Part shown: piece after piece, positions 1 to 64,000 of the stretch | Position numbering within the stretch: the stretch's first letter is position 1 | How the letters are laid out: every line of letters starts with the position of its first letter | Assembly: GCA_003989085.1 (NCBI GenBank) | Contig: RXIV01000006.1 | Span: forward strand, 124,001-188,000 | DNA length: 64,000 nt | Source of the DNA: Candidatus Competibacteraceae bacterium | GTDB lineage: Bacteria; Pseudomonadota; Gammaproteobacteria; Competibacterales; Competibacteraceae | Reading direction: 5' to 3' | Program-made: the position numbers and the translations under genes | The notes under the pieces: generated by a model | The model's input: the letters and a program-made list of their open reading frames with translations, nothing else | Told to the model about the DNA's origin: nothing | Database searches by the model: none

Positions 1-2
1 AA

Positions 3-731
3 CATGATTTTGATAAGAGTCCATATATAATTACCGCAGAAAAAATAAAGGTTGCAACCGCCGGCTTTAAGACAACCAATCAAAGAGAAGTCCGAGTTTT
101 GTGCAAACAGGACTCGAGAGAAGACAGGCCACAAATATTCATCAATAATAATCTCTTCATCTTGCCAATCAGGAATGGCGTCTATGCAATTCTGAAAGGC
201 GAAGGCTATGTCGATATTCCAGAGATTCAATCAGGAATAACGCATTATAAATCAAAACTGGACTTTACTCTGGACACATCCATTGTAGGTAATTCTGAAA
301 TGCAGCACCTGGATTTTGCCTACGCGTCCAGTTTAATTCGTTCATTTTTAAATGATGAAAGTCTGGTGTTAACTATTCGCGGAAGAAAATATACGCCAAA
401 ATTTGAATTGATTGTAGGCCATCATAAAATCGTGGTGGAAAGCGTTCAAACTGAAGTGGATGCAGGATATGAAGGAAAGGAGCAGGTTGTACTAATTGAA
501 GCGAAAAACTCCGCGAGCAAGAACACCATTATCAGACAACTTTACTACCCATTTCGGCAGTGGCAGCTTCATACGCAAAAGAAAGTTAAAATTCTTTTCT
601 TTGAAAAACAGGGTCGATATTATTCATTATTCGAGTTTGAATTCACTGATGAAATGAATTACAACAGCATTACATTGATAAAAAGCGAAAAATTTGAAAT
701 TCTTCATTCAAGAACCACAGTAACAAACTGA
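3..731 (+). CDS. PD-(D/E)XK restriction-endonuclease-like protein, 3' part
   Basis: The reading frame is open from the left edge, so the N-terminus lies outside the window; a TTG at 99 is only an internal possibility. About 240 residues remain. Near the middle an Asp in EVDAGYEGKEQ is followed by VVLIEAKN, which gives the D-x(n)-E-x-K signature of PD-(D/E)XK nucleases, and then by IIRQLYYPFRQW. I recall this arrangement from type II restriction-like proteins (DUF6997-like), but I could not run a search. The stretch is clearly AT-rich with many AAA/AAT/ATT codons, unlike the GC-rich genes that follow, which suggests horizontal acquisition. A partner methyltransferase, if present, would lie to the left of the window. 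The fold assignment is moderately supported; the DNA target is unknown. Confidence 0.6.
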   Translation, partial: HDFDKSPYIITAEKIKVATAGFKTTNQREVRVLCKQDSREDRPQIFINNNLFILPIRNGVYAILKGEGYVDIPEIQSGITHYKSKLDFTLDTSIVGNSEMQHLDFAYASSLIRSFLNDESLVLTIRGRKYTPKFELIVGHHKIVVESVQTEVDAGYEGKEQVVLIEAKNSASKNTIIRQLYYPFRQWQLHTQKKVKILFFEKQGRYYSLFEFEFTDEMNYNSITLIKSEKFEILHSRTTVTN

Positions 732-802
732 AAAATGATTTTGACCATTTTGTCAAACCCTATAGCTCCAAAAAACCTGGTAAATCAGACCGGAGAGAAT
801 GG

Positions 803-2182
803 GTGAGCAAGGCCCGCACCATTCATGTTTGCACCGAATGCGGAGCGCAAGCCAACAAGTGGGCCGGCCAGTGCGGCGACTGCGGGGCGTGGAACACCTT
901 GCAGGAAACCATAGCAGCTCCGGTGGTCAAGAGCGCCAGCAAACCAGCGGGCTACGCCGGCGCAGCGGGCGGTACGGAAATCCGCACCCTGTCCGAAGTG
1001 GACGCCAAAGCCGAATTACGCCAATCCTGCGGCAATGGCGAACTGGATCGAGTGCTGGGTGGCGGCTTGGTCGACGGTTCCGTCACGCTGATCGGCGGCG
1101 ATCCAGGCATCGGCAAATCAACCCTGCTGTTGCAGGTGCTGGCCGAACTGGCGGCCCGCAACCGCACCCTGTACGTCACCGGCGAAGAATCGCCCCAACA
1201 AATTAGCCTGCGCGCCCAACGACTGCAACTGCCCCGCGACCGGTTGCGGCTGCTGGCGGAAATCAATGTCGAGCGGATTCTGGCAGTAGCCGAGACTGAG
1301 CGGCCACAGGTCATGGTGATTGATTCGATCCAAACCGCATTCACCGAGCGGCTGCAATCCGCGCCCGGCTCGGTGGCGCAGGTGCGAGAGAGCGCGGCGC
1401 AACTGGTGCGCTATGCCAAAGCCGGCGGCGCGGCGCTGTTTCTGGTCGGCCATGTCACCAAGGAAGGCGCAATTGCCGGACCACGGGTACTCGAACACAT
1501 GGTCGACACCGTGCTCTATTTCGAGGGCGATTCCGGCGGACGGCTGCGGGTATTACGGGCGATCAAAAATCGCTACGGCCCGGTCAATGAGCTGGGCGTA
1601 TTCGCCATGACCGAGCGCGGCTTGCAGGAAGTCAGCAATCCCTCCTCCATTTTTTTGTCCCGACACGAGACGCCGGTAGCCGGCAGCGTCGTGATGGTGA
1701 CACGAGAAGGCACCCGACCACTGCTGGTCGAGGTGCAGGCGCTGGTCGATGAATGTCACGGCAGCAACCCGCGCCGGGTCACCCTGGGTCTGGAGCAGAA
1801 CCGGCTGGCGATGCTGCTGGCGGTGCTGCACCGACATGGCGGCGTGGCGATGTATGACCAGGATGTCTACGTCAACGCGGTGGGCGGGGTGCGGATTAAC
1901 GAGACCGCCGCCGATTTAGCGGTCTTGCTGGCGGCGTTATCCAGCTTTCGCAACCGGCCCTTGCCGACCGATTTGGTAGTGTTCGGCGAAGTCGGCCTGG
2001 CCGGGGAAATCCGTCCGGTGCCCAATGGCGAGGAGCGGTTACGGGAAGCGGCCAAGCACGGCTTCAAACAGGCCATCGTCCCCCGCGCCAACCTGCCTCG
2101 GCGCGGCGGGCGGGTGGAAGGTCTGGAAGTGCGCGGCGTCACCCGACTGGATCAAGTCATGGGCAACATCGCCGACGGCTGA
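803..2182 (+). CDS. radA: DNA repair protein RadA
   Basis: RadA (Sms) is a RecA-like ATPase that drives branch migration and processes recombination intermediates. The 459-residue product has the full domain order: an N-terminal four-Cys zinc finger (CTEC near residue 10, CGDC near 24), a RecA core with Walker A GGDPGIGKST near residue 93, the RadA-specific KNRYG motif near 254, and a C-terminal Lon-protease-like domain. The start is taken as GTG 803, because it places the zinc finger at the N-terminus and has GGAGAG upstream; an ATG at 799 is in another frame. It stands just before the cobalamin genes on the same strand. Length and motifs are typical. Confidence 0.96.
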   Translation: MSKARTIHVCTECGAQANKWAGQCGDCGAWNTLQETIAAPVVKSASKPAGYAGAAGGTEIRTLSEVDAKAELRQSCGNGELDRVLGGGLVDGSVTLIGGDPGIGKSTLLLQVLAELAARNRTLYVTGEESPQQISLRAQRLQLPRDRLRLLAEINVERILAVAETERPQVMVIDSIQTAFTERLQSAPGSVAQVRESAAQLVRYAKAGGAALFLVGHVTKEGAIAGPRVLEHMVDTVLYFEGDSGGRLRVLRAIKNRYGPVNELGVFAMTERGLQEVSNPSSIFLSRHETPVAGSVVMVTREGTRPLLVEVQALVDECHGSNPRRVTLGLEQNRLAMLLAVLHRHGGVAMYDQDVYVNAVGGVRINETAADLAVLLAALSSFRNRPLPTDLVVFGEVGLAGEIRPVPNGEERLREAAKHGFKQAIVPRANLPRRGGRVEGLEVRGVTRLDQVMGNIADG

Positions 2183-2233
2183 CCGGATGCTACGTCCATT
2201 AGGATGTTTAGCTTGATTTTTGTGAGCTTAGCT

Positions 2234-2752
2234 ATGAAAGAACTGATTCTCGGCGGCGCCCGATCCGGCAAAAGCGCCTTCGCCCAACGGCAGGCGGTCG
2301 CCAGCGACCTGAACGTCATTTACCTCGCCACCGCCGAGGCTGGCGATGCCGAAATGGTGGCGCGCATTAACCGCCACCGTGCGGAGCGGCCCGCGACCTG
2401 GGGTCTGGTGGAAGAACCACTGGCGTTGGCCAGCGCCCTGCGCCGCCATGCCGCCGCCGACTGCTGCCTGCTGGTCGATTGTCTGACCTTGTGGCTGAGC
2501 AACCTGCTGGCTGCCGGCGATGATCGGCTGGCTACAGAAAGCCACGATCTGTTACTCACCCTGCCGACGTTGCCCGGCCATATCCTGCTGGTCAGCAACG
2601 AAGTCGGCCAAGGCATCGTTCCCGCTAACCCGCTGGCCCGGCGTTTCCGCGATGAGGCCGGCTGGCTGCATCAGGCGGTAGCCCGCTGCTGTGACCGGAT
2701 GACCTTCGTGATCGCCGGTCTCCCTCTCACCCTCAAGGATTTTCCCGCATGA
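2234..2752 (+). CDS. cobU: Adenosylcobinamide kinase / guanylyltransferase CobU
   Basis: CobU phosphorylates adenosylcobinamide and transfers GMP to it, giving adenosylcobinamide-GDP for nucleotide-loop assembly. The protein opens with the P-loop GGARSGKS directly after MKELIL, which fixes the start at ATG 2234; an in-frame ATG at 2204 would add ten atypical hydrophobic residues. [11 protein letters not shown] and [21 protein letters not shown] are conserved CobU segments. At about 172 residues the length is normal. The stop overlaps the cobT start in an ATGA tetranucleotide, so translation is probably coupled. It is the first gene of cobU-cobT-cobC-cobS. No cobalamin riboswitch is visible in the roughly 50 nt upstream. 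Confidence 0.94.
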
Positions 2753-3792
2753 CCCGCCATTGGTTCGATGATCCTATTCCCGCCCCGGACGCCACAGTGC
2801 TGGCCGCCGCCCGCGCCCGGCAACTGCAACTGACCAAGCCGCCCGGCTCACTGGGCCGGCTGGAAGAATTGGGCATCACGCTGGCCGCGATGCAGGGCCG
2901 GCAACAACCCCAACTGGACAAAGTCTGGATCAGCGTCTTCGCCGCTGATCATGGCGTAGTCGCTGAAGGCGTTTCGGCATTTCCGCAAGTTGTGACCGCT
3001 GAGATGGTTCGCAATTTCGCACGCGGCGGGGCGGCCATTAGCGTCCTGGCCCAAGAGTGGGACGCCCGGTTGGAAGTAGTGAATGTCGGCACCGTCGCAC
3101 CGATGGAGGATTTACCGGGAGTGCTGGATGCCCGCATTGGGCCGGGAACCGCTAACTTTGTCCACGAAGCGGCCATGAGTGTTGAGCAATTACATGACGC
3201 GCTGGCGGTCGGGTGCGAGGCGGCCGATCGGGCAGCGATTGGCGGCGCTCATTTGTTTATTGGCGGGGAAATGGGCATCGGCAACACCACCAGCGCGGCC
3301 GCTGTTGCCTGTTCGCTGCTGAGTCTGCCCGCCGCACAGTTGGCTGGCCCCGGCACCGGGCTGGGTGCGGATGGCGTCGCGCACAAAGCCTTTGTCATCG
3401 AACGAGCGCTGGCCAAACAACGCAGCGATCAGCCATTGACCGCGCTACAGCGGCTGGGTGGCTTCGAGATCGCTGCCTTGACCGGGGCTTATCTGCGCTG
3501 CGCCCAGTTGAACCTGCCCGCGCTGGTGGATGGCTTCATCACCACCGCAGCGGCATTGGTCGCGGTGCGCTTTCGCCCGGAACTGGTGGACTGGCTGTTC
3601 TACTCGCACTGCTCGGCGGAACCCGGTCACCACCGATTGTTGCAGGCGCTGGAAGCGAGACCGTTGCTGGATTTAGGGATGCGGTTGGGAGAGGGCAGTG
3701 GCGCGGCGGTGGCGATGCCGTTATTGCGCGCCGCCGCTGCCCTGCACGCCCGGATGGCAACCTTCGCTGAAGCTGGAGTTTCGCAGGCATGA
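2749..3792 (+). CDS. cobT: Nicotinate-nucleotide:dimethylbenzimidazole phosphoribosyltransferase CobT
   Basis: CobT makes alpha-ribazole-5'-phosphate from nicotinate mononucleotide and dimethylbenzimidazole, supplying the lower ligand of cobalamin. The 347-residue length is standard. [13 protein letters not shown] near residue 25, FAADHGV near 64, GEMGIGNTT near 173 and the C-terminal LGEGSGAA are family hallmarks; the Glu of the last segment is the expected catalytic base. The start overlaps cobU and the stop overlaps cobC, each by ATGA. The arrangement says that this organism can finish cobalamin from cobinamide; corrin-ring genes are not in the window. Confidence 0.96.
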
Positions 3793-4394
3793 ACGATTTC
3801 ACCATCATCGATCTACTGCGGCATGGCGAGCCGGACGGCGGGCAGAAATTCCGGGGAGCGGTAGACGATCCGCTCAGTCCACACGGTTGGGAACAAATGC
3901 GGAGCGCAGTCGGCGACTGCCGCGATTGGGCAGCGATCATTAGTTCGCCGCTGATTCGCTGTGCCGCCTTTGCCCGCGACCTGGCCGAGCGGCTGGAACG
4001 ACCACTGGAGATTGCGCCGGGTTTCACCGAGATCAGCTTCGGGGTCTGGGAAGGACGCAGCGTCGCCGAGGTTCACGCCACCGATCCGATAGCCTTGGGG
4101 CAATTCTGGCGTGATCCGGTGGCCCATCCGATCCCCGGTGGTGAACCGGTGGCCGATTTCGACCAGCGGATCAGCGCAGCCTGGGCGGCGTTGCTGACGC
4201 GTTATCACGGTCAGCATGTATTGCTCGTCGCGCACGGCGGCACGATTCGGATGGTGCTGCGCCAGGTGCTGGAGATGCCTTTGCACCGCATCTGGCGGAT
4301 CGAAGCGCCATTTGCATCACTGACCCGGCTGCGGGTGCATTGCGATCCGGGGTCCGAACCGCACCTGGTGTTTCACAACGGCCGCCTGGAATGA
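3789..4394 (+). CDS. cobC: Alpha-ribazole phosphatase, histidine phosphatase family (CobC-like)
   Basis: The product (201 residues) is a phosphoglycerate-mutase-type histidine phosphatase. LLRHGEP at residues 9-15 carries the phospho-accepting His, and [13 protein letters not shown] near residue 145 carries the second active-site His. Members of this family in cob operons remove the phosphate from alpha-ribazole-5'-phosphate or from adenosylcobalamin phosphate. The function here is inferred from its position between cobT and cobS, with four-base overlaps on both sides. Family membership is certain; substrate is very likely but rests on context. Confidence 0.88.
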
Positions 4395-5128
4395 TTCGCG
4401 CTTTCATCCTGGCTCTGCAACTGCTGACCCGGCTACCGGTTCCATCGTTGGGTGCGCCGCCGCAACCGCAGCAGATGGGCCAGTCCACATTATTTTTTCC
4501 GGTCGTGGGTTTACTGATCGGCGCACTGCTGGCCGGAGTCCATCTCGCCCTGCAAGGTATTGCTCCGGGCGTGCTGGCCGCTTTGATTCTGACAGTTTGG
4601 GTGCTCATCACCGGCGGGCTGCATCTGGACGGGCTGGCCGACACCGCCGATGCCTGGGTGGGCGGTCAGGGCGACCGGGATCGGACTTTGGCGATCATGA
4701 AAGACCCCCGCAGCGGTCCCATTGCTATTGCGGTTATTGTGTTGTTGTTGCTCAATAAATTCGCCGCGTTGCAGGCGCTCTCAGCCGATGCGGCCTGCGC
4801 CGCACTGTTGCTGGTCCCGGCGCTGGGTCGGGCAGTCATCGTTGCGCTGCTGCTGACGACGCCTTATGTCCGCCCCGCCGGTCTCGGTGCTCCTTATGCC
4901 GCCTATCTGCCACGGCAGTGGTGTGGTCTGCTGCTGGCGCTGCTCGCTGCGACTACTGTAGTGGTTTCAGGCTGGGCCGGCACCGGCGTACTGGTCGGGC
5001 TGGGGATTGGTGTTATCGGCCTGCGCCAAGCACTGATGCAACGGTTGGGCGGCATAACTGGCGATACCCTCGGTGCCGCTTGTGAACTGACTGAAATGGC
5101 CGCGCTCTTGGTGCTGGCGCTGGCTTGA
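4391..5128 (+). CDS. cobS: Adenosylcobinamide-GDP ribazoletransferase (cobalamin synthase) CobS
   Basis: CobS is an inner-membrane enzyme that joins adenosylcobinamide-GDP with alpha-ribazole or its phosphate. The start at ATG 4391 overlaps the cobC stop and gives a 245-residue protein beginning [18 protein letters not shown], the usual CobS N-terminus. GGLHLDGLADTADAW near residue 76 is the conserved acidic metal-binding motif. It is followed by DRTLAIMKDPRSGPIA, and the C-terminal half has several hydrophobic membrane segments and GGITGDTLGAACELTE. It ends the cob gene set; no further gene follows on this strand for several kb. Confidence 0.95.
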   Translation: MIRAFILALQLLTRLPVPSLGAPPQPQQMGQSTLFFPVVGLLIGALLAGVHLALQGIAPGVLAALILTVWVLITGGLHLDGLADTADAWVGGQGDRDRTLAIMKDPRSGPIAIAVIVLLLLNKFAALQALSADAACAALLLVPALGRAVIVALLLTTPYVRPAGLGAPYAAYLPRQWCGLLLALLAATTVVVSGWAGTGVLVGLGIGVIGLRQALMQRLGGITGDTLGAACELTEMAALLVLALA

Positions 5129-5588
5129 ATACAGCCGCCAGTTCGCATCCATCGGCATCACGCCAAGCAGACTCAGGATCATGCAAAAAAACCTGACACG
5201 CCGATCGCAAAGCCGGCATAAAGCTGACCTCGAAGGCGTCGAGTCAGTTTGACGCCTTGATAAAGTGGGTGGTGCAGGGCTGATCGCGTCAGGTGAGGAC
5301 TGCTGACTTGTAAAACTATAGAGGCAGTACATCCAGCGGCAACAGGGTGTACTTGCGCAAAGCGATGCAGGCCGCATCTTCCTCTCTGCTCAGCGTCGTT
5401 GAATGAACGTCCTTCGGTCCCATCGGCGCATCCTGCATCGGCCAGTTCATTCAGGCTCTTTTGACTATGTTGTATCGTTCGACGCACCGCCTCTGTCGTT
5501 CGGGCGCATCTGTGTAATACCTATTGTCCCATAACCTGTCCCTCCATAGCGGGTCATATTCTACACAGCACACCGTGGGACTAAACAT
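5129..5588. other. 460-bp gap with no convincing gene
   Basis: This gap lies between the convergent cobS and GH94 genes. Short minus-strand open frames exist (for example 5179-5487), but they lack a clear ribosome-binding site, a signal peptide or any recognisable motif. I see no tRNA, no long inverted repeat and no clear rho-independent terminator. It may hold decayed sequence; I cannot assign it. Confidence 0.4.
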
Positions 5589-8500
5589 CTAGCAAATCGT
5601 AGGCGCCTTCCCGTTTGCCGCCCCCAGCCGGATCACGACCTGATGAACCCGACCATCCCGGAACAGGGGAATGCAGGCTACGCCCTTTTCAATCACGCCC
5701 GGTAAGTCATCGATCTCTACCGCGATTACCTGTTCGGCGCTGCCAGCGGGATTCTGCGCCGCAATGTCATAAACCGCGTCGTGGCCTGCTAACCGGTAGC
5801 GCAAGCGAAAGCCCGGCCAGTGATCGGGAATGCACGGGCGCAGCCGCAGGATGTGATCTTCGACCACTTCCAGACCGAGAATAGATTCCAACGCCACCCG
5901 CAACATCCAGCCAGATGCTCCGGTATAGCCGCTCCAGCCGCCGCGCCCGATATGCGGGGTTGCGCCGTAGACATCGGCGGCGACCATGAACGGTTCCAGC
6001 CGGTAGAGGGCCGCTGCCTCCGGGGTCAAGGCGTGATGGATTGGATTGAGCATTGTCAGCAGCTTTAGCGCCCGGTCGCGCCGGCCCAGCGCCACCAGCG
6101 CCCGCACCACCCACAATGCGGCATGCGTGTACTGGCCGCCGTTCTCCCGCACTCCGGCGACATAGCCCTTGATATAACCCGGATCATGCGGCGTATCGGC
6201 GAATGGTGGGGTCAGCAGCCGGATCAATCCATCCGTTTCCGAAATCAGACGCCGTTCGACCGCATCCAGCGCCGCTTCGGCCCGGCCCCACGGCGCGGCC
6301 TTGGCAAGCACTGCCCAGGCTTGGACCAAGGCATCAATCTGACCTTCATCACCTGCGGCGGAGCCGAGTATCGTCCCGTCGTCATACCAGGCCCGTCGAT
6401 ACCAATCACCATCCCAACCCTGCTGATTCAACGCCTCGACCAGATCGCGGCGGAACGTAGCGTAGCGCCGGGTGCGATTATGGTCGCCGTGCTGGCCGCA
6501 GACCGGGATGAACTCGCCGAGCGTCGCGTACAGGAAAAACCCCAGCCAGACGCTTTCGCCACGCCCCTCGCGCCCGACCCGGTTCATTCCGTCGTTCCAG
6601 TCGCCAGTTCCTATCAGCGGCAGACCGTGAACGCCTTGCGTCAACGAACAATCCAGCGCCCGGCAACAGTGCTCATACAAACTGGCGGTCTCGCCGGAAT
6701 TTTCCGGGGTCAGGAACGCTTCGTCTTCACCAGATTTCAGTGGCCGCGCTTGCAGAAACGGCACGGGTTCGCCGAACAGGCTCCATTCCCCAGTCACGCG
6801 GGCATAGAATGCAGCCAGGTAAGGCAGCCAGAGCAGATCATCGCTGCACCGGCTGCGAATCCCGCGCCCGCCGGGCGGATGCCACCAGTGGAGCACGTCG
6901 CCTTCAACAAATTGATGGGCGGCGTGCAGCAACAGTTGTTGGCGGGCGAGTTGCGGGTCGTGGTAAATCAGTGCGGCGGCGTCCTGCAACTGATCGCGGA
7001 AGCCGAACGCCCCGCCCGATTGGTAGAACGCTGAGCGGCCCCACAACCGGCAACTGAGGGTTTGGTAGGCCAGCCAACCATTGACCATCAGATCCAACGC
7101 CGGGTCTGGCGTCTCGATCTGCACGGCGTCTAGCCAATCCCGCCAGAATGCCCGAACCTGAGTCAACGCTGCTTCAATGGCGCCGTCTTCACGATAACGG
7201 TGGATCAGCCGCCGCGCCTCGTCCCGATCCGCTGCTTCGCCGAGCAAAAAGGCGTAGTCGACTGACTCGCCCGGTTCCAGGGTCAAGGTCACTTGTAATG
7301 CGAAGCAGGGATCGAGCTTTGCGCCAGTCCGGCCACTCAGCGCCTCACGGGATAGCGCTGCTGGTCGCGCCGGGCCGCCGTGTTGACCAATGAACTCGGT
7401 GCGGTCGCCGGTGATGTGAACCGGAATGCTATCGGTTGGCGAGCCGGCGGCGAACGCAATCCGCCCAGCAAATTCGCCGTTGCCGTTCTCGGCCAGCAAC
7501 GCACCCGTTGCAGCGTCCAGTTCGATGGTCAGTTCCGCTGAATGGTCACCCGGCAACACGCCCAGCACCAGGCGGGTATAGCTGAACAGCGCCAGTCGGC
7601 GGGGCTGGTCACTGAAATTGCGCAGTCGAATCCGGGTAATTTTGACCGGGTCTTCACGTGGGACGAACAGCCAAACCTCCTGTTCCAAGCCCTGACTGAG
7701 CGAGCGATAGTAGCTGTAGCCAAAGCCGTGTCGGATTTCATAAGCGACCGGCTGGGGCATCGGGCCAGGCAGCACCGACCAGCTTGTGCCGTCCGCTTCA
7801 TCGCGCAGATACAGCGCTTCGCCGTGCGGATCCAGCACCGGATCGTTGAACCACGGGGTCAGGCGGTTTTCGCGGCTGTTCTGGCTCCAGGTATAACCTG
7901 CGCCGGTCTCGCTGCTGAGGAATCCGAATTGCGGATTGGCGATGATGTTGACCCAAGGCTGCGGGGGCAATTTCAGCCGACCGTCGGCGTTCGGTTCAAG
8001 GCGAATCACATACTCGTCGCCAGTGGCGTTGAACCCACCCAAGCCGTTCCAAAACTGGAATGAATTTTTCTCCTGCTCGGGGAATCCTTCCGGCTGGGCC
8101 TCCCCCTTTTGAAAAAGGGGGGCAGGGGGGATTTTGGCAAAGCGTGAGGGGGCTGTTAGCGGCGGAGAGTCCACCTGACGACTCGCTGCCGCTTGGAACG
8201 CCTCGTCAACTTTGGTGACTGTTTGATACGCTGTCGCCAGATCCAGCGCGATTTCCCGTTCCGAAGCTGCACCGAGCAGGAAGGTGAATTGCGCTGTGTT
8301 GCCTGCCGCCAGTTCGACCACCCGCCGCAAACTGATGATGGGATCGAGGACATTGCCGACCGTGCCGGACAGCGGTTCCGATTCCACCAGTGCCCGTGGC
8401 GCAGTCAGCGAGTAGCTCCGGCCAATGAAGCGAGCACGGTCGGTTTCGTACTGGACGCCCTCTCCTTTTACGAAAGGGTGGGCCGGGAGGATTGCGCCAA

Positions 8501-9053
8501 CCAGCGCATGAATCAGCCAGCAGGGCAGTTCTTCGGGGCTGCGCGCCCGTCGCCGGGCCAGCAAGGCCGGCGGTTCCACTGCCCACTCGGTTTGAATAAA
8601 CAGCTTGGAGAAGGCCGGATGCGCAGCATCAGCGACCCAATGATTCAGAACCACCTCGGCGTAGCTGGTCAGCTCGATCCGCCGGGGCTGGTCACTGGTG
8701 TTGCGAAGCGTAATCCGCCGCAGTTCCAGATCGGCCTCCGGGGCGACGCAAATATCCAGTCGGGTTTCAATCCCCTGATCCAGCCGGTTAAATTCAGCAA
8801 GGCCGCCGTAAAACCGGCTTTCCTGACCTTCCGTTGATTGGCCGAATGACCAGAATGCGCCGTTATCGAGATCGCGCAAATACAGCAGGAAACCGCCGCC
8901 GCCTTCCAGCGTATCCGCCGTCCAGCGGGTTAGAGCCAGCTCGTTCCAAGCGGAATAACCGGCGCCGGCAGGAGTGAGGAACGTAGCGTAACGGCTGCCG
9001 GCAAGCACATAGCCACCAGCCGCTTGAGCATGTTGGGCGAAATCAACAGACAT
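5589..9053 (-). CDS. GH94 family phosphorylase (NdvB C-terminal / beta-1,2-oligoglucan phosphorylase-like)
   Basis: This 1154-residue protein belongs to the GT36/GH94 inverting phosphorylases, which cleave beta-glucosides with phosphate. Two beta-sandwich domains come first (about residues 1-270 and 335-620; both contain the similar segment LRNxSDQPRR), then the helical barrel with GTGDWNDGMNRVG, whose Asp is the expected general acid, and a C-terminal cap. Two sandwiches in a free-standing protein resemble the C-terminal part of cyclic beta-1,2-glucan synthase or 1,2-beta-oligoglucan phosphorylase; the glycosyltransferase part of the synthase is absent. The substrate is therefore inferred. 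Two copies of a small repeat are translated within it (near residues 188-200 and 305-318). It follows gltX on the same strand. Confidence 0.85.
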   Translation of the reverse strand: MSVDFAQHAQAAGGYVLAGSRYATFLTPAGAGYSAWNELALTRWTADTLEGGGGFLLYLRDLDNGAFWSFGQSTEGQESRFYGGLAEFNRLDQGIETRLDICVAPEADLELRRITLRNTSDQPRRIELTSYAEVVLNHWVADAAHPAFSKLFIQTEWAVEPPALLARRRARSPEELPCWLIHALVGAILPAHPFVKGEGVQYETDRARFIGRSYSLTAPRALVESEPLSGTVGNVLDPIISLRRVVELAAGNTAQFTFLLGAASEREIALDLATAYQTVTKVDEAFQAAASRQVDSPPLTAPSRFAKIPPAPLFQKGEAQPEGFPEQEKNSFQFWNGLGGFNATGDEYVIRLEPNADGRLKLPPQPWVNIIANPQFGFLSSETGAGYTWSQNSRENRLTPWFNDPVLDPHGEALYLRDEADGTSWSVLPGPMPQPVAYEIRHGFGYSYYRSLSQGLEQEVWLFVPREDPVKITRIRLRNFSDQPRRLALFSYTRLVLGVLPGDHSAELTIELDAATGALLAENGNGEFAGRIAFAAGSPTDSIPVHITGDRTEFIGQHGGPARPAALSREALSGRTGAKLDPCFALQVTLTLEPGESVDYAFLLGEAADRDEARRLIHRYREDGAIEAALTQVRAFWRDWLDAVQIETPDPALDLMVNGWLAYQTLSCRLWGRSAFYQSGGAFGFRDQLQDAAALIYHDPQLARQQLLLHAAHQFVEGDVLHWWHPPGGRGIRSRCSDDLLWLPYLAAFYARVTGEWSLFGEPVPFLQARPLKSGEDEAFLTPENSGETASLYEHCCRALDCSLTQGVHGLPLIGTGDWNDGMNRVGREGRGESVWLGFFLYATLGEFIPVCGQHGDHNRTRRYATFRRDLVEALNQQGWDGDWYRRAWYDDGTILGSAAGDEGQIDALVQAWAVLAKAAPWGRAEAALDAVERRLISETDGLIRLLTPPFADTPHDPGYIKGYVAGVRENGGQYTHAALWVVRALVALGRRDRALKLLTMLNPIHHALTPEAAALYRLEPFMVAADVYGATPHIGRGGWSGYTGASGWMLRVALESILGLEVVEDHILRLRPCIPDHWPGFRLRYRLAGHDAVYDIAAQNPAGSAEQVIAVEIDDLPGVIEKGVACIPLFRDGRVHQVVIRLGAANGKAPTIC
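8101..8138 (-). repeat. Small repeat translated in GH94 gene, copy 1
   Basis: The minus strand reads as C-rich CCCCCCTGCCCCCC, then TTTTTCAAAAGGGGGA, and is translated as KIPPAPLFQKGE. The element lies in the linker between the two sandwich domains. It keeps the reading frame and resembles a copy at 8461-8498 in the same gene, with about 70 percent identity by eye. Peptides of the PPAPLFQKG type are known to me as translations of dispersed genomic repeats. Confidence 0.7.
8461..8498 (-). repeat. Small repeat translated in GH94 gene, copy 2
   Basis: This copy is diverged from the one at 8101-8138 but has the same orientation and reading phase. It is translated as ILPAHPFVKGEG and falls just before the conserved segment VQYETDRARFIGR of the first sandwich domain. 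Divergence suggests that it is the older insertion. Confidence 0.6.
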
Positions 9054-9121
9054 GGCGAAGCTCCGGGCAGGTTATGGTCGTTCTTTGAATAGTGTAGCCG
9101 GGCTGCGCCAAGGTTCCGGGT

Positions 9122-10516
9122 TTAACCGATCCGCGCCCGCGCCTGGTCGATTCGCGCCAGTGTTTTCGCCCGACCCAGTAGTTCCAAAGTGATGTCAATC
9201 GGTGGCGACACTGCGGTGCCGGTGACGGCGACTCGCAGCGGTTGCGCGATCTTACCAAGCGCCAGGCTGCCCGCTTCAGCAACCTGTTGGATTGCTGCGT
9301 GAATCAGTTCGGCCCGCCAGTCCGGCAAGATCGCAAAAGTCTCGCGTACTTGTTGCAAAGGGGCGCTGGCAGCAGCAGTCAGGTGCTTGCCAGCGGCTTT
9401 TTCGTCATAACTTGCCAATTCGCGGTACAGAAACGCAGCGGCCTGCGCCAAATCCTTGAGTGTGTCAGAACGATCAGCGAAGGCGGTGACCACCTCGGCC
9501 AGTGGTGGCCCGGCGCTGGGATCGATGCCCAGTTGCCCGATATGCCAACTTAAATGGCGGGCGACGTGGGTGGAATCCAGCGTTTTCATGTAATGCTTGT
9601 TTAACCAGACCAACTTGGACGAGTTGATCGCCGAAGGCGCTTTATTGCAATCGGCCAGATCGAATAACTCGCTCATTTCGTCCAGCGAAAAGACTTCCTG
9701 ATCGCCATGTGACCAACCGAGCCGCACCAGATAATTGAGCACGGCTTCCGGCAGATAACCCAGATCGCGGTATTCCATGACGCTGGCCGCGCCCGTCCGC
9801 TTGGACAGCTTCTGGCCGTTCGGGGCCAGAATCATCGGCACATGGGCGTATTGGGGAACCGGGGCGCCCAGCGCCTTGAGGATGTTGATCTGGCGTGGCG
9901 TGTTATTGATGTGATCGTCGCCGCGAATGACATGGGTGATGCCCATATCCATGTCATCCACCACCACACAGAAATTGTAGGTCGGCGTACCGTCGGCGCG
10001 GGCGATGATCAGATCGTCCAGTTCGACGTTCTGGAATACGATCCGGCCGTGAATCAGATCATCGACCACCACCTCGCCATCAATTGGATTACGGAACCGC
10101 ACCACCGGCTCGACGCCGTCACGCGGCGGTCCCTTATAGTCGCGGTGACGGCCGTCATAACGCGGCTTGTCCTTCCGCGCTTTCTGCTCTTCACGCAAGG
10201 CATCCAGTTCCTCGCGGGTGCAATAACAGTAGTAAGCCCCGCCATCGAGCAGCAGTTGTTGCAGCACTTCGCGGTATCGATCAAAGCGATGGGTCTGATA
10301 AAACGGCCCCTCATCATAATCCAGCCCCAGCCAGGCCATGCCTTCCAGAATGGCGTTCACGGCTTCCGGTGTTGAGCGTTCCAGATCGGTATCTTCAATC
10401 CGCAGTACGAAGGGACCACCATGCCGGCGGGCATACAGCCAGGAAAATAGCGCGGTGCGAGCGCCGCCGATGTGCAGATAACCGGTGGGACTGGGGGCGA
10501 AACGGGTTTTGATCAT
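9122..10516 (-). CDS. gltX: Glutamyl-tRNA synthetase
   Basis: GltX charges tRNA-Glu with glutamate. The 464-residue class I synthetase begins [20 protein letters not shown], where LHIGG is the HIGH-type motif. KLSKRTG near residue 240 is the KMSKS-type loop. [10 protein letters not shown] segment near residue 98 lies in the connective region where zinc-type GluRSs have Cys ligands. Length is normal. It lies downstream of glmU with 50 nt between them, and both may be cotranscribed. The GH94 gene follows after 68 nt. Confidence 0.96.
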
Positions 10517-10566
10517 GAATTTTATCCACGGAAGGCGCTGAAAAGGAACAGACTTTTATCCACGGT

Positions 10567-11940
10567 TCATGTCTTGGGTTTGACCGGTCGGTCCCAGTGG
10601 CTCACATCCTTACGCGGAGCGCGGGTCAGGCACAGGCTGCCATCAGGTACGTCGCGGCCTACCGCTGAACCCGCTCCAACCGTTGCGCCCTTGCCAATTC
10701 GCACCGGTGCGACCAGTGAGCTGTTGGAGCCGATAAACGCGCCGTCATCAATCACCGTCTGGTGCTTGTTAGCCCCGTCGTAATTGCAGGTGATGGTGCC
10801 GGCCCCGACGTTGACTCCCGCGCCAATCGCGGCATCGCCCAGATAGCTCAGATGATTGACCTTGGAACCCGGTCCGATGATGGTCTTCTTGGTCTCGACG
10901 AAATTGCCGATATGGACGCCCGCCGCCAGTTGTGATCCGGGCCGTAGCCGGGCAAAGGGGCCAATCTGCGATCCGGAACCAACTGCTGCGCCTTCGATCC
11001 GGGAATGCGAGAAAATTTCGACGTCATCGCCAATTACAGCATCCTTGAGGACGCAGAATGGCCCGATTTTGACTCGGTCGCCCAGTTGAACTGCGCCTTC
11101 AAAAATCACATTGACATCGATCACCACATCCTTGCCGGTGGTGACTTCGCCGCGCACATCCACCCGCGCCGGATCAAGCAGGGTCGCGCCGTGATCCAGC
11201 AACCGTTCGGCTTGCCGCCGCTGGTAAAACCGCTCCAGTTCCGCCAGTTGCCGGCGGTCGTTGACGCCCTGTACTTCGGCGGCTTCAGGCGCGATAAACG
11301 CTTCGATCAGAACGCCATCGCGCACCGCTAACGCTACGATATCGGTCAGGTAGTATTCGCCTTGGGCGTTCACGTTGTTCAACTCGGCCACCCAGCCGCG
11401 CAACTTCGCGGTTGATACCGCCAGAATCCCGGTATTGACTTCCTTCAGCTCGCGCTCCGCCGACGTCGCGTCTTTTTCCTCGACGATCCGGCAAACCTGA
11501 CCGAGTTCATTGCGAACGATCCGGCCATAACCGGACGGGTCAGCCAGTTTCACCGTCAACAGTGCCAGCCTGCCTTGCCGGGCCTGATCGACCAGCGGTT
11601 GCAAAGTTTCCTGCCGGGTCAGCGGCACATCGCCATACAGCACCAGCGTAACGCCGGCATCGTCCAGCACCGGTAGCGCTTGGGCGACCGCATGACCGGT
11701 ACCCAATTGCTCGCTCTGCTCGACCCACGCCACGCCCGGCTCATCCGCCAGCGCGGTTTTAACCTGGTCGCCGCCATGCCCATACACCACGACCCGCATT
11801 GCGGCTTTCAATCCACCTGCCGTTGCCAGCACCTGCGCCAACAACGGCTTGCCACCCACCGAATGTAGAACCTTAGGTAAATCCGAAACCATCCGCTTGC
11901 CCTTGCCGGCGGCAAGGATTACGACCGAAAGCTGCTGCAT
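10567..11940 (-). CDS. glmU: Bifunctional UDP-N-acetylglucosamine pyrophosphorylase / glucosamine-1-phosphate acetyltransferase
   Basis: GlmU acetylates glucosamine-1-phosphate and then couples it to UTP, making UDP-GlcNAc for peptidoglycan and LPS. The N-terminal uridylyltransferase has LAAGKGKRM at residues 10-18 and LYGDVPL near residue 103. From about residue 250 a left-handed beta-helix follows, with repeating hexapeptides such as IGPFARLRPGSQLAAG, and the conserved acetyltransferase segments KKTIIGPGSKVNHLSYLGDA and NYDGANKHQT. At 457 residues it matches the family. A glmS gene is not adjacent. Confidence 0.97.
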   Translation of the reverse strand: MQQLSVVILAAGKGKRMVSDLPKVLHSVGGKPLLAQVLATAGGLKAAMRVVVYGHGGDQVKTALADEPGVAWVEQSEQLGTGHAVAQALPVLDDAGVTLVLYGDVPLTRQETLQPLVDQARQGRLALLTVKLADPSGYGRIVRNELGQVCRIVEEKDATSAERELKEVNTGILAVSTAKLRGWVAELNNVNAQGEYYLTDIVALAVRDGVLIEAFIAPEAAEVQGVNDRRQLAELERFYQRRQAERLLDHGATLLDPARVDVRGEVTTGKDVVIDVNVIFEGAVQLGDRVKIGPFCVLKDAVIGDDVEIFSHSRIEGAAVGSGSQIGPFARLRPGSQLAAGVHIGNFVETKKTIIGPGSKVNHLSYLGDAAIGAGVNVGAGTITCNYDGANKHQTVIDDGAFIGSNSSLVAPVRIGKGATVGAGSAVGRDVPDGSLCLTRAPRKDVSHWDRPVKPKT

Positions 11941-12167
11941 GACCCGTCAACCTCTCCTGAAAAATGACCGCTATTGTACCGGACGCTATCGAAATCACTC
12001 CTGCTTTCCTTTGTGGGAAAACCCGCGATTTTCTCCGGTTGGGTTTTAATTCAGCCCCTAAACACAAAATCAGCGTTGAGTGATTATTTTTTGGCATGAT
12101 CCTTGTTTCAGCCAATGGTCACTTGGTCCGGTACACCTCATTTTGAACCCGTCACCCTGGAACTACC

Positions 12168-12650
12168 ATGAGCGACTACATCGTCAAGAATGTCCCCTAT
12201 ATCGCCCAGACTACCTACGAAACCTGCTGGCTGGCAGCCTACAAGATGCTGCTGGCTTGGAAAGGCAAGCCTCAGGCGTTGGCCGAAAAACTACCCAATC
12301 ACCAAGCCATGCGGGTTGATGGCATCCTGGATGGACAATTCCTGGCCTGTCGTCAGGCGCTCGGGCTGTGTTCCAGCAGCTATACCGGCTTTCGCGATGC
12401 GGACGCCATTGAAGGCAAGCTGCAAAGCTATGGCCCGATCTGGGTTTCCGGGACGTATGCCAAGGGCCACAAACACATTGTGGTGCTGTATGGGGTGCGC
12501 GGCTCGGGAAACAGCGCCGAAGTGCTAATTAACGACCCCGCGACCGGCATGAGCATTAGCAACCCCAAGCCAGACTGGTGGCCTATCGGCTGGTTCGCCA
12601 ACCGGTTAAACCCGGTTGCTTATGCCTGCCAGCACTGGTTTGATGTGTGA
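12168..12650 (+). CDS. Papain-like cysteine protease (C70/AvrRpt2-like fold)
   Basis: This small protein of 160 residues shows the order of a minimal papain-like peptidase: Cys20 in TYETCWLAAYKML, His104 in GHKHIVVLYGV and Asp124 in LINDPATG. A QTTYETCW-type start with a short N-terminal beta strand (VKNVPYIAQ) is typical of the papain-like C39/C70 group that includes AvrRpt2. There is no signal peptide or visible propeptide, so it would be made in the cytoplasm in mature form. It stands alone between glmU (divergent) and the proQ-like gene (convergent), so context does not give a substrate. Family call moderately strong; role unknown. Confidence 0.7.
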   Translation: MSDYIVKNVPYIAQTTYETCWLAAYKMLLAWKGKPQALAEKLPNHQAMRVDGILDGQFLACRQALGLCSSSYTGFRDADAIEGKLQSYGPIWVSGTYAKGHKHIVVLYGVRGSGNSAEVLINDPATGMSISNPKPDWWPIGWFANRLNPVAYACQHWFDV

Positions 12651-12840
12651 GCGTCTGGAACCCAGTCAGACCGGACAGGTCAGGTCAAGCTGGCCCCCAT
12701 CCGGCCAAAATGAACAGATTCAGATTGGCCCAGGGCGGCGTAATAAGCTAGGGGCGTCGGGCGCAGTAGGATGAAACAGGCATGGTGGCTGGATTGATCC
12801 ACCGCGCCATTGCTAGACCTTCAGCGATGCCCTTTCAAAT

Positions 12841-13209
12841 TTACTGCTCGGGACAGTCGATGGCAGGGTCGGCGGCGCCACCAGTTGTTGCTGGCGCTGC
12901 GGGTTTCCGGCGAGGGGGTTTGGTGAAAGTCTGTTGGTCAGGGGTTACTTCCCCAGCGGGTTGTCCATCCAGACCATAGCGCGGCCCGCCCGCCGCCAGC
13001 GCCTTGCGATAGGCAAAACGGTGGGTATAGAACGTGATGGCTCGACGAAGTTGAGTCCGACTTACCTCAGCCAACGCCGGATGCACGCCGACCAACGCCA
13101 GCAATTCCCCACCGATTCCGATCTTCAGGGGCTTGGGCGCAGCTTGGTTGAAGCAGTCCGGGAAGGCTTCACACAGTTGATTAATGATGGGGGTTGCGTC
13201 GTAGGGCAT
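12841..13209 (-). CDS. ProQ/FinO-domain RNA-binding protein
   Basis: The 122-residue product has a compact ProQ/FinO domain. PIINQLCEAFPDCFNQAAPKPLKIGI is the usual first helix and strand. SRTQLRRAITFYTHRFAYRKALAAGGPRYGLDGQPAGEVT contains the conserved helix and the RYGLDG turn. Proteins of this domain bind structured small RNAs and 3' ends. The C-terminus is a short, proline- and alanine-rich tail without the Tudor-like domain of full-length E. coli ProQ, so it is a minimal form. Its own gene is monocistronic as far as visible. Confidence 0.85.
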   Translation of the reverse strand: MPYDATPIINQLCEAFPDCFNQAAPKPLKIGIGGELLALVGVHPALAEVSRTQLRRAITFYTHRFAYRKALAAGGPRYGLDGQPAGEVTPDQQTFTKPPRRKPAAPATTGGAADPAIDCPEQ

Positions 13210-13338
13210 CGGTTGGTCTCTGCAGTATTTTCAAGTCTATTTTAGTCAATTATAACCACGAATCCTTGTTTCACGCTTCGGTATGGCCGCTTTTCAACGC
13301 AATACTGCCGCTAAAGCCCTATCTTTAGTTTAACCGTT

Positions 13339-14148
13339 GTGAGGATTGATCCTTTGGTTGCCGATCATCGAAAACCACCAGATTTGACCGATACTTTTGC
13401 TGATCACTTTGCCCCAGTCGCTGCTCATTACGCCACTTTTCGCCCGCATTACCCGGCAACGCTGTTTGCATGGCTGGCGAGTCTGACTCCCGGTCGTGTT
13501 CTGGCCTGGGACTGCGCGGCGGGCAGCGGCCAGGCTTCGCCAGCTTTAGCCGCGTATTTTGATCGGGTTGTCGCGACTGACGCCAGCGCCGCACAAATTG
13601 CAGTCGCAGTTCCACATCCGCAAGTGGATTACCGGGTGGCCCCGGCGGAGGATTCCGGCCTGCCGTCGGCATCGGTCGATCTTATTACCGTCGCTCAGGC
13701 GCTGCACTGGTTCGACCTGGACCATTTCTACGCGGAGGTCCGGCGAGTGTTGAAACCCGGCGGCGTTCTGGCAGTGTGGAGTTATGGCGTATTGACCGTG
13801 GCGGAGGCGGCAGTCAATCGTCAGCTACAGCGGTTTTATCAGGAAACCATTGGCCCTTATTGGCCACCGGAGCGCCGCCATGTCGAAAGTGGTTACCAAT
13901 CCTTGCCCTTGCCCTTTCCTGAACTTCAGCCGCCAACATTTGATATGGAAGTATCATGGACTCTGTCGGAACTGCTGGGCTATTGTCGAAGTTGGTCGGC
14001 TTCCGAACGCTATCATGCCGAATGTGGACATGATCCGGTGATAGATTTGGCAGCGGAATTGATGCCACTGTGGCGACGGCCAGATCAGCGCCAGTTAATC
14101 ACCTGGCCTTTGGTGCTACGGGTTGCAAAAAAACCGATAGCGTTATGA
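13339..14148 (+). CDS. SAM-dependent methyltransferase (class I, type 11)
   Basis: The product is up to 269 residues. It has a Rossmann-type SAM site: WDCAAGSGQASPAL is motif I, VVATDASAAQI holds the acidic residue, and VDLITVAQALHWFDLDHFYAEVRRVLKPGG covers motifs II-III. The sequence AHYATFRPHYP near the N-terminus is common in the subgroup of small-molecule methyltransferases similar to trans-aconitate or UbiE-like enzymes. GTG 13339 is the first start; a TTG at 13384 would fit the family start equally well, and no strong ribosome-binding site decides between them. Substrate unknown. Confidence 0.75.
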   Translation: MRIDPLVADHRKPPDLTDTFADHFAPVAAHYATFRPHYPATLFAWLASLTPGRVLAWDCAAGSGQASPALAAYFDRVVATDASAAQIAVAVPHPQVDYRVAPAEDSGLPSASVDLITVAQALHWFDLDHFYAEVRRVLKPGGVLAVWSYGVLTVAEAAVNRQLQRFYQETIGPYWPPERRHVESGYQSLPLPFPELQPPTFDMEVSWTLSELLGYCRSWSASERYHAECGHDPVIDLAAELMPLWRRPDQRQLITWPLVLRVAKKPIAL

Positions 14149-14163
14149 AAGTATGAGCTGAAT

Positions 14164-15672
14164 TCATTGTTTAAACTGTCCCGGCGCTTGTTTCAGCCAC
14201 CGCCCGGCATTGACCAGTTGCTGGCCTAGCAGCGCCCAGTTCTCCTGCTGCTGACGTTGTTCCAGACAGCGCAGGAACCGCACCCGATGCGCCTCGTCCT
14301 GCCGGTTGAGAATCGCCGCCCACAGCGTGTCGGCTACGTTATAAATCCGTCCTTCTGCCAGATTAACGGGAATCACTGCTGCGGTGGGGATCGCCAAATC
14401 TGCCGCTACCGCTTCCACCGCCGCCCGGATATTCATTGCTTTAGGCCGTTGCGGATTCAGCAAATCGTAGGGGGGTTGCCATTCCCGGTGTGGACGCAAT
14501 TGATCAATATGGCTGAGCGCAATCAAGATGGGCGGTGGGCGGTGATCGATGCGCTTGGCAAACGCGCTGCGCAGTGTATCTAACCATTCCCGATCCAGTT
14601 GCCGGTCGGCCCGATTCGCCGCACACACCCACAAAATCAAGTCTGCCCTGAGCGCCGCTTTCAGCAATGCCTTCTCACTCAATAACCCGCTATCGCAGCC
14701 CGGTGTATCGAAAATCAGGGCGGCCGCCAGTCCTTCACGTTCCAGCCGGTAGGGCGTCAGGCTCGTGGTCGTTTCCGGCAACCGGTCGGTCGCTGCGGTC
14801 AACCGGCCAAACAGTGCATTGATCAAGCTCGATTTGCCTACATTGGCCCGGCCCAGCGCCAGAATCTGTAACGGTTCGTTGACCGGCGGCGGAATCACCA
14901 CCGCATCCTCCGCCAGTTGATCTTCGGTTAAAGTCAATCGCCCGCTGTACAGTTCGATCGCATAATAACCGACCTTGCGGACATACTCTCGCAGTAGCCA
15001 GTGGTGGGTTTCAGTCCAGGCCGCGCCATAGGCCTGACCACGCAAATGTCCCCAGGCTTCGCTCAACAGCGCATCAGCGGGATTAAAAACCAGCCGCCCG
15101 GCCCGATAGACGTTCAACAGCCGTTCAGCGGACGCCTTCCACCGCCAAACCCGCACCAGATCGCCCATAGTCAGGCGATGACTGAAGGGAATCTGCGCTG
15201 TCACCGTGGTTCGCAGATCACGGCTGGCCCGTTCAATGATCAGCAGAGTGTGTGGCACGGTCAGCTCCAGCAGTGGATGCTCAACTTTTGGGTGGTAATG
15301 CTGGGCGACGGTTTCCAGCGTCTGCTGACCCAAGATCCACAGCCGGCCTCCCTCGTTTAACGGCCAATCCTCCGGTTTTAGCGCTTCGGCCTGTTGCGTT
15401 ACTGCCGCCCAGGCGGCATCGGCCTTGGCCGGCCAGTAGGGATCGGGCGGGGTCGCTTCCTCGGCCAGTAGCTTGCGGTCGCGCTGCAACAGCCCGTATT
15501 GGAGGCCGTAACCGGCGGCGCTGCATACCACCATGGCCAGCAGCCACCCTGACAGCGCCTTGATCTGCCACAGCCAGACGATGCCCAGCGGTAGCAGCAC
15601 AATGACCGGCAATATCCAGAGCAGCAGCGCAACCAGCCGTAACCGGTCAAAACGGCTAAACAGGGTTTTCAA
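14164..15672 (-). CDS. Membrane-anchored Era-like GTPase
   Basis: The 502-residue protein begins with two hydrophobic segments (about residues 14-36 and 40-57), so it is anchored in the inner membrane with the bulk in the cytoplasm. The G domain lies near residues 270-430: G1 GRANVGKSS, G3 FDTPGCD, and a G4-like SHID. It follows the neighbouring GTPase gene with a four-base ATGA overlap, so the two are probably made together. Such paired GTPases occur in several gammaproteobacteria. I do not know a verified function; dynamin- or YcjX/YcjF-like roles in envelope stress are possible. Confidence 0.7.
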   Translation of the reverse strand: MKTLFSRFDRLRLVALLLWILPVIVLLPLGIVWLWQIKALSGWLLAMVVCSAAGYGLQYGLLQRDRKLLAEEATPPDPYWPAKADAAWAAVTQQAEALKPEDWPLNEGGRLWILGQQTLETVAQHYHPKVEHPLLELTVPHTLLIIERASRDLRTTVTAQIPFSHRLTMGDLVRVWRWKASAERLLNVYRAGRLVFNPADALLSEAWGHLRGQAYGAAWTETHHWLLREYVRKVGYYAIELYSGRLTLTEDQLAEDAVVIPPPVNEPLQILALGRANVGKSSLINALFGRLTAATDRLPETTTSLTPYRLEREGLAAALIFDTPGCDSGLLSEKALLKAALRADLILWVCAANRADRQLDREWLDTLRSAFAKRIDHRPPPILIALSHIDQLRPHREWQPPYDLLNPQRPKAMNIRAAVEAVAADLAIPTAAVIPVNLAEGRIYNVADTLWAAILNRQDEAHRVRFLRCLEQRQQQENWALLGQQLVNAGRWLKQAPGQFKQ

Positions 15673-16886
15673 AGCGGCTGTTCCTCCAATGGCGTTTTCA
15701 GGATTCCCACGCCAGCGGTCAGTGCCTCGGCATAAATCCGCCGCAGCGTTGCCGGGTCCAGCGCTGCGCCCTGGTTGCGGCTGGCAAAGTAGTAGGCGGC
15801 AGATTTGCCAAGGGCGTAGGTCGTCAGACTACCGGCGGTTGCGCCCCACATTGCCCCGACCGTTTGCCCCCAGCCGGGAATGAGCTTGACAACTTCCCGA
15901 CCCAGTAAACGCGCCACATAACCCACCCCGATCCCGGTACCCAACAGGCCAAGAAACTCGGCGACCGTCCGCCGATCCCAACTTTGACCGTACAGGGTTG
16001 CCAGACCGTGCAGCAGCTTGGCCTGCACCGCCGGCACCCCCACCAGATCAACCAAGGGCATCGCGCCAATCCCAGCGGCAATCAAGGCGTGACCGACAAT
16101 GTGCGGGTGAGCAGCGCGGGCGTAGGCATCGCGCACGCCCGGATCGCCTTGCAACCGAGCCTGCAAACCAAGCGTCGAGACCTCACTGATCGCCGTCCAC
16201 AACGCCTCCAGCCCATAATGAGTCGGTTCCCAGCCATCTTCCGGTAGGGTCAGATCAATGGCAATCCAGCGCACCGGCGCGGAACCAGGCAATGCTCCCA
16301 GTCGTTCCCGTTGTGCGGCCAGAGCACGCGCAAGATCGGTAGGAAGGATCGGCGGTGCGGGTTGCTGATCGTAGGGATAAGGCTGGAGATGCTGAGCATC
16401 GGGTGGATAGGCCTCATGCAAGCCGGTTTGGGCGATCAGCACCGGCCATTCGGGATGACGCTTGCGAACCTGGCGCAATACGGTAAGCACCGCGTCCTGA
16501 CGAATATCGGTCGCCTTCATCACCGCCAGTAGCAGGTGCGCCTGCGCCTCGCAGTAATCAATATCCTGGCTCGGGTCGTAGGCTACTTCGCCCAGTCCTT
16601 TGGTATCGAGAAAACGCACCACCGGCGCTTCGGCAGGAAAGTCGTAAAACCGGGCGGTGCGGGTGCAAGGCTGGAAGCCATTGCCAATCTCGGCGGTTTC
16701 ACTGCCGGTCAGGGCGCGAATGATCGAGGTCTTGCCCGCTTGCGCCTTGCCAATCAGCCACAACACCGGTAAGGGCTGTTGTTCTCGCGCTATGCCGATA
16801 GCTGCCGCCAGCCGTTCGGGATCAACCTGTGGATTCAGCAGCGCTTCGCGCAATCTGTGCCAGTGATCAGGATTCCACCACGCCAT
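15669..16886 (-). CDS. GTPase with C-terminal DUF697-like membrane region
   Basis: The 405-residue protein has an N-terminal G domain with G1 GKAQAGKTS near residue 46 and G3 FLDTKGLGE near residue 92, where a Lys replaces the more usual Pro. The C-terminal half has hydrophobic stretches (HIVGHALIAAGIGAMPLVDLVGVPAVQAK and nearby) that resemble the DUF697 region of YcjF-like proteins. It is the first gene of a two-gene unit with the GTPase at 14164. A strong terminator upstream (16913-16947) separates it from the preceding gene, so its promoter must lie within roughly 30 nt or there is read-through. The function is not known. Confidence 0.7.
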   Translation of the reverse strand: MAWWNPDHWHRLREALLNPQVDPERLAAAIGIAREQQPLPVLWLIGKAQAGKTSIIRALTGSETAEIGNGFQPCTRTARFYDFPAEAPVVRFLDTKGLGEVAYDPSQDIDYCEAQAHLLLAVMKATDIRQDAVLTVLRQVRKRHPEWPVLIAQTGLHEAYPPDAQHLQPYPYDQQPAPPILPTDLARALAAQRERLGALPGSAPVRWIAIDLTLPEDGWEPTHYGLEALWTAISEVSTLGLQARLQGDPGVRDAYARAAHPHIVGHALIAAGIGAMPLVDLVGVPAVQAKLLHGLATLYGQSWDRRTVAEFLGLLGTGIGVGYVARLLGREVVKLIPGWGQTVGAMWGATAGSLTTYALGKSAAYYFASRNQGAALDPATLRRIYAEALTAGVGILKTPLEEQPL

Positions 16887-16912
16887 TGGGCTAAGTCCTT
16901 AATGGTATAGGC

Positions 16913-16947
16913 AAAAAAATCGCCCTCCTTGACGCCAAGGGGGCGAT
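16913..16947 (-). terminator. Rho-independent terminator
   Basis: On the minus strand ATCGCCCCCTTG pairs with CAAGGAGGGCGAT (12 bp with one bulged base) and is followed by a run of seven T. It ends the transcript of the secreted protein gene at 16987-17835. Confidence 0.85.
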
Positions 16948-16986
16948 GCATCGAGCCGAATGGACAATGTGCGAATCGCCGCAGGG

Positions 16987-17835
16987 TTAGCGCCAATCCT
17001 CGCCATTGTAGTAGTCAGGGCGCGGCGGGGGCGGCGCATAGTGGTTCTCATCCCAGAGCCGGTTGCCGCGTGGCGGCCGGACACTGCCGCCACAATCGAT
17101 CACGCCTTGCCGGCAAAGCGTCTCGCGCCAAGCGTACTTGAGGAGAAACTTGGCGAATGGCCGCCGATCCGCCTCAAACTCCACCTTACGCGATGGCGAC
17201 CATTCGCTCTCACCGTAACCAGTACCCGGCTCTGCCTTCATGCTCGGCATAGCACCGACTGACGGCGCGGCGGATTCAGCCGATGCGGGCGGTCGCCGCA
17301 ACCCGCGCTGGTCGCTATAACCAGGTCCCCCCTGACTCCACGGTTGTTCCGGCGTGTTCTCCCGAAACGCTGCGACTGCGATCACGCCCATTGCCGAATA
17401 ATCGCCCCAAGCCCCGGAGTAGGAATCGCCCTCGTCGGTGAAGTAGAAACGGTTGACCCGATTCTTGCCGGTCCGCCAGCCTTCGTAACTTTCCTGCTGA
17501 TACGGCCCCAGCACATACATCCGCTCACTCGGACTGAGGTTGGAACGGTCACCGCTGATGATATTGCGCCCGTCCACCGCGATCACCACGCCGATCCGCT
17601 CATTGCTGCGGTTGCGAACCTGCACCGAATAGTTGTGGCCCCGAGTTGCTTCCAGATAGGCCTTGTAGACCACTCCTCGGCTCTCGCCCCGCACGGGATA
17701 TTCCGGCAGCGTCTTGCCCCGGTCGTCCACCACATCGACTTCCAGGTTACTGGTGCTGTAGCGTTGCGCCCAGACCGTGCCAGACCCCAGCAGCATCAGT
17801 GCTGCTATCCATCCTGCCTGCCATTTGCTATTCAT
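16987..17835 (-). CDS. Conserved secreted protein of unknown function
   Basis: The 282-residue protein starts with a signal peptide (MNSKWQAGWIAALMLLGSGTVWAQ), so it is periplasmic or secreted. The middle, from about residue 60 to 165, has a beta-rich conserved block: IAVDGRNIISGDRSNLSPSE, then MYVLGPYQQESYEGWRTGK and RFYFTDEGDSYSGAWGD. I recognise this block from hypothetical proteins in other proteobacteria but know no function. The C-terminus contains RETLCRQGVIDCGG with two Cys that could form a disulfide, and a Pro-rich tail. AGGAG seven bases before the ATG supports the start. It is divergent from the PepSY/two-component operon, and the shared intergenic region has likely response-regulator boxes. 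Confidence 0.7.
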   Translation of the reverse strand: MNSKWQAGWIAALMLLGSGTVWAQRYSTSNLEVDVVDDRGKTLPEYPVRGESRGVVYKAYLEATRGHNYSVQVRNRSNERIGVVIAVDGRNIISGDRSNLSPSERMYVLGPYQQESYEGWRTGKNRVNRFYFTDEGDSYSGAWGDYSAMGVIAVAAFRENTPEQPWSQGGPGYSDQRGLRRPPASAESAAPSVGAMPSMKAEPGTGYGESEWSPSRKVEFEADRRPFAKFLLKYAWRETLCRQGVIDCGGSVRPPRGNRLWDENHYAPPPPRPDYYNGEDWR

Positions 17836-17937
17836 TACACTGCTCCTGGTTGGTCATCACTGATCCGCATTGATCCACGATGGCTGCTTCTCGTGCTTGC
17901 GGTTTTCATCATGCGTTTCAGCCTATGTGCAGTCGGC

Positions 17938-17954
17938 TGAATCCCTACTGAATC
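17938..17954 (+). promoter_or_regulatory. Direct-repeat box TGAATC-N5-TGAATC (candidate response-regulator site)
   Basis: Two exact TGAATC hexamers are 11 bp apart, one helical turn, which is the layout bound by OmpR/PhoP-family dimers. The box lies about 100 bp upstream of the PepSY start and of the two-component genes. A second box in opposite orientation is at 17990-18006. The binding protein is inferred to be the adjacent response regulator. Confidence 0.55.
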
Positions 17955-17989
17955 CCTGTCGCCTCTCCCGGATCGCCGCCCCGTGCTGT

Positions 17990-18006
17990 GATTCAGGGCG
18001 GATTCA
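17990..18006 (-). promoter_or_regulatory. Second TGAATC-N5-TGAATC box, inverted
   Basis: On the minus strand TGAATC-CGCCC-TGAATC repeats the same hexamer with the same 11-bp period. It points toward the divergent secreted-protein gene (start 17835), while the first box points toward the PepSY operon. Two matching boxes of opposite orientation in one intergenic region make chance unlikely. Confidence 0.55.
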
Positions 18007-18058
18007 TGCTGAACTCGTTAGGCTTCAGGCTCATTCTATTCCAACCAAAGTTCCCCAC

Positions 18059-18370
18059 ATGTTCAACCGCTTGCAGCGAGTATGGCGCGTGACAGCGGTG
18101 GCGCTGGCAACTTTGCTGGCTGTCGCTGGTGCGCAGGCGCAGTCTTGGCGGCAACCCCAAGAGGGTGATTATGCCCGGCCGCCGCCCCGACCATTCGCCG
18201 ATCCTGACCGGGCCGCTCGCGCTGCCCGCGAGGCGACCGGTGGCCGGGTGTTGGGTGTGCAGGGCGCCGAGCAAGATGGTCAGCCTGGCTACCGGGTGCG
18301 GATCCTGGAACAGAATGGCCGGGTGCGCAGCCTGCATTTTGACCCTGCCAGCGGCAAGATGCAGGATTAA
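18059..18370 (+). CDS. PepSY-domain periplasmic protein
   Basis: The 103-residue product begins with a signal peptide ending near AGAQAQS. It then has one PepSY-type unit from about residue 52: AAREATGGRVLGVQGAEQ, followed by YRVRILEQNGRVRSLHFDP and a terminal GKMQD. The alternation of an amphipathic helix with a strand pair ending in VRxLxxDxxxGxx is characteristic. Small PepSY proteins are often encoded with PhoPQ-like two-component genes and may modulate the sensor or bind ligand in the periplasm; that role is inference here. The response regulator starts 30 nt downstream. Confidence 0.8.
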   Translation: MFNRLQRVWRVTAVALATLLAVAGAQAQSWRQPQEGDYARPPPRPFADPDRAARAAREATGGRVLGVQGAEQDGQPGYRVRILEQNGRVRSLHFDPASGKMQD

Positions 18371-18400
18371 CACCATCGCTTTCCGACCGGACGCCCGACC

Positions 18401-19084
18401 ATGCGCATTCTGATTATTGAAGATGAAACCCCGCTGCGGGAACAAGTGGTCGCCCAGTTGCGCGAGCAGGGTTACGCCGTGGACGCCGCCGCCGATGGCC
18501 GCACGGGCCTTTATCTTGGCCAGGAATATCCGCTGGACGCCGCCATTGTCGATCTTGGTCTGCCCGATATGCCGGGCATCGAGGTGATCCGGCGCTGGCG
18601 GACAGCAGGCCGCCCGTTCCCAATTCTGATTCTGACTGCCCGGGGCCGTTGGCAGGACAAGGTTGAAGGGCTGGAAGCCGGGGCTGATGATTATCTGGTC
18701 AAGCCGTTTCACACCGAAGAACTGCTGGCGCGGCTGCGGGCGCTGATTCGTCGTACGGGCGGCTGGACCCAGTCTGTGCTGGCCTGCGGCCCTATCGCCC
18801 TGGATACCGGTTCGCAACAGGTCACGCTGGCTGGTCAGCTGGTGGAGCTGACCGCCTATGAGTACAAGCTGCTGGAGTACCTGATGCTGCGGGCCGGTAT
18901 GGTCGTTTCCAAGACCGAATTGACCGAGCATCTTTATCAGGAAGACGAAGACCGCGACAGCAATGTGCTGGAGGTGCTGGTGGGCCGGCTGCGCCGCAAA
19001 CTGGATCCTGACCGGACGCTCAACCCCATCGAAACCCTACGCGGGCGTGGCTACCGGATTCGTCTGGAACGCGCGACGACCTGA
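18401..19084 (+). CDS. OmpR/PhoP-family response regulator
   Basis: This is a 227-residue two-domain regulator. The receiver domain (residues 1-115) has the acidic pair ED at 7-8, the phospho-accepting Asp51 in AIVDLGLPD and Lys in LVKPF. The winged-helix DNA-binding domain follows (about 130-225), with LTAYEYKLLEYLMLRAG, VLEVLVGRLRRKL and the RGRGYRI wing typical of PhoP/OmpR. It is encoded between the PepSY gene and the kinase (6 nt gap). The TGAATC-N5-TGAATC boxes upstream are good candidates for autoregulatory targets. Confidence 0.93.
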   Translation: MRILIIEDETPLREQVVAQLREQGYAVDAAADGRTGLYLGQEYPLDAAIVDLGLPDMPGIEVIRRWRTAGRPFPILILTARGRWQDKVEGLEAGADDYLVKPFHTEELLARLRALIRRTGGWTQSVLACGPIALDTGSQQVTLAGQLVELTAYEYKLLEYLMLRAGMVVSKTELTEHLYQEDEDRDSNVLEVLVGRLRRKLDPDRTLNPIETLRGRGYRIRLERATT

Positions 19085-19090
19085 ACGCCT

Positions 19091-20461
19091 GTGGTTTCCC
19101 TCAATCGCCGCCTGCTGGTTGCCGCCAGCCTAGTGCTGGCCGCTTTTCTCGGCCTGACGGGGCTGACCTTGGATCGGGCGTTCCGTGACAGCGCAGTGGA
19201 AGCAGTGCAAGACCGGCTGCAAGTACAGGTTTATATGCTGCTGGGTGCGGTCAACATGGACGCCTTCAACCGCCTGACCTTGCCGCAGGCGCTGCCCGAA
19301 GCCCGCTTTTCTACCCCGGATTCCGGTCTGTACGCCGACGTGATGGACGGTCAGGGTACGTTGGTGTGGCATTCAGCGTCGCTGCTGGGCCGAGCGCTGC
19401 CGTTTTTCCCTGCTATCCGCAGCCCCGGTGATACTCAGTTTGCCGCACTGGAATCCGCTGACGCCACGCCGCTGTTCATGCTGGCGTTTACAGTCAGTTG
19501 GGAAATCACGCCCAGTCAATACCGGCTCTATACCTTCCGGGTTGCCGAGACCCAGACTGATTTCAGCAAGCAGATCTGGAGCTTTCGGCGCAGCCTGTGG
19601 GGTTGGCTGGCGGCAGCCAGCGCAGTATTGCTGGCGGTGCAGGGCCTGATCCTGCGCTGGAGCCTGAAACCGCTGCGGCGGGTCGCGGCGGAAGTGACCG
19701 ACATTGAAGCCGGCCAGCGTACCGAACTCGGTAGCGACTATCCCGAAGAGCTGCAACCGCTGACGGCCAATCTGAATGCGCTGATTCGCCAGGGTCGTTC
19801 TCATCTGGAGCGTTACCGGAATGCCCTGGGCGATCTGGCGCACAGCCTGAAAACCCCGCTGGCAGTATTGCGTGGAGCCTTGGATCACCATCCGCCGCCA
19901 GAAGAATTGCGCCAGACCCTCGCCGAACAGGTCGAACGGATGAATCGCACTGTGGACTATCAACTGCAACGGGCCGCCGCTGCCGGGCGCATCGCTCTCA
20001 GCGCTCCGTTGCCGGTTGCGCCTATTGCCCACAAGATTCTGGATTCGCTGGCCAAGGTCTACGCTGAACGGATGCTGGATCTAAGCTGTGAAGTCGGGCC
20101 GGCCACGATGTTCTATGGCGATGAAGGCGATCTGCTGGAAATTCTTGGCAATCTGGCCGACAACGCCTGCAAGTGGGGCCGGCGGCGGGTCGCAGTCCGG
20201 GCTTACTTGACCCAACATGGCGGGCGGGCTGAACTGGTGGTGGAAGTTGAGGATGACGGCCCCGGCATTCCTGCCGAGCAAGCGCCGTTGTTGTTGAATC
20301 GCGGGCAACGGGCTGATCCTACCGTTGCCGGCCACGGGATTGGACTGGCGGTGGTGCGGGATCTGGTAGAGGAGGTTTACTACGGTCGACTAGACATCAG
20401 CCAAGGCCGACTCGGCGGGGCGCTGATGCGGGCGCGGCTGAGGTTTCAGGCCGGCGGCTGA
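19091..20461 (+). CDS. PhoQ-like sensor histidine kinase
   Basis: The 456-residue kinase has an N-terminal membrane segment (about 8-27), a periplasmic sensor domain of about 135 residues, a second membrane segment (about 170-192) and a HAMP-like linker (RWSLKPLRRVAAEVTDIEAG). The H-box AHSLKTPLAVLRGAL near residue 251 is of the PhoQ type. ATP-binding boxes follow: NLADNACKWG (N), EDDGPGIP (G1) and GHGIGLAVVRDLV (G2). The start is GTG 19091, because it places the first membrane segment at the N-terminus. The signal is not evident; acidic patches for divalent cations like those of E. coli PhoQ are not obvious. Confidence 0.9.
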   Translation: MVSLNRRLLVAASLVLAAFLGLTGLTLDRAFRDSAVEAVQDRLQVQVYMLLGAVNMDAFNRLTLPQALPEARFSTPDSGLYADVMDGQGTLVWHSASLLGRALPFFPAIRSPGDTQFAALESADATPLFMLAFTVSWEITPSQYRLYTFRVAETQTDFSKQIWSFRRSLWGWLAAASAVLLAVQGLILRWSLKPLRRVAAEVTDIEAGQRTELGSDYPEELQPLTANLNALIRQGRSHLERYRNALGDLAHSLKTPLAVLRGALDHHPPPEELRQTLAEQVERMNRTVDYQLQRAAAAGRIALSAPLPVAPIAHKILDSLAKVYAERMLDLSCEVGPATMFYGDEGDLLEILGNLADNACKWGRRRVAVRAYLTQHGGRAELVVEVEDDGPGIPAEQAPLLLNRGQRADPTVAGHGIGLAVVRDLVEEVYYGRLDISQGRLGGALMRARLRFQAGG

Positions 20462-20488
20462 AACCGCCGATATTGTCGTCCGCAAATC

Positions 20489-20974
20489 CTAGTGGGGCTG
20501 CATTTGCCGAATGGCTTCGGCTACCTGCTGCCTCATCTCCGGTGGCATCCCGGTAATGACGTAAAAACCATTCCGCCACCGCTCATCGATTTGGGCGGTT
20601 TGCAGCCGGCGCACTTCGGGAGTCATGGAGCCTTGCACCCGCTCATAGTGACAGGCGGTAAAAAACAGGAGGCCGGTTTTCCGGGCCACAATTCGCCGGG
20701 CGCCCCGGTTGCCAACGCCCGGAGTCGGCACGGTGAATTCCAGATAATCGCCGCGTGAAGGCAGATCGCCAAAGCGGTTGCCAAAGGGTGTCCCGTCCTG
20801 CGGATAAGGGAACGGACCGCCATTGATGATCAATTGAATCGTGCGCTGGGCTTCGGGAGGAAGCAGCGCGTAGTCCATAGCGTACAGGCTATTGCCCATG
20901 CCATCGCCGCGTCCCAAGATGCCGCTGTGGCGCAAAGCCTGTTCTTCCACCAGCCGGTCGATGGTTTCAGCCAT
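20489..20974 (-). CDS. Guanyl-specific ribonuclease domain protein (RNase N1/T1/barnase type)
   Basis: Residues about 38-112 match the microbial RNase fold: LPPEAQRTIQLIINGGPFPY, then FGNRFGDLPSR, YLEFTVPTPG, GARRIVARK and FFTACHYERV. The expected catalytic residues are all present: Glu79, Arg93/94 and His109. The second ATG (20974) is chosen because GGAGG lies eight bases before it. There is no signal peptide, unlike secreted RNases of this family, and the roughly 37-residue N-terminal part and the 45-residue C-terminal tail are unassigned. No barstar-like gene is next to it. It could be an exported toxin using another route, a toxin domain whose immunity gene is elsewhere, or a domesticated enzyme. 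Confidence 0.75.
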   Translation of the reverse strand: MAETIDRLVEEQALRHSGILGRGDGMGNSLYAMDYALLPPEAQRTIQLIINGGPFPYPQDGTPFGNRFGDLPSRGDYLEFTVPTPGVGNRGARRIVARKTGLLFFTACHYERVQGSMTPEVRRLQTAQIDERWRNGFYVITGMPPEMRQQVAEAIRQMQPH

Positions 20975-21063
20975 TGTCATTGCCTCCGGAGCTGGCCAGC
21001 ATTACCGGCGATGGGCCGGTAATGCGCGATGAGAGAAGGGTTTTAAAGATACCCGGTCTGGGT

Positions 21064-21171
21064 TCAGATTCCCTTGGTTTCCTTCTTAGCCTTTTTGTCG
21101 GCTTTCTTTTCCTTCAGCGTCTTGGCCGGTTTCTTTTTGGTTTCTTTCTTGATGTCCACGCCTTTGCTCAT
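21064..21171 (-). CDS. Small Lys-rich protein (35 residues)
   Basis: The short frame MSKGVDIKKETKKKPAKT, continuing with many Lys and Ala residues, is preceded by AAGGAG nine bases before the ATG, an excellent ribosome-binding site. About half of the residues are Lys. Peptides with this MSKGVDxKKETKKKP beginning occur in other proteobacteria as conserved small hypothetical proteins, to my recollection. A helical, highly basic peptide could bind nucleic acid, but no function is known to me. Confidence 0.75.
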   Translation of the reverse strand: MSKGVDIKKETKKKPAKTLKEKKADKKAKKETKGI

Positions 21172-21311
21172 TCGTTTTTGCTCCTTGTTGATTCCGGGTC
21201 AAGCGTCGATAAATTGACGTTCGGGGTCGGCGATCCACCTGCTTGCGGCGATCCGCCACTTGTAATTTTAGCCGAAATTTCAAGGCATCGGTGCTGAAAT
21301 CACCATACAAC

Positions 21312-21338
21312 AAAAAGCCCGGCTGGGATCACCGGGCT
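21312..21338 (-). terminator. Rho-independent terminator
   Basis: On the minus strand AGCCCGG pairs with CCGGGCT around a nine-base loop, followed by TTTTT. It ends the transcript of the gene at 21380-21832. Confidence 0.8.
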
Positions 21339-21379
21339 ACTGTGGCGCGGGCCAGAACACGTGTCTGGTGCAGCATGAT

Positions 21380-21832
21380 TCAGTGTGTGGCCTGCGCCGG
21401 CTGCGCATCGGAAATCAACGCGCAACCGTGGCCGTAATGGTGTTGTAAGGTCTGCCAGACTTCAAAAAAATATTGTTGGGAACCTTCGTGTGTGGCCGGA
21501 GGCGGCGCGTTGACGCCAACGGGGTCGAGCACCGCCAATGTATTACCCGGAGTCGGTAAGTGATCGGTTTCCAGCACGGCAACTGCTTGATGGGCGTAGC
21601 CGCCGCTGCTCTGTTCACCAACACCGATGCGGTAGAGGCGGAAGTTCTTCATCCGCGCCATGCGCGGCAGATAGCGCAGGAGACGATAAGCCGGGTCACT
21701 GCCGGCTGGCGTAGTTGCGCCGTCATTTAAACCGAAACCGGAGTAAACCGTGTCGATCCGGCGCAGTTCCTTGGCCTTGTCGGGATCAATACTCTCAAAT
21801 TGCTGGGCGATTTGCTGCAAAACACTGGACAT
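21380..21832 (-). CDS. Hypothetical protein, 150 residues
   Basis: I do not recognise a family. The product is soluble, without signal peptide or membrane segment. RLLRYLPRMARMKNFRLYRIGVGEQ is a basic segment, and GGYAHQAVAVLETDHLPTP looks like a beta hairpin. The end is His-rich (LQHHYGHGC). A good terminator follows, and composition matches the neighbours, so the gene is probably real. It lies two genes upstream of the RNase-domain gene on the same strand; whether it could be an immunity partner cannot be judged from sequence. Confidence 0.55.
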   Translation of the reverse strand: MSSVLQQIAQQFESIDPDKAKELRRIDTVYSGFGLNDGATTPAGSDPAYRLLRYLPRMARMKNFRLYRIGVGEQSSGGYAHQAVAVLETDHLPTPGNTLAVLDPVGVNAPPPATHEGSQQYFFEVWQTLQHHYGHGCALISDAQPAQATH

Positions 21833-22037
21833 GGGACTTTACCTCGCTCGGCCGGAGGGCGATGGCCGATAGATTGCTTATGGAGGCAGAGCTATCCCGC
21901 TGGAGGCGGATTCAAACCGGACCGATTTCATTCCTCAGGGCGACTCAGGAACACCGGCTTGAACAGATCTCATTGTAGCATTACAAGAGCAGTTGTGCAG
22001 TGGAGTGCAAAAATATTTCGCATGGTGCAATCACAGC

Positions 22038-22060
22038 AAAAAGCCCGGCAGAGCCGGGCT
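22038..22060 (-). terminator. Rho-independent terminator after grxD
   Basis: On the minus strand AGCCCGGC and GCCGGGCT form an 8-bp stem with a three-base loop, followed by TTTTT. It lies 22 nt after the grxD stop. Confidence 0.85.
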
Positions 22061-22081
22061 TCGGGCGAGGCGATCTGGCGC

Positions 22082-22417
22082 TCAGGCTGGTGACGGATTC
22101 GCCTTGGCAATGGCGTCTTCAACCAGTTTTTGCAGATCGCCGTTTTCAAGCAGTTCCAGCGTAATGTCACAACCGCCGATCAGTTCACCGCCGACGTAAA
22201 TCTGCGGGAATGTCGGCCAGTCGGCATAACGGGGCAGATTGTCGAAAATCTCCGGGTCTTCCAGCACATTGACATAGGCAAACGGCTGACCAGTCGCCGC
22301 CAGAGCCTGGGAAGCCCGTTGCGAGAAGCCGCAACGCGGCGCTTCGGGCGAACCTTTCATGTAAATCACCACCGGATTGTTTTCGACCTGATCTTTAATG
22401 CGTTCCAGAGCATCCAT
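22082..22417 (-). CDS. grxD: Monothiol glutaredoxin Grx4
   Basis: The 111-residue protein is a CGFS-type glutaredoxin that carries [2Fe-2S] clusters with glutathione, and often with a BolA partner, to recipient proteins. CGFS is at residues 29-32, preceded by VVIYMKGSPEAPR. WPTFPQIYVGGELIGGCDI holds the cis-Pro and glutathione-binding segment. Length is normal. It lies 24 nt downstream of the asparagine-synthetase-like gene and is followed by a strong terminator, so it is probably the last gene of that transcript or has its own promoter. Confidence 0.95.
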   Translation of the reverse strand: MDALERIKDQVENNPVVIYMKGSPEAPRCGFSQRASQALAATGQPFAYVNVLEDPEIFDNLPRYADWPTFPQIYVGGELIGGCDITLELLENGDLQKLVEDAIAKANPSPA

Positions 22418-22441
22418 CGATTCACCTCAACAGGCAAGAAT

Positions 22442-24235
22442 TTAGGCATTGACCCGCGTTGCCGGGTCTACGTTCAATTGCAGCCACAGTTCCAGCAGCG
22501 CGGCGTGCCACAGCTTGCTGCCCAGCAACCGGGTCAGATGCGCTTCGGGTTCGGCCAGCAGCCGATCCAGGTAGGCCCGCTGGAACAGGCCGCGTTCTTG
22601 GCAGGCGCGGGAGTTGACGATCTCGCGCATGAAGTCCAGAAACTCCCCGCGCACGAATTTGAGCGCCGGCACTGGAAAATAGCCTTTGGGCCGGTCAATC
22701 ACCGCATCAGGTAATAAGCCGCGCGCGATCTTTTTGAGAACCGCCTTGCCGCCACCACCGATTTTCAGTTCTGGCGGCAATTGCATCGCCAGCTCCACCA
22801 GTTCGTGATCCAGAAACGGCACCCGCGCCTCCAGCCCCCAGGCCATCGTCATGTTATCCACCCGCTTAACCGGGTCATCCACGATCAGCGTGGTCGCGTC
22901 CAAGCGCAACACCTGATCCAGATAATCCTCAGCGCCGGGTTCTGCCAGGCGGGCCGCAATCAGGGCAGCCGTGTAGTCGGGGCCATGCCAGGCGGGCGCC
23001 ACTGTGTCCAGAAACTCGGAATGATCGCGATCAAAATAGTGCCGCCGGAACCGCTCTACCGCGCTGCCAGCCTCCGCCGCCATGCGTGGATACCAGAAAT
23101 AACCACCAAAAACTTCATCCGCGCCCTGACCGCTTTGCACCACCTTGACGGTCTGGGAGACCCGCTCGGCCAGCAGGAAGAATGCCACCGCATCCTGCCC
23201 GACCATCGGCTCGGCCATGCAGGTCACCGCTTCCGGCAGGCGCTTGAGCACATCGCCATTCGGAATCAAATACTTATGATGGCGGGTCTGATAGCGGGCG
23301 ACGACCTGATCGGAATACTCGAATTCGCTGCCCTTTTCCTCAGGCTGATCCTCGAAGCCGACCGAAAAAGTGCGTAAATCACGGACCCCGCTTTCCGCCA
23401 GCAGCGCCACCAGCAGACTGGAGTCTAGTCCCCCTGACAGCAGCACCCCGACTGGTACATCAGCCACATCCAGCCGCCGCCGCACCGCTCGCCGCAGCGC
23501 GGCGTGAACCGCTTCGATCCATTCCGCTTCAGTTCGCGGTTCCGCTGGCCGCTGCGCCTGTAACCGCCAGTAAACCCGGCTGCGCTCATTCCCCTGAGCA
23601 TCAATCGTCAGCGTCGTGGCCGGCGCCAGTTTGCGAATGCCTTGCAGAATCGTGCGGGGCGCGGGAATGACTGCATGGAGGGTGAGCTGATGATGCAGCG
23701 CCACCGGATCGAGCGTGGTATCCACATCCGCTGCCGCCAGCAGCGCCTGACTGTTGGAGGCAAAGCGAAAGCTTTGCGGAGTCCGGCTGTAGTACAGCGG
23801 TTTGATTCCCAGTCGGTCGCGGGCTAGGAACAGGGTCTGTTTACGCTGATTCCAGATCGCGAAGGCGAACATTCCAAGCAGATGTTCGACGCACTGCTCA
23901 CCCCATTCGGCATAGGCTTTGAGGATGACTTCGGTATCGCCGTCGGAAAAGAAGCGGTGGCCCTTGGCCAGCAGCTCACTCCGCAGTTCCCGGTAGTTGT
24001 AGATCGCGCCGTTGAACACCAGCGCCAGCCCCGGCTTGGCATCCACCATTGGCTGATTGGAGCGGTCGCTGAGGTCAATGACCGACAGCCGACGATGACC
24101 AAACAACAGCGGGCCGTCGGCCCAGATTCCTTCATGATCGGGGCCGCGCCGGGCGAGGCGCTGCAACATCCGCCCCATCAGGGCCAAGTCGGGTTGGCCG
24201 CCGTCAAAACACAGTTCGCCGCTAATGCCGCACAT
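22442..24235 (-). CDS. Asparagine-synthetase-type amidotransferase (N-acetylglutaminylglutamine amide-like)
   Basis: The 597-residue protein has an N-terminal class II glutaminase (Cys2 in MCGISGE, RRGPDHEG, FNGAIYNYRELR) and a C-terminal ATP-dependent amidotransferase domain with the pyrophosphatase loop SGGLDSS near residue 260. The segments HHQLTLHAVIPAPRTIL, MAEPMVGQDAVAF and VKVVQSGQGADEVFGGY match the subgroup that makes the amide of the osmolyte N-acetylglutaminylglutamine amide, rather than housekeeping AsnB. The usual partner genes of that pathway (GNAT/ATP-grasp synthetase and peptidase) are not adjacent, which leaves the substrate open. General activity certain; subgroup from memory. 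Confidence 0.8.
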   Translation of the reverse strand: MCGISGELCFDGGQPDLALMGRMLQRLARRGPDHEGIWADGPLLFGHRRLSVIDLSDRSNQPMVDAKPGLALVFNGAIYNYRELRSELLAKGHRFFSDGDTEVILKAYAEWGEQCVEHLLGMFAFAIWNQRKQTLFLARDRLGIKPLYYSRTPQSFRFASNSQALLAAADVDTTLDPVALHHQLTLHAVIPAPRTILQGIRKLAPATTLTIDAQGNERSRVYWRLQAQRPAEPRTEAEWIEAVHAALRRAVRRRLDVADVPVGVLLSGGLDSSLLVALLAESGVRDLRTFSVGFEDQPEEKGSEFEYSDQVVARYQTRHHKYLIPNGDVLKRLPEAVTCMAEPMVGQDAVAFFLLAERVSQTVKVVQSGQGADEVFGGYFWYPRMAAEAGSAVERFRRHYFDRDHSEFLDTVAPAWHGPDYTAALIAARLAEPGAEDYLDQVLRLDATTLIVDDPVKRVDNMTMAWGLEARVPFLDHELVELAMQLPPELKIGGGGKAVLKKIARGLLPDAVIDRPKGYFPVPALKFVRGEFLDFMREIVNSRACQERGLFQRAYLDRLLAEPEAHLTRLLGSKLWHAALLELWLQLNVDPATRVNA

Positions 24236-24268
24236 GGTATGAAATCGTTGAGAGCCGGCGAGAGAGAG

Positions 24269-24619
24269 TTAGAATTTCAGATTGGCAGCATTGACCGGCG
24301 GACGCACGCCCGGCGCACTGCGGGCTACCGAGATGGCTCGGTTATAAACCAGCGCGGTGGGGACATTGCCGCTGAGAGTGACAACGCCATTTTCAGCATT
24401 GACGCTGATGCTGGCGGCAGCCAGTTGCGGGTCCTGTTTGAAGGCCTCTTTGATGCTGGCGGTGATCTCGGAGTCGCTAACCCTCGATCCGCCGCTGGAT
24501 CGGGTAGCGCTGGAGCCGCTATCGCTATCGCTGTCGCTCGGTCCGCTGCCCAGGCTAACGCAACCGGCCACCGCCAAAGCAGCCGAAAGGACGGGGATAA
24601 GCAAAGTGCGGGTGTTCAT
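24269..24619 (-). CDS. BON-domain lipoprotein
   Basis: The 116-residue product has a lipoprotein signal with the lipobox AVAGC (Cys near residue 20). A Ser/Asp-rich linker follows, then a single BON domain: SDSEITASIKEAFKQDPQL, then SVNAENGVVTLSGNVPTA and ARSAPGVRPPVNAANLKF. BON domains are associated with membrane or peptidoglycan association in the periplasm. GGAGG eight bases before the ATG 24619 supports this start over the longer upstream frame. One BON domain only, whereas OsmY and similar proteins have two. Confidence 0.85.
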   Translation of the reverse strand: MNTRTLLIPVLSAALAVAGCVSLGSGPSDSDSDSGSSATRSSGGSRVSDSEITASIKEAFKQDPQLAAASISVNAENGVVTLSGNVPTALVYNRAISVARSAPGVRPPVNAANLKF

Positions 24620-24874
24620 ACGGTTGGCCTCCGTAGGCTGAAATGAGGGATAAGCAGCGCGGGTTTGCGCTGTTTGCGGAGTATGAATCGATCGCAAGAA
24701 TAGCACACCGATCCCGCCCGCCAACCGCATTGAACCGGAGTCGAATCGCTATCCAGTTTGGATTGGACTTGCCAGACCCGGCCAGTCATGGTGAAACTTG
24801 AGGCAGGCGCTAAACTCCAACCGGCGCTAAACTCAGCCTTTTCAACCCCTGTCACCGACAATGGAGCAACACTC

Positions 24875-25453
24875 ATGGTTCATCAATTGCCCGAACTGCC
24901 TTACGCCAAGAACGCCCTGGAACCGTATATCTCGGCGGAAACGCTGGAATACCATTACGGCAAGCACCACCAGACCTACGTCACGAACCTGAATAACCTG
25001 ATCAAGGGGACGGAGTTTGAGAACCTGACTTTGGAGGAGATCGTGCTGAAATCCTCCGGCGGCCTGTTTAACAACGCTGCACAAGTGTGGAATCACACCT
25101 TCTACTGGCATTGCCTGAAGCCGAATGGCGGTGGCGAGCCGAGCGGGGTGTTGGCCGAAGCGATTAATCAGAAGTTTGGATCGTTTGCGGCCTTCAAGGA
25201 AGAATTCGCCAAGGTGGCGGTTGGCACCTTCGGTTCTGGCTGGGGCTGGCTGGTCAAGAATCCGGATGGTTCGCTGGAGCTGCTGAGCACGTCCAACGCG
25301 GGCACCCCGGCGACTTCCGGCAAAAAGGCGCTGCTGACCTGTGATGTCTGGGAACACGCCTATTACATCGATTATCGTAATCTGCGGCCCAAGTATGTCG
25401 AGGCGTTCTGGAATCTGGTCAACTGGGATTTCGCCGCCCAGCAATACGCCTGA
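24875..25453 (+). CDS. sodB: Superoxide dismutase [Fe]
   Basis: SodB converts superoxide into hydrogen peroxide and oxygen in the cytoplasm. The 192-residue protein shows all metal ligands: His in [11 protein letters not shown], His in NHTFYWHCL, and Asp and His in [22 protein letters not shown] with Gln and the segment [11 protein letters not shown] indicate the iron type. ATG 24875 with a GGAGC-type ribosome-binding site gives the canonical start [11 protein letters not shown]; the upstream in-frame extension is atypical. A hairpin and a T-tract terminator follow. Confidence 0.96.
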
Positions 25454-25490
25454 ATAGTTCCCCTGGCGCTGCCCAGCCGTCAGGGATAGA

Positions 25491-25531
25491 GCAGAGGTTT
25501 CCAGCCGGGTTAAGCGGCGGGAAACCTCTGC
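25491..25531. repeat. 12-bp perfect inverted repeat downstream of sodB
   Basis: GCAGAGGTTTCC and GGAAACCTCTGC flank a 17-base loop. There is no T run directly after it, so it may be a 3' stabilising structure preceding the terminator at 25546. Confidence 0.6.
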
Positions 25532-25545
25532 GATGCAACACGGGT

Positions 25546-25572
25546 CGGCGAGGATTTCGCCGGCCTTTTTTT
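25546..25572 (+). terminator. Rho-independent terminator after sodB
   Basis: CGGCGA pairs with TCGCCG around a five-base loop and is followed, after GCC, by seven T. It lies about 95 nt after the sodB stop and before btaA. Confidence 0.75.
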
Positions 25573-25625
25573 ATCGGGATTTTCTGTGAAGTTGCCACAG
25601 TGACTGATTCCAGCATGAAACGGTC

Positions 25626-26876
25626 ATGGCAACGCCATCATTCTGTTACTCCCTGCCGCCAGACTCCCCGCCAATTTCCTGCAACCCTGGCTCCGGCGGT
25701 ATGGTCAAGCAACTCAGCGCCCAACTCGGCAATCACGCCCACGATCTGCTGTTCAAGACGATCCACCAGCGTTATCTGATCTACAACATGTGCTGGGAAG
25801 ACCCGCGCATCGACCGGCAATTGCTGGGTCTGGATCAGCACAGTCAAGTGGTGGTATTGACCAGCGCTGGCTGCAATGTCCTGGATTATCTGCTCGACGC
25901 ACCGGCGGAAATTCATGCAGTAGATGTGAATCCCCGGCAGAACGCTTTGTTGCAACTCAAGCTGGCGCTGATCGCGCGGGGTGATTTTTCTGATCTCGAT
26001 CAAATGTTCCGGCAGGGATCGCATCCCCACTTCCGGGAGCTTTACGCGGTGTTACGCCCGCAGTTGCCACCTTACGCGGCGGCGTTTTGGGACAAAAAAA
26101 TCACCTATTTCGACCCAGGCAACCGCAAACGCTCGTTCTACTATCACGGCACCTGTGGGACTGTGGCCTGGTTAGTCAGCCGGCAACTGCTCAAGTCGGG
26201 GCGCAAACTGCGTGGCTACCTGCTGGATCTGCTGGACGCCCAAACCCTGACCGAGCAGCGCGAGTTGTACCAGCAGATTGAACCGGCGCTGTGGGGGCGG
26301 TTCAGCGCGTGGTTGTTGCGGCAACCAACCGCGCTGGCGTTGCTCGGCGTGCCGCGTCCACAAATTCAGTTGATCCAGCAGCAATACCCCGGCGGCATCA
26401 TCGGCTATGTCAGTGATAAATTGCGCTATGTCCTGACCGAGGTGCTGATTCACGACAATTACTTCTGGCGGGCCTATCTGACGGGTTCCTACACGGCGTC
26501 ATGTTGCCCGAACTATCTGCGCGAAGAACACTTCCCCCAGTTGCAGAGCCATCTCGACCGGGTGCAGAGCCATGACGCCACGGTCAGCGCCTTTCTTCGC
26601 GCTCATCCTGGCCAGTACAGCCATTTCGTGTTGCTCGACCATCAGGACTGGCTAGCCTGGCATCAGCCACAGGCGTTGGAGGAAGAATGGCGGTTGATTC
26701 TGGCGAATAGCCGGCCGGGTAGCCGGATTCTGCTGCGTTCGGCGAGCGACAACATCCGCTTCTTGCCGGACTGGACCCGGCAGGCGCTGCGCTTTTTCCC
26801 GGCCCTGACTGAAGCGCTGCACCGTCAGGATCGGGTCGGCACTTACGGCAGTCTGCACTTTGCGGAGGTGGCATGA
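25626..26876 (+). CDS. btaA: S-adenosylmethionine:diacylglycerol 3-amino-3-carboxypropyltransferase (BtaA-like, DUF3419)
   Basis: BtaA transfers the aminocarboxypropyl group of SAM to diacylglycerol, the first step of the phosphorus-free betaine lipid DGTS. The 416-residue protein carries the DUF3419 hallmarks: RYLIYNMCWEDPRID near residue 49, LTSAGCNVLDYLL near 77 and AVDVNPRQNALLQLKLA near 97. YVSDKLRYVLTEVLIHDNYFW and the C-terminal RPGSRILLRSASD belong to the same family. ATG 25626 is used; an in-frame ATG at 25701 closer to the conserved core is possible. The stop overlaps the next methyltransferase gene by ATGA, as expected for a btaA-btaB pair. Confidence 0.82.
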   Translation: MATPSFCYSLPPDSPPISCNPGSGGMVKQLSAQLGNHAHDLLFKTIHQRYLIYNMCWEDPRIDRQLLGLDQHSQVVVLTSAGCNVLDYLLDAPAEIHAVDVNPRQNALLQLKLALIARGDFSDLDQMFRQGSHPHFRELYAVLRPQLPPYAAAFWDKKITYFDPGNRKRSFYYHGTCGTVAWLVSRQLLKSGRKLRGYLLDLLDAQTLTEQRELYQQIEPALWGRFSAWLLRQPTALALLGVPRPQIQLIQQQYPGGIIGYVSDKLRYVLTEVLIHDNYFWRAYLTGSYTASCCPNYLREEHFPQLQSHLDRVQSHDATVSAFLRAHPGQYSHFVLLDHQDWLAWHQPQALEEEWRLILANSRPGSRILLRSASDNIRFLPDWTRQALRFFPALTEALHRQDRVGTYGSLHFAEVA

Positions 26877-27529
26877 ATCCATCTGAACCGGCAGGGTGGG
26901 CGGCTCCGGCAACGGATAGCGAGGCGCTGACCCGCTACTATCGCTGGCATGCCCGGCTGTATGACGCTACCCGCTGGAGCTTCCTGTTCGGGCGGGCGGC
27001 ATTGATAAACGCCTTGCCCCGGTTGCCCAACCCGCCGCGCAATATCCTGGAAATCGGCTGCGGCACCGGCGACAACCTGTTGCGGTTGGCCCGCCGCTTC
27101 CCCAAGGCCGCCGTGACGGGCCTGGATCTGTCAGCGGATATGCTGGCGCGGGCGCGGCGCAAGCTGGATCGGCATCCGTGGCGAATCACGCTGCTGCAAC
27201 AGCGCTATGAGCGGCCCCTGTCTCTGGAGCCGGTTTTCGATCTGATCGTTTTTTCCTACTGCCTGTCGATGATCAATCCCGGCTGGGAGCAGGCGCTGGC
27301 AGCGGCGCTCCAGGATTTACGGCCCGGTGGCGGGCTGGCGGTGGTGGATTTTCACGATAGCCGTTTTACCGGATTTCGGCGCTGGATGAGTATTAATCAT
27401 GTGCAGATGGAGGGTCATCTGCTGCCGCGTCTGACCGCGCTTTGTTCGCCGATCACGCAGACTGTCCATCAGGCCTACGGTGGCGGTTGGCGCTATTTCC
27501 AGTTCATCGGGCAAAAACCGGGCGGGTGA
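26873..27529 (+). CDS. btaB: SAM-dependent methyltransferase (BtaB-like)
   Basis: BtaB trimethylates the amino group of diacylglycerylhomoserine to give DGTS. The 218-residue protein has YYRWHARLYDATRWSFLFGR at its N-terminus, the SAM site ILEIGCGTGDNLLRLA near residue 57, VTGLDLSADML near 80, and FDLIVFSYCLSMINPGW and LRPGGGLAVVDFHDS further on. The function is assigned chiefly through the overlap with btaA. Other small methyltransferases share the same fold, so the exact number of methyl transfers cannot be read from the sequence. Confidence 0.78.
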   Translation: MNPSEPAGWAAPATDSEALTRYYRWHARLYDATRWSFLFGRAALINALPRLPNPPRNILEIGCGTGDNLLRLARRFPKAAVTGLDLSADMLARARRKLDRHPWRITLLQQRYERPLSLEPVFDLIVFSYCLSMINPGWEQALAAALQDLRPGGGLAVVDFHDSRFTGFRRWMSINHVQMEGHLLPRLTALCSPITQTVHQAYGGGWRYFQFIGQKPGG

Positions 27530-27533
27530 GATT

Positions 27534-28373
27534 ATGGCGTCCCTGCACTGTCGTTCCTTGTGGATTTCGGATGTGCATCTCGGCTTTAAGGAATGCAAGG
27601 CCGAGTTTCTGCTTGACTTTCTGCGGCAGAGCGACTGTGAACGGCTGTATCTGGCCGGCGATCTGATCGACTTCTGGAGCTTGCAACGCGGTGGACGCTG
27701 GCCGGCCTTGCACGGCGAGGTGCTAAAAACCATCCTAGCCAAGGCGCGGGCCGGAACGCGGGTGATCTATGTGCCAGGCAATCATGATGAAGTGGCGCGG
27801 GATTATTTCGGCCTGCGGGTCGGCGATATTGAAATTGCCCCGGAGATCATCCATCTCACTGCCGATGGCCGGCGTTTTCTGGTGACTCACGGTGATGAAT
27901 GCGACAGCGCGGTGCGTTGTGGCGGGCCATTGCTGAATGGATTGGGCGACTGGGCCTACGACCTGCTGCTGTTTCTCAACCGCTGGTATAACCGCTGGCG
28001 GCGACGGCTGAATTATCCCTATTGGTCGCTGGCTAATTTTCTCAAGCAGCGGATTGGCCGGGCGACCACCTATATTGCCCGGTTTGAAGCGGCGGCGGCG
28101 CATGAAGCGATGCGGCGCGGTCTGGACGGGGTGATCTGTGGACATATTCACCATGCCGCCCTGCGCGACATTCAGGGTGTGCTGTATTGCAATGATGGCG
28201 ACTGGGTGGAAAGCTGCACCGCGCTGGTGGAAGGTTTGGATGGGCGGCTGGAAATCCTGCGCTGGACTGATCAGCAAGCGGTGGTCATGGCGCGGGAACC
28301 CCGCAGTTTGCCGGAAACCGCACCGCTTCCAGAATGGGCGGCGGGGCGAACCTCAGCGATTAGACCGGCCTGA
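27534..28373 (+). CDS. LpxH-like metallophosphoesterase
   Basis: The 279-residue enzyme has the calcineurin-like metal sites in order: WISDVHLG, LAGDLIDFW, PGNHDE, VTHGDECD and GHIHH. The family includes UDP-2,3-diacylglucosamine hydrolase, but this protein is longer than LpxH and has a basic, aromatic insert (LNRWYNRWRRRLNYPYW), which might touch membranes. ATG 27534 lies 4 nt after the btaB stop. Position in the btaAB operon suggests a role in lipid head-group turnover, for example freeing diacylglycerol for BtaA; that is inference. Otherwise it could act on UDP-diacylglucosamine. Confidence 0.75.
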   Translation: MASLHCRSLWISDVHLGFKECKAEFLLDFLRQSDCERLYLAGDLIDFWSLQRGGRWPALHGEVLKTILAKARAGTRVIYVPGNHDEVARDYFGLRVGDIEIAPEIIHLTADGRRFLVTHGDECDSAVRCGGPLLNGLGDWAYDLLLFLNRWYNRWRRRLNYPYWSLANFLKQRIGRATTYIARFEAAAAHEAMRRGLDGVICGHIHHAALRDIQGVLYCNDGDWVESCTALVEGLDGRLEILRWTDQQAVVMAREPRSLPETAPLPEWAAGRTSAIRPA

Positions 28374-28442
28374 AATTTTATCCACAAACATTGGGAAAAC
28401 ACGGAAAATTAACGGCCCAGCCTTTTTAACCTTAAGCCGTTG

Positions 28443-29579
28443 ATGTCCACCTTCCTCGAACGCCAGAAATACCTGATTGATTACACGCTGTCCGCCCTGC
28501 GGCGGCGCAAGGCCCGTAACCTGGGCCTGCTGCTGGTTTACACCCTGCTGGTTTTCCTGTTCAGCTCGGTGCTGCTGCTGAGCCAGGGTCTGCGGCGCGA
28601 AGCAGCGGCGCTATTACAGGACGCGCCGGACGTGATCGTGCAGCGGTTGATTGCCGGGCGGCATGATTTACTGCCGGCTGCCTGGCTGGAGCCATTGCGC
28701 CGGATTCGCGGCGTCGGCGCAGTGCATGGCCGATTGTGGGGCTATTACTACGACCCGGTGGTCAAAGCCAACTACACAGTGATGGTTGCGCCGGAACGAG
28801 GGTTGGCGACCCACGATATCCTGATCGGCGCAACGCTGGCCCGGATTCGCCAACTCGGCATCGGTGACTATTTCAGCCTGCCTGCCGCGACCGGCCAAGC
28901 CCTGCCACTCAAGGTGGTCGGCATTCTTGATTCCGCTTCGGAACTGCTCAGCGCGGATTTGCTGTTGCTGTCCGAGGCCGGTTATCGAAGCCTGTTTAAC
29001 CCGCCACCCAATACCTTCACCGACGCAGTTCTGACGGTACGCAATCCCCGCGAGGCCCGTACCGTAGCCGAAAAAATCGCCTTGGCCTTACCCGGTAGCC
29101 GGCCCATTCTGCGGGCTGAGATGCTGCGAACCTACGACGCGGTATTCAACTGGCGCGAGGGAATGGTGTTCGTCACCCTGAGCGCGGTGCTGCTGGCGTT
29201 CGTGATTCTGGCCTGGGACCAGGCCGCCGGGCTGAGTGCTGAAGAACAGCGCGAGATCGGTATCCTCAAGGCTATCGGCTGGGAAACCGGCGACATTCTG
29301 CGGATGAAGCTGTGGGAAGGCGCGTTGCTGTCGCTGACCGCTTTTCTCACCGGCTATGTGCTGGCCTATTGGCAAGTCTTTTACGGCGGCGCCCGGTTGT
29401 TTGCGCCAGTGCTGAAAGGTTGGGCGGTGTTGTATCCCGACTTCCGGCTGACTCCGGCAGTGGATGTGCAACAGGTGCTGGCGCTGCTGGCGGTGACCGT
29501 GCTGCCCTACATCGTTGCCACCCTGATTCCGATCTGGCGGGCGGCGACCACTGATCCTGATGCGGTGATGCGCGGATGA
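28443..29579 (+). CDS. FtsX/MacB-type ABC transporter permease
   Basis: The 378-residue permease has an N-terminal membrane segment (about 28-48), a long periplasmic domain (about 55-235), and three C-terminal membrane segments around residues 240-375, which is the type VII (FtsX/LolC/MacB) topology. The coupling region LSAEEQREIGILKAIGWETGDILRM is characteristic. The C-terminus IPIWRAATTDPDAVMRG is likewise typical of the family. Its stop overlaps the ATPase gene. Type VII systems usually pull lipids, lipoproteins or peptides from the inner membrane rather than import solutes. The substrate is unknown. Confidence 0.85.
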   Translation: MSTFLERQKYLIDYTLSALRRRKARNLGLLLVYTLLVFLFSSVLLLSQGLRREAAALLQDAPDVIVQRLIAGRHDLLPAAWLEPLRRIRGVGAVHGRLWGYYYDPVVKANYTVMVAPERGLATHDILIGATLARIRQLGIGDYFSLPAATGQALPLKVVGILDSASELLSADLLLLSEAGYRSLFNPPPNTFTDAVLTVRNPREARTVAEKIALALPGSRPILRAEMLRTYDAVFNWREGMVFVTLSAVLLAFVILAWDQAAGLSAEEQREIGILKAIGWETGDILRMKLWEGALLSLTAFLTGYVLAYWQVFYGGARLFAPVLKGWAVLYPDFRLTPAVDVQQVLALLAVTVLPYIVATLIPIWRAATTDPDAVMRG

Positions 29580-30259
29580 TCGAATTGACCGAAGTCAGTA
29601 AGGTTTTCCACGAGGGCCGACCCAACCAGTGCCAAGCTTTACGCGAGGTTAGCCTGACGCTGGAACGCGGCGGGATTACGGTGTTCAGGGGGCCGAGCGG
29701 GTCTGGCAAAACCACGCTGCTGACTCTGGTCGGCTGCCTGGCGCGGCCCACTGCCGGGCGGATTCGTCTGGACGGCCAGTTGCTCTCCAACCTGCCAGAA
29801 CGGTTCCTGACCGAAGTGCGGCGACATACCTTCGGCTTCGTGTTCCAGCAGTTCAATCTGATTCGAGGCTTGACTGTTTTAGAGAATGTGATGCTGCCGG
29901 CGTATCCGTTGGGCCGGCCTTATCGCGAGCTGCGGGCGGCGGCGCAGATTCTGCTGGAGCAGTTTGGCATCGGTGAAAAAGCGGATAACCGGATCGAATG
30001 GCTGTCCGGCGGCGAAGCGCAACGCACTGCACTGGCTCGCGCCTTGATCAATGATCCAGTGATGGTGATTGCCGATGAACCCACCGCCAATCTCGATAGC
30101 GCCCGGTCGCGGGAGGTGTTGACGCTACTCGGCGAGCTGGCGTTGCAGGGGCGAACGATTTTGATCAGCAGCCATGACCCGCTGGTGTTTGCTGCGAATC
30201 ATGTGAAGCGGTTAATTGAATTGCGCGATGGGTGCATTGCCGGAGACTGTCCATGCTGA
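29576..30259 (+). CDS. LolD/MacB-type ABC transporter ATPase
   Basis: This is a 227-residue nucleotide-binding subunit: Walker A GPSGSGKTTLL near residue 40, Q-loop FVFQQFNLIRGLTVLENV near 88, signature LSGGEAQRTALARAL near 142, Walker B VMVIADEPTANLDSA near 162 and H-loop SSHDP near 200. The NLIRGLTVLENVMLP segment places it in the LolD/MacB group that pairs with FtsX-type permeases such as its upstream neighbour. The stop overlaps the next gene. Confidence 0.93.
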   Translation: MIELTEVSKVFHEGRPNQCQALREVSLTLERGGITVFRGPSGSGKTTLLTLVGCLARPTAGRIRLDGQLLSNLPERFLTEVRRHTFGFVFQQFNLIRGLTVLENVMLPAYPLGRPYRELRAAAQILLEQFGIGEKADNRIEWLSGGEAQRTALARALINDPVMVIADEPTANLDSARSREVLTLLGELALQGRTILISSHDPLVFAANHVKRLIELRDGCIAGDCPC

Positions 30260-31251
30260 TTACACCAGCTATTGTCGCCTTGCACGGTATTGCCTTGAGC
30301 GTTGCCGGAACGGTGTTGTTAGCCAGTGGTTTTGCCGGGCGTATTTTGCGGCGCTGGGATATTAACAGCGGCAGCGAATTGCAGTTGCGCTTGGAACGCC
30401 GCACCTATCTGATTTCGACCTTGCTTGGTTTTTCCTTAGGCGCTGAGCTGCTGTCGCTGTTACTGTTTGTGCAAACCGCTGAAAGTCTATCCAGTCAGTT
30501 TATTGGGGCAATGTGCGCAACTGGAGTTCTCAATATTAACCACTTCGGTTTTCCCACATTGTTGCTGAAGATTGCAGTGTTTTTTCTGGCGGCAGTCTGG
30601 CTTTTATTGAACTGGGTCGATAATCAAGGCCGCGATTATCCATTAGTGCGACTGAAATATGGCCTGTTATTGCTGATTGCGCCACTAACGGTTATGGAAT
30701 TGGCAATGCAGACCGCTTATTTTCTGGGACTGACGCCGGAAGTGATTACTTCCTGTTGTGGATCGTTATTCAGTGCCGAAAATCAAAGCGTAGCGGCAGA
30801 GTTGGCTGGGTTGCCGCCAAAGCCGGCTATGCTTGGATTCTATATCATGGCGGGCTTGATTATAGCGGTGGGTTTAGCTTTTTTGCGTCGACTTTGGTGG
30901 GGACCACTATTCGCGATAGGTTGCCTATTAGGCTTTGGTGTCGCTATTGTGGCAATTATCGGCTTTCTGTCGCTGTATGTGTACGAAAACCCTCATCATC
31001 ATTGCCCTTTCTGTTTGCTGAAAGCAGGCTATGATTCTGTGGGTTATGCACTGTATCTGCCATTGTTTGCGGCGACCGCCTTTGGTCTCAGTGCTGGAAT
31101 TATTGCGCCATTTCACCGGATTGCCAGCCTGCACAAGGTGGTTCCCGGCGCAGTCCGGCGCTTGAGTTGGCTGGCGCTGCTGGGATTTGGCTGGTTTTAT
31201 GCGCTGTCAACCTGGTTGATACTGCGCTCCCATCTGGTGCTATTGGGTTAA
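30253..31251 (+). CDS. Polytopic membrane protein with conserved Cys/His motifs
   Basis: The 332-residue protein has about eight hydrophobic segments. Distinctive features are Cys88 in FIGAMCATGVLN, the pair Cys168-Cys169 in CCGSLF, and His248-250 with Cys251 and Cys254 in PHHHCPFCLLK. These Cys and His sites sit at membrane borders and could bind metal or carry out thiol redox chemistry. ATG 30253 with GGAG upstream overlaps the end of the ATPase gene, so it is part of the ABC operon. I recall similar proteins beside FtsX-type transporters, sometimes with NosL-type copper proteins, but no function is established to my knowledge. Confidence 0.65.
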   Translation: MLITPAIVALHGIALSVAGTVLLASGFAGRILRRWDINSGSELQLRLERRTYLISTLLGFSLGAELLSLLLFVQTAESLSSQFIGAMCATGVLNINHFGFPTLLLKIAVFFLAAVWLLLNWVDNQGRDYPLVRLKYGLLLLIAPLTVMELAMQTAYFLGLTPEVITSCCGSLFSAENQSVAAELAGLPPKPAMLGFYIMAGLIIAVGLAFLRRLWWGPLFAIGCLLGFGVAIVAIIGFLSLYVYENPHHHCPFCLLKAGYDSVGYALYLPLFAATAFGLSAGIIAPFHRIASLHKVVPGAVRRLSWLALLGFGWFYALSTWLILRSHLVLLG

Positions 31252-31299
31252 GGATTGCCAAGCGTAGAATTTAGTGATTCATAGTGAGTTGACCTGATT

Positions 31300-31832
31300 A
31301 GAGAGGTCTGACTCATGAGCCAACGCTGTGCGCGGCGCGACGACTAATGGAAATGGATTCAACCAAGAAAGCCGGGTCGCGAAGACACGGTCGGTTTTAC
31401 CGCTGGGGGCCAAGACGAAGCCCTCGGACGCAGCACAGATGAATTGAGTACCAAAACCATCCTAATTGATGGATACCCTGGCTTCCTGTTGATGGCGGGG
31501 CAAACCCACGATCTGAGCGGCGCGGATGAGTTTTTGCCTAATCTTGAGGCTAAATCTCTGTGGGTAGACAAGGTTTATAACGTCAACGTGCGTGTTTTGA
31601 GCTGTTGCAGAACACGGGCGTGACGGCAGTCATCTCTCCAAAAAGTAACCGCATCAAGCCACGCGAATACGATAAGAAACTGTACGCAGCGCGGCGTCTG
31701 ATCAAGAATTTCTTCTGTAAACTCAAGTAATACCATGCTATTGCCACCCGCTACGACAAAGCCGATCGCCATTTCTTGGCGGCAGTTTATCTTGTTTCAT
31801 CCAGCGTCTGGCTTAATTCAAAGCACCTCCTA
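31300..31832 (+). pseudogene. Remnant of an IS5-family transposase
   Basis: In broken frames the plus strand reads EALGRSTDELSTKTILID, then LMAGQTHDLSGADEFLP with LEAKSLWVDKVY, then TAVISPKSNRIKPREYDK, and finally YHAIATRYDKADRHFLAAVYL. These match in order the central and C-terminal parts of IS5-group (ISL2/IS1031-like) DDE transposases. Stop codons and frameshifts interrupt it, and the N-terminal third is largely missing. TTCAAAGCACCTCC at the right end and GAGGTC at about 31303 may be decayed terminal repeats. It separates the ABC operon from galE. Confidence 0.8.
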
Positions 31833-31963
31833 GACTCTTTAATCAGCCGTTATGAATTTGATGGTTTGGTCTAATATCCAAGGTTATAGCGATACCGGTT
31901 TTTGAACCGGAAGTGAAAGTTCTGGATCGATCATAGATTCCAACCACCATCAGGATATTGCTC

Positions 31964-32932
31964 ATGCGCGTACTTGTCGTCGGTGGAGCTGGGTATATCG
32001 GCTCGCACATGGTCAAGCTGCTGAACTTGCGCGGCTTTGAAGTCACGGTGCTCGACAATCTCGCCAACGGCCACCGCGATGCAGTGCAGGGAGCGCGGTT
32101 TGTGCTGGGCGACTTGTACGAACGGGAGATTCTTGACCGGTTGTTCGGGGAAACCCACTTTGACGGAGTGATGCATTTTGCCTCCTACATCCAGGTTGGC
32201 GAGTCGGTGCGCGAGCCGGCCAAGTATTACCGCAATAATGTGTTCAAGACTCAGAATTTACTGGATGTAATGGTGGCGCACCGAGTGTGCAACTTTATTT
32301 TCTCCTCCACCGCCGCGATTTTCGGCGAACCGATCCACATTCCAATGGCTGAAGACCATCCCAAACAACCGATGAATCCCTATGGGCGCGGCAAATGGAT
32401 GGTCGAGCAGATGCTGGAAGACTACGACACGGCTTACGGACTCAGGTCGACGTGCCTGCGCTATTTCAACGCTGCTGGGGCTGATCCTGATGGCGAGCTG
32501 GGGGAGCGCCATGACCCGGAAACCCACCTGATTCCTCTGGCGCTGCAAGTCGCGTCTGGCCGCCGCCCGTCGATCACCGTGTTTGGCGATGATTACGCCA
32601 CCCCGGACGGTACTTGTATCCGCGACTACATTCACGTCAACGATCTCGGCGAAGCGCACTGGTTGGCCTTGCAGCGGTTATGGGAGGGCGGCAGCAGCAC
32701 GGCTTATAACCTTGGCAATGGTCATGGCTTCTCGGTGCGGGAAGTCATTGACACTGCCCGCGCCGTGACTGGACGAGAGATTCCGGTGGAATACGGCCAG
32801 CGGCGACCGGGCGATCCGGCGCGGCTCGTAGCGGATGCCCGGCGGGCACAGGCAGAACTGGGTTGGAAACCGCGCCGCGCCGATCTGGCGACGATCATCA
32901 CCGATGCCTGGCGCTGGGAAGTAGGGCGTTAG
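31964..32932 (+). CDS. galE: UDP-glucose 4-epimerase
   Basis: GalE interconverts UDP-glucose and UDP-galactose using bound NAD. The 322-residue short-chain dehydrogenase-type enzyme has GGAGYIGSH near residue 8 for NAD binding, the Ser in FSSTAAIFG, and the catalytic pair NPYGRGKWMVE (Tyr-x-x-x-Lys) near residue 143. ATG 31964 with AGGA upstream starts directly with MRVLVVGGAGYIG. It is likely monocistronic, following the IS remnant. Confidence 0.94.
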   Translation: MRVLVVGGAGYIGSHMVKLLNLRGFEVTVLDNLANGHRDAVQGARFVLGDLYEREILDRLFGETHFDGVMHFASYIQVGESVREPAKYYRNNVFKTQNLLDVMVAHRVCNFIFSSTAAIFGEPIHIPMAEDHPKQPMNPYGRGKWMVEQMLEDYDTAYGLRSTCLRYFNAAGADPDGELGERHDPETHLIPLALQVASGRRPSITVFGDDYATPDGTCIRDYIHVNDLGEAHWLALQRLWEGGSSTAYNLGNGHGFSVREVIDTARAVTGREIPVEYGQRRPGDPARLVADARRAQAELGWKPRRADLATIITDAWRWEVGR

Positions 32933-32992
32933 AATGCCTTCTTCCGCCCTGATCTCGGCCATGCAATCTTGCTCTTGCTCGTAAGGAACAAA

Positions 32993-35791
32993 ATGCGTGC
33001 TTTGCTGGCGATGATTCGTAGCATCATCACTACATTGCTGAGCAGAACATGGCGCTCCCGATCGCTGGAGCGTGAGCAATTGTTCCGCACCCTGTTCGAA
33101 CAGTCGGACGATGCCAATCTGCTGCTGGACGATAAATACTTTTTTGATTGCAACGAGGCCACCGTCCGCCTGTTGCGAGCGGCCAATCGGGAACAGGTGC
33201 TGAGTCGGCAACCTGCCGAATTGTCGCCAGAGTTTCAGCCTGATGGCCGGCGATCAATCGAAAAGGCGCAGGAACTCATGACGGCGGCTTTTCGGGAAGG
33301 CAGCCAGCGCTTCGAGTGGATGCATCGCCGTCTGGATGGCAGCACACTGTGGGCCGAGGTGTTGTTGACAGCGATTCCGTGGCGGGGACGGCGCATTCTG
33401 CACACCACCTGGCGCGACATCACTCAGCGTAAACAAGCTGAGGCAGCCCTGTTGGCTAATGAAACCCGCTTTCGCGATCTGGCGGCGCTGGCCTCCGACT
33501 GGTTCTGGGAACAGGACGACCAGTTTCGCTTCACCTATTTCTCGGTGGGCGGCGCCACCCGCAGTCTGGAATTAGCTGGCATCGATCCCGCTACCTTGAT
33601 TGGCAAGACCCGTTGGGAAATCACCACCGACCTGACCCCGGAGCAATGGGCGGCTCACCGCGCCCTGCTGGACGCCCATTTGCCATTCCGGAATCTGGAA
33701 TATCGCGTTTGCCTCAAGTCCGGCGAGGATCGCGGATTCAGTATCAGTGGAATGCCTCGCTATGACGCTGAGGGCCGGTTTATCGGTTATCACGGCACCG
33801 GCCGCGACATTACCGAACGGCGGCGGCTGGAGGAAACATTGTCCAGCCGAATTGTGGCGCTGACCCGGCCACTGGATGAGGAAGGCGGCGTTGAATTCGA
33901 GGATTTGTTCAACGTGGAACAGATCCAGCAACTACAGGATCTGTTTGCCCGAGCGACGGGTGTGGCTTCGATTATTACCCGCACCAACGGCGTGCCGATC
34001 ACGCGGCCCAGCAATTTCTGCCGGCTATGCGAACACCTGATCCGAAAGACTGCTCTGGGAGTCGGTAATTGCTACCGTTCAGACGCTACCCTTGGCCGAT
34101 ATAATCCGCAAGGTCCAACCGTCCAGCCCTGCCTGAGCGGTGGGCTGTGGGACGCCGGAGCCAGCATCACCGTCGGCGGTAGACATATCGCCAACTGGCT
34201 GATCGGCCAAGTTCGCGATCCAACCCAAAGCGACGCTGGAATCCGGCAATACGCCCGCGAGATTGGCGCGGAGGAACAGGCGTTCCTTGCTGCGTTTCAC
34301 GAAGTGCCCACCATGTCCCGGGAACAGTTCCAGCAGGTGGCCGAAACGCTGTTTGTCCTGGCCAGGCAGTTATCCACTCTGGCGTATCAGAATATCCAGC
34401 AAGCGCGGTTTATTGCAGATCGTGAACGGGCTGAGCAACGTAGTGAACGCTTAGCCTGTTACGACGCCCTCACCGGGTTGCCCAACCGGGCGTTGCTGGC
34501 GCAGCGGGCAACACTGGCCCTGGCGCTGGCGGCGCGACAGGGTGAGTCATTGGCAGTACTGCTTCTCGACCTGGATCGCTTCAAGGAGATCAACGACTCG
34601 CTGGGTCATGTCGCCGGCGATACTCTGCTAGTCGAGACCGCCCAGCGGCTCCGCGACCTGATTCGGGAGACAGATACTGCCTCCCGCCAAGGTGGCGATG
34701 AATTCGTGCTGCTGCTGCCAGAGACTGATCTGGATGGGGCGCGGCGGGTGGCCGACAAGTTGTTGGTGGCCTTTCGCCAGCCGTTCGTGATTGCCAACCA
34801 TCGCCTGCGCGTTACCTTGTCAGTCGGCATCGCTTTGTACCCGGCTGACGGCGCCAACTTTGGCGAATTGCTTCAGAATGCTGACACCGCGTTGTATCGG
34901 GCCAAACAGGATGGGCGCAATACCCAGGTGCGCTATGCCCGGGAAATGAATATCGCCGGTGCGGCGCGGTTGGTGCTGGAAACAGAATTGCGCCAGGCCA
35001 TTGAAGCCGGCCAGTTGCGAGTTTATTACCAGCCCAAGCTGCGACTGGCCGATGGCGCGCTAGTGGGCGCCGAAGCGCTGGTGCGCTGGCAACATCCCGA
35101 ACGTGGTCTGATTCCGCCGAATCACTTCATTCCAATGGCGGAAGCCAGCGATCTGATTGTAGCGCTCGGTGACTGGATGCTGGCGGAAGTGTGTCAGCAA
35201 CTGGCTGCCTGGCGCGACGCCGGCCTGCCGTCTCTGACCGTAGCCGTCAATCTGGCGGCCCGCCATTTCCGTGAACCGGGCTGCGCCGCCCACATTAAAA
35301 ACCTATTGGCTGCTCACCGCTTGATGCCGCAAATGCTGGAACTGGAATTGACCGAATCCACCCTGCTTGAAACCGGCGCACAAACGATGGAAACGCTACG
35401 GGCGCTGCAACGGCTGGGCATCGGACTGGCGATTGATGATTTTGGCACCGGGTACTCCAGTTTGGGTTATCTCAAGCGTCTGCCTATTACAGCGCTGAAG
35501 ATCGACCAGAGCTTCGTGCGTGACCTGGCGCACGACCCGGACAGCCGCATTTTCGCCAAAACCATTGTTGCGCTGGGTCATGGTCTGGGATTGGCGGTGG
35601 TGGCGGAGGGAGTGGAAACCGATAGCCAGCGGCGTATCCTGCTCGAACAGGGCTGTGATCTAGCTCAGGGTTATCTGTTCAGCCACCCACTGCCGGCAGT
35701 GGAGTTTATCGCATGGCAGATAAATCGAAATGCGGAATCACTGGATGGTCAATACGCAGAAAGACGGGTTTCAGCTAGTGTTACAGGCTGA
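32993..35791 (+). CDS. PAS-PAS-PocR-GGDEF-EAL cyclic-di-GMP protein
   Basis: The 932-residue protein starts at ATG 32993, with AAGGA before it. Domains in order: PAS about 27-155 (LFEQSDDANLLLDD), PAS about 158-275, a PocR ligand-sensing domain about 300-480 with Cys residues in FCRLCEHLIRKTALGVGNCY, GGDEF near residue 566 with an intact GGDEF motif, and EAL near 694 with an intact EALVRW and DDFGTGYSSLGYL. Both catalytic halves look active, so it could make and degrade c-di-GMP, with the balance set by the sensors. No membrane segment is evident. Two PilZ genes lie immediately downstream in the opposite orientation. Confidence 0.9.
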   Translation: MRALLAMIRSIITTLLSRTWRSRSLEREQLFRTLFEQSDDANLLLDDKYFFDCNEATVRLLRAANREQVLSRQPAELSPEFQPDGRRSIEKAQELMTAAFREGSQRFEWMHRRLDGSTLWAEVLLTAIPWRGRRILHTTWRDITQRKQAEAALLANETRFRDLAALASDWFWEQDDQFRFTYFSVGGATRSLELAGIDPATLIGKTRWEITTDLTPEQWAAHRALLDAHLPFRNLEYRVCLKSGEDRGFSISGMPRYDAEGRFIGYHGTGRDITERRRLEETLSSRIVALTRPLDEEGGVEFEDLFNVEQIQQLQDLFARATGVASIITRTNGVPITRPSNFCRLCEHLIRKTALGVGNCYRSDATLGRYNPQGPTVQPCLSGGLWDAGASITVGGRHIANWLIGQVRDPTQSDAGIRQYAREIGAEEQAFLAAFHEVPTMSREQFQQVAETLFVLARQLSTLAYQNIQQARFIADRERAEQRSERLACYDALTGLPNRALLAQRATLALALAARQGESLAVLLLDLDRFKEINDSLGHVAGDTLLVETAQRLRDLIRETDTASRQGGDEFVLLLPETDLDGARRVADKLLVAFRQPFVIANHRLRVTLSVGIALYPADGANFGELLQNADTALYRAKQDGRNTQVRYAREMNIAGAARLVLETELRQAIEAGQLRVYYQPKLRLADGALVGAEALVRWQHPERGLIPPNHFIPMAEASDLIVALGDWMLAEVCQQLAAWRDAGLPSLTVAVNLAARHFREPGCAAHIKNLLAAHRLMPQMLELELTESTLLETGAQTMETLRALQRLGIGLAIDDFGTGYSSLGYLKRLPITALKIDQSFVRDLAHDPDSRIFAKTIVALGHGLGLAVVAEGVETDSQRRILLEQGCDLAQGYLFSHPLPAVEFIAWQINRNAESLDGQYAERRVSASVTG

Positions 35792-35826
35792 AATTCATGC
35801 TGTTAAAGCTGAATTTATACAGTCGC

Positions 35827-36159
35827 TTATGACCACATCGGATAACGCTGATGTAGGTAGCGTTGTTCCGCCAAGAGTACGGCGAAGGGAATCTCCCGGT
35901 GGAGGTAGAGTGCGGCTTCACCACTTTGCACCCGCACTACGGTGCCCTCAATAAGAATCGGCGCATTACGCCGGCAGTGAAGAACCCCCTTGACCAGATC
36001 ATGCGGTTCAGGAAACGGGCCATCTGGAATGGCGTAGCGCAAGCCCCGCGCCGAAATATCCAGCACCGCATAGATTCGATCCGCGTCATGGAACTTTGGC
36101 CGTTCCGATAACGGATAGCGAATGCGATGATGCTGCCGCTTTTCCTGATCAGAAGGCAT
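35827..36159 (-). CDS. PilZ-domain protein 1
   Basis: The 110-residue single-domain protein has the PilZ c-di-GMP signature: RQHHR at residues 8-12 (RxxxR) and DISARGLRY near residue 34 ((D/N)xSxxG). It is 3 nt downstream of a second PilZ gene with similar layout (both end with PFxVLxxEQRYL or ERYL), so a duplication is likely. It converges with the GGDEF-EAL gene, a natural source of the ligand. Confidence 0.85.
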   Translation of the reverse strand: MPSDQEKRQHHRIRYPLSERPKFHDADRIYAVLDISARGLRYAIPDGPFPEPHDLVKGVLHCRRNAPILIEGTVVRVQSGEAALYLHREIPFAVLLAEQRYLHQRYPMWS

Positions 36160-36162
36160 GGA

Positions 36163-36513
36163 TTATTCCGCCCGCGCCCGCTGTTGGGCGATTAAATAAC
36201 GCTCTTCGCTGCGCAGGACGCTAAAGGGAATTTCGCTTTCCGGCAGGTGCAAAGCGATTTCATTGCGCTGGATACGGATGACCAAGCCCTGAATTGGAGC
36301 CTGACTCCGCCCCCGGAACTGCACTAGCCCTGTTACCACTTCGCCCATCGGGAGTGGCGGTTGCCACTCATTGATGATGCAACGCAAGCCGTGCACCGAA
36401 CAGTCCAGCACTTCATAGTGGCGTTCACCGATGACCAGCAGCGGCCGTTCGGTGCGGGGAAAGTGCAGGCGATAGTCTTCGCGTCTTTCCGGTTCAGCGG
36501 GGGACGCAAGCAT
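36163..36513 (-). CDS. PilZ-domain protein 2
   Basis: The 116-residue protein has RREDYR near residue 10 and DCSVHGLRC near residue 37, the two parts of the PilZ c-di-GMP site. The C-terminus SEIPFSVLRSEERYL resembles that of the neighbouring PilZ protein. It comes first in the two-gene unit. What the pair controls cannot be read from the sequence. Confidence 0.85.
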   Translation of the reverse strand: MLASPAEPERREDYRLHFPRTERPLLVIGERHYEVLDCSVHGLRCIINEWQPPLPMGEVVTGLVQFRGRSQAPIQGLVIRIQRNEIALHLPESEIPFSVLRSEERYLIAQQRARAE

Positions 36514-36724
36514 GACGTTTGGTCCTTAGCAGGCAATCTGGCGGTGGGTTCAGCAACGATCTGTTAAGTCTAAGTTTAACGCAACAGTCACCTTAGATTT
36601 CATAGCACCAACCGATTTTTTGCCCTTCAGCCTTCCGTCAGCCGCGACCGCTCGACCGGTTCGTAGCGCCCCACATAAGTTCTGCTCTGAAAGGAAAAGT
36701 TTAGCGGGGTCGGCTGCCCATCGG

Positions 36725-36904
36725 TCAGGTAACTGGCGTCGGCTGCTGTTGTAGTGGTGGCGGAACGGGCGCATTGGCGACCACACTGCGCATCGGAACA
36801 ACGATGCCATGCTCTGCACAGCGAGCGCGTTGCTGTTCACGCAGCGCCACAACCGGGCGCTTGCAATGCGGACAAACGGTATGGATGGGACGGGAACTGG
36901 TCAT
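36725..36904 (-). CDS. Small zinc-ribbon-like protein (59 residues)
   Basis: A short frame begins MTSSRPIHTVCPHCKRPVV and has a CPHC knuckle, a later Cys and His (ARCAEHG), and a Pro/Gln-rich end. Four potential zinc ligands fit a minimal zinc ribbon. GGAG nine bases before the ATG supports it. The promoter region upstream holds a dense cluster of GCAAC palindromes (36973-37021), which suggests tight control. Function unknown. Confidence 0.6.
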   Translation of the reverse strand: MTSSRPIHTVCPHCKRPVVALREQQRARCAEHGIVVPMRSVVANAPVPPPLQQQPTPVT

Positions 36905-36972
36905 GGCTTGGTCTCCTTAATCGATGGGTTTCAATATTTAGGCCATAGTCATACCTGTTTCGTTCCCGCACT

Positions 36973-37021
36973 GCAACAAAAATTTGTTGCTTAGCAACAT
37001 AAATTGCCGAAAAGCAACAAA
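36973..37021 (-). promoter_or_regulatory. Overlapping GCAAC/GTTGC palindromes (candidate operator)
   Basis: Three dyads follow each other: GCAACAAA-AA-TTTGTTGC (36973-36990), GTTGC-TTA-GCAAC (36986-36998) and TTGC-CGAAAA-GCAA (37004-37017). They share the half-site GCAACAAA or close variants. They lie 70-120 bp upstream of the small zinc-ribbon gene. I do not know which regulator uses this half-site. Confidence 0.5.
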
Positions 37022-37122
37022 TATAAAGAGACTATTATAGAAACTAACACATTGATTTTTCTAGCCATAGAACGAGCAGAACAAGAAAAATCCTGAAAAT
37101 TCACAGAGTTTCCGCATGATCC

Positions 37123-38649
37123 CTAAAGGTCGGGTGTGTGGTGTCGCGCCTGCCGGGTCGGACGAATCGGTGTTCTAACAGCCTTGCCGACCGGAAGCGT
37201 TTCTCGCTCCAACCGCAGGAATATCGGGCAGCTTTTCATGCCGCTTTGGTGAAAGTCCTGGGTCAACGCTTCCCTCGCTGTCGTTTCTGCTACAGCCAGC
37301 ATTTCAACCAGTCCCCGATAAAGCAAGTCAAACAGGCGCTCCAGTGCCAACTGATGGGTCTGCCCAGTTGTGGCAAACAACCAGTCGCTCAACGTCATGA
37401 ACCGCCCGAACGGATCACTGCCCAATAACAGCGGGCGGGTCTGGTGGAATCGCCCAGAGTTGCCGATCAAATCCCAGTAACGGGCAAACCGCTCCAACCG
37501 CCGCAGCATGGCAAAGTCCAGCAGTTGCGAAGACAGCAGGTTATAGGGCGAGTGTGGATTAAAGCGCAGATCGAAGGCAGCGGTATGGCGAATAATGGGA
37601 GTTCCACGCAACCGTTTCAGAATGCCGATCTGGATTTCATGCGGATCGAGCGCCACCAAGCGATTAAAGCCGTTGGCAAAACTGCCTAGATCCTCGCCCG
37701 GCAATCCGGCGATCAAGTCAGCGTGTAAATGAGCATGGGTGTTGCGCCTCAGCCAGATAAGATTTTCCTCAGCTTTATCATTATCCTGCTTACGACTAAT
37801 CAATGCCTGTACTACTGGATTAAAAGTCTGAACCCCGATCTCGAATTGCAGCGCCCCCGGTGGAAACCGGACGATTAGTGTTTTCAGGGCATCCGGTAAC
37901 TGATCAGGAATTAGCTCAAAGTGCAGAAATAGCCGTTCGTCAAGTCGCTCAAGAAAGAACTCAAGAATCCGCGCCCCGATTTTACTGTTAAGATTAAAAG
38001 TGCGATCCACGAACTTGAAATGGCGTACACCATGATGATAAAGATAAGCCATTTCATTGAGAAACAGATCCAATGGAAAAGGCCAAGCGGTTTTATCCAG
38101 CGCCGACAGGCAAAACTCGCAGCGAAACGGACAACCGCGTGAAGCTTCGACATAAATCAGTCGGTGGGCAATGTCTTCTTCATTGTAGAAACGGTAGGGC
38201 GATGCTAATGATTCCAGCAACGGCGGTTCAGCGATAATGACCTTTTCCACCGGCAGGTCGCCATTGAGCCATTGTCGGCATAACTGCAAGAAGGCCAAAT
38301 CGGCCTGACCGGTGATGAGATAATCAGCCAGCCCCACTATCGGTTGATTTTCCCATTCATAACTCACCTCCGGACCACCCAGCACGATTAACACCTCAGG
38401 CCGCGCCTGTTTAATCAAGGCAACGATTTGGGTGGTTTCCGCTACATTCCAGATATAAACACCAAAGCCGATGATCTGCGGCTGTTCAGCCAGCAGCCGT
38501 TCGACAATATCCAGCGGGCGTTGGGTGATGATGAACTCGCGGATCACAGCGTCAGCCTGCAATTCGTCCAGATTGGCAAACAGATAACGCAGCCCGAATG
38601 ATGAGTGAAAATAGCGGGCGTTCAGGGTTGAAAGGATAATCGCAGGCAT
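37123..38649 (-). CDS. B12-binding-domain radical SAM protein
   Basis: The 508-residue protein has an N-terminal cobalamin-binding-type Rossmann domain (about 1-140, with IIGFGVYIWN and VLGGPEVSYE) and a radical SAM core with the cluster motif CPFRCEFC near residue 175. A long C-terminal domain follows that I recall as DUF4080. The classical DxHxxG cobalamin motif is not seen in the first domain, so B12 binding is uncertain. The start is the canonical MPAIILSTLNARYFHSSFGLRYL. It begins 11 nt after a strong terminator that ends the Y-RNA array, and no good ribosome-binding site is seen. Substrate unknown. Confidence 0.8.
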   Translation of the reverse strand: MPAIILSTLNARYFHSSFGLRYLFANLDELQADAVIREFIITQRPLDIVERLLAEQPQIIGFGVYIWNVAETTQIVALIKQARPEVLIVLGGPEVSYEWENQPIVGLADYLITGQADLAFLQLCRQWLNGDLPVEKVIIAEPPLLESLASPYRFYNEEDIAHRLIYVEASRGCPFRCEFCLSALDKTAWPFPLDLFLNEMAYLYHHGVRHFKFVDRTFNLNSKIGARILEFFLERLDERLFLHFELIPDQLPDALKTLIVRFPPGALQFEIGVQTFNPVVQALISRKQDNDKAEENLIWLRRNTHAHLHADLIAGLPGEDLGSFANGFNRLVALDPHEIQIGILKRLRGTPIIRHTAAFDLRFNPHSPYNLLSSQLLDFAMLRRLERFARYWDLIGNSGRFHQTRPLLLGSDPFGRFMTLSDWLFATTGQTHQLALERLFDLLYRGLVEMLAVAETTAREALTQDFHQSGMKSCPIFLRLERETLPVGKAVRTPIRPTRQARHHTPDL

Positions 38650-38660
38650 GTTGGACCACT

Positions 38661-38699
38661 AAAAAAACGGAATGCGAATGATTAACCCGCATTCCGTTT
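38661..38699 (-). terminator. Rho-independent terminator of the RNA array
   Basis: On the minus strand AAACGGAATGCG pairs with CGCATTCCGTTT (12 bp) around an 11-base loop, and T residues continue after the stem. It lies 11 nt after the last Y-like RNA and fixes the direction of transcription of the array. Confidence 0.92.
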
Positions 38700-38710
38700 A
38701 TTGATAAAAG

Positions 38711-38836
38711 GTGGCGACAAGAAATGGCGAGACGTTCCTTGCTCTACCGACTGAGCTACAGCCGCTTTTCAGTGACTGACGGGACTCGAACCCGTGACCG
38801 AGGCATTATTAATGTAGTCCCGCGAGCATTCGCCAC
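38711..38836 (-). ncRNA. Y RNA with permuted tRNA-like domain (YrlA type)
   Basis: This is the last of four tandem RNAs, about 126 nt. Ends GTGGCGA and TCGCCAC pair. Next to them are the conserved strands CGAATGC (5') and TTTCTTG (3'), then a stem CGGGAC/GTCTCG with one A-C mismatch. The interior reads, in transcript order, a T arm (ACGGG-TTCGAGT-CCCGT, 38779-38795), a closed acceptor-like hairpin (CAGTCAC-TGAAAA-GCGGCTG), and a D arm (GCTC-AGTCGGTA-GAGC, 38741-38756). The 3' half of a tRNA thus precedes the 5' half, joined at the acceptor end, and the Ro-type stem takes the place of the anticodon arm. This is the architecture described for bacterial YrlA RNAs bound by Ro60 homologues. It is not a functional tRNA. 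Confidence 0.85.
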
Positions 38837-38847
38837 TTAACCAGAGC

Positions 38848-38954
38848 GGCGACGACAAGGAATGGCGAGAGCGGAAACCCCGTATTAAACGGGGGCAGGA
38901 TGGCGATCCTGCTCTTCCTAAGGGTGCCATGTACTCCCGTCGGCATTCGTCGCC
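38848..38954 (-). ncRNA. Y-like RNA 3 with two internal hairpins
   Basis: About 107 nt. GGCGACGA pairs with TCGTCGCC. The conserved strands CGAATGC and ATTCCTTG flank a stem GACGGGAG/CTCTCGCC with the invariant mismatch. The interior has two hairpins (GCAGGAT-CGCC-ATCCTGC and CCCCGT-TTAAT-ACGGGG), enclosed by GGAA/TTCC, so a three-way junction is likely. It is shaped like the tRNA-like RNA but lacks a T-loop consensus. Confidence 0.75.
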
Positions 38955-38965
38955 ATCAGCGAAAA

Positions 38966-39027
38966 GCTGTGACAAGGAATTAACGAGACATGATTTCAAG
39001 TCATGTAGTCCCGTTGGCATTCGCAGC
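38966..39027 (-). ncRNA. Y-like RNA 2, short form
   Basis: About 62 nt, the shortest of the four. GCTGCGA pairs with TCACAGC (one G-U). CGAATGC and ATTCCTTG follow, then the stem AACGGGAC/GTCTCGTT. The end is a single hairpin CATGA-CTTGAAA-TCATG, with a seven-base loop identical to the anticodon loop of tRNA-Ser(UGA). It looks like the Ro-binding stem alone. Confidence 0.75.
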
Positions 39028-39038
39028 CTAAATCAAAA

Positions 39039-39124
39039 CCGCCCGAACCAGACAAGGGAATTAACCGAGAGAAGGGTATGCTTAGCAGGCATGTACTCCC
39101 GGTCGAGCATTCCAGCTCGGACGG
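39039..39124 (-). ncRNA. Y-like RNA 1
   Basis: About 86 nt, the first RNA after the TROVE stop codon (16 nt). CCGTCCGAGCTGGA pairs over 14 positions with TCTGGTTCGGGCGG, including several G-U pairs. GGAATGC and ATTCCCTTG are the conserved strands, and CCGGGAG/CTCTCGG is the inner stem. The terminal hairpin has the loop CTGCTAA, like the anticodon loop of tRNA-Ser(GCU). The many compensating G-U pairs in the basal stem speak for selection on structure. Confidence 0.75.
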
Positions 39125-39140
39125 CAAAACCTTGGTTTGA

Positions 39141-40694
39141 TTATACCTCCACCGCTTCGATTTCGCGCACCCAATGATCGCCGCCCAACTGTCCGGCGGC
39201 GAACCGCGCCAGCACCTCGAATACCGCATCCGAGAATCCGCCCACGTTCAGCACATCCTCGCGGGTCTGCGCCTGGGTGGTCCCGTAAGGCTGAAGATCA
39301 ATGCAAACCAGCCCGGCTTTCGGGTTGCGCTGCCGGAAAATTTCCCACTGCTTCATGGTTTCCGTGCCGCGCCCGCGCTGCGGATCGGCCCATGATTCAT
39401 TGTCGGAAACGTAGATCACCAGATCGCCGACCGCTTTATCTTTATTCAGCTTCGCCAGCGGTCGTCCGCAATTGGTTCCGCCGCCACAGAATGCCGCCAG
39501 GGTCTTGGCCTGGGTCAACACACTGTCGCGCCGATTGAGTTGCACGGTGTGAACCTCGGTATCAAAGGCGAGAATTCTGGTCGCCGGATTTTTCGCCGAA
39601 AGGGCCGCAGCGACCAGCGCCGCTACATCCACGCAGCGCACTTTGGAAGTAGCGCCCTTGCGCTGGCCGGTGATCGGCGAGGCCATCGATCCGGACACGT
39701 CGAGCAGCACATAAACCTGCCCCGGCAATTCCGGCACGTTCTCCAAAGCGACCTCCAGCGCATCCTGCAAGGCGTCGCGGACGATCTCCGGCACCCCTTC
39801 GCCGGTCATGGCATAGGCGCTGAGCAACTGGTACGGAAACACCCGCGCTCGCCGGATCGCTGCGGGATCGCGCAGCCGTTCCGCAATCCGCTGGGCCATG
39901 CCGCCAACTTTGAACACCTCGTGCCGGGCAAACGTGTTGAGATTCATCCGGGTCATCTGCCACGGTGCCTGACAGGCGATAGCGACCCAGTGCTGTGGTT
40001 GCAAGGGTAATGCGGTGAGCAGCTCAAACGGCACATCGGGGACTGGTGCTTCAACATCGTTTTTGAACTGATCCAGCGCCTTGATCACGTCGGGCAGCAA
40101 CGCGGCGTCATGCGGCTTGCCGATTAACCAGGCGTAAAACGCGGCCCGCTCCGGGGTTTCCGGCTTGGGATGCACCATTTTCAGCACGTCAGCCAAAGAC
40201 GGATCGTTGCCCACCGAGGCGCTCAGCAATTGCGCATCGGTGCGGCTGTTCAGCCAGCCTTGCACCAGTCGCTTGGGCCGGCTGCCCAGCGATTTGCGTC
40301 CGACCACGCCGGAACGCAGGATTTGCACAAAGTTGCGCAGCATTCGCCCATTGTCCACGACCTTGACGAAGGTCGACTCCAGAAAATCCGGGGCATGCTG
40401 CGCCAGCCACGCAGTAAGCAAGGCGGGCATATCCTTCATCTGCCCCCGTCGCCGGGCATAAATCGCCGCCTTGGCGACGAATGCGGGTTCTACTGCCGCG
40501 CACAACGCCAGCACGGTATCCAGTTGCATTTCGGCATTAGCGTAGTACGTCGCATTCAGGCAGCCGGTCGCGGTGTATTGCGCCAGCGCCGCCTTGGGCG
40601 ACAGAGCGTAGGCCTTGCCGCCGGCTTCGTTTAGAGTGTCGGTGGCTGGCGGCAATCGGCCAGATTGAGTTTTGAAGAGCTGCTTGTTAGCCAT
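39141..40694 (-). CDS. TROVE-domain protein (bacterial Ro60/Rsr)
   Basis: Ro60 homologues are ring-shaped RNA-binding proteins that hold misfolded RNAs in their central hole and Y RNAs on the outside; in Deinococcus, Rsr works with RNA exonucleases. The 517-residue protein has a TROVE domain (about 15-310; it includes AKAAIYARRRGQMKDMPALL, NGRMLRNFVQILRSG and SRPKRLVQGWL) and a von Willebrand A domain with the MIDAS residues DVSGSM near residue 331, GGGTNC and SDNESW. Length is normal. Directly downstream on the same strand lie four Y-like RNAs and a terminator. No rtcB or rtcA gene is nearby, unlike many enterobacterial rsr loci. Confidence 0.92.
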   Translation of the reverse strand: MANKQLFKTQSGRLPPATDTLNEAGGKAYALSPKAALAQYTATGCLNATYYANAEMQLDTVLALCAAVEPAFVAKAAIYARRRGQMKDMPALLTAWLAQHAPDFLESTFVKVVDNGRMLRNFVQILRSGVVGRKSLGSRPKRLVQGWLNSRTDAQLLSASVGNDPSLADVLKMVHPKPETPERAAFYAWLIGKPHDAALLPDVIKALDQFKNDVEAPVPDVPFELLTALPLQPQHWVAIACQAPWQMTRMNLNTFARHEVFKVGGMAQRIAERLRDPAAIRRARVFPYQLLSAYAMTGEGVPEIVRDALQDALEVALENVPELPGQVYVLLDVSGSMASPITGQRKGATSKVRCVDVAALVAAALSAKNPATRILAFDTEVHTVQLNRRDSVLTQAKTLAAFCGGGTNCGRPLAKLNKDKAVGDLVIYVSDNESWADPQRGRGTETMKQWEIFRQRNPKAGLVCIDLQPYGTTQAQTREDVLNVGGFSDAVFEVLARFAAGQLGGDHWVREIEAVEV

Positions 40695-40953
40695 CGTCAG
40701 GGATTCGCTCGCGCCTCTAACATAAATTATGGCAACCTATCATTTATCAAGTTTAGTAACTGCGGCAGCCGAAATCATCATCGCATCCAGTTCATCCCGG
40801 CTAAAAAATATAGCGTGGACCCAACTACTGTGGTTTGGGCAGCAATTTGCGCCAACCGGGCTAGACTGAACCGGACACTGTTCAAAACCTTCACCCTAAT
40901 TCCTCTGCTCCACGCAGTGGAGGAACGCCGGTGAACCCATGTGAGGTTACGCA
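40695..40953. promoter_or_regulatory. Divergent intergenic region between TROVE and GH57 genes
   Basis: This 259-bp region must hold the promoters of both genes. Upstream of the TROVE gene, TTGATA and an AT-rich TAATTT lie about 15 bp apart, a weak sigma-70 candidate. I did not find a good sigma-54 (TGGCAC-N5-TTGC) match, although some rsr loci are controlled by RtcR. No operator is evident. Confidence 0.3.
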
Positions 40954-43080
40954 ATGACTGATGTTTTCACCCGCATTTTACGGATTGAGCTGCCTGAAAT
41001 GCTGCAATGCGACGAATCCGGCAAGAATCCGGCGTTTACGATCACCTTTATTGCCGACGGCCCGATCCCATTCCCGCAACTGATTCTGCACGCCCCGGAC
41101 GGGCAGCGCCTGTTCAGCGGCGCAGCATTGACCGAGACGATGGTCGAGGGTGATTACTGCTACACCACTGAGATTCCCGCCGGGTTACTATGGCCCAATA
41201 CGATGAACGTGCAGGCGGAAGGTTGCCGCAAGGCGGATATTCGCCAGGCCGGCGGCGGCGATTGGATCAAAGCATTCCGCTCGTTGCAGATCACGCCAGG
41301 CCCCAAGGCCAAACCGGTGATCCGGGTAGCCACCGGACCGGGCGATGCGACGGTCAAGCTGTATTTTGGCATTCACAAGCACATGCACCAGCCCTACTAC
41401 AATGCGACCGACCGTTCATATTGGGATGGCGAGAAAGACGGGATTTTTGGGGCGCGGGGCGGCCCCTACACTCATTTCATTCCGACGGCGGTGCGCCAGT
41501 ATGTCGGCGGTGGTTTGCCTCATGCCGGACTGTCCACCAGTTGGAGTGGGTCGTTGATTGAACAACTGGATCGCTGCGCTAGCGATGGTTTATGTGGCGG
41601 GCGATTCGGCGGCTGGAATCATGAATTGCGGGCTGTCGCGCAGGAACAGACTACGCTGGGGCATCCGCGAGTGGATTTTAGTGCCTTTGGTTTTTTTCAC
41701 CCGCTCATGTCATTGATTCCCGAGCGAGACATCGTTAAGCAGGTGGAATGGCATCGCAACATCATTCGCGCCGCTTTTGGCATCGAAGCGTCCAATGTGA
41801 TGTTTCCACCCGAAACTGCTTTTCATATCCGAATGATCCCGGCGCTGAATCAGGCCGGAGTCAAGGCAGTCATTTACGACTCCATTCACCGCTTCCGGGC
41901 GTGCAAAGACTATCCCTATGCCGGCATTAATGAAGGGATGTTGCCGCCTAATCCTGCCGAGCAGGTCAACCCGCCAGTCAATGACTGGCTGCAACTACGC
42001 AATATCTGGGCTGGATCGCGGATTTCACCCAGTCTGCTTAAACCAGAATATGTGCAGTACGAAGACCCGGATGGCAAGTTGCATAAAATTATTGCGGTGC
42101 CAGCGGAGCGGTATATCGGCAATGAAGACGCACGCGGCGGATTCGGCGCGCTGCAATATCCCGATGTGCTGGGCCAGGTCTACAACCAGATTGTCGACAC
42201 AGGCCACTTTGACCCCAAGCATCCGCCATTTTTCCTGCTGCATTCCGATGGCGACAATCACGGCGGCGGCGCGGACAGCTACTACAACCATAATACTGGA
42301 CAAATGGTACAGTGGTTGCAGGGCGATCCGCGCTTTGAATTGACCACTGTGAATGACTATCTGGATCGCTTTCCACCTGACCCAAGTCAGGCGGCGCATA
42401 TTGAGCCGGGATCATGGAGCGGCGCAGATAATGGCGATCCGCAATTCATGAAATGGTTCAGCCGTTATGACCAGCCCTATTCGCCAGACCTTAATTCCTG
42501 GGCGGTGCTGACTGCTTTCCAGAATGTCGTCCACGCACTGGAAGACGCCATGCCCGGCAAGCCGTGGCTGGAGGATATCAGCCGATTGATGTTGACTGCG
42601 GAAACCAGCTGCTACTGGTACTGGACGGGACAGCACGTTTGGGATCAGCAGGTGACTAACGCCGCCAATGCCGGCTACGCGATGGTTAAAAGCGAAGTGG
42701 ACGCCATTCTGGCCGCAGGCAAGGATCGTACTGGCCCGACCATTTTTGCCCCGTGGGTCACGCCGGAAAATCCGGGCGGCAAACGCTGGGGGCAGGGTTG
42801 CCTACTCGATGCGCCGCGTGAAGGTGTAGTGCATAGCTTTGTCCACGACATCAGCGGCTTGAAGCGGGTAACGCTGGTCTTGCGCACCGCGACCGGGGAA
42901 ACGGCGATCCCGATGACCGACAACGGCCCGTACCCATCACAGACCGGCGCGGCGATCACGGCTCATTATTTCACCGCCCGACTGCCTGTCGAGGCAGGCG
43001 ATGTGCGCTATTACCTTGAAGCGGAAGACGGCAGGGGCAATCTCTCACGCGGGGCACTGGAACGGGTCTATCTGGCGTAG
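40954..43080 (+). CDS. Glycoside hydrolase family 57 protein
   Basis: The 708-residue protein has an N-terminal beta-rich, CBM-like region (about 1-125), then a GH57 (beta/alpha)7 barrel beginning with FGIHKHMHQPYY near residue 136. MFPPETAFHIRMIPALNQAG near residue 288 and HSDGDNHGGG near residue 430 are conserved GH57-type segments. A C-terminal beta domain ends the protein (about 610-708). GH57 enzymes act on alpha-glucans as amylases, 4-alpha-glucanotransferases or branching enzymes; this one lacks the features I associate with the branching-enzyme subgroup, so only the class is given. GAGG seven bases upstream supports ATG 40954. No signal peptide, so an intracellular glucan is the likely substrate. 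Confidence 0.85.
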   Translation: MTDVFTRILRIELPEMLQCDESGKNPAFTITFIADGPIPFPQLILHAPDGQRLFSGAALTETMVEGDYCYTTEIPAGLLWPNTMNVQAEGCRKADIRQAGGGDWIKAFRSLQITPGPKAKPVIRVATGPGDATVKLYFGIHKHMHQPYYNATDRSYWDGEKDGIFGARGGPYTHFIPTAVRQYVGGGLPHAGLSTSWSGSLIEQLDRCASDGLCGGRFGGWNHELRAVAQEQTTLGHPRVDFSAFGFFHPLMSLIPERDIVKQVEWHRNIIRAAFGIEASNVMFPPETAFHIRMIPALNQAGVKAVIYDSIHRFRACKDYPYAGINEGMLPPNPAEQVNPPVNDWLQLRNIWAGSRISPSLLKPEYVQYEDPDGKLHKIIAVPAERYIGNEDARGGFGALQYPDVLGQVYNQIVDTGHFDPKHPPFFLLHSDGDNHGGGADSYYNHNTGQMVQWLQGDPRFELTTVNDYLDRFPPDPSQAAHIEPGSWSGADNGDPQFMKWFSRYDQPYSPDLNSWAVLTAFQNVVHALEDAMPGKPWLEDISRLMLTAETSCYWYWTGQHVWDQQVTNAANAGYAMVKSEVDAILAAGKDRTGPTIFAPWVTPENPGGKRWGQGCLLDAPREGVVHSFVHDISGLKRVTLVLRTATGETAIPMTDNGPYPSQTGAAITAHYFTARLPVEAGDVRYYLEAEDGRGNLSRGALERVYLA

Positions 43081-43090
43081 AGCAGGTAAA

Positions 43091-43120
43091 GCCGGAATCC
43101 GATAGCGTTCGGATTCCGGC
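43091..43120 (+). terminator. Strong hairpin after the GH57 gene
   Basis: GCCGGAATCCGA and TCGGATTCCGGC form a perfect 12-bp stem with a six-base loop, 10 nt after the stop. No T run follows, so termination would be factor-assisted or the hairpin may protect the mRNA end. Confidence 0.55.
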
Positions 43121-43188
43121 GTCTCCAGCATTGGCCAGCGCCGCGCAATTCTTGTCATTGTTTCACTCACTTTTCCGGGAGAGCACTT

Positions 43189-44094
43189 ATGACTGCACAA
43201 CGCATTCCTGGCCCTGAAGGCGTCGGCGCTTATCCACAATCGATGGTCGACGACGGAACATTAGTGCGCACTTCAACCGCAACCCCAGGCCTTGGCGGGA
43301 TTCTTGGTGAGACCTGGCAAATTAATTCAGCATTGTCTGCGGAGGAAAGGCGGGCTATCAGCAAAATCATCGGATTCTGCAAGGAAATGGAAGATATCGA
43401 TCTGGCTGCGGACCTGGAGCGTGCAGTCGATGATGAAGCGCTTGATTTTGGCGAAGTGAGTGATGGTAATCATGCCGCCTGGGATCCGGTAACCAACACG
43501 ATTACGATCAGTCAAACCCTGCTGACCCAGATTCTGTATCCAAAAAGTCTGGATAGCGTATTCCGGGACCTTATAGAGGTGACGGCGCTTTTGGCCCACG
43601 AACTGAAACACCATCAGGAAGGACGCTTAACCTGGGCGCTGGATTCATTCGCCGATCCCAACCGGACAACGGGTGCGCACTGGGCTAGTTATGGCGCGTG
43701 GGGACTGATGTGGCGTCAGTCGCAAGCCACGCTCAGCAGTCTCGCCAGTCCTAAAGCCGTCAATTGGACGCTGAGATCAATTAACCGCTTTGAGCAGTCG
43801 GTGTGGCAAGTCGGCTTGCAGAAACGATTGAACTGGGCGCAACACGAACACCAACGCCTAGAGCAGCTGCAAACGGTCAACGCCTCGCGGGGAGAACAAA
43901 TCGGAGTCGCCCGACGGGTGAAAGTCATTTGCGACGACTTCCTGATTTATCACAACGAGGCATTGAGTCTATCCAGCCAAATGAGCCAGTTGAGTCTTAC
44001 TTCGACCAACGGCAAGACAATTATCGCCGTCAATGCGCGGCAGGAAATCGAGCGTTACGCCAGTGAAGCCACGCAGATCATTCAGGGCCAATAG
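43189..44094 (+). CDS. Putative HEXXH zinc-protease-like protein
   Basis: The 301-residue product has HELKH at residues 137-141 in a helix (VTALLAHELKHHQEG), which is a zincin HEXXH motif. A third ligand is not obvious; Glu or His residues in the following helices are possible. The sequence preceding it, NTITISQTLLTQILYPKS, resembles the edge-strand and helix before such motifs. There is no signal peptide. GGGAG precedes the ATG. I do not recognise the family beyond the motif. It is a single gene between GH57 and the convergent lipA. Confidence 0.5.
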   Translation: MTAQRIPGPEGVGAYPQSMVDDGTLVRTSTATPGLGGILGETWQINSALSAEERRAISKIIGFCKEMEDIDLAADLERAVDDEALDFGEVSDGNHAAWDPVTNTITISQTLLTQILYPKSLDSVFRDLIEVTALLAHELKHHQEGRLTWALDSFADPNRTTGAHWASYGAWGLMWRQSQATLSSLASPKAVNWTLRSINRFEQSVWQVGLQKRLNWAQHEHQRLEQLQTVNASRGEQIGVARRVKVICDDFLIYHNEALSLSSQMSQLSLTSTNGKTIIAVNARQEIERYASEATQIIQGQ

Positions 44095-44137
44095 CCGGGG
44101 CGAGGTTCAGGAATTTACTGAACCGCCATCCAGGCAT

Positions 44138-45124
44138 TCAGGTAACTCCGGCGCCCTTGGCCTGCAAATCAGCGTGATAGGACGAGCGCACCAGCGGAGC
44201 TGAAGCTACATGGGTAAAACCCAGCTCCGCGCCGAATTGTCGCAGTTGCTCGAATTCCTCCGGTGGGGCATAGCGCTCGACCGGTAAATGATGAACGCTC
44301 GGTTGCAAATACTGGCCGAGGGTCAGCATTTCCACCCCATGCTGGCGTAAATCGCGCATCACCTCACGGATTTCCGCCACAGTTTCGCCCAAACCCAGCA
44401 TCAGGCCCGATTTGGTTGGAAGCTGGGGTTGCCGCTCCCGGAACTGTTGGAGCAAGGTCAGCGAATACTGGTAATCCGCACCAGGGCGGGCTTGCCGATA
44501 CAGGCGCGGCACGGTTTCCAGATTGTGGTTGAACACATCAGGCGGTTCCCGCTCCAGAAGATCCAGCGCAATCTCCATCCGACCTCGGAAATCGGGGGTC
44601 AGAATTTCGATTGCGATACCAGGCTGCGCTGCCCGCACGGCTCGGATGCACTCGGCAAAATGCGCTGCACCGCCATCACGCAGGTCATCCCGATCCACCG
44701 AAGTAATCACGACATAGTTCAAGCCCATCGCCGCGACGGTGCGGGCAAGATTGGCCGGCTCTTGCGGATCGAGCGGATTGGGGCGGCCATGCCCGACATC
44801 GCAAAACGGGCAACGGCGGGTGCAGATAGCCCCCATGATCATGAAGGTGGCCGTGCCGTGGCCGAAGCATTCGCCAAGGTTGGGGCAACTGGCCTCTTCG
44901 CAAACTGTGTGCAACTGGTTGTCGCGCAGGATTTGCTTGAGGCGCTGCACCTCCGGCGTTCCAGGAAACGGCGCACGAATCCATGTTGGTTTTCGCAACC
45001 GCTGCGCTGGATCAGTTGGAGTAATCTTAATGGGGATACGGGCGACTTTCTCAGCGCCGCGCAGTTTTTCACCCGGCGGGTGGATAAATTTGGCGGCAGC
45101 ATCAGGAGCGGTAAATTCGGCCAT
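44138..45124 (-). CDS. lipA: Lipoyl synthase
   Basis: LipA inserts two sulfurs into protein-bound octanoyl groups, making lipoyl cofactors. The 328-residue radical SAM enzyme has the auxiliary-cluster motif [12 protein letters not shown] near residue 75 and the SAM-cluster motif CTRRCPFC near residue 101. RSSYHAD near the C-terminus contains the conserved Ser. The length and N-terminal extension are normal. A lipB gene is not adjacent; octanoylation must be supplied from elsewhere. Confidence 0.96.
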
Positions 45125-45200
45125 TGGTGGGTTCCTGTCAGGGGCGATGAAGCGAGGTTAGTCGATGCCTTGGGACTGTCTCACTCCATACCCTGATTCG

Positions 45201-45995
45201 TCAATTTACAGTGCCCACCGTGGTATTAGCGCGGATTTCGTGCAAATCATCGCCCTTGCGAATCTGCAATACCAGATTCCATGCGCCGGGCAACGGCAAT
45301 CGGACTTCTGTTTCATACACGCCGGGCTCGCGTTCACTCAGATTAAACTCGACATCCTGTTGACTATCAGACGGGCGCAGAAATTGTCCCGTGGCGGTCG
45401 CCCCGGTCAATGGTTGACCATCGCGAGTTTGCACCGCTACCCGAAACAGCGCTGGCCGATTCGCCGCCGGATCGGTCATCCAGCCCTTCTGCACCTGCCA
45501 GCCGCGTTGTCGCTGCCGCTCCACTTGGCGTAGATAGTCGTTGTACAGTTCCTCTTTCTGGTGGTAGTTATGTGAAATCACCCCCGGAAACATCGAACTG
45601 ACTAGCCCCCGCTCGCTCTCTGGCAATAACCGGCGTTCCATTGCCGGGCTCAATCCCCGTTCAGCGACCACCGCAAATATCGCGCCGGTCACCACGACGA
45701 AGATGAAAAAACCGCTGAGCGCCGCCGGCCCCCAATGTAGGCCCTCACCAGTGGATCGGGTACTCAACAGCATGCCGCAGGCCAGCGCGGCCAGCAGATA
45801 AATCGCCAGATGCATGGCGAAGATATCGCCGCCCGGCCAGCGGACGATGCTGTAAGGGACATACAGGCCAACCGTGATCAGGGCGGTCACGGCGGCGGCC
45901 AGTTTGGCGCTGGTGCGGGCAAAGCGGATCAGCGCTAGATTAAGAGCGACGATCAACCCCGCACCAACAGCGAGGCTCAGCAGCAAATCAGGCAT
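45201..45995 (-). CDS. ccoH: FixH/CcoH-domain membrane protein of the cbb3 cluster
   Basis: The 264-residue protein has three hydrophobic segments at the N-terminus (about 3-23, 30-52, 58-80) and another near 90-112. After it follows a periplasmic FixH-type domain: VISHNYHQKEELYNDYLRQ, then ALFRVAVQTRDGQPLTGATATGQFLRPSD, EREPGVYETEVRLPLPGAWNLVLQI. CcoH is needed for assembly or stability of cbb3 oxidase. The extra N-terminal membrane segments make it longer than the typical single-span CcoH of about 160 residues. Its start overlaps the ccoG stop by one base. Confidence 0.82.
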   Translation of the reverse strand: MPDLLLSLAVGAGLIVALNLALIRFARTSAKLAAAVTALITVGLYVPYSIVRWPGGDIFAMHLAIYLLAALACGMLLSTRSTGEGLHWGPAALSGFFIFVVVTGAIFAVVAERGLSPAMERRLLPESERGLVSSMFPGVISHNYHQKEELYNDYLRQVERQRQRGWQVQKGWMTDPAANRPALFRVAVQTRDGQPLTGATATGQFLRPSDSQQDVEFNLSEREPGVYETEVRLPLPGAWNLVLQIRKGDDLHEIRANTTVGTVN

Positions 45996-47458
45996 TAGTC
46001 ATGGTCCGGCACATAAAATGGTACGTTGCGGCGGATCGGTTTCGCTGTTGCTCCTGCCAGCGCCTCGACAACGAATGTGACCTTGGCGTGTTCCAGATCA
46101 TCCTTTTCATGCACATCGTCCCTCTTTTCATGCGCGTCACCCTCCTTGACCCTAGGGGGTGGAATCCGGACGCGAGCCAGCAGTTTAATCCGCTCCTGTG
46201 GTTCCAACGCGATCCGTTCCATGCCATCCATGTCCAGCGTCGCACCGGCCAGTCCCTCAATGCGAATTCCGACTGTCATCGGCGCAGTCAGCTTATTATT
46301 CAGCTTCACCTCATAGACATTGCGGATGCTGCCGTCTGATAGCTGGGTGTATAAAGGTTGGCGGATCTGCTCCACCATTGCTGTGTAGGGCGATCGGGTC
46401 GCGATGCTCCAAATCAGCACCGCTGTCGCTGTAGTCAGAATCACGCCATAACCAAGAGTCTTGGGTTTCAGCAAGGTGGTTTTCTTACCGTTCAAAGCGT
46501 TTTCCGAAGTGTAGCTAACCAGCCCGCGCGGCCACTTCTGGTTGTCCATCACCACGTCACAGGCGTCAATGCACAACGCACAGGAAATGCACTGATATTG
46601 CAGGCCATTGCGGATATCGATCCCCACCGGACAAACCTGAACGCAATAACCGCAGTCAATGCAATCGCCCACGCCCTGCGCCTGCCGCTCCTCGCGGGTT
46701 TTCAGGCCCTTGCCCAGTCTGGCCCGCCCTTTCGACCCTTCGCCGCGCTGCCGATCGTAGGAGATGATCAGCGTGTCATGGTCGAACATGGCGCTCTGAA
46801 AGCGAGCGTAAGGGCACATATAGACGCAGACCTGTTCTCGCGCCAGCCCGGCCATGACAAACGTGGTCGTAGTCAGGAACAGAGTGGTGAAATAGGCCGA
46901 GGAAGGCGCACGGCCCAGCAGAAAATCTACCACCAGGGTTGGCGCATCCACCCAGTACATAGTAAAAGTCAGGCCGGTCCAGAACGCCACCAGTAACCAG
47001 ATCGCGTAAGTCGCGCTAACCTTGATGAGCTTCTCGCGGCTCCACGGCCCCTTGCTCAGGCGCAGCCGTGCGGGTCGTTCGCCTTGCACCCAATGCTCGA
47101 TCATCATGTAGAGATCGGTCCACAGGGTCTGGAAGCAGAAATAGCCACACCACACCCTTCCAGCCAGACCGGTGACAAAAAACAGCAGAATGGCGAAGAT
47201 GATTAGCACGCCAGCCAGCCAGAAAATATCCTGCACCTGCACCGTCAGGCCGAAAATGTAGAAATGCCGGCCTGGCAAGTCATACAGCACGGCTTGATTA
47301 GGTGCGTTGGGCCGATCCCAGCGCAACCACGGCAGCAGGAAATAAACCAGGTACGCCAGCGTCAGAATGCCGGTTTTGAGAGTGCGGAAGCGGCCTTTGA
47401 CCGAGCGTGGATGAATTGGAATGCGTTTTTGATAAAGAGGGACAGTTTGGTCAGACAT
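45995..47458 (-). CDS. ccoG: Cytochrome c oxidase accessory protein CcoG
   Basis: CcoG (FixG) is a membrane ferredoxin-like protein that reduces Cu(II) for delivery to cbb3 oxidase. The 487-residue protein has several membrane segments in the first half and a bacterial ferredoxin domain with CIDCGYCVQVCPVGIDI and CISCALCIDACDVV near residues 265-300. A membrane-proximal CGYFCFQTLW contains further Cys residues. The C-terminus is an immunoglobulin-like periplasmic domain, with an unusual, charged insert (KEGDAHEKRDDVHEKDD) within it. It follows ccoP after about 180 nt, with a strong hairpin between them. Confidence 0.94.
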   Translation of the reverse strand: MSDQTVPLYQKRIPIHPRSVKGRFRTLKTGILTLAYLVYFLLPWLRWDRPNAPNQAVLYDLPGRHFYIFGLTVQVQDIFWLAGVLIIFAILLFFVTGLAGRVWCGYFCFQTLWTDLYMMIEHWVQGERPARLRLSKGPWSREKLIKVSATYAIWLLVAFWTGLTFTMYWVDAPTLVVDFLLGRAPSSAYFTTLFLTTTTFVMAGLAREQVCVYMCPYARFQSAMFDHDTLIISYDRQRGEGSKGRARLGKGLKTREERQAQGVGDCIDCGYCVQVCPVGIDIRNGLQYQCISCALCIDACDVVMDNQKWPRGLVSYTSENALNGKKTTLLKPKTLGYGVILTTATAVLIWSIATRSPYTAMVEQIRQPLYTQLSDGSIRNVYEVKLNNKLTAPMTVGIRIEGLAGATLDMDGMERIALEPQERIKLLARVRIPPPRVKEGDAHEKRDDVHEKDDLEHAKVTFVVEALAGATAKPIRRNVPFYVPDHD

Positions 47459-47578
47459 GGCTCACCTGATTGGTGATTAAAAGAACAGCAGGATCAGTCG
47501 TAATGACGTTCATCAACGTCCGGTTCGACGAACGGTGTTCAGAAAAACTCAGTAGCTGAAGTTAGCTTGCCATAAACG

Positions 47579-47604
47579 ACTCACCCCCCGACCGGGGGGT
47601 GAGT
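47579..47604. repeat. Perfect hairpin between ccoP and ccoG
   Basis: ACTCACCCCCCG and CGGGGGGTGAGT form a 12-bp stem with a two-base loop. There is no T run on the transcript side. It probably acts as an mRNA stability or partial termination element that sets a lower level of ccoG relative to ccoNOQP. Confidence 0.6.
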
Positions 47605-47640
47605 ATAGTGAAACCGGCACAGCAAAACCGGCGTCAGCGA

Positions 47641-48600
47641 CTACTTGCCGCCGCTCAACTGATGAACATAAACCGCCAGCAACTTGATGTCGGTTGGTGA
47701 CAGCCGGTTCTGCCAAGTGGGCATGATGCGGGTGTTATTAACGCCCTTGGCGACAAAACTGGCGATCTGCGCCTTTTTATCTTGCAGGGTCTTCTGCGCC
47801 GGCACATCAACAATCGCCCAGATTTTATCGGTCAGATTTGCCGATCCCATCGAGGCAAGCCCTTTGCCGTCGGCGCCATGACAGTAATAGCAGCCGCCGA
47901 CCTGGCCCTGAAAGATCGCCTTGCCACGATCGGCGGCCTCACTGGGTTTAGCTTCATTGGACAGGGTCAGAACGTACTCCGCCACATCATCCAGTTGATC
48001 GGGCTTGAGCACCGCGCCAAAAGCTGGCATGAAGCCCTTGCGGCCCAAAGTTATCGTCTCCTGGATTTTGTCGGTGCTGCCGCCCCATAGCCAATCGTTG
48101 TCGGTGAGATTTGGGTACAGGCCCACCACACCCTGCCCGCCCTGACCATGACAGGCGGCGCAGTTGTCGCCAAACAACCCCTTGCCAACCGAGCGCACAA
48201 ATTCCATCAGTTGCGGATCCTTGGCAATTTGCTCAGGGGTGGCCGCTTGAACCTTCGCCAACATCTCCTTGCGTTTTGGATCATTAGCCGCCTCACTCAA
48301 ATGTTCCAGCAGCAGGGCGCGGGTGTTCCAATGCTGGTCCTTCTTTTCCACCGTCCCGCCGGTTGCCTTATCGGTGATGGTGTAATCCACTGTGCCGTAG
48401 CCCTTGAGCCAGCCCTTCCCAACCGGCCATGAGGGGTAGATGAACCAGTACAGAATCGAGAACACCACGGTGCCGTAAAAACACCACAGCCACCAGCGTG
48501 GCAGTGGGTTGGTGTATTCCTGAAGATCGCCATCCCAGGAATGGCCGGTGGTCTGAACCACGCCGGTTTTTTGTTTTGTATTCAATGTATTGTCACTCAT
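47641..48600 (-). CDS. ccoP: cbb3-type cytochrome c oxidase subunit III (diheme)
   Basis: CcoP passes electrons from soluble cytochromes to CcoO/CcoN. The 319-residue protein begins MSDNTLNTKQ at ATG 48600, which overlaps ccoQ by 8 nt; a longer upstream frame is not family-like. A hydrophobic segment lies near 35-55 (WWLWCFYGTVVFSILYWFI). Two c-type heme motifs follow: CAACH near residue 155 and CYYCH near residue 235, each with downstream Met ligands (FMPAFG, IMPTW). The length is normal. Confidence 0.95.
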   Translation of the reverse strand: MSDNTLNTKQKTGVVQTTGHSWDGDLQEYTNPLPRWWLWCFYGTVVFSILYWFIYPSWPVGKGWLKGYGTVDYTITDKATGGTVEKKDQHWNTRALLLEHLSEAANDPKRKEMLAKVQAATPEQIAKDPQLMEFVRSVGKGLFGDNCAACHGQGGQGVVGLYPNLTDNDWLWGGSTDKIQETITLGRKGFMPAFGAVLKPDQLDDVAEYVLTLSNEAKPSEAADRGKAIFQGQVGGCYYCHGADGKGLASMGSANLTDKIWAIVDVPAQKTLQDKKAQIASFVAKGVNNTRIMPTWQNRLSPTDIKLLAVYVHQLSGGK

Positions 48601-48826
48601 TGTCCATGACCTTGCGGGATTGGGGGTGGCGCTCCGCCGGCGCGGCGTCAGGCTGGACGGGTTCATCGTCGTCGAGTGGAATGTTCTTATAGGACTCCAG
48701 TCGTTGGGAGCGGCGCTGGTCGGCGAAAACATAAATCAGGACACCGCAGAACGCGCCGAAGAACAGGATCAACGCCAAGGGCTTGGAGTTATCCATGCGG
48801 GTGAACCACATCAGCCAGTCGAACAT
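48593..48826 (-). CDS. ccoQ: cbb3-type oxidase small subunit CcoQ
   Basis: This 77-residue protein has one membrane segment (LALILFFGAFCGVLIYVF) followed by a charged tail rich in Asp, Glu and Pro. Position between ccoO and ccoP and GGAGG nine bases before the ATG support the call. CcoQ stabilises the complex. Confidence 0.9.
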   Translation of the reverse strand: MFDWLMWFTRMDNSKPLALILFFGAFCGVLIYVFADQRRSQRLESYKNIPLDDDEPVQPDAAPAERHPQSRKVMDNE

Positions 48827-48879
48827 CGGACCGAGCCTCCATCCAGTCCCCCGGAGTCCGGGGAACGTGGGTTCAGGTT

Positions 48880-49617
48880 TTAGCGAAACCGGGCAAAGTA
48901 GCCTTCGTCGTATTTGGTGAAATCCACCATTGTTCCCAGCACTTGCAGATACGCCACCAGCGCATCCATTTCGGTGATCCGGCTCGGATTGCCATCAAAG
49001 TCCCGGTCGCGCGCCTGTTTAAGCAGGTTGTCCTGGGCCTGGTTGATATCCAGCAGATCCGCTGTCGCCTTGCCAAAGGTCTTAACGTTGCGGTCGTATT
49101 CCGCCTGGGTCACGGAATAGGGAACGCCCGTCCAGCGCAAGGCCCGCATCCGCCCAACAATGTCGGAATAATCCAGATCGGTCTGCAACAGCCAAGGGTA
49201 ATTGGGCATGATCGACTGTGGCACCACCGAGCGCGGCGCGTTCAGATGCTGCACCTGCCATTGGTTGGAGTACTTGCCGCCCACCCGCGCTAAATCCGGG
49301 CCAGTACGCTTGGAACCCCACTGGAAGGGATGATCGTATTGCGATTCCGCCGCCAGCGAATAATGGCCGTAGCGTAGCCACTCATCGCGAAACGGGCGAA
49401 TCTGCTGGGAATGGCACAGGTAGCACCCTTCACGGACGTAAATGTCGCGGCCCCGCAATTCCAGCGGCGTGTAAGGCCGCACCTCGCCTTTTACATCCTC
49501 GACCGTCTCATTGATGTAAAACAGCGGGACAATTTCAACCAGCCCGCCGATGCTGATCACGACCAGGATCAACAGCAACATCAGGCCGGAGTTGGTTTCA
49601 ATCTGTTCATGTCTCAT
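48880..49617 (-). CDS. ccoO: cbb3-type cytochrome c oxidase subunit II (monoheme)
   Basis: CcoO is a membrane-anchored cytochrome c. The 245-residue protein has an N-terminal membrane anchor ([22 protein letters not shown]), the heme motif CYLCHSQ near residue 67, and the Met ligand in [10 protein letters not shown]. Length is normal. It is 21 nt downstream of ccoN. Confidence 0.95.
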
Positions 49618-49638
49618 GGCGATGACTCTCCCCGCGCC

Positions 49639-51078
49639 TCAGGCTTGCGCCGGCTTGGCCGACAATTGGGTTTCAGCAGCCGGTTGGCGCCGGGCGATGG
49701 TCATCGCCATGTTGTAGACCATGACCAGAACTCCGGTGACGAAGAACGCGCCACCCAGCGCACGCCATACATACGGGGTGTGCATGAATTCGACGGTTTC
49801 AATGAAGGTGTAGGCCAAATTGCCGTAATCATCGAAGCTGCGCAGCATCAGACCCTGGCCTATACCAGCCACCCACATTGAGGTGATGTACAGCACGATG
49901 CCAATGGTGGCGAGCCAGAAATGAACGTAAATCAGAGTCTGGCTGTACATCTTGGAATCCCACAACCGGGGAATCAGATGATAGAACGATCCGAAGCTGA
50001 CCAACGCCACCCAGCCCAAGGCGCCGGAGTGAACATGGCCGATGGTCCAGTCCGTGTAATGCGACAGGGCGTTGACGCTTTTAAGCGACATTAACGGCCC
50101 TTCAAAGGTGGACATCCCGTAGAACGACAGCGAGGTGATCAGGAACAGCATGACTGGATCGGAACGCAGTTTGTCCCAAGCGCCGGACAGGGTCATGATC
50201 CCGTTGATCATGCCGCCCCACGAAGGCATCAGCAAAATGACCGAGAAGGTCGCCGCCAGCGTCGAAACCCAGTCAGGCAGCGAAGTCCAGTGCAGGTGAT
50301 GGCCGCCAGCCCACATGTACAGAAAGATCAGCGCCCAGAAGTGAATGATCGATAGCCGGTAGGAGTAAACTGGCCGACCCGCCTGTTTCGGGACAAAGTA
50401 GTACATCATGCCGAGGAAGGCGGCGGTCAGGAAAAAGCCTACGGCGTTGTGGCCGTACCACCATTGGGTCATCGCGTCCTGCACCCCGGAGAACAGGCTG
50501 TAGGACTTGGTCAGACTGACCGGCACCGCCAGGTTATTAAAGATGTGCAGCAGGGCCACCGCCAGGATGAAAGCCAAGTAGAACCAGTTGGCGACGTAGA
50601 TGTGCGGTTGGGTGCGGCGACGCAGGGTTTCAATGTAGACCGCAAAATAGGAGACCCATACCAGCGTGATGGCAATGTCCAGCGGCCACTCAAACTCAGC
50701 GTATTCACGGCCTTGGGTAATGCCCATCATATAGGTCATCACCCCCAGCGCGACGCCGCCGGTCCAACCCCAGAAGGTAAACTCGGCCAGCCACGGAAAG
50801 GCCAGACGCGCTTGGCTGGTGCGCTGCACAATGTAGTAGGAAGTGGCAAACAGGGCGCTGCCGCCGAAGCCGAAGATGACCAGTGTGGTGTGGACCGGAC
50901 GCAGCCGCCCGAAGGTCAGTTGAGGAATATCAAAGTTGAGGAACGGCCAAGCTAGTTCGCTGGCGATGTAGACGCCAACGGACATGCCGAGCACCGCCCA
51001 CACCATCGCCATGATCGTAAACCGGCGGATGATGTCGTAATTATACTGCTCGGCCGGCAACGCTGAGCTTTGGGACAT
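49639..51078 (-). CDS. ccoN: cbb3-type cytochrome c oxidase subunit I
   Basis: CcoN is the catalytic subunit, a high-oxygen-affinity heme-copper oxidase. The 479-residue protein has about 12 hydrophobic segments and conserved His residues: [41 protein letters not shown] and [15 protein letters not shown]. The Tyr in YGHNAV is displaced compared with A-type oxidases, as expected for cbb3. AAGGAG precedes the ATG. It is the first gene of ccoN-ccoO-ccoQ-ccoP, followed by ccoG and ccoH; the P-type ATPase ccoI and ccoS are not in the window. Confidence 0.97.
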
Positions 51079-51287
51079 AACTAAGTCTCCTTAGCAAGCC
51101 ATGGAGTTATGAGTTTTTCAAGCGTTTTCCGATGCTTGTGTTTTGAATGGAAAAACGCGCTGGGTGCGTCAAAATGACACGCCATTTTACTAAGATTTCT
51201 AGGGGTTATTCAATCAGCATCGGCTTATGCATAGCGCAACCGGGGAACTTTTGGCGAAGACTTCACGACACCCGCCAGCGGCGCCCG
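51079..51287 (-). promoter_or_regulatory. ccoN upstream region with inverted repeat
   Basis: I looked for an FNR/ANR box (TTGAT-N4-ATCAA) and found none. An imperfect palindrome GCGTCA-AAA-TGACACGC is at 51166-51182, and a longer imperfect repeat (CGTTTTCC with GGAAAAACG) lies nearer the gene. They may be control sites, but no regulator can be named. Confidence 0.3.
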
Positions 51288-52196
51288 TTAGCCGGGATCG
51301 GGCCACGACGACCGGCGGCGCAATTGCGATAACGGGAAAAGTACTGGGCCTTCGGCCTGAGTCCGGGACGAGTTTGGGAGCGGCCCCCAAGCATGGCCGT
51401 ACACCACTTCACAAGTGGCCGGCAGCAAACCGTCAGCACGGCGTAACCGTTCATACCCTTCGCGCACGGCCCGCCACGGGCCTTTGCCGGTCAGGCCAGG
51501 GGAGCGGCCAGCGGTGACATTACCGGCTCCCAGCCTTTTCAAATCACGCATCAATCCGGCGGCATCCGGATAGGTCAGGGTCAACCGCTCTACATCCATG
51601 ACCGGCTCGGCCAGCCCCGCCCGCAGCACGGCGTCGCCAATATCGTGCACGTCAAAGAAGGCGTTGACATGATTGTAGCGGTCGGCGGCGGCCCAACTGC
51701 GCCGCAACTCGATCAACGTGTCCGGCCCCAGCGTGCTGAACAGCAGCGCCCCGCCTGGTTTGAGCGTCCGACGGAACTCGGCGAATAGTTGATCCAGATC
51801 GGGATACCAGGGCAAAGTCAGGTTGGAAAAAATCAGGTCACAGCTGGCCTCGGCGATGGGTAAAGCGCCGGCTTCAGCGACCACGCCATGCAGGGTGCGG
51901 AACCACGGAGCGCGTTTGCGGGCCTTCGTCACCAGCGCCGGCGCCAGTTCCAACCCGATCACCTGCGCTTTGCGGTACTTCTTCATCAGCAGCGCCGTGA
52001 TTTGGCCGGTTCCGCACCCAACATCAAGGATCATCGCGGGCTGGAAGGTCAGGCAATCCAGTCGTTCCAACAGCCGTCCGCCTATTTCGCGGTGCAGAAA
52101 TGCTGCTTCATCGTAATGGGTCGCCGTCCGTTGCAACGCCTGCCGCCGCAGGGTCAAGTCCAAATCGAAGGGCTGGCCTTCACTATCGTCACGCAT
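51288..52196 (-). CDS. bioC: Malonyl-ACP O-methyltransferase BioC
   Basis: BioC methylates malonyl-ACP so that it can be elongated into pimeloyl for biotin. The 302-residue protein has the SAM site ILDVGCGTGQITALL near residue 56, GLELAPALV, and SNLTLPWYPDLDQLFAEFRRTLKPGG, a segment characteristic of BioC. ATG 52196 overlaps the bioH stop by 8 nt and places the protein start normally; an upstream in-frame extension lies wholly within bioH. The tail contains the usual region for ACP recognition. bioF, bioA, bioD and bioB are not in the window. Confidence 0.9.
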   Translation of the reverse strand: MRDDSEGQPFDLDLTLRRQALQRTATHYDEAAFLHREIGGRLLERLDCLTFQPAMILDVGCGTGQITALLMKKYRKAQVIGLELAPALVTKARKRAPWFRTLHGVVAEAGALPIAEASCDLIFSNLTLPWYPDLDQLFAEFRRTLKPGGALLFSTLGPDTLIELRRSWAAADRYNHVNAFFDVHDIGDAVLRAGLAEPVMDVERLTLTYPDAAGLMRDLKRLGAGNVTAGRSPGLTGKGPWRAVREGYERLRRADGLLPATCEVVYGHAWGPLPNSSRTQAEGPVLFPLSQLRRRSSWPDPG

Positions 52197-52971
52197 CGAG
52201 AAAAACCCGCAGTTCGGCGATGAAGTCCGGCAGATGGGAGAAGAAAGGCGCATGACCGGCGCCGGGAAAAACGTGCAAACGGGCATTTGGCAGCAGTTTG
52301 CGCATCGCTTCGCCCGCCGCTACTGGAGTCAGTTGGTCGCGCTGACCCATCAGCAGCAGGGTCGGACACTGAATCTGCGGTAAATCGGCTCGCAGATCGG
52401 TGCTTTCCAGAATCGTCAGCCCATCGCCCAGCGCCGCCGGGTCTGGTTCGCCATGTTGGAACAGCAGCGCTTTGAGTTGGCGGTACTGCTCACCGGCGTT
52501 GTCACTGCCGTGGACTTCCAGGGCGATGAACCGTTTGAGAACGGCGCGGTGGTTCTGACGCAATTCCTCGGCGAAGCGGCGCAACACCGGCAAAGCGACC
52601 GCGTGCGGCCAGTCCGGGCGTTGGGTAAAGCAAGCGGTGCTGTTGACCAGCACCAGCCGGCTGACCCGCTCTGGCCTCGTTAGAGCGACTTGCTGGGCGA
52701 GCAACCCACCCAGCGACCAACCGATCCAGACTGCCGGCGAGGGAACCGCCGCCGCGACGGCCTCAACCAGCGTTAGGAGGCTATGGCCGGAGCCAAGACC
52801 CCGGCTGTAGCCGTGACCAGGCAAGTCGATAACCGTCACCCGGCAAGCGTCGAGCAGCGCTTCGGCGACATCCTCCCAAACCCCGGAGTGCATTCCCCAG
52901 CCATGTACCAGCACCACCGCCGGCCCCGCGCCGGTGGTGTGGACGTAGAGAGTGCTGGTCTCGTCGCTCAA
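52189..52971 (-). CDS. bioH: Pimeloyl-ACP methyl ester carboxylesterase BioH
   Basis: BioH removes the methyl group from pimeloyl-ACP methyl ester, ending the BioC-dependent pathway. The alpha/beta hydrolase has VLVHGWGMHSGVW near the start, the nucleophile Ser in GWSLGG, Asp in MGQRDQLTP and His in GAGHAPFFSH. The start is taken as TTG 52971, overlapping the fumarase stop as TTGA, because BioH proteins start near LYVHTTG; ATG 53013 would add 14 residues and overlap the fumarase gene by 46 nt. Overlap with bioC downstream indicates an operon. Confidence 0.9.
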   Translation of the reverse strand: MSDETSTLYVHTTGAGPAVVLVHGWGMHSGVWEDVAEALLDACRVTVIDLPGHGYSRGLGSGHSLLTLVEAVAAAVPSPAVWIGWSLGGLLAQQVALTRPERVSRLVLVNSTACFTQRPDWPHAVALPVLRRFAEELRQNHRAVLKRFIALEVHGSDNAGEQYRQLKALLFQHGEPDPAALGDGLTILESTDLRADLPQIQCPTLLLMGQRDQLTPVAAGEAMRKLLPNARLHVFPGAGHAPFFSHLPDFIAELRVFLDA

Positions 52972-54485
52972 GCGGTTTCCACCACTGGAATCTTGCCAAT
53001 TTTCATTTGCCATTCTTTCGGCCCGGTTTTGTGAACACTGGAGCCTTTCGAGTCCACCGCCACCGTCACCGGCATATCCTTGACCTCGAACTCATAAATC
53101 GCCTCCATGCCCAAATCCTCGAACGCCAGCACCCGTGCCGCCTTGATCGCCTTGGAGACCAGATAGGCCGCGCCGCCAACCGCCATCAGATACACCGCTT
53201 GATTGTCTTTAATCGCGCTAATCGCGACATCGCCGCGTTCGGACTTGCCGATCATGCCCAGAAGGCCGGTCTGCTCCAACATTTGCCGGGTGAACTTGTC
53301 CATGCGGGTCCCCGTGGTTGGGCCGGCGGGACCCACCACTTCATCGCGCACCGGATCGACCGGCCCGACGTAGTAGATGAAGCGCCCGGTGAAATCGACT
53401 GGCAATTTCTGACCGGCGGTCAACATATCGGTCATCCGCTTATGAGCGGCATCGCGGCCGGTCAGCATCTTGCCATTGAGCAGCAGAACTTCACCGGTTT
53501 TCCAAGTCGCCACTTCTTCACGGGTCACCGTGGACAAATCCACCCGGCGGGCATTGGTCGGGGCGTAGGTCAGTTTCGGCCAGTCGTCCAGACTCGGCGG
53601 CTCCAGTTTAGCCGGGCCGGCGCCATCAAGATGGAAATGGACATGGCGGGTGGCGGCGCAATTAGGCACCAGGGCAATCGGCAGATTGGCGGCATGGGTC
53701 GGGTAATCCAGCACCTTGACGTCCACCACCGTGGTCAGTCCGCCCAGCCCCTGAGCGCCAATTCCCAGCGCGTTGACCTTTTCGTAAAGCTCAATCCGCA
53801 GTTCTTCGGCTCGGTTCTTCGGGCCACGGGCGATCAGGTCCTGAATATCGACCGGGGCCATCAGCGATTCCTTGGCCAGCAGCAGCGCCTTTTCCGGGGT
53901 GCCACCGATGCCGACGCCGAGAATGCCCGGCGGACACCAGCCCGCACCCATCGTCGGTACGGTCTTCAACACCCATTCGACCAGATTGTCGGAAGGGTTG
54001 AGCATGGCGAATTTAGACTTGGCTTCGGAACCGCCGCCCTTGGCTGCGCAAATCACCTCCAGATGATGACCGGGGACGATTTCGTAATGGACTACGGCGG
54101 GCGTGTTGTCCTTGCTGTTCTGGCGCTTGCCGGCGGGATCGAGCAGCACTGAAGCCCGCAGCTTGTTATCCGGGTTCAGATAAGCGCGGCGGACGCCTTC
54201 GTTGACCATCTCTTGCACACTTAGAGTCGCGTCCCAATGTACCTCCATGCCGACTTTGAGGAACACCAGCGCGATACCGGTATCCTGGCAGATGGGCCGA
54301 TGGCCCTCAGCGCACATCCGGGAATTGATCAGGATTTGGGCAATAGCATCCTTGGCCGCCGGTGATTCTTCACGCTCGTAGGCCGCCGCCAACGCCTTGA
54401 TGTAATCCACCGGATGGTAATAACTGATGTACTGGAAAGCGTCGGCAATGCTCTGGATAAAGTCTTCCTGGCGGATAACAGTCAT
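52968..54485 (-). CDS. Fumarate hydratase, class I
   Basis: The 505-residue enzyme interconverts fumarate and malate with a [4Fe-4S] cluster. The cluster Cys residues are seen in RPICQDTG, GAGWCPPG and PNCAATRH. The N-terminal (alpha) and C-terminal (beta) domains are fused in one chain as in E. coli FumA. GKMLTGRDAAHKRM is the conserved start of the beta domain. It is followed with overlap by bioH, an unusual pairing that may simply share a promoter. Confidence 0.94.
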   Translation of the reverse strand: MTVIRQEDFIQSIADAFQYISYYHPVDYIKALAAAYEREESPAAKDAIAQILINSRMCAEGHRPICQDTGIALVFLKVGMEVHWDATLSVQEMVNEGVRRAYLNPDNKLRASVLLDPAGKRQNSKDNTPAVVHYEIVPGHHLEVICAAKGGGSEAKSKFAMLNPSDNLVEWVLKTVPTMGAGWCPPGILGVGIGGTPEKALLLAKESLMAPVDIQDLIARGPKNRAEELRIELYEKVNALGIGAQGLGGLTTVVDVKVLDYPTHAANLPIALVPNCAATRHVHFHLDGAGPAKLEPPSLDDWPKLTYAPTNARRVDLSTVTREEVATWKTGEVLLLNGKMLTGRDAAHKRMTDMLTAGQKLPVDFTGRFIYYVGPVDPVRDEVVGPAGPTTGTRMDKFTRQMLEQTGLLGMIGKSERGDVAISAIKDNQAVYLMAVGGAAYLVSKAIKAARVLAFEDLGMEAIYEFEVKDMPVTVAVDSKGSSVHKTGPKEWQMKIGKIPVVETA

Positions 54486-54562
54486 GTTGTACTCTCACAG
54501 GTGATTAAAGAAGACTAACGGTTAAAGAAAACGAGTTAAAGGGAATGGCCCAATGGCTGCTG

Positions 54563-54859
54563 CTAGTTGTGGCCATGGTGGGCAATAGTTTTTTCGGTGA
54601 AGAGATAATCCTTTAGCTCTTTATCAAAGGCCGGATCTTGTCGGCGAATCCATTCCAACACCATTGCCGCGTGCTCTTTTTCCTCATCGCGGTTATGGGC
54701 GAGAATAGCTTTCAAGTCCTTATTTTTGCAGGCGTCAACCCGCTGGTTATACCAATCCACCGCTTCCAGTTCTTCCATCAGGGAAAGGATCGCTCGATGC
54801 ATATCGCGGGTAGTGTCGGACAGTTCATTGATGGGTTCGTGATAGCCTTCGTTCGCCAT
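54563..54859 (-). CDS. Encapsulated-ferritin-like (EncFtn) protein without targeting tail
   Basis: The 98-residue protein closely resembles the EncFtn family of two-helix ferritins: HRAILSLMEELEAVDWYNQRVDA, then AILAHNRDEEKEHAAMVLEW. By comparison with Rhodospirillum rubrum EncFtn, from memory, the iron ligands would be Glu30, Glu60 and His63. EncFtn proteins normally end in a short peptide such as GSLGIRSL that docks into an encapsulin shell. This one ends at YLFTEKTIAHHGHN and lacks it, and no encapsulin gene is adjacent. It may act outside a shell as ferroxidase or iron buffer. Confidence 0.85.
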   Translation of the reverse strand: MANEGYHEPINELSDTTRDMHRAILSLMEELEAVDWYNQRVDACKNKDLKAILAHNRDEEKEHAAMVLEWIRRQDPAFDKELKDYLFTEKTIAHHGHN

Positions 54860-54895
54860 TGGGCAGTTCTCCTCGGTTTGGGTTGTAAAATCCGC

Positions 54896-56929
54896 TCAAC
54901 GATTAGGCGGCATTGCGCCGGATAGCGCGGGCGGTATGGATTCCGCCGCCGGTCCAGGTGCTGACTCCAGTAGCTGCCTTGCTACCTTGGAGCCAGTAGA
55001 ATCAACGATCTCCTGCAAGGTTGGCACCCGCAGCATCGCCCCCATTTTTAGGCTGTTCATATCGCCAGATTTAGAGAACGCCTGTGGATTGGCCATGAAT
55101 AACGCCTGCATCATGTCATGCTTGCTAATGGCCGGATCGGGGCGAACCTTGGTGGCGATGCCCCAAAGACGCTCATTGGCGGACACTGGGCCGTACTGTT
55201 CGCCACCCCGATATCCAGCAGGCGCAACTGACTCGGCAATCACGGGCGTCGTTTCGACTGCTGGCTTGGTTGTTTCAATCGCGGGAGGCTGTGTTTCTGC
55301 AACCGGAGTAGCCGGCTCAATAGCAGGCGTCGTTTCGACTGCTGGCTTGGCTGTTTCAATCACGGGGGGCTGCGTTTCTGCAACCGGAGTAGCTGGCTTA
55401 ATAACAGATATTGTTTCGACTGCTGGACTGGCTGCTTCAATTACAGGCAGCGGCCCTGTAACTGGAATAGCCAGCTCAATTGCAGGCACTGGAATAGCCA
55501 GCTCAATTGCAGGCAGTGGCTCTACAACCGGAGTAACTGGCGCAATGGTAGGCAGTATCTCGACTACCGGAGTAGCCGCTTCAATCACAGGCGGCATTTT
55601 GGAATCGGTAACGGCTGTTTCAACTGAAGCGGCTGGCGTTGGAATGACGGTGGGGAGAATATTTTGTACTGGGAGCGCTCCCGGAATCTCGGCAAGTGTC
55701 GTCATCATCTCTGTAATTGCCAAAAACAGCAGCGGAGTTGCCGAAACAGGCTCCAGCATTTGCGTAGAGAATGCTTCATCCGCCGTCGCAACCGCTGGTT
55801 CCGGCGCTGCCGCCACCGGCGCAGCGACGAGCGGCTCAGGTTCCTGAGCCGCTGTAACCATCGGCTCGACTGGTTTTGCCTGACCCACTGGTGGTTCTAC
55901 CTGACCCACCGGCTTGTGTTGGACGGATTCCGGCAAAGGCGCTGCGGCCACCGGTTCAGGCACAGCTACTGCTGGCAACGGAAAAGCTTCCGGCACATCC
56001 GTGGCAACCGGTGCTGACTCTGCCAGAGCCGGCTTTGCGTCAGGATTGATGGCGTCCGTCGATGCTGGTCCCGACTCTTGCTCCGCCAGTCGCTTAGCCG
56101 CCGGCGAGCCGGTCCAATCGGCAATTTCCCGCAGGGTTGGAATCCGCAGCGTCGCGCCGATTTTCAAGCCATTGATTCCTGCCTTGGAAAAGGCTTGTGG
56201 ATTGGCTCGGAACAACGACTGCATCATCTGTTCTCGGGTAATGTCAGGATCAGGCCGAACCTTGAGTGCAATACCCCACAGGCCATCGCCGGGAGCGACC
56301 GGATAGCTACCGCCAGGCGGATAGGTTTCAGCGGGCGCTGGCGCGGAGGCGATAGCGGACGGCTCTGACCGTTCGACCAAGGGTGGGATGGTTTCAGAGG
56401 CAGCATGGTCTGCCGACGCGGGCAGTTCTGATCTGGATTCTGGGACTGGCGCAGCCGCCGATTCTGGCCCATAAACCACACTGGCCAATGGTTCTACGAC
56501 CGTTTTAGTTCGACCGCCGGGCCGCTTAGCCAGCCGTTGCACTGGATCGAGAAACACGGTGAACTCGCGGAAAGTCTTGCCGCGCGGCCAACCAAACTCC
56601 AGCAGCAGCGCCAGCGACGGTTCACGGATCGGCTGGGTGGACACCACCCGCACATAAACCTGTCCTTCCGCGTTGTACTCAATCGCAAACACCAGATTCG
56701 CCAGCGCCGGGGTTCGATCCAGGCCAAATTCCTTGAACATCGACGGCCCGGCCAGCTTGATTGAAATTTTGCCCAGTTCTTCGGGGGTCAGTGCGGGCAA
56801 TGGAATCCTGGCGTCAAACAACTGATTCAAGGCCGAGTTGACCTGAATCTCGCCGATCTCCAGCGCCAAGGCGCAGGTCGGCCCCAATAGCAGCGCCGCC
56901 AACCAGTAACGGAACGATTTGCGGATCAT
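54896..56929 (-). CDS. FimV-family protein with two LysM-like modules
   Basis: The 677-residue protein has a signal peptide (AALLLGPTCALA) and the FimV N-terminal domain directly after it: LEIGEIQVNSALNQLFDARIPL, continuing to about residue 150. A LysM-like module (APGDGLWGIALKVRPDPDITR and on) follows near 215-285, then a long Pro/Ala/Val/Glu/Thr-rich low-complexity region, and a second, nearly identical module near the C-terminus. The transmembrane segment and cytoplasmic TPR domain of Pseudomonas FimV are absent, so this is a periplasmic form. ATG 56929 with GAGG upstream is chosen over an extension. A role at the cell pole or envelope is likely. Confidence 0.82.
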   Translation of the reverse strand: MIRKSFRYWLAALLLGPTCALALEIGEIQVNSALNQLFDARIPLPALTPEELGKISIKLAGPSMFKEFGLDRTPALANLVFAIEYNAEGQVYVRVVSTQPIREPSLALLLEFGWPRGKTFREFTVFLDPVQRLAKRPGGRTKTVVEPLASVVYGPESAAAPVPESRSELPASADHAASETIPPLVERSEPSAIASAPAPAETYPPGGSYPVAPGDGLWGIALKVRPDPDITREQMMQSLFRANPQAFSKAGINGLKIGATLRIPTLREIADWTGSPAAKRLAEQESGPASTDAINPDAKPALAESAPVATDVPEAFPLPAVAVPEPVAAAPLPESVQHKPVGQVEPPVGQAKPVEPMVTAAQEPEPLVAAPVAAAPEPAVATADEAFSTQMLEPVSATPLLFLAITEMMTTLAEIPGALPVQNILPTVIPTPAASVETAVTDSKMPPVIEAATPVVEILPTIAPVTPVVEPLPAIELAIPVPAIELAIPVTGPLPVIEAASPAVETISVIKPATPVAETQPPVIETAKPAVETTPAIEPATPVAETQPPAIETTKPAVETTPVIAESVAPAGYRGGEQYGPVSANERLWGIATKVRPDPAISKHDMMQALFMANPQAFSKSGDMNSLKMGAMLRVPTLQEIVDSTGSKVARQLLESAPGPAAESIPPALSGAMPPNR
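55215..55600 (-). repeat. Tandem degenerate repeat in the FimV-like gene
   Basis: The region encodes repeating units like TKPAVETTPAIEPATPVAE of roughly 12-24 residues, and similar DNA blocks recur (for example GTTTCGACTGCTGG at several places on the plus strand). Such tracts are prone to length change by slippage. The repeats form an unstructured spacer between the two LysM-like modules. Confidence 0.7.
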
Positions 56930-57057
56930 GGATGAATCCTCGGAAGATCGGGCGCACGAGACAAAACTGTCGCTGCGCTTCATGGCCTCTATTCTAGCTA
57001 GAATGAGGATTAAGATGCTGACAACTGACCCTATGCCACTGCTACCGGATCGTCGCC

Positions 57058-59898
57058 ATGCCCGTCAACCGTGATGAACTGCACCAACCTGCCGCCGCCA
57101 TTGCCGAGGAAGTCGCGGTGCGTCTGCTGGGCCTGCTGCGGGACTTGTTGCTGGAAATTCGCCAGTCGGAACAGGCGGCCGCCGCGCTGACTTTGGACAG
57201 CCATCTGGAGCGGGATCTAGCGCTAGACAGTCTGGCCCGCACTGAGTTGCTGCAACGGATCGAACGGACCTTCCAGACCGCGCTAGGCGAGGCGGCGCTG
57301 TTGGCCGAGACGCCGCGTGAACTGGTGGATCTGCTCTTGCAAGCCAGCGATCAACCGGTTCATTTGGCTCTGGCGCGGGACTGGCGTTCGCCAACAATGG
57401 AGTCCGCGCCAATAGGCGTTCCGGAACGGGCGGATACCCTGCCGGAGATGCTGGACTGGCATGTCCAAACCCATCCAGAACGGGTGGCGATCCAGATTTA
57501 CGGCAATGCCGACTCGATTGAAACGACCTTCAGCTACGCCGGGTTGCAACAGGGCGCGCAGGCGGTGGCGACTGGCTTGCGGGCGCGGGGTCTGCAACCC
57601 CGGCAGACCGTCGCTATCATGCTCCCGACCGGGTCCGACTATTTTCTCAGCTTTTTCGGCATCCTACTGGCGGGCGGGACGCCGGTGCCGATTTACCCGC
57701 CGATGCGGCCTTCACAATTGGAAGATCATTTGCGCCGCCATGCTCGGCTACTGGCGAACGCCCAAAGCGTGGCGTTGATTACCGTGCCCGAGGCGAAACT
57801 GGTGGCGCGGCTGCTGCAAACTCAGGTCGAGGACTTGCGCCATGTGGTCACAGTCGCCGATTTGCAACAGGAACCGGGGATATGGACGCCCGCACCGGTT
57901 CGCAGCCAGGATCTTGCGTTCCTGCAATACACCTCCGGCAGCACTGGCGATCCCAAAGGCGTCATGCTCACCCACGCCAATCTGCTGGCTAATTTGCGGG
58001 CGATGGGGCGGCATGTTGCTGCCTGCTTCGACGATGTGTTCATCAGTTGGCTGCCGCTCTATCACGATATGGGGCTGATCGGCGCCTGTCTGGGCGGCCT
58101 TTACCACGGCTTCCCGCTGGTGGTGATGTCGCCGCTGAGTTTTCTGGCCCGCCCGGCTCGCTGGCTGTGGGCCATTCACCACCATCGCGGCACCCTGTCC
58201 GCCGCACCCAATTTCGCCTTCGAACTTTGTCTCCGGGCCATTCAGGACCACGAGATCGAGGGGCTGGATCTCAGCTCGCTGCGAACCTTGTTCAATGGCG
58301 CGGAACCGGTCAACCCGACGACGGTAGAACGGTTCATCGCCCGATTCAGCCGCTATGGCTTGCGGGCCAATGCGTTAGCTCCAGTGTATGGGCTGGCGGA
58401 ATGCTCCGTCGGGCTGGCTTTGCAGCCACCGGGGCGTGGACCGGTGTTCGATGCAATCCAGCGCGACGCCTTCATGGCCGGTGGTCGGGCTGAACCCGCC
58501 GACCCGGCTGATCCAGCGACCCTGCGCTTCGCCGCCTGCGGCCAGCCGATCCCCGGTCACCAAGTTCGTATCGTGGACGAGCAGGGCCGCGAGCTCCCGG
58601 ATCGGCAGGAAGGCCGGCTGGAATTTCAGGGGCCATCAGCGACTGCTGGCTATTACCGGCATCCTGAAGCGACCCGCAAGTTGTTCCCGCACCAGGATGC
58701 TTGGCTGGATTCCGGGGATCGCGCCTATCTGGCTGGCGGCGATGTCTATCTAACCGGTCGGGTCAAGGATCTGATCATTCGCGGTGGGCGTAACCTGTAC
58801 CCCTATGAGCTGGAGCAGGCGGTCAGCGAAATTCCCGGCATTCGCAAGGGATGCGTGGCGGTCTTCGCCAGTGCTGATCCGGCGACGGGCAGCGAACGGC
58901 TGGTGGTGGTGGCTGAAACTCGCGTCGCGCAATCGGAGGCGCTGGCTCATCTGCGTCAGCAAATTCAGAGCGCCGGAGTGGATTTGCTGGGGACGCCACC
59001 AGACGACGTGGTCCTCGCACCGCCGCATACGGTGTTGAAAACTTCTAGCGGTAAAATTCGCCGGGCAGCGATCCGGGACTTGTACGAACGCCAAGCGCTC
59101 GGACGCGGCAAGCGGGCCTTGTGGCTGCAACTGATCCGGATTGGCCTAACCAGCAGCTGGGCGCAGGCGCGGCGGATCGGGCGTGGGGTCATGGAGCGGC
59201 TGTTTGCCGGTTATGCCTGGACGCTGTTCGGACTGCTGGCTCCAGCAGTGTGGCTGGGTGTGATGACCTTGCCAAGACCGGCATGGCGCTGGGGGTTGAG
59301 CCGTTCTGCAACCTGGCTGCTGGCGCAACTGACCGGAACCTCGCTGACGGTGCGTGGGCTGGAGCATCTGCCAGTCGGCCCCTGCGTTCTGGTCGCCAAC
59401 CATTGCAGCTATCTGGACGCCTATGTGCTGATGGCTGCGATTCCCCGCCCATTTCATTACGTCGCCAAACGCGAATTGCTGGACAATCATTGGATCGGTC
59501 AGCCGCTGCAACGCATCGGCACCCTGTTCGTGGAGCGGTTCGATGTGCAACGCAGCGTCGATGAAGCCCGCAAGATCAGCGCGGCGGCGCGGGCTGGGCA
59601 ATCGCTGGGCTTTTTCCCGGAAGGCACTTTTACCCGCATGCCGGGGCTGCTGGAGTTCCGAATGGGTGCGTTCATGGCGGCGGCGCAGGCCGGGACACCG
59701 GTGGTTCCGGTGACGATTCGCGGGACGCGCTCAATGCTGCGAGCCGGATCATGGTTTCCGCGTCGAGGTCGGCTGGACGTGGTGGTGGAACCGTCGATTC
59801 AGCCCGATGGCGAGGACTGGGCGGCGGCGGTGCGTTTGCGCGATGCGGCGCGGGCAGCCATTCTGCGCCACTGCGGCGAACCGGATTTGGGAGGCTGA
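57058..59898 (+). CDS. ACP - acyl-AMP ligase - acyltransferase fusion
   Basis: The 946-residue protein joins three enzymes. Residues about 15-100 form an acyl carrier domain with the phosphopantetheine Ser in ALDSLART near residue 57. Residues about 130-680 form an adenylating fatty acyl ligase: YTSGSTGDPKGVMLTH near 291, GLAECSVGLA, and KTSSGKIRR near the end of the domain. Residues about 740-946 form a PlsC-type 1-acyl-glycerophosphate acyltransferase with NHCSYLDAY (HX4D) near 781 and FFPEGTF near 852. A fatty acid could be activated, loaded on the internal carrier and handed to a lysophospholipid in one chain; this is inference. The order differs from the Aas protein of E. coli, where acyltransferase comes first and there is no ACP. 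Confidence 0.85.
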   Translation: MPVNRDELHQPAAAIAEEVAVRLLGLLRDLLLEIRQSEQAAAALTLDSHLERDLALDSLARTELLQRIERTFQTALGEAALLAETPRELVDLLLQASDQPVHLALARDWRSPTMESAPIGVPERADTLPEMLDWHVQTHPERVAIQIYGNADSIETTFSYAGLQQGAQAVATGLRARGLQPRQTVAIMLPTGSDYFLSFFGILLAGGTPVPIYPPMRPSQLEDHLRRHARLLANAQSVALITVPEAKLVARLLQTQVEDLRHVVTVADLQQEPGIWTPAPVRSQDLAFLQYTSGSTGDPKGVMLTHANLLANLRAMGRHVAACFDDVFISWLPLYHDMGLIGACLGGLYHGFPLVVMSPLSFLARPARWLWAIHHHRGTLSAAPNFAFELCLRAIQDHEIEGLDLSSLRTLFNGAEPVNPTTVERFIARFSRYGLRANALAPVYGLAECSVGLALQPPGRGPVFDAIQRDAFMAGGRAEPADPADPATLRFAACGQPIPGHQVRIVDEQGRELPDRQEGRLEFQGPSATAGYYRHPEATRKLFPHQDAWLDSGDRAYLAGGDVYLTGRVKDLIIRGGRNLYPYELEQAVSEIPGIRKGCVAVFASADPATGSERLVVVAETRVAQSEALAHLRQQIQSAGVDLLGTPPDDVVLAPPHTVLKTSSGKIRRAAIRDLYERQALGRGKRALWLQLIRIGLTSSWAQARRIGRGVMERLFAGYAWTLFGLLAPAVWLGVMTLPRPAWRWGLSRSATWLLAQLTGTSLTVRGLEHLPVGPCVLVANHCSYLDAYVLMAAIPRPFHYVAKRELLDNHWIGQPLQRIGTLFVERFDVQRSVDEARKISAAARAGQSLGFFPEGTFTRMPGLLEFRMGAFMAAAQAGTPVVPVTIRGTRSMLRAGSWFPRRGRLDVVVEPSIQPDGEDWAAAVRLRDAARAAILRHCGEPDLGG

Positions 59899-60053
59899 AC
59901 TATCGGGGGAACGCTACTGGCAGTAGGCCGCTCAAAACGGCATCAGATCCCATCCGGCTATCTCGGTCAGCCGCTGATAGGCGCTGGCCGGCGGTCGCCG
60001 GTAGAATTCACCGTTTTTTTTCAGCAACTACATTACTAAAGTGAGACGCCACT

Positions 60054-61205
60054 ATGCCAAGCCAACGCTTGCCAGTCCGTTACTGGCTGTTACTGGGATG
60101 GTTGACTGCCGGCGCCGCCCAGGCCGCAGTCTATCCCCTGCCGCCCCCGGACAGCGATGTCATCGGTCAGGTCAAGGTTATCTACGCCGCCAAGGACGAC
60201 ACGCTGGTGGACATTGCCCGGCAGCAAGGTCTGGGTTACGACGAGATCGTTCACGCCAATCCGGGGCTGGATCGCTGGGCCCCCGAAGAGGGAACGCCCA
60301 TTGTCCTGCCCACCCGTCATATCCTGCCCAACGCGCCGCGAGAGGGAATCGTCCTCAACATCGCCGAGATGCGGCTGTACTACTATCCGAAAGGAAACAG
60401 CGATACGGAGCGGGTGGTGATCACCTACCCGGTCAGTATTGGGCGCATGGACTGGAAAACGCCGATGGGTCTGACCAAGGTGGTCGCCAAGGATGTCGAT
60501 CCGCCGTGGCGGCCACCGGCGACGATCAAGGCCGAACACGCCGCCGAGGGCGACATCCTGCCGGATGTAGTGCCAGGTGGCCCGGATAACCCGTTGGGCC
60601 GGTTTGCGATGCGGCTGGGTGTGCCTGGCTATCTGATCCACGGCACCAATAAGCCTTATGGCATCGGGATGCGGGTGACGCACGGTTGTGTGCGGATGTA
60701 CCCGGAGGACATTGAACGACTGTTTGGCATGGTGCCGGTGGGGACGCCGGTGCGGCTGGTTGATCAGCCGGTCAAAGTGGGCTGGTTAAACGGCGCGCTG
60801 CTGCTGGAAGCGCATGAACCGCTCGAAGAAGACAACATCCCGATTAAGGTGACGATGGAGCAGGCCCGACAGGCGGTCATCGCTAAGACCGGCCCGGAGA
60901 TGGCGGGAGTGGATCAAGCGGCGCTGAATGCCGCCGTTGAACAACTGAGTGGCATTCCAGTCTCGATTGGCGTTCTACCGGGATCAGCACCGCCCAGCCC
61001 CACTGCCGCTACACTGCCTGCGCCTGACGACCGGAATCACTCCCAGGTTCCAGTCTATGGTGGGCCGCCCGCTTCTCGGCCTGCGCCTGCTTATCCGCCA
61101 TCGCATGCCTATTCCGATGAACCGCCGCCGGTTTACCCGCCCTACTCCCCGGTTGGCGGCAACGCCATCATTCCGGCCCGCTCATCCGCCGCCAGCCGTC
61201 CATAA
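60054..61205 (+). CDS. L,D-transpeptidase (ErfK/YbiS type) with LysM-like region
   Basis: The 383-residue protein has a signal peptide (ending TAGAAQA), a LysM-like segment (DDTLVDIARQQGLGYDEIVHANPG, about 47-70) and a YkuD catalytic domain with HGTNKPYGIG and HGCVRMYPEDIERLF, with catalytic Cys near residue 212. A Pro-rich C-terminal tail follows. Enzymes of the ErfK/YbiS/YcfS group attach Braun lipoprotein to peptidoglycan. Its convergent neighbour encodes an Lpp-like lipoprotein ending in Lys, so this is likely its anchoring enzyme. A bidirectional terminator lies between them. Confidence 0.92.
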   Translation: MPSQRLPVRYWLLLGWLTAGAAQAAVYPLPPPDSDVIGQVKVIYAAKDDTLVDIARQQGLGYDEIVHANPGLDRWAPEEGTPIVLPTRHILPNAPREGIVLNIAEMRLYYYPKGNSDTERVVITYPVSIGRMDWKTPMGLTKVVAKDVDPPWRPPATIKAEHAAEGDILPDVVPGGPDNPLGRFAMRLGVPGYLIHGTNKPYGIGMRVTHGCVRMYPEDIERLFGMVPVGTPVRLVDQPVKVGWLNGALLLEAHEPLEEDNIPIKVTMEQARQAVIAKTGPEMAGVDQAALNAAVEQLSGIPVSIGVLPGSAPPSPTAATLPAPDDRNHSQVPVYGGPPASRPAPAYPPSHAYSDEPPPVYPPYSPVGGNAIIPARSSAASRP

Positions 61206-61215
61206 AAGGCAACAA

Positions 61216-61248
61216 AAAACCCCGGGTTCGCAACGAACCCGGGGTTTT
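61216..61248. terminator. Bidirectional rho-independent terminator
   Basis: CCCCGGGTTCG and CGAACCCGGGG form an 11-bp stem with a three-base loop, flanked by A residues on the left and TTTT on the right. It serves both the L,D-transpeptidase gene and the convergent lpp-like gene. Confidence 0.9.
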
Positions 61249-61269
61249 GCCCAACCGCTGCCGGATAGC

Positions 61270-61506
61270 TTACTTGTACATCGATTTTTTGAACATCCGG
61301 TTGATTTTCTCCTCAGTCGCCATGCTAACCGACTTGGCATCCTGCGCAATGGACTTGGCTTCGTTGGCGGTATCCATAGCATTGCGGGCCATGCCCTTGG
61401 CTTCGTTGGCGTCTTTCTGCACGGCAGCCAAATCACTGGTGCTGGCGCAACCAACCGACAAACCGGCAATCAGGGCCAGAGTGGACATTTTAATCAAGGT
61501 TTTCAT
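61270..61506 (-). CDS. Lpp/OprI-type alanine-zipper lipoprotein
   Basis: This 78-residue lipoprotein has the lipobox LSVGC (Cys20). A coiled coil with Ala and hydrophobic residues in heptads follows (ANEAKGMARNAMDTANEAK). The C-terminal residue is Lys (KSMYK), the residue joined to peptidoglycan in Braun lipoprotein. L,D-transpeptidase genes lie on both sides. Length and order fit an outer-membrane anchor of the OprI type. Confidence 0.9.
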   Translation of the reverse strand: MKTLIKMSTLALIAGLSVGCASTSDLAAVQKDANEAKGMARNAMDTANEAKSIAQDAKSVSMATEEKINRMFKKSMYK

Positions 61507-61648
61507 GGACTCAACTCCTTAGTTTCATTAACGTCAGGCAATGCGCCGGACAAGAATTGTTGTCTTGACGCAACCGATATTGTCACAGCACAACAAAAGT
61601 CATTATATAACGAAATTTCGGTTTGCGAACAATGCCCAATGAGGCAAA

Positions 61649-62269
61649 TTATCGAATCTCGACCCGCATTCCGACTTTCACCCACGGCTTGAGCGCGTCA
61701 ATTTGACGATTATCCAGCGCGATACAACCGCTGGTCCAGTTGATCCCGGCGCTGTGAATGCCCGGATCGCCCGCGCCGACGCCATGAATACCGATTTGTC
61801 CGCCCAACGGTGTGTCTTGTGGCGGGGTGCGACCCTTGGACCAAGCGGCGCGGATCCGCTCATAGGTCAGTGCGTCGATCCGGTGTTCGCGCAAGGCCCG
61901 CGCGGCGTAATCCGGGTTGGGATAGTCCAAGCCGATAAAGGTTTTGAACCGGCTGTGCTCGTTAATCCAGCCCACCCGAAACACGCCAAGAGGCGTCTTG
62001 TTATCGCCGCGCCGATCCTTGATTCCGGCGCCGCTGCTGCCCAAGGCAATCCGGCGGAATGATTCAACCGGCCTATTGCCGTTCATGACGGTCAACGTAT
62101 CGGCCTTGGTATCCACCAGTAACCACGAGCCACTGGGCGCTGTGGCGTTGCTGGCGACGGCTGGCGGAGAAGAAATGGTTGAATCCACGTTGCTTGGGGC
62201 GCAGGCGCTGAGCAGCGCCATCAAGCTGCCCAACGCGATCCACTGTTTACAAAATTCAAATAAAATCAT
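61649..62269 (-). CDS. L,D-transpeptidase family lipoprotein
   Basis: The 206-residue protein starts at ATG 62269 with a lipoprotein signal (MALLSAC lipobox). The YkuD-type domain has IALGSSGAGIKDRRGDNKTP, GIHGVG, and the catalytic segment HSAGINWTSGCIALDN, with Cys in SGC. The arrangement resembles YafK/DpaA-type enzymes, some of which cut rather than form Lpp-peptidoglycan links. With one transpeptidase and an Lpp-like protein next to it, attachment and release may both be encoded here; this is inference. Confidence 0.85.
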   Translation of the reverse strand: MILFEFCKQWIALGSLMALLSACAPSNVDSTISSPPAVASNATAPSGSWLLVDTKADTLTVMNGNRPVESFRRIALGSSGAGIKDRRGDNKTPLGVFRVGWINEHSRFKTFIGLDYPNPDYAARALREHRIDALTYERIRAAWSKGRTPPQDTPLGGQIGIHGVGAGDPGIHSAGINWTSGCIALDNRQIDALKPWVKVGMRVEIR

Positions 62270-62343
62270 TCGATTACCTACCTGGTCACACCTGCTACTC
62301 GAAGGCCGCTTTATATAGGGCAACCGGGGCGACAGTGCAAGGG

Positions 62344-62805
62344 TCAGGTTTCAGGGAAACGCGGCTCAATGCTCATTTCACTGAGCAGGGAATTACCGAT
62401 AAAACAGTTTTCCTTGGCCTTGCGGTGCAGTTCCCGCACCGAATCCACATCAGGGATCGTCGCGCCGCTGAATACCGCCAAGGGCCGCAGGGTCAAGCGC
62501 GAAACCATCATTTTCCCTTTCTCATTCTTGCCCAGCTCCGCCAGCGGTTCGTCTTCGTAACGATCCACTGTCAGTTTCCTGAGTGCGGCGATGGTCAGAA
62601 AGGTCAGCATGTGGCAACTGGACAGCGCGGCCAGCAGCGCCTCCTCCGGGTTGCTCATCTCGGGATTGCCCGAATAGTCCGGGGCTGCCGATCCCTGCAC
62701 GATTTGCCCACCCGCCAGCCGCCAGGTGTGGCTACGATCGAAGGTTTTGTGATCGAAATCCGGCGTTGTCCGCCGCCAGTTCAGCGCAATGGAAAAGTGC
62801 GACAT
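62344..62805 (-). CDS. OsmC/Ohr-family peroxiredoxin-like protein
   Basis: The 153-residue protein has the two Cys sites of the OsmC family: one in LSSCHMLTFLTIAA and one in KENCFIGNSLL, plus the N-terminal SGNPEMSNPEEALLAALSSCH layout. These proteins reduce organic hydroperoxides using thiol chemistry. Spacing fits the YhfA/OsmC branch rather than Ohr. It is a single gene, 75 nt upstream of the L,D-transpeptidase gene on the same strand. Confidence 0.87.
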   Translation of the reverse strand: MSHFSIALNWRRTTPDFDHKTFDRSHTWRLAGGQIVQGSAAPDYSGNPEMSNPEEALLAALSSCHMLTFLTIAALRKLTVDRYEDEPLAELGKNEKGKMMVSRLTLRPLAVFSGATIPDVDSVRELHRKAKENCFIGNSLLSEMSIEPRFPET

Positions 62806-62856
62806 GGGGATTTGCTCCTCAAAAAAACGTTAGAACAGGGTCAGGCCGCTCGCTTG

Positions 62857-63177
62857 CTAACCACCATCGGATGGCAACGCCTTTAGCGCTGTCGGCGTGC
62901 AGGCATCGCCGTTCAACGCCCGTTCCAGTCCGGCAATCCGCTCGCGTAATTGCTGATTGATCGCATCCTGCCGGGCCAGCAGCGCTGCGCCATCGAGCGA
63001 TGACGCCCTTGTCATGGACAGAACCCGCACACCGCCAAACAGCCAGCCGGCAGCCAGACCACTCAACAGGATCGCCAGCGCCGCCAGACCCCAGACCCAA
63101 GCGCGTTGATAGCCGGGAATCGCCGGCTTATCGGCATAGATCGTAAATTGCGGGTATTCCTGTTTGATCATGGTCAT
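62857..63177 (-). CDS. Small single-span membrane protein with coiled coil
   Basis: The 106-residue protein has a cytoplasmic N-terminus, one membrane segment (VWGLAALAILLSGLAAGWLFGGV) and a periplasmic helix (ALLARQDAINQQLRERIAGLERAL) likely to form a coiled coil. It lies 3 nt downstream of the preceding gene on the minus strand, so both are probably one operon. No family recognised. Confidence 0.6.
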   Translation of the reverse strand: MTMIKQEYPQFTIYADKPAIPGYQRAWVWGLAALAILLSGLAAGWLFGGVRVLSMTRASSLDGAALLARQDAINQQLRERIAGLERALNGDACTPTALKALPSDGG

Positions 63178-63180
63178 TCC

Positions 63181-63999
63181 TCAACGATCCACGGTAAACG
63201 TCGTTACTGGTACAGTGGCGTTAGGCCGAATAGCGCCTTTGAACACCGACTCCTGTCCACCTCGGATCAACCGCACCTGAAAGGGCGTTTCAGCGGGGTT
63301 TTGCTCATCCTTGCGCGGTACATAGCGGACAGCGATTTCGTAGGGTCCCGGCGACGCCTTGCCCGCCGGCCAAAACGCATTTTCCACGGGACGGTCGCTC
63401 AATTTGTCACGGCTAGCGTTGGCGTCTACATCCAGCGCACCGCCACATTCCGCAGGATGCTGGTAATCCAGTGGCCGACCTGATGGGCAGCGCACGACCA
63501 AATCAAGATCGCTGCGACCGTTCCACAGCAAAGCGACTGTGATCTCACCGGTCGCCGCACCAGCAGCGGATAAGCGGTTAGCAAATTCGCGACGTTCTTC
63601 CGGGGTCGGATCGGCTTTGACCGGCACTTCAATGATCGGGGGTTGCTGCACCGATGTAATCGGCGGGGTCTGGCGATCCGCCAACAGTTCTTCCAGAGTC
63701 CGCGATGGCACTGCCGGAATATCTCTATCGGATGTCGTCCGCTCCGGGGCGCTGGCCAAGGCCCTGCCGGGTACATCACTGGAATTACGCCCGGACGCGG
63801 CCAGGGAAACGGTAGTGTGGTCGCCTGAAATCGCAGTGTTTGGGGCGGTAGCGCGGTCAGGCGCCGGAATTGACGTGGGCAGAGCGACGCTACGGTCGGT
63901 GTCCGAAGCGGTGGCGGGGGCTTCGGCAGCGGGAACCCCTGCAAGACTGGAAACCGGCGCTTTCACTCTAGTGCGTGGGTTCTCACCTCCGGCAACCGC
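63181..63999 (-). CDS. Protein of unknown function with beta-sandwich domain, 5' end outside window
   Basis: The frame stays open to the window edge; GTG 63966 is only a possible internal start. The visible N-terminal half is low complexity, rich in Ala, Pro, Ser, Thr. From about 150 residues before the end there is a folded part: LLWNGRSDLDLVVRCPSG, DVDANASRDKLSDRPVENAFWP, and PYEIAVRYVPRKDEQNPAETPFQVRLI. The pattern of D-L-D-L and a later Glu-Asn-hydrophobic segment with PGPYEIAVR resembles bacterial pre-peptidase or YfaP-type (DUF2135) beta domains. It precedes the small membrane protein gene by 3 nt. Role unknown. Confidence 0.6.
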   Translation of the reverse strand, partial: AVAGGENPRTRVKAPVSSLAGVPAAEAPATASDTDRSVALPTSIPAPDRATAPNTAISGDHTTVSLAASGRNSSDVPGRALASAPERTTSDRDIPAVPSRTLEELLADRQTPPITSVQQPPIIEVPVKADPTPEERREFANRLSAAGAATGEITVALLWNGRSDLDLVVRCPSGRPLDYQHPAECGGALDVDANASRDKLSDRPVENAFWPAGKASPGPYEIAVRYVPRKDEQNPAETPFQVRLIRGGQESVFKGAIRPNATVPVTTFTVDR

Positions 64000-64000
64000 A

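What the first reader, a model, noticed from the sequence alone, without database searches (positions are those of the whole stretch)
38661..40694. Ro60 homologue with an array of four tandem Y-like RNAs
Seen: directly after the TROVE gene (16 nt from the stop) the minus strand has four non-coding units. Each is closed by a basal stem and has nearly invariant strands CGAATGC on the 5' side and TTCCTTG or a close variant on the 3' side, and an inner stem with a conserved A-C mismatch; a strong terminator follows. Known: bacterial Ro60 (Rsr) genes are often beside one or two Y RNA genes, and Ro binds the closing stem of Y RNAs. Inference: this is a Ro-Y cassette in which one protein can be loaded with four different RNAs, each perhaps recruiting a different partner.
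Basis: partly seen in the sequence, partly recalled or inferred. Interest (0 to 1): 0.95.

Follow-up and report, generated by a model that had tools for sequence, protein, structure and literature searches.

The report
Ro60 array of tRNA-part mimics
Beside its Ro60 gene this bacterium has four back-to-back predicted Y RNA genes that share one stem, predicted to bind Ro60, but differ in their tips; two tips carry the exact anticodon-loop sequences of the bacterium's own serine tRNAs, so the array would likely let one Ro60 ring attract different tRNA-handling enzymes.

Summary
The observation largely holds. Behind a TROVE/vWA (Ro60/Rsr) gene lie four tandem Y RNA-like units, 8-10 nt apart, with a strong terminator-like hairpin after the last. 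Unit 4 is Rfam YrlA (72.7 bits; cut-off 69); units 1-3 match no Rfam family. The shared stems covary strongly across 76 related Ro loci. In Competibacteraceae the 5' motif occurs in 10 of 39 genomes, exactly the 10 with a substantial Ro gene. Arrays are the rule in this Ro clade: 73 of 74 loci have at least two units, 55 at least four. Heads fall into recurring classes: short hairpins (usually first), T-arm plus acceptor-like hairpin, and the tRNA-elbow (YrlA) head (usually last). New here: many short heads look like anticodon stem-loops. In 20 of 64 a hairpin loop equals a real tRNA anticodon loop (shuffled mean 0.17); in the window, unit 1 has the host's tRNA-Ser(GCU) loop and unit 2 its tRNA-Ser(UGA) loop. 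This is clear in Acidobacteria and some Proteobacteria, weak or absent in Verrucomicrobia, Planctomycetes and viral contigs. I read the array as a dismantled tRNA mounted on Ro60, likely bait or tethers for tRNA-acting enzymes. Expression, Ro binding and partners are untested. New variant of a known kind.

The parts
39141..40694 (-). Ro60/Rsr-like protein, 517 aa, TROVE + vWA with a DxSxS MIDAS-type motif (motif name recalled)
   Evidence: Pfam vWA_Ro60 57.6 bits, TROVE 32.7; phmmer to 2nvo Deinococcus Rsr E 7.9e-22; AlphaFold2 pLDDT 84.5; Foldseek best 13 hits are Ro60/Rsr/TROVE chains, query TM 0.58-0.74
39038..39124 (-). unit 1, short-head Y RNA-like
   Evidence: basal and inner stem kept in 9 Competibacteraceae rows with one broken cell; MFE fold shows both stems and the apical hairpin
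39078..39092 (-). anticodon-stem-loop-like tip of unit 1, ATGC-CTGCTAA-GCAT
   Evidence: loop identical to the anticodon loop of the host's own tRNA-Ser(GCT); hairpin in the MFE fold
38964..39029 (-). unit 2, short-head Y RNA-like; also present in sister genome L085
   Evidence: one C-A mismatch in the basal stem
38988..39006 (-). anticodon-stem-loop-like tip of unit 2, up to 6 pairs around CTTGAAA
   Evidence: loop identical to the anticodon loop of the host's own tRNA-Ser(TGA); hairpin in the MFE fold
38847..38955 (-). unit 3, T-class Y RNA-like
   Evidence: alignment A2, 27 rows, T-arm helix with both-sided changes at 5 of 5 pairs
38895..38912 (-). T-arm-like stem of unit 3 (GCAGG/CCTGC); its loop no longer fits the T-loop consensus
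   Evidence: against canonical T-loops in most other rows
38878..38894 (-). acceptor-like hairpin of unit 3
   Evidence: MFE fold; alignment
38708..38836 (-). unit 4, YrlA Y RNA
   Evidence: RF02553, 72.7 bits, cut-off 69, E 8.7e-15
38779..38795 (-). T-arm of unit 4
38741..38756 (-). D-arm of unit 4
38804..38814 (-). two-pair mini anticodon-loop-like hairpin of unit 4 (TTAATAA, not in the tRNA reference; TTGATAA, in the reference, in sister L085)
   Evidence: weak on its own
38665..38699 (-). intrinsic-terminator-like hairpin with T run

Best explanation
A Ro60 gene is followed by four tandem Y RNA-like units that share one covarying stem, predicted to dock on Ro60, while their tips resemble different parts of a tRNA, so the array would likely let one Ro60 ring present separate tRNA parts and thereby bait or tether tRNA-acting enzymes. 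Shown by sequence and comparison: unit 4 is YrlA, with T-arm, acceptor-like hairpin and D-arm. Units 1 and 2 have 7-nt loops identical to the anticodon loops of the host's tRNA-Ser(GCU) and tRNA-Ser(UGA), on stems that differ from those tRNAs. Unit 3 keeps a T-arm-like stem and an acceptor-like hairpin. Inferred: the array is transcribed with the Ro gene and processed to single RNAs, because the spacers are 8-10 nt, no promoter-like site was found and the strong terminator comes last. Each RNA takes its turn on the Ro ring by the shared stem. The elbow-type head would hold enzymes that read the tRNA body (as published for YrlA with tRNA modification enzymes, and for Deinococcus Y RNA with PNPase), and the anticodon-type heads would hold enzymes that act on anticodon loops: modifying enzymes, anticodon nucleases or the repair ligase. 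The most likely purpose is to bring such enzymes and Ro-bound damaged RNA together.
For: Basal stem: in 279 units whose 3' site was picked by a sequence matrix without looking at pairing (the matrix had been trained on sites first found with pairing), pair 4 forms in 96.4% against 45% with shuffled partners. Short-head alignment: 14 of 16 pairs have both-sided changes, covariation 0.726 against 0.186 shuffled and at most 0.173 slid. T-class alignment: 16 of 21 pairs. Motif in 10 of 39 Competibacteraceae genomes, the same 10 with a substantial Ro hit; control pattern 0. Anticodon loops: 20 of 64 short heads (window left out) have a hairpin of 3 or more pairs whose loop equals a real tRNA anticodon loop; 500 shuffles mean 0.17, max 4; reversed heads 0, reverse complements 1. 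Against the host's 41 tRNA loops alone: 15 of 64, shuffled 0.07, max 1, both controls 0. Seven-nt loops are the length most enriched (35 of 65 against 11; other lengths 7-19 against 9-13). Both window loops equal the host's own tRNA-Ser loops. Short, T and elbow heads all occur in 34 of 59 arrays against 18.4 with shuffled labels, 0 of 2000 reaching it. RtcB follows the array in L043, L046, L050, L051, L092 and L035. Host has PNPase and RtcB elsewhere.
Against: No expression, processing or binding data. Anticodon-like tips are not universal: exact tRNA loops in 12 of 18 Acidobacteria short heads, 4 of 5 other proteobacteria, 2 of 10 Competibacteraceae (both from sister genome L085), 1 of 8 Planctomycetes, 0 of 19 Verrucomicrobia, 0 of 2 Deltaproteobacteria, 1 of 2 others. 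In viral contigs only 3 of 24 (shuffled 0.07, max 2; reverse complement 1), and the looser pattern 4 of 24 with a shuffled maximum of 5. Three of nine Competibacteraceae unit-1 copies (L020, L023, L024) lack the anticodon pattern. Unit 3 of the window has lost the T-loop consensus. MFE folds of units 3 and 4 alone do not show the full consensus structure. No tRNA gene lies in the window and no RtcB among the six genes tested around Ro. Related sequences are not independent, and the label shuffle does not correct for descent. A terminator-like site inside unit 1 could end some transcripts early.
Confidence: 0.5

Rival explanations
1. Anticodon-nuclease decoys: the short heads are sacrificial copies of anticodon arms that soak up toxins or phage-triggered nucleases which cut tRNA anticodon loops; Ro60 stabilises them.
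For: Exact tRNA anticodon loops with different anticodons in different hosts, with turnover at one array position among close relatives (GCU, GCA-like, lost). tRNA arrays and RtcB beside Ro in Acidobacteria, a viral contig with 22 tRNA matches around Ro (L104). Competitive inhibition of an anticodon nuclease by YrlA was proposed in print (PMC7790460, passages).
Against: That paper detected no fragments of YrlA. No nuclease partner was identified in the window. Many arrays lack anticodon-like tips.
Confidence: 0.25
2. Redundant Y RNA paralogues: the array only raises Y RNA dose, and tRNA likeness of the heads is a decaying remnant of an ancestral tRNA-like head.
For: Several heads have decayed (window unit 3 T-loop; L020, L023, L024 unit 1). 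Elbow heads have mini anticodon loops at the same place (21 of 100 heads), a possible ancestor.
Against: The three head classes are kept together more than shuffled labels give (34 of 59 against 18.4), in a preferred order, and the best core match in a non-close locus has the same head class in 143 of 234 against 82.4 expected.
Confidence: 0.15
3. A structured 3' UTR: the units stay in the Ro mRNA and Ro binds them to regulate or stabilise its own message.
For: Unit 1 starts 16 nt after the stop codon, no promoter-like site found between, strong terminator after unit 4.
Against: Bacterial Y RNAs are described as noncoding RNAs in their own right (PMC7790460, PMC8394870, passages). In seven acidobacterial loci units also lie upstream of the Ro start, from about 0.1 kb on.
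Confidence: 0.1

Closest known systems
YrlA (RF02553), bacterial Y RNA with a tRNA-like domain
   Same: Unit 4 is a member: same Ro-side stem motif, T-arm, acceptor-like hairpin and D-arm.
   Different: Units 1-3 do not match the model. Of 82 five-prime blocks counted in 20 loci, 13 matches reach the Rfam cut-off. The one description of the head that I saw gives D, T and acceptor arms, without an anticodon arm (PMC8394870, passages).
Salmonella rsr-yrlBA-rtcBA RNA-repair operon
   Same: Ro gene followed by more than one Y RNA; RtcB follows the array in some relatives.
   Different: Two Y RNAs and rtcBA in one operon there (PMC7790460, passages); four Y RNAs here and RtcB on another contig.
Deinococcus radiodurans Rsr / Y RNA / PNPase (RYPER)
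   Same: Ro60 fold (2nvo is the second Foldseek hit) and a PNPase in the genome.
   Different: No evidence here that any unit tethers PNPase; protein 21% identical in the structural alignment.
Vertebrate Y RNA sets
   Same: One Ro60 served by several Y RNAs with a common stem and different loops (recalled).
   Different: Separate Pol III genes; heads not built from tRNA arms (recalled, not tested).

Membership tests
Ro60/Rsr (TROVE) protein | TROVE and Ro60 vWA domains over curated cut-offs | tested here: met
Ro60/Rsr (TROVE) protein | Ro60 fold (HEAT-repeat ring plus vWA) | tested here: met
   the best 13 Foldseek hits are Ro60/Rsr/TROVE chains, E 1.7e-18 to 5.4e-14, query TM 0.58-0.74; ring geometry not measured separately
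Ro60/Rsr (TROVE) protein | Binds Y RNA and misfolded RNA | not testable with these tools
   needs biochemistry
Ro60/Rsr (TROVE) protein | Conserved Y RNA-contacting residues | not tested
   no residue-level comparison with the Ro60-RNA structures was made
YrlA RF02553 | Covariance-model score over gathering cut-off, unit 4 | tested here: met
   72.7 bits against 69
YrlA RF02553 | Covariance-model score over gathering cut-off, units 1-3 | tested here: not met
   no match even at E up to 1; they share the Ro-side stem motif but are not filed as YrlA
Bacterial Y RNA (broad sense) | Encoded beside a Ro gene, with the conserved closing-stem strands and covarying stem | tested here: met
Bacterial Y RNA (broad sense) | Transcribed, and bound by Ro | not testable with these tools
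   no RNA or binding data
tRNA anticodon arm (mimicry, not membership) | 7-nt loop identical to a real anticodon loop on a stem of 3 or more pairs, units 1 and 2 | tested here: met
tRNA anticodon arm (mimicry, not membership) | Recognised by an anticodon-loop enzyme | not testable with these tools
   needs assay
tRNA | Detected as a tRNA gene | tested here: not met
   ARAGORN finds none in the window; no RF00005 match over cut-off in the window

The most novel reading that the evidence does not exclude
Ro60-Y RNA arrays are a dismantled tRNA: separate Ro-docking RNAs display the anticodon arm, the T-arm/acceptor minihelix and the elbow, so that a Ro60 ring can be fitted with bait for whichever enzyme attacks, modifies or repairs tRNAs, and the bait anticodon changes between hosts as the attackers do.
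Probability: 0.35. Interest if true: 0.9.

Novelty: new variant of a known kind. Interest (0 to 1): 0.72.

Why it matters
What bacterial Ro60 and its Y RNAs do is largely open; the tRNA likeness of YrlA is described, in what I could see, without the anticodon arm. If sister Y RNAs supply that missing arm, the Ro particle is tied to anticodon-loop biology (modification, toxin cleavage, RtcB repair) in a directly testable way. The arrays also show that the YrlA model alone misses most Y RNA-like units next to Ro genes in this clade (13 matches against 82 blocks in 20 loci).

Tried and rejected
A conserved A-C mismatch in the inner stem: rejected, present in unit 3 only. An N36 A/U bias of the anticodon-like loops, hinting at A37-modifying enzymes: 10 of 12 distinct loops against 34 of 67 in the reference, Fisher p 0.057, not claimed. 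The weak second YrlA hit in the host genome (29 bits) overlaps two tRNA genes and was set aside. Myxococcus phage Mx1 has a Ro (45% identity) but no full unit by this scan, nor have the Streptomyces and Mycobacterium phage Ro loci L108 and L109; their Y RNAs may be too diverged for the motif. Eight look-ups of the main Y RNA papers (Chen 2013 and 2014, Sim 2018 and 2020, Burroughs 2016, Wang 2018; some tried by two ids) failed as not held; what they say is recalled or taken from papers that cite them. I recall that Chen 2014 reported several Y RNAs per species, at least one of them tRNA-like, so multiplicity itself is not claimed as new.

Rows dropped and limits: alignment A1 used 42 of 54 non-redundant short-head units plus the window's two; A2 used 26 of 51 T-class units plus the window's one (longer or odd heads left out by me). 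The Ro alignment left out L033 (in-frame stop) and also L044, L077, L080, L081 and L104 from the list first tried. Of 308 five-prime blocks, 279 had a 3' site by the pairing-blind rule; the other 29 were not classed. A few far-off blocks (L064 at +1454, L062 at +1611, L092 upstream) may be false. The neighbour survey used 72 of the 93 ORFs listed. The tRNA-loop reference (93 loops, 255 tRNAs) holds tRNAs from the same acidobacterial loci; one search repeats the test with host tRNAs only. Searches used a stricter reference (83 loops, 225 tRNAs). Groups were assigned by me from the record titles; 'other proteobacteria' (L035, L044, L047, L070, L092) includes one record titled only 'proteobacterium'. 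An earlier count said that acidobacterial upstream units lie 1.7-2.3 kb from Ro with a gene between: that is wrong, distances there were counted from the end of Ro; most lie 0.1-0.7 kb before its start.
Full report
What is there. On the minus strand a 517-aa TROVE protein gene (39141-40694) is followed, 16 nt after its stop, by four units at 39038-39124, 38964-39029, 38847-38955 and 38708-38836, 8-10 nt apart, then a strong terminator-like hairpin with a T run at 38699-38665; a weaker terminator-like site lies within unit 1. The protein has Pfam vWA_Ro60 and TROVE domains over cut-off, its closest solved relative by sequence is Deinococcus Rsr, and its AlphaFold2 model (31-sequence alignment, pLDDT 84.5) has Ro60, Rsr and TROVE chains as its best 13 PDB hits, query TM 0.58-0.74. 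Unit 4 is YrlA at 72.7 bits. Units 1-3 match no Rfam family.

Host. The nearest named relatives are Candidatus Contendobacter and other Competibacteraceae. Ro is patchy: 13 of 39 family genomes have a protein hit; 10 are substantial, three are short or weak. The pattern GAATGCN{3,8}GGGASTACAT occurs 30 times, in exactly those 10 genomes and in none of the other 29; every match is beside Ro or, in two draft genomes, on the contig that holds a piece of Ro. The host has PNPase and RtcB on another contig.

Is it general? A scan of one genome per species gave 76 related Ro loci from Competibacteraceae, other Proteobacteria, Acidobacteria, Verrucomicrobia, Planctomycetes and others. A strict pattern gave 164 hits downstream of Ro on its strand, 19 upstream, 0 in the Ro gene, and 1 on the other strand. 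A matrix scan trained on these loci gave 308 five-prime blocks on the Ro strand against 3 on the other (window included). Of 74 loci with at least 700 nt downstream, counting both sides of Ro, 73 have two or more blocks, 69 three or more, 55 four or more; four is the commonest number. Rfam's YrlA model reaches its cut-off for 13 matches in 12 of 20 loci, where the scan counts 82 blocks.

Structure. With the 3' site picked by sequence, 279 units have a basal stem that pairs at 85-96% over pairs 1-5 against 45-76% with shuffled partners. The inner stem, not used for choosing units, pairs at 87% against 66% (best of three offsets in both). On the short-head alignment (44 rows) 14 of 16 pairs have changes on both sides, covariation score 0.726 against 0.186 shuffled; on the T-class alignment (27 rows) 16 of 21 pairs, 0.477 against 0.168. 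In nine Competibacteraceae the basal and inner stems of unit 1 are kept with one broken cell, while the tip varies.

Head classes. By the rules the 279 heads are 107 elbow-type (T-arm plus D-arm), 69 short (40 nt or less, no T-arm), 62 T-arm without D-arm, 36 other, 4 permuted with the D-arm split, and 1 with a D-arm only. In the 59 arrays of three or more full units, 34 hold short, T and elbow heads together; shuffled labels give 18.4, at most 30 in 2000 tries. In downstream arrays of three or more, the first unit is short in 36 of 54 and the last is elbow-type in 38 of 54. The core of a unit is most like a unit of the same head class in another, not close, locus in 143 of 234 cases, 82.4 expected, which speaks for old, specialised paralogues. 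These tests do not correct for shared descent. The window's array reads short, short, T, elbow.

Anticodon loops. Among 65 distinct short heads, hairpins with four or more pairs and a 7-nt loop occur in 35 against about 11 in shuffled heads; other loop lengths exceed shuffling only slightly or not at all. Loops that fit the anticodon-loop pattern (U33, purine 37) on stems of three or more pairs occur in 30 of 65 against 2.0, at most 7. Against 93 distinct loops from 255 tRNAs, with Y units masked, 20 of 64 short heads carry an identical loop; 500 shuffles average 0.17 with a maximum of 4; reversed heads give 0 and reverse complements 1. With the host's 41 tRNA loops alone, which are independent of those loci, it is 15 of 64, or 13 of 62 without the sister genome; shuffled 0.07, maximum 1, both controls 0. 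The host's own tRNA-Ser(GCT) has loop CTGCTAA, as in unit 1, and its tRNA-Ser(TGA) has CTTGAAA, as in unit 2; the stems differ from those tRNAs, so these do not look like recent tRNA fragments. In relative L018 the unit 1 tip has a compensatory stem change around the same loop. Elbow heads often start with a two-pair mini version: 21 of 100 against 0.98, at most 6. The pattern is uneven by group: exact loops in 12 of 18 Acidobacteria heads, 4 of 5 other proteobacteria, 2 of 10 Competibacteraceae, 1 of 8 Planctomycetes, 0 of 19 Verrucomicrobia, 0 of 2 Deltaproteobacteria and 1 of 2 others. A held-out viral set (63 non-redundant of 73 loci) had 84 blocks on the Ro strand and 7 on the other, two or more units in 22 loci, none in 33, and exact loops in 3 of 24 short heads (shuffled 0.07, at most 2; reverse complement 1). 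So anticodon mimicry is well supported for the acidobacterial and some proteobacterial arrays, including this window, and is not a general property of short heads.

Neighbourhoods. Of 60 loci scanned, 13 have six or more tRNA calls within the fetched stretch, all acidobacterial by title, class or family name. RtcB was found in 7 of 72 ORFs at 18 loci; six of them were placed: directly after the array in L043, L046, L050 and L051, which also have tRNA arrays, and in the proteobacterial L092 and L035. The window has no tRNA gene, and no RtcB among the six genes tested.

Function. [quoted passage not shown] YrlA is a substrate of DusA and TruB, and its head is described as D, T and acceptor arms (PMC8394870); TROVE proteins are called a platform for RNA repair with a tRNA-like partner (PMC7824862). 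My inference is that the array extends this: different units show different tRNA parts on the same Ro dock, to tether or bait enzymes acting on those parts. Which enzymes, and whether the units are bait or tethers, is not shown. Three searches for prior reports of anticodon arms in Y RNAs listed nothing that says so by title or abstract (20 of 67 listed, 4 of 4, 11 of 11); most of these papers were not opened, and the library lacks the main Y RNA papers.

Noticed in passing
L032, L034, L036, L037, L039, L043, L045, L046, L050, L051, L053, L058, L086 (upstream of Ro): Acidobacterial Ro/Y loci sit beside arrays of 6 to 15 tRNA calls on the same strand (one call in L045 is a Y unit and one a doubtful tmRNA); in seven acidobacterial loci (six of these and L083) Y-like units lie upstream of Ro as well, most 0.1-0.7 kb before its start.
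   Followed up: partly
L043, L046, L050, L051, L092, L035 (downstream of the array): RtcB RNA ligase gene right after the Y array; in all 7 RtcB and 1 RNA 3'-phosphate cyclase among 72 neighbouring ORFs.
   Followed up: partly
L043 (about 2 kb before the Ro start), L051, L086, L065 at +552: Four heads look like a tRNA permuted with the opening in the D-loop, with an extra hairpin before the T-arm, unlike YrlA.
   Followed up: no
L102 and L103 (viral contigs of 102 and 259 kb): Phage-like contigs with a Ro gene and eight Y-like 5' blocks in a row.
   Followed up: partly
L104 (viral contig, 18 kb): Ro gene with three Y-like blocks inside a dense array of 22 RF00005 matches.
   Followed up: no
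L107:6187 (Myxococcus phage Mx1): A Y-like string (GGAATGC, 6 nt, GACGTACA) missed by the scan, just before an annotated tRNA-Gly at 6284; perhaps a diverged Y RNA.
   Followed up: no
L018:4775, between the second and third unit: The 3' Ro-side motif CTTGT is expanded into nine tandem copies.
   Followed up: no
L033:877-2430: The Ro reading frame contains one stop codon although six Y-like blocks follow.
   Followed up: no
window 37123-38649 (-): A B12-binding radical SAM protein gene starts just after the terminator; by eye, L020, L022, L023 and L024 have other sequence there, so it is likely not part of the cassette.
   Followed up: partly
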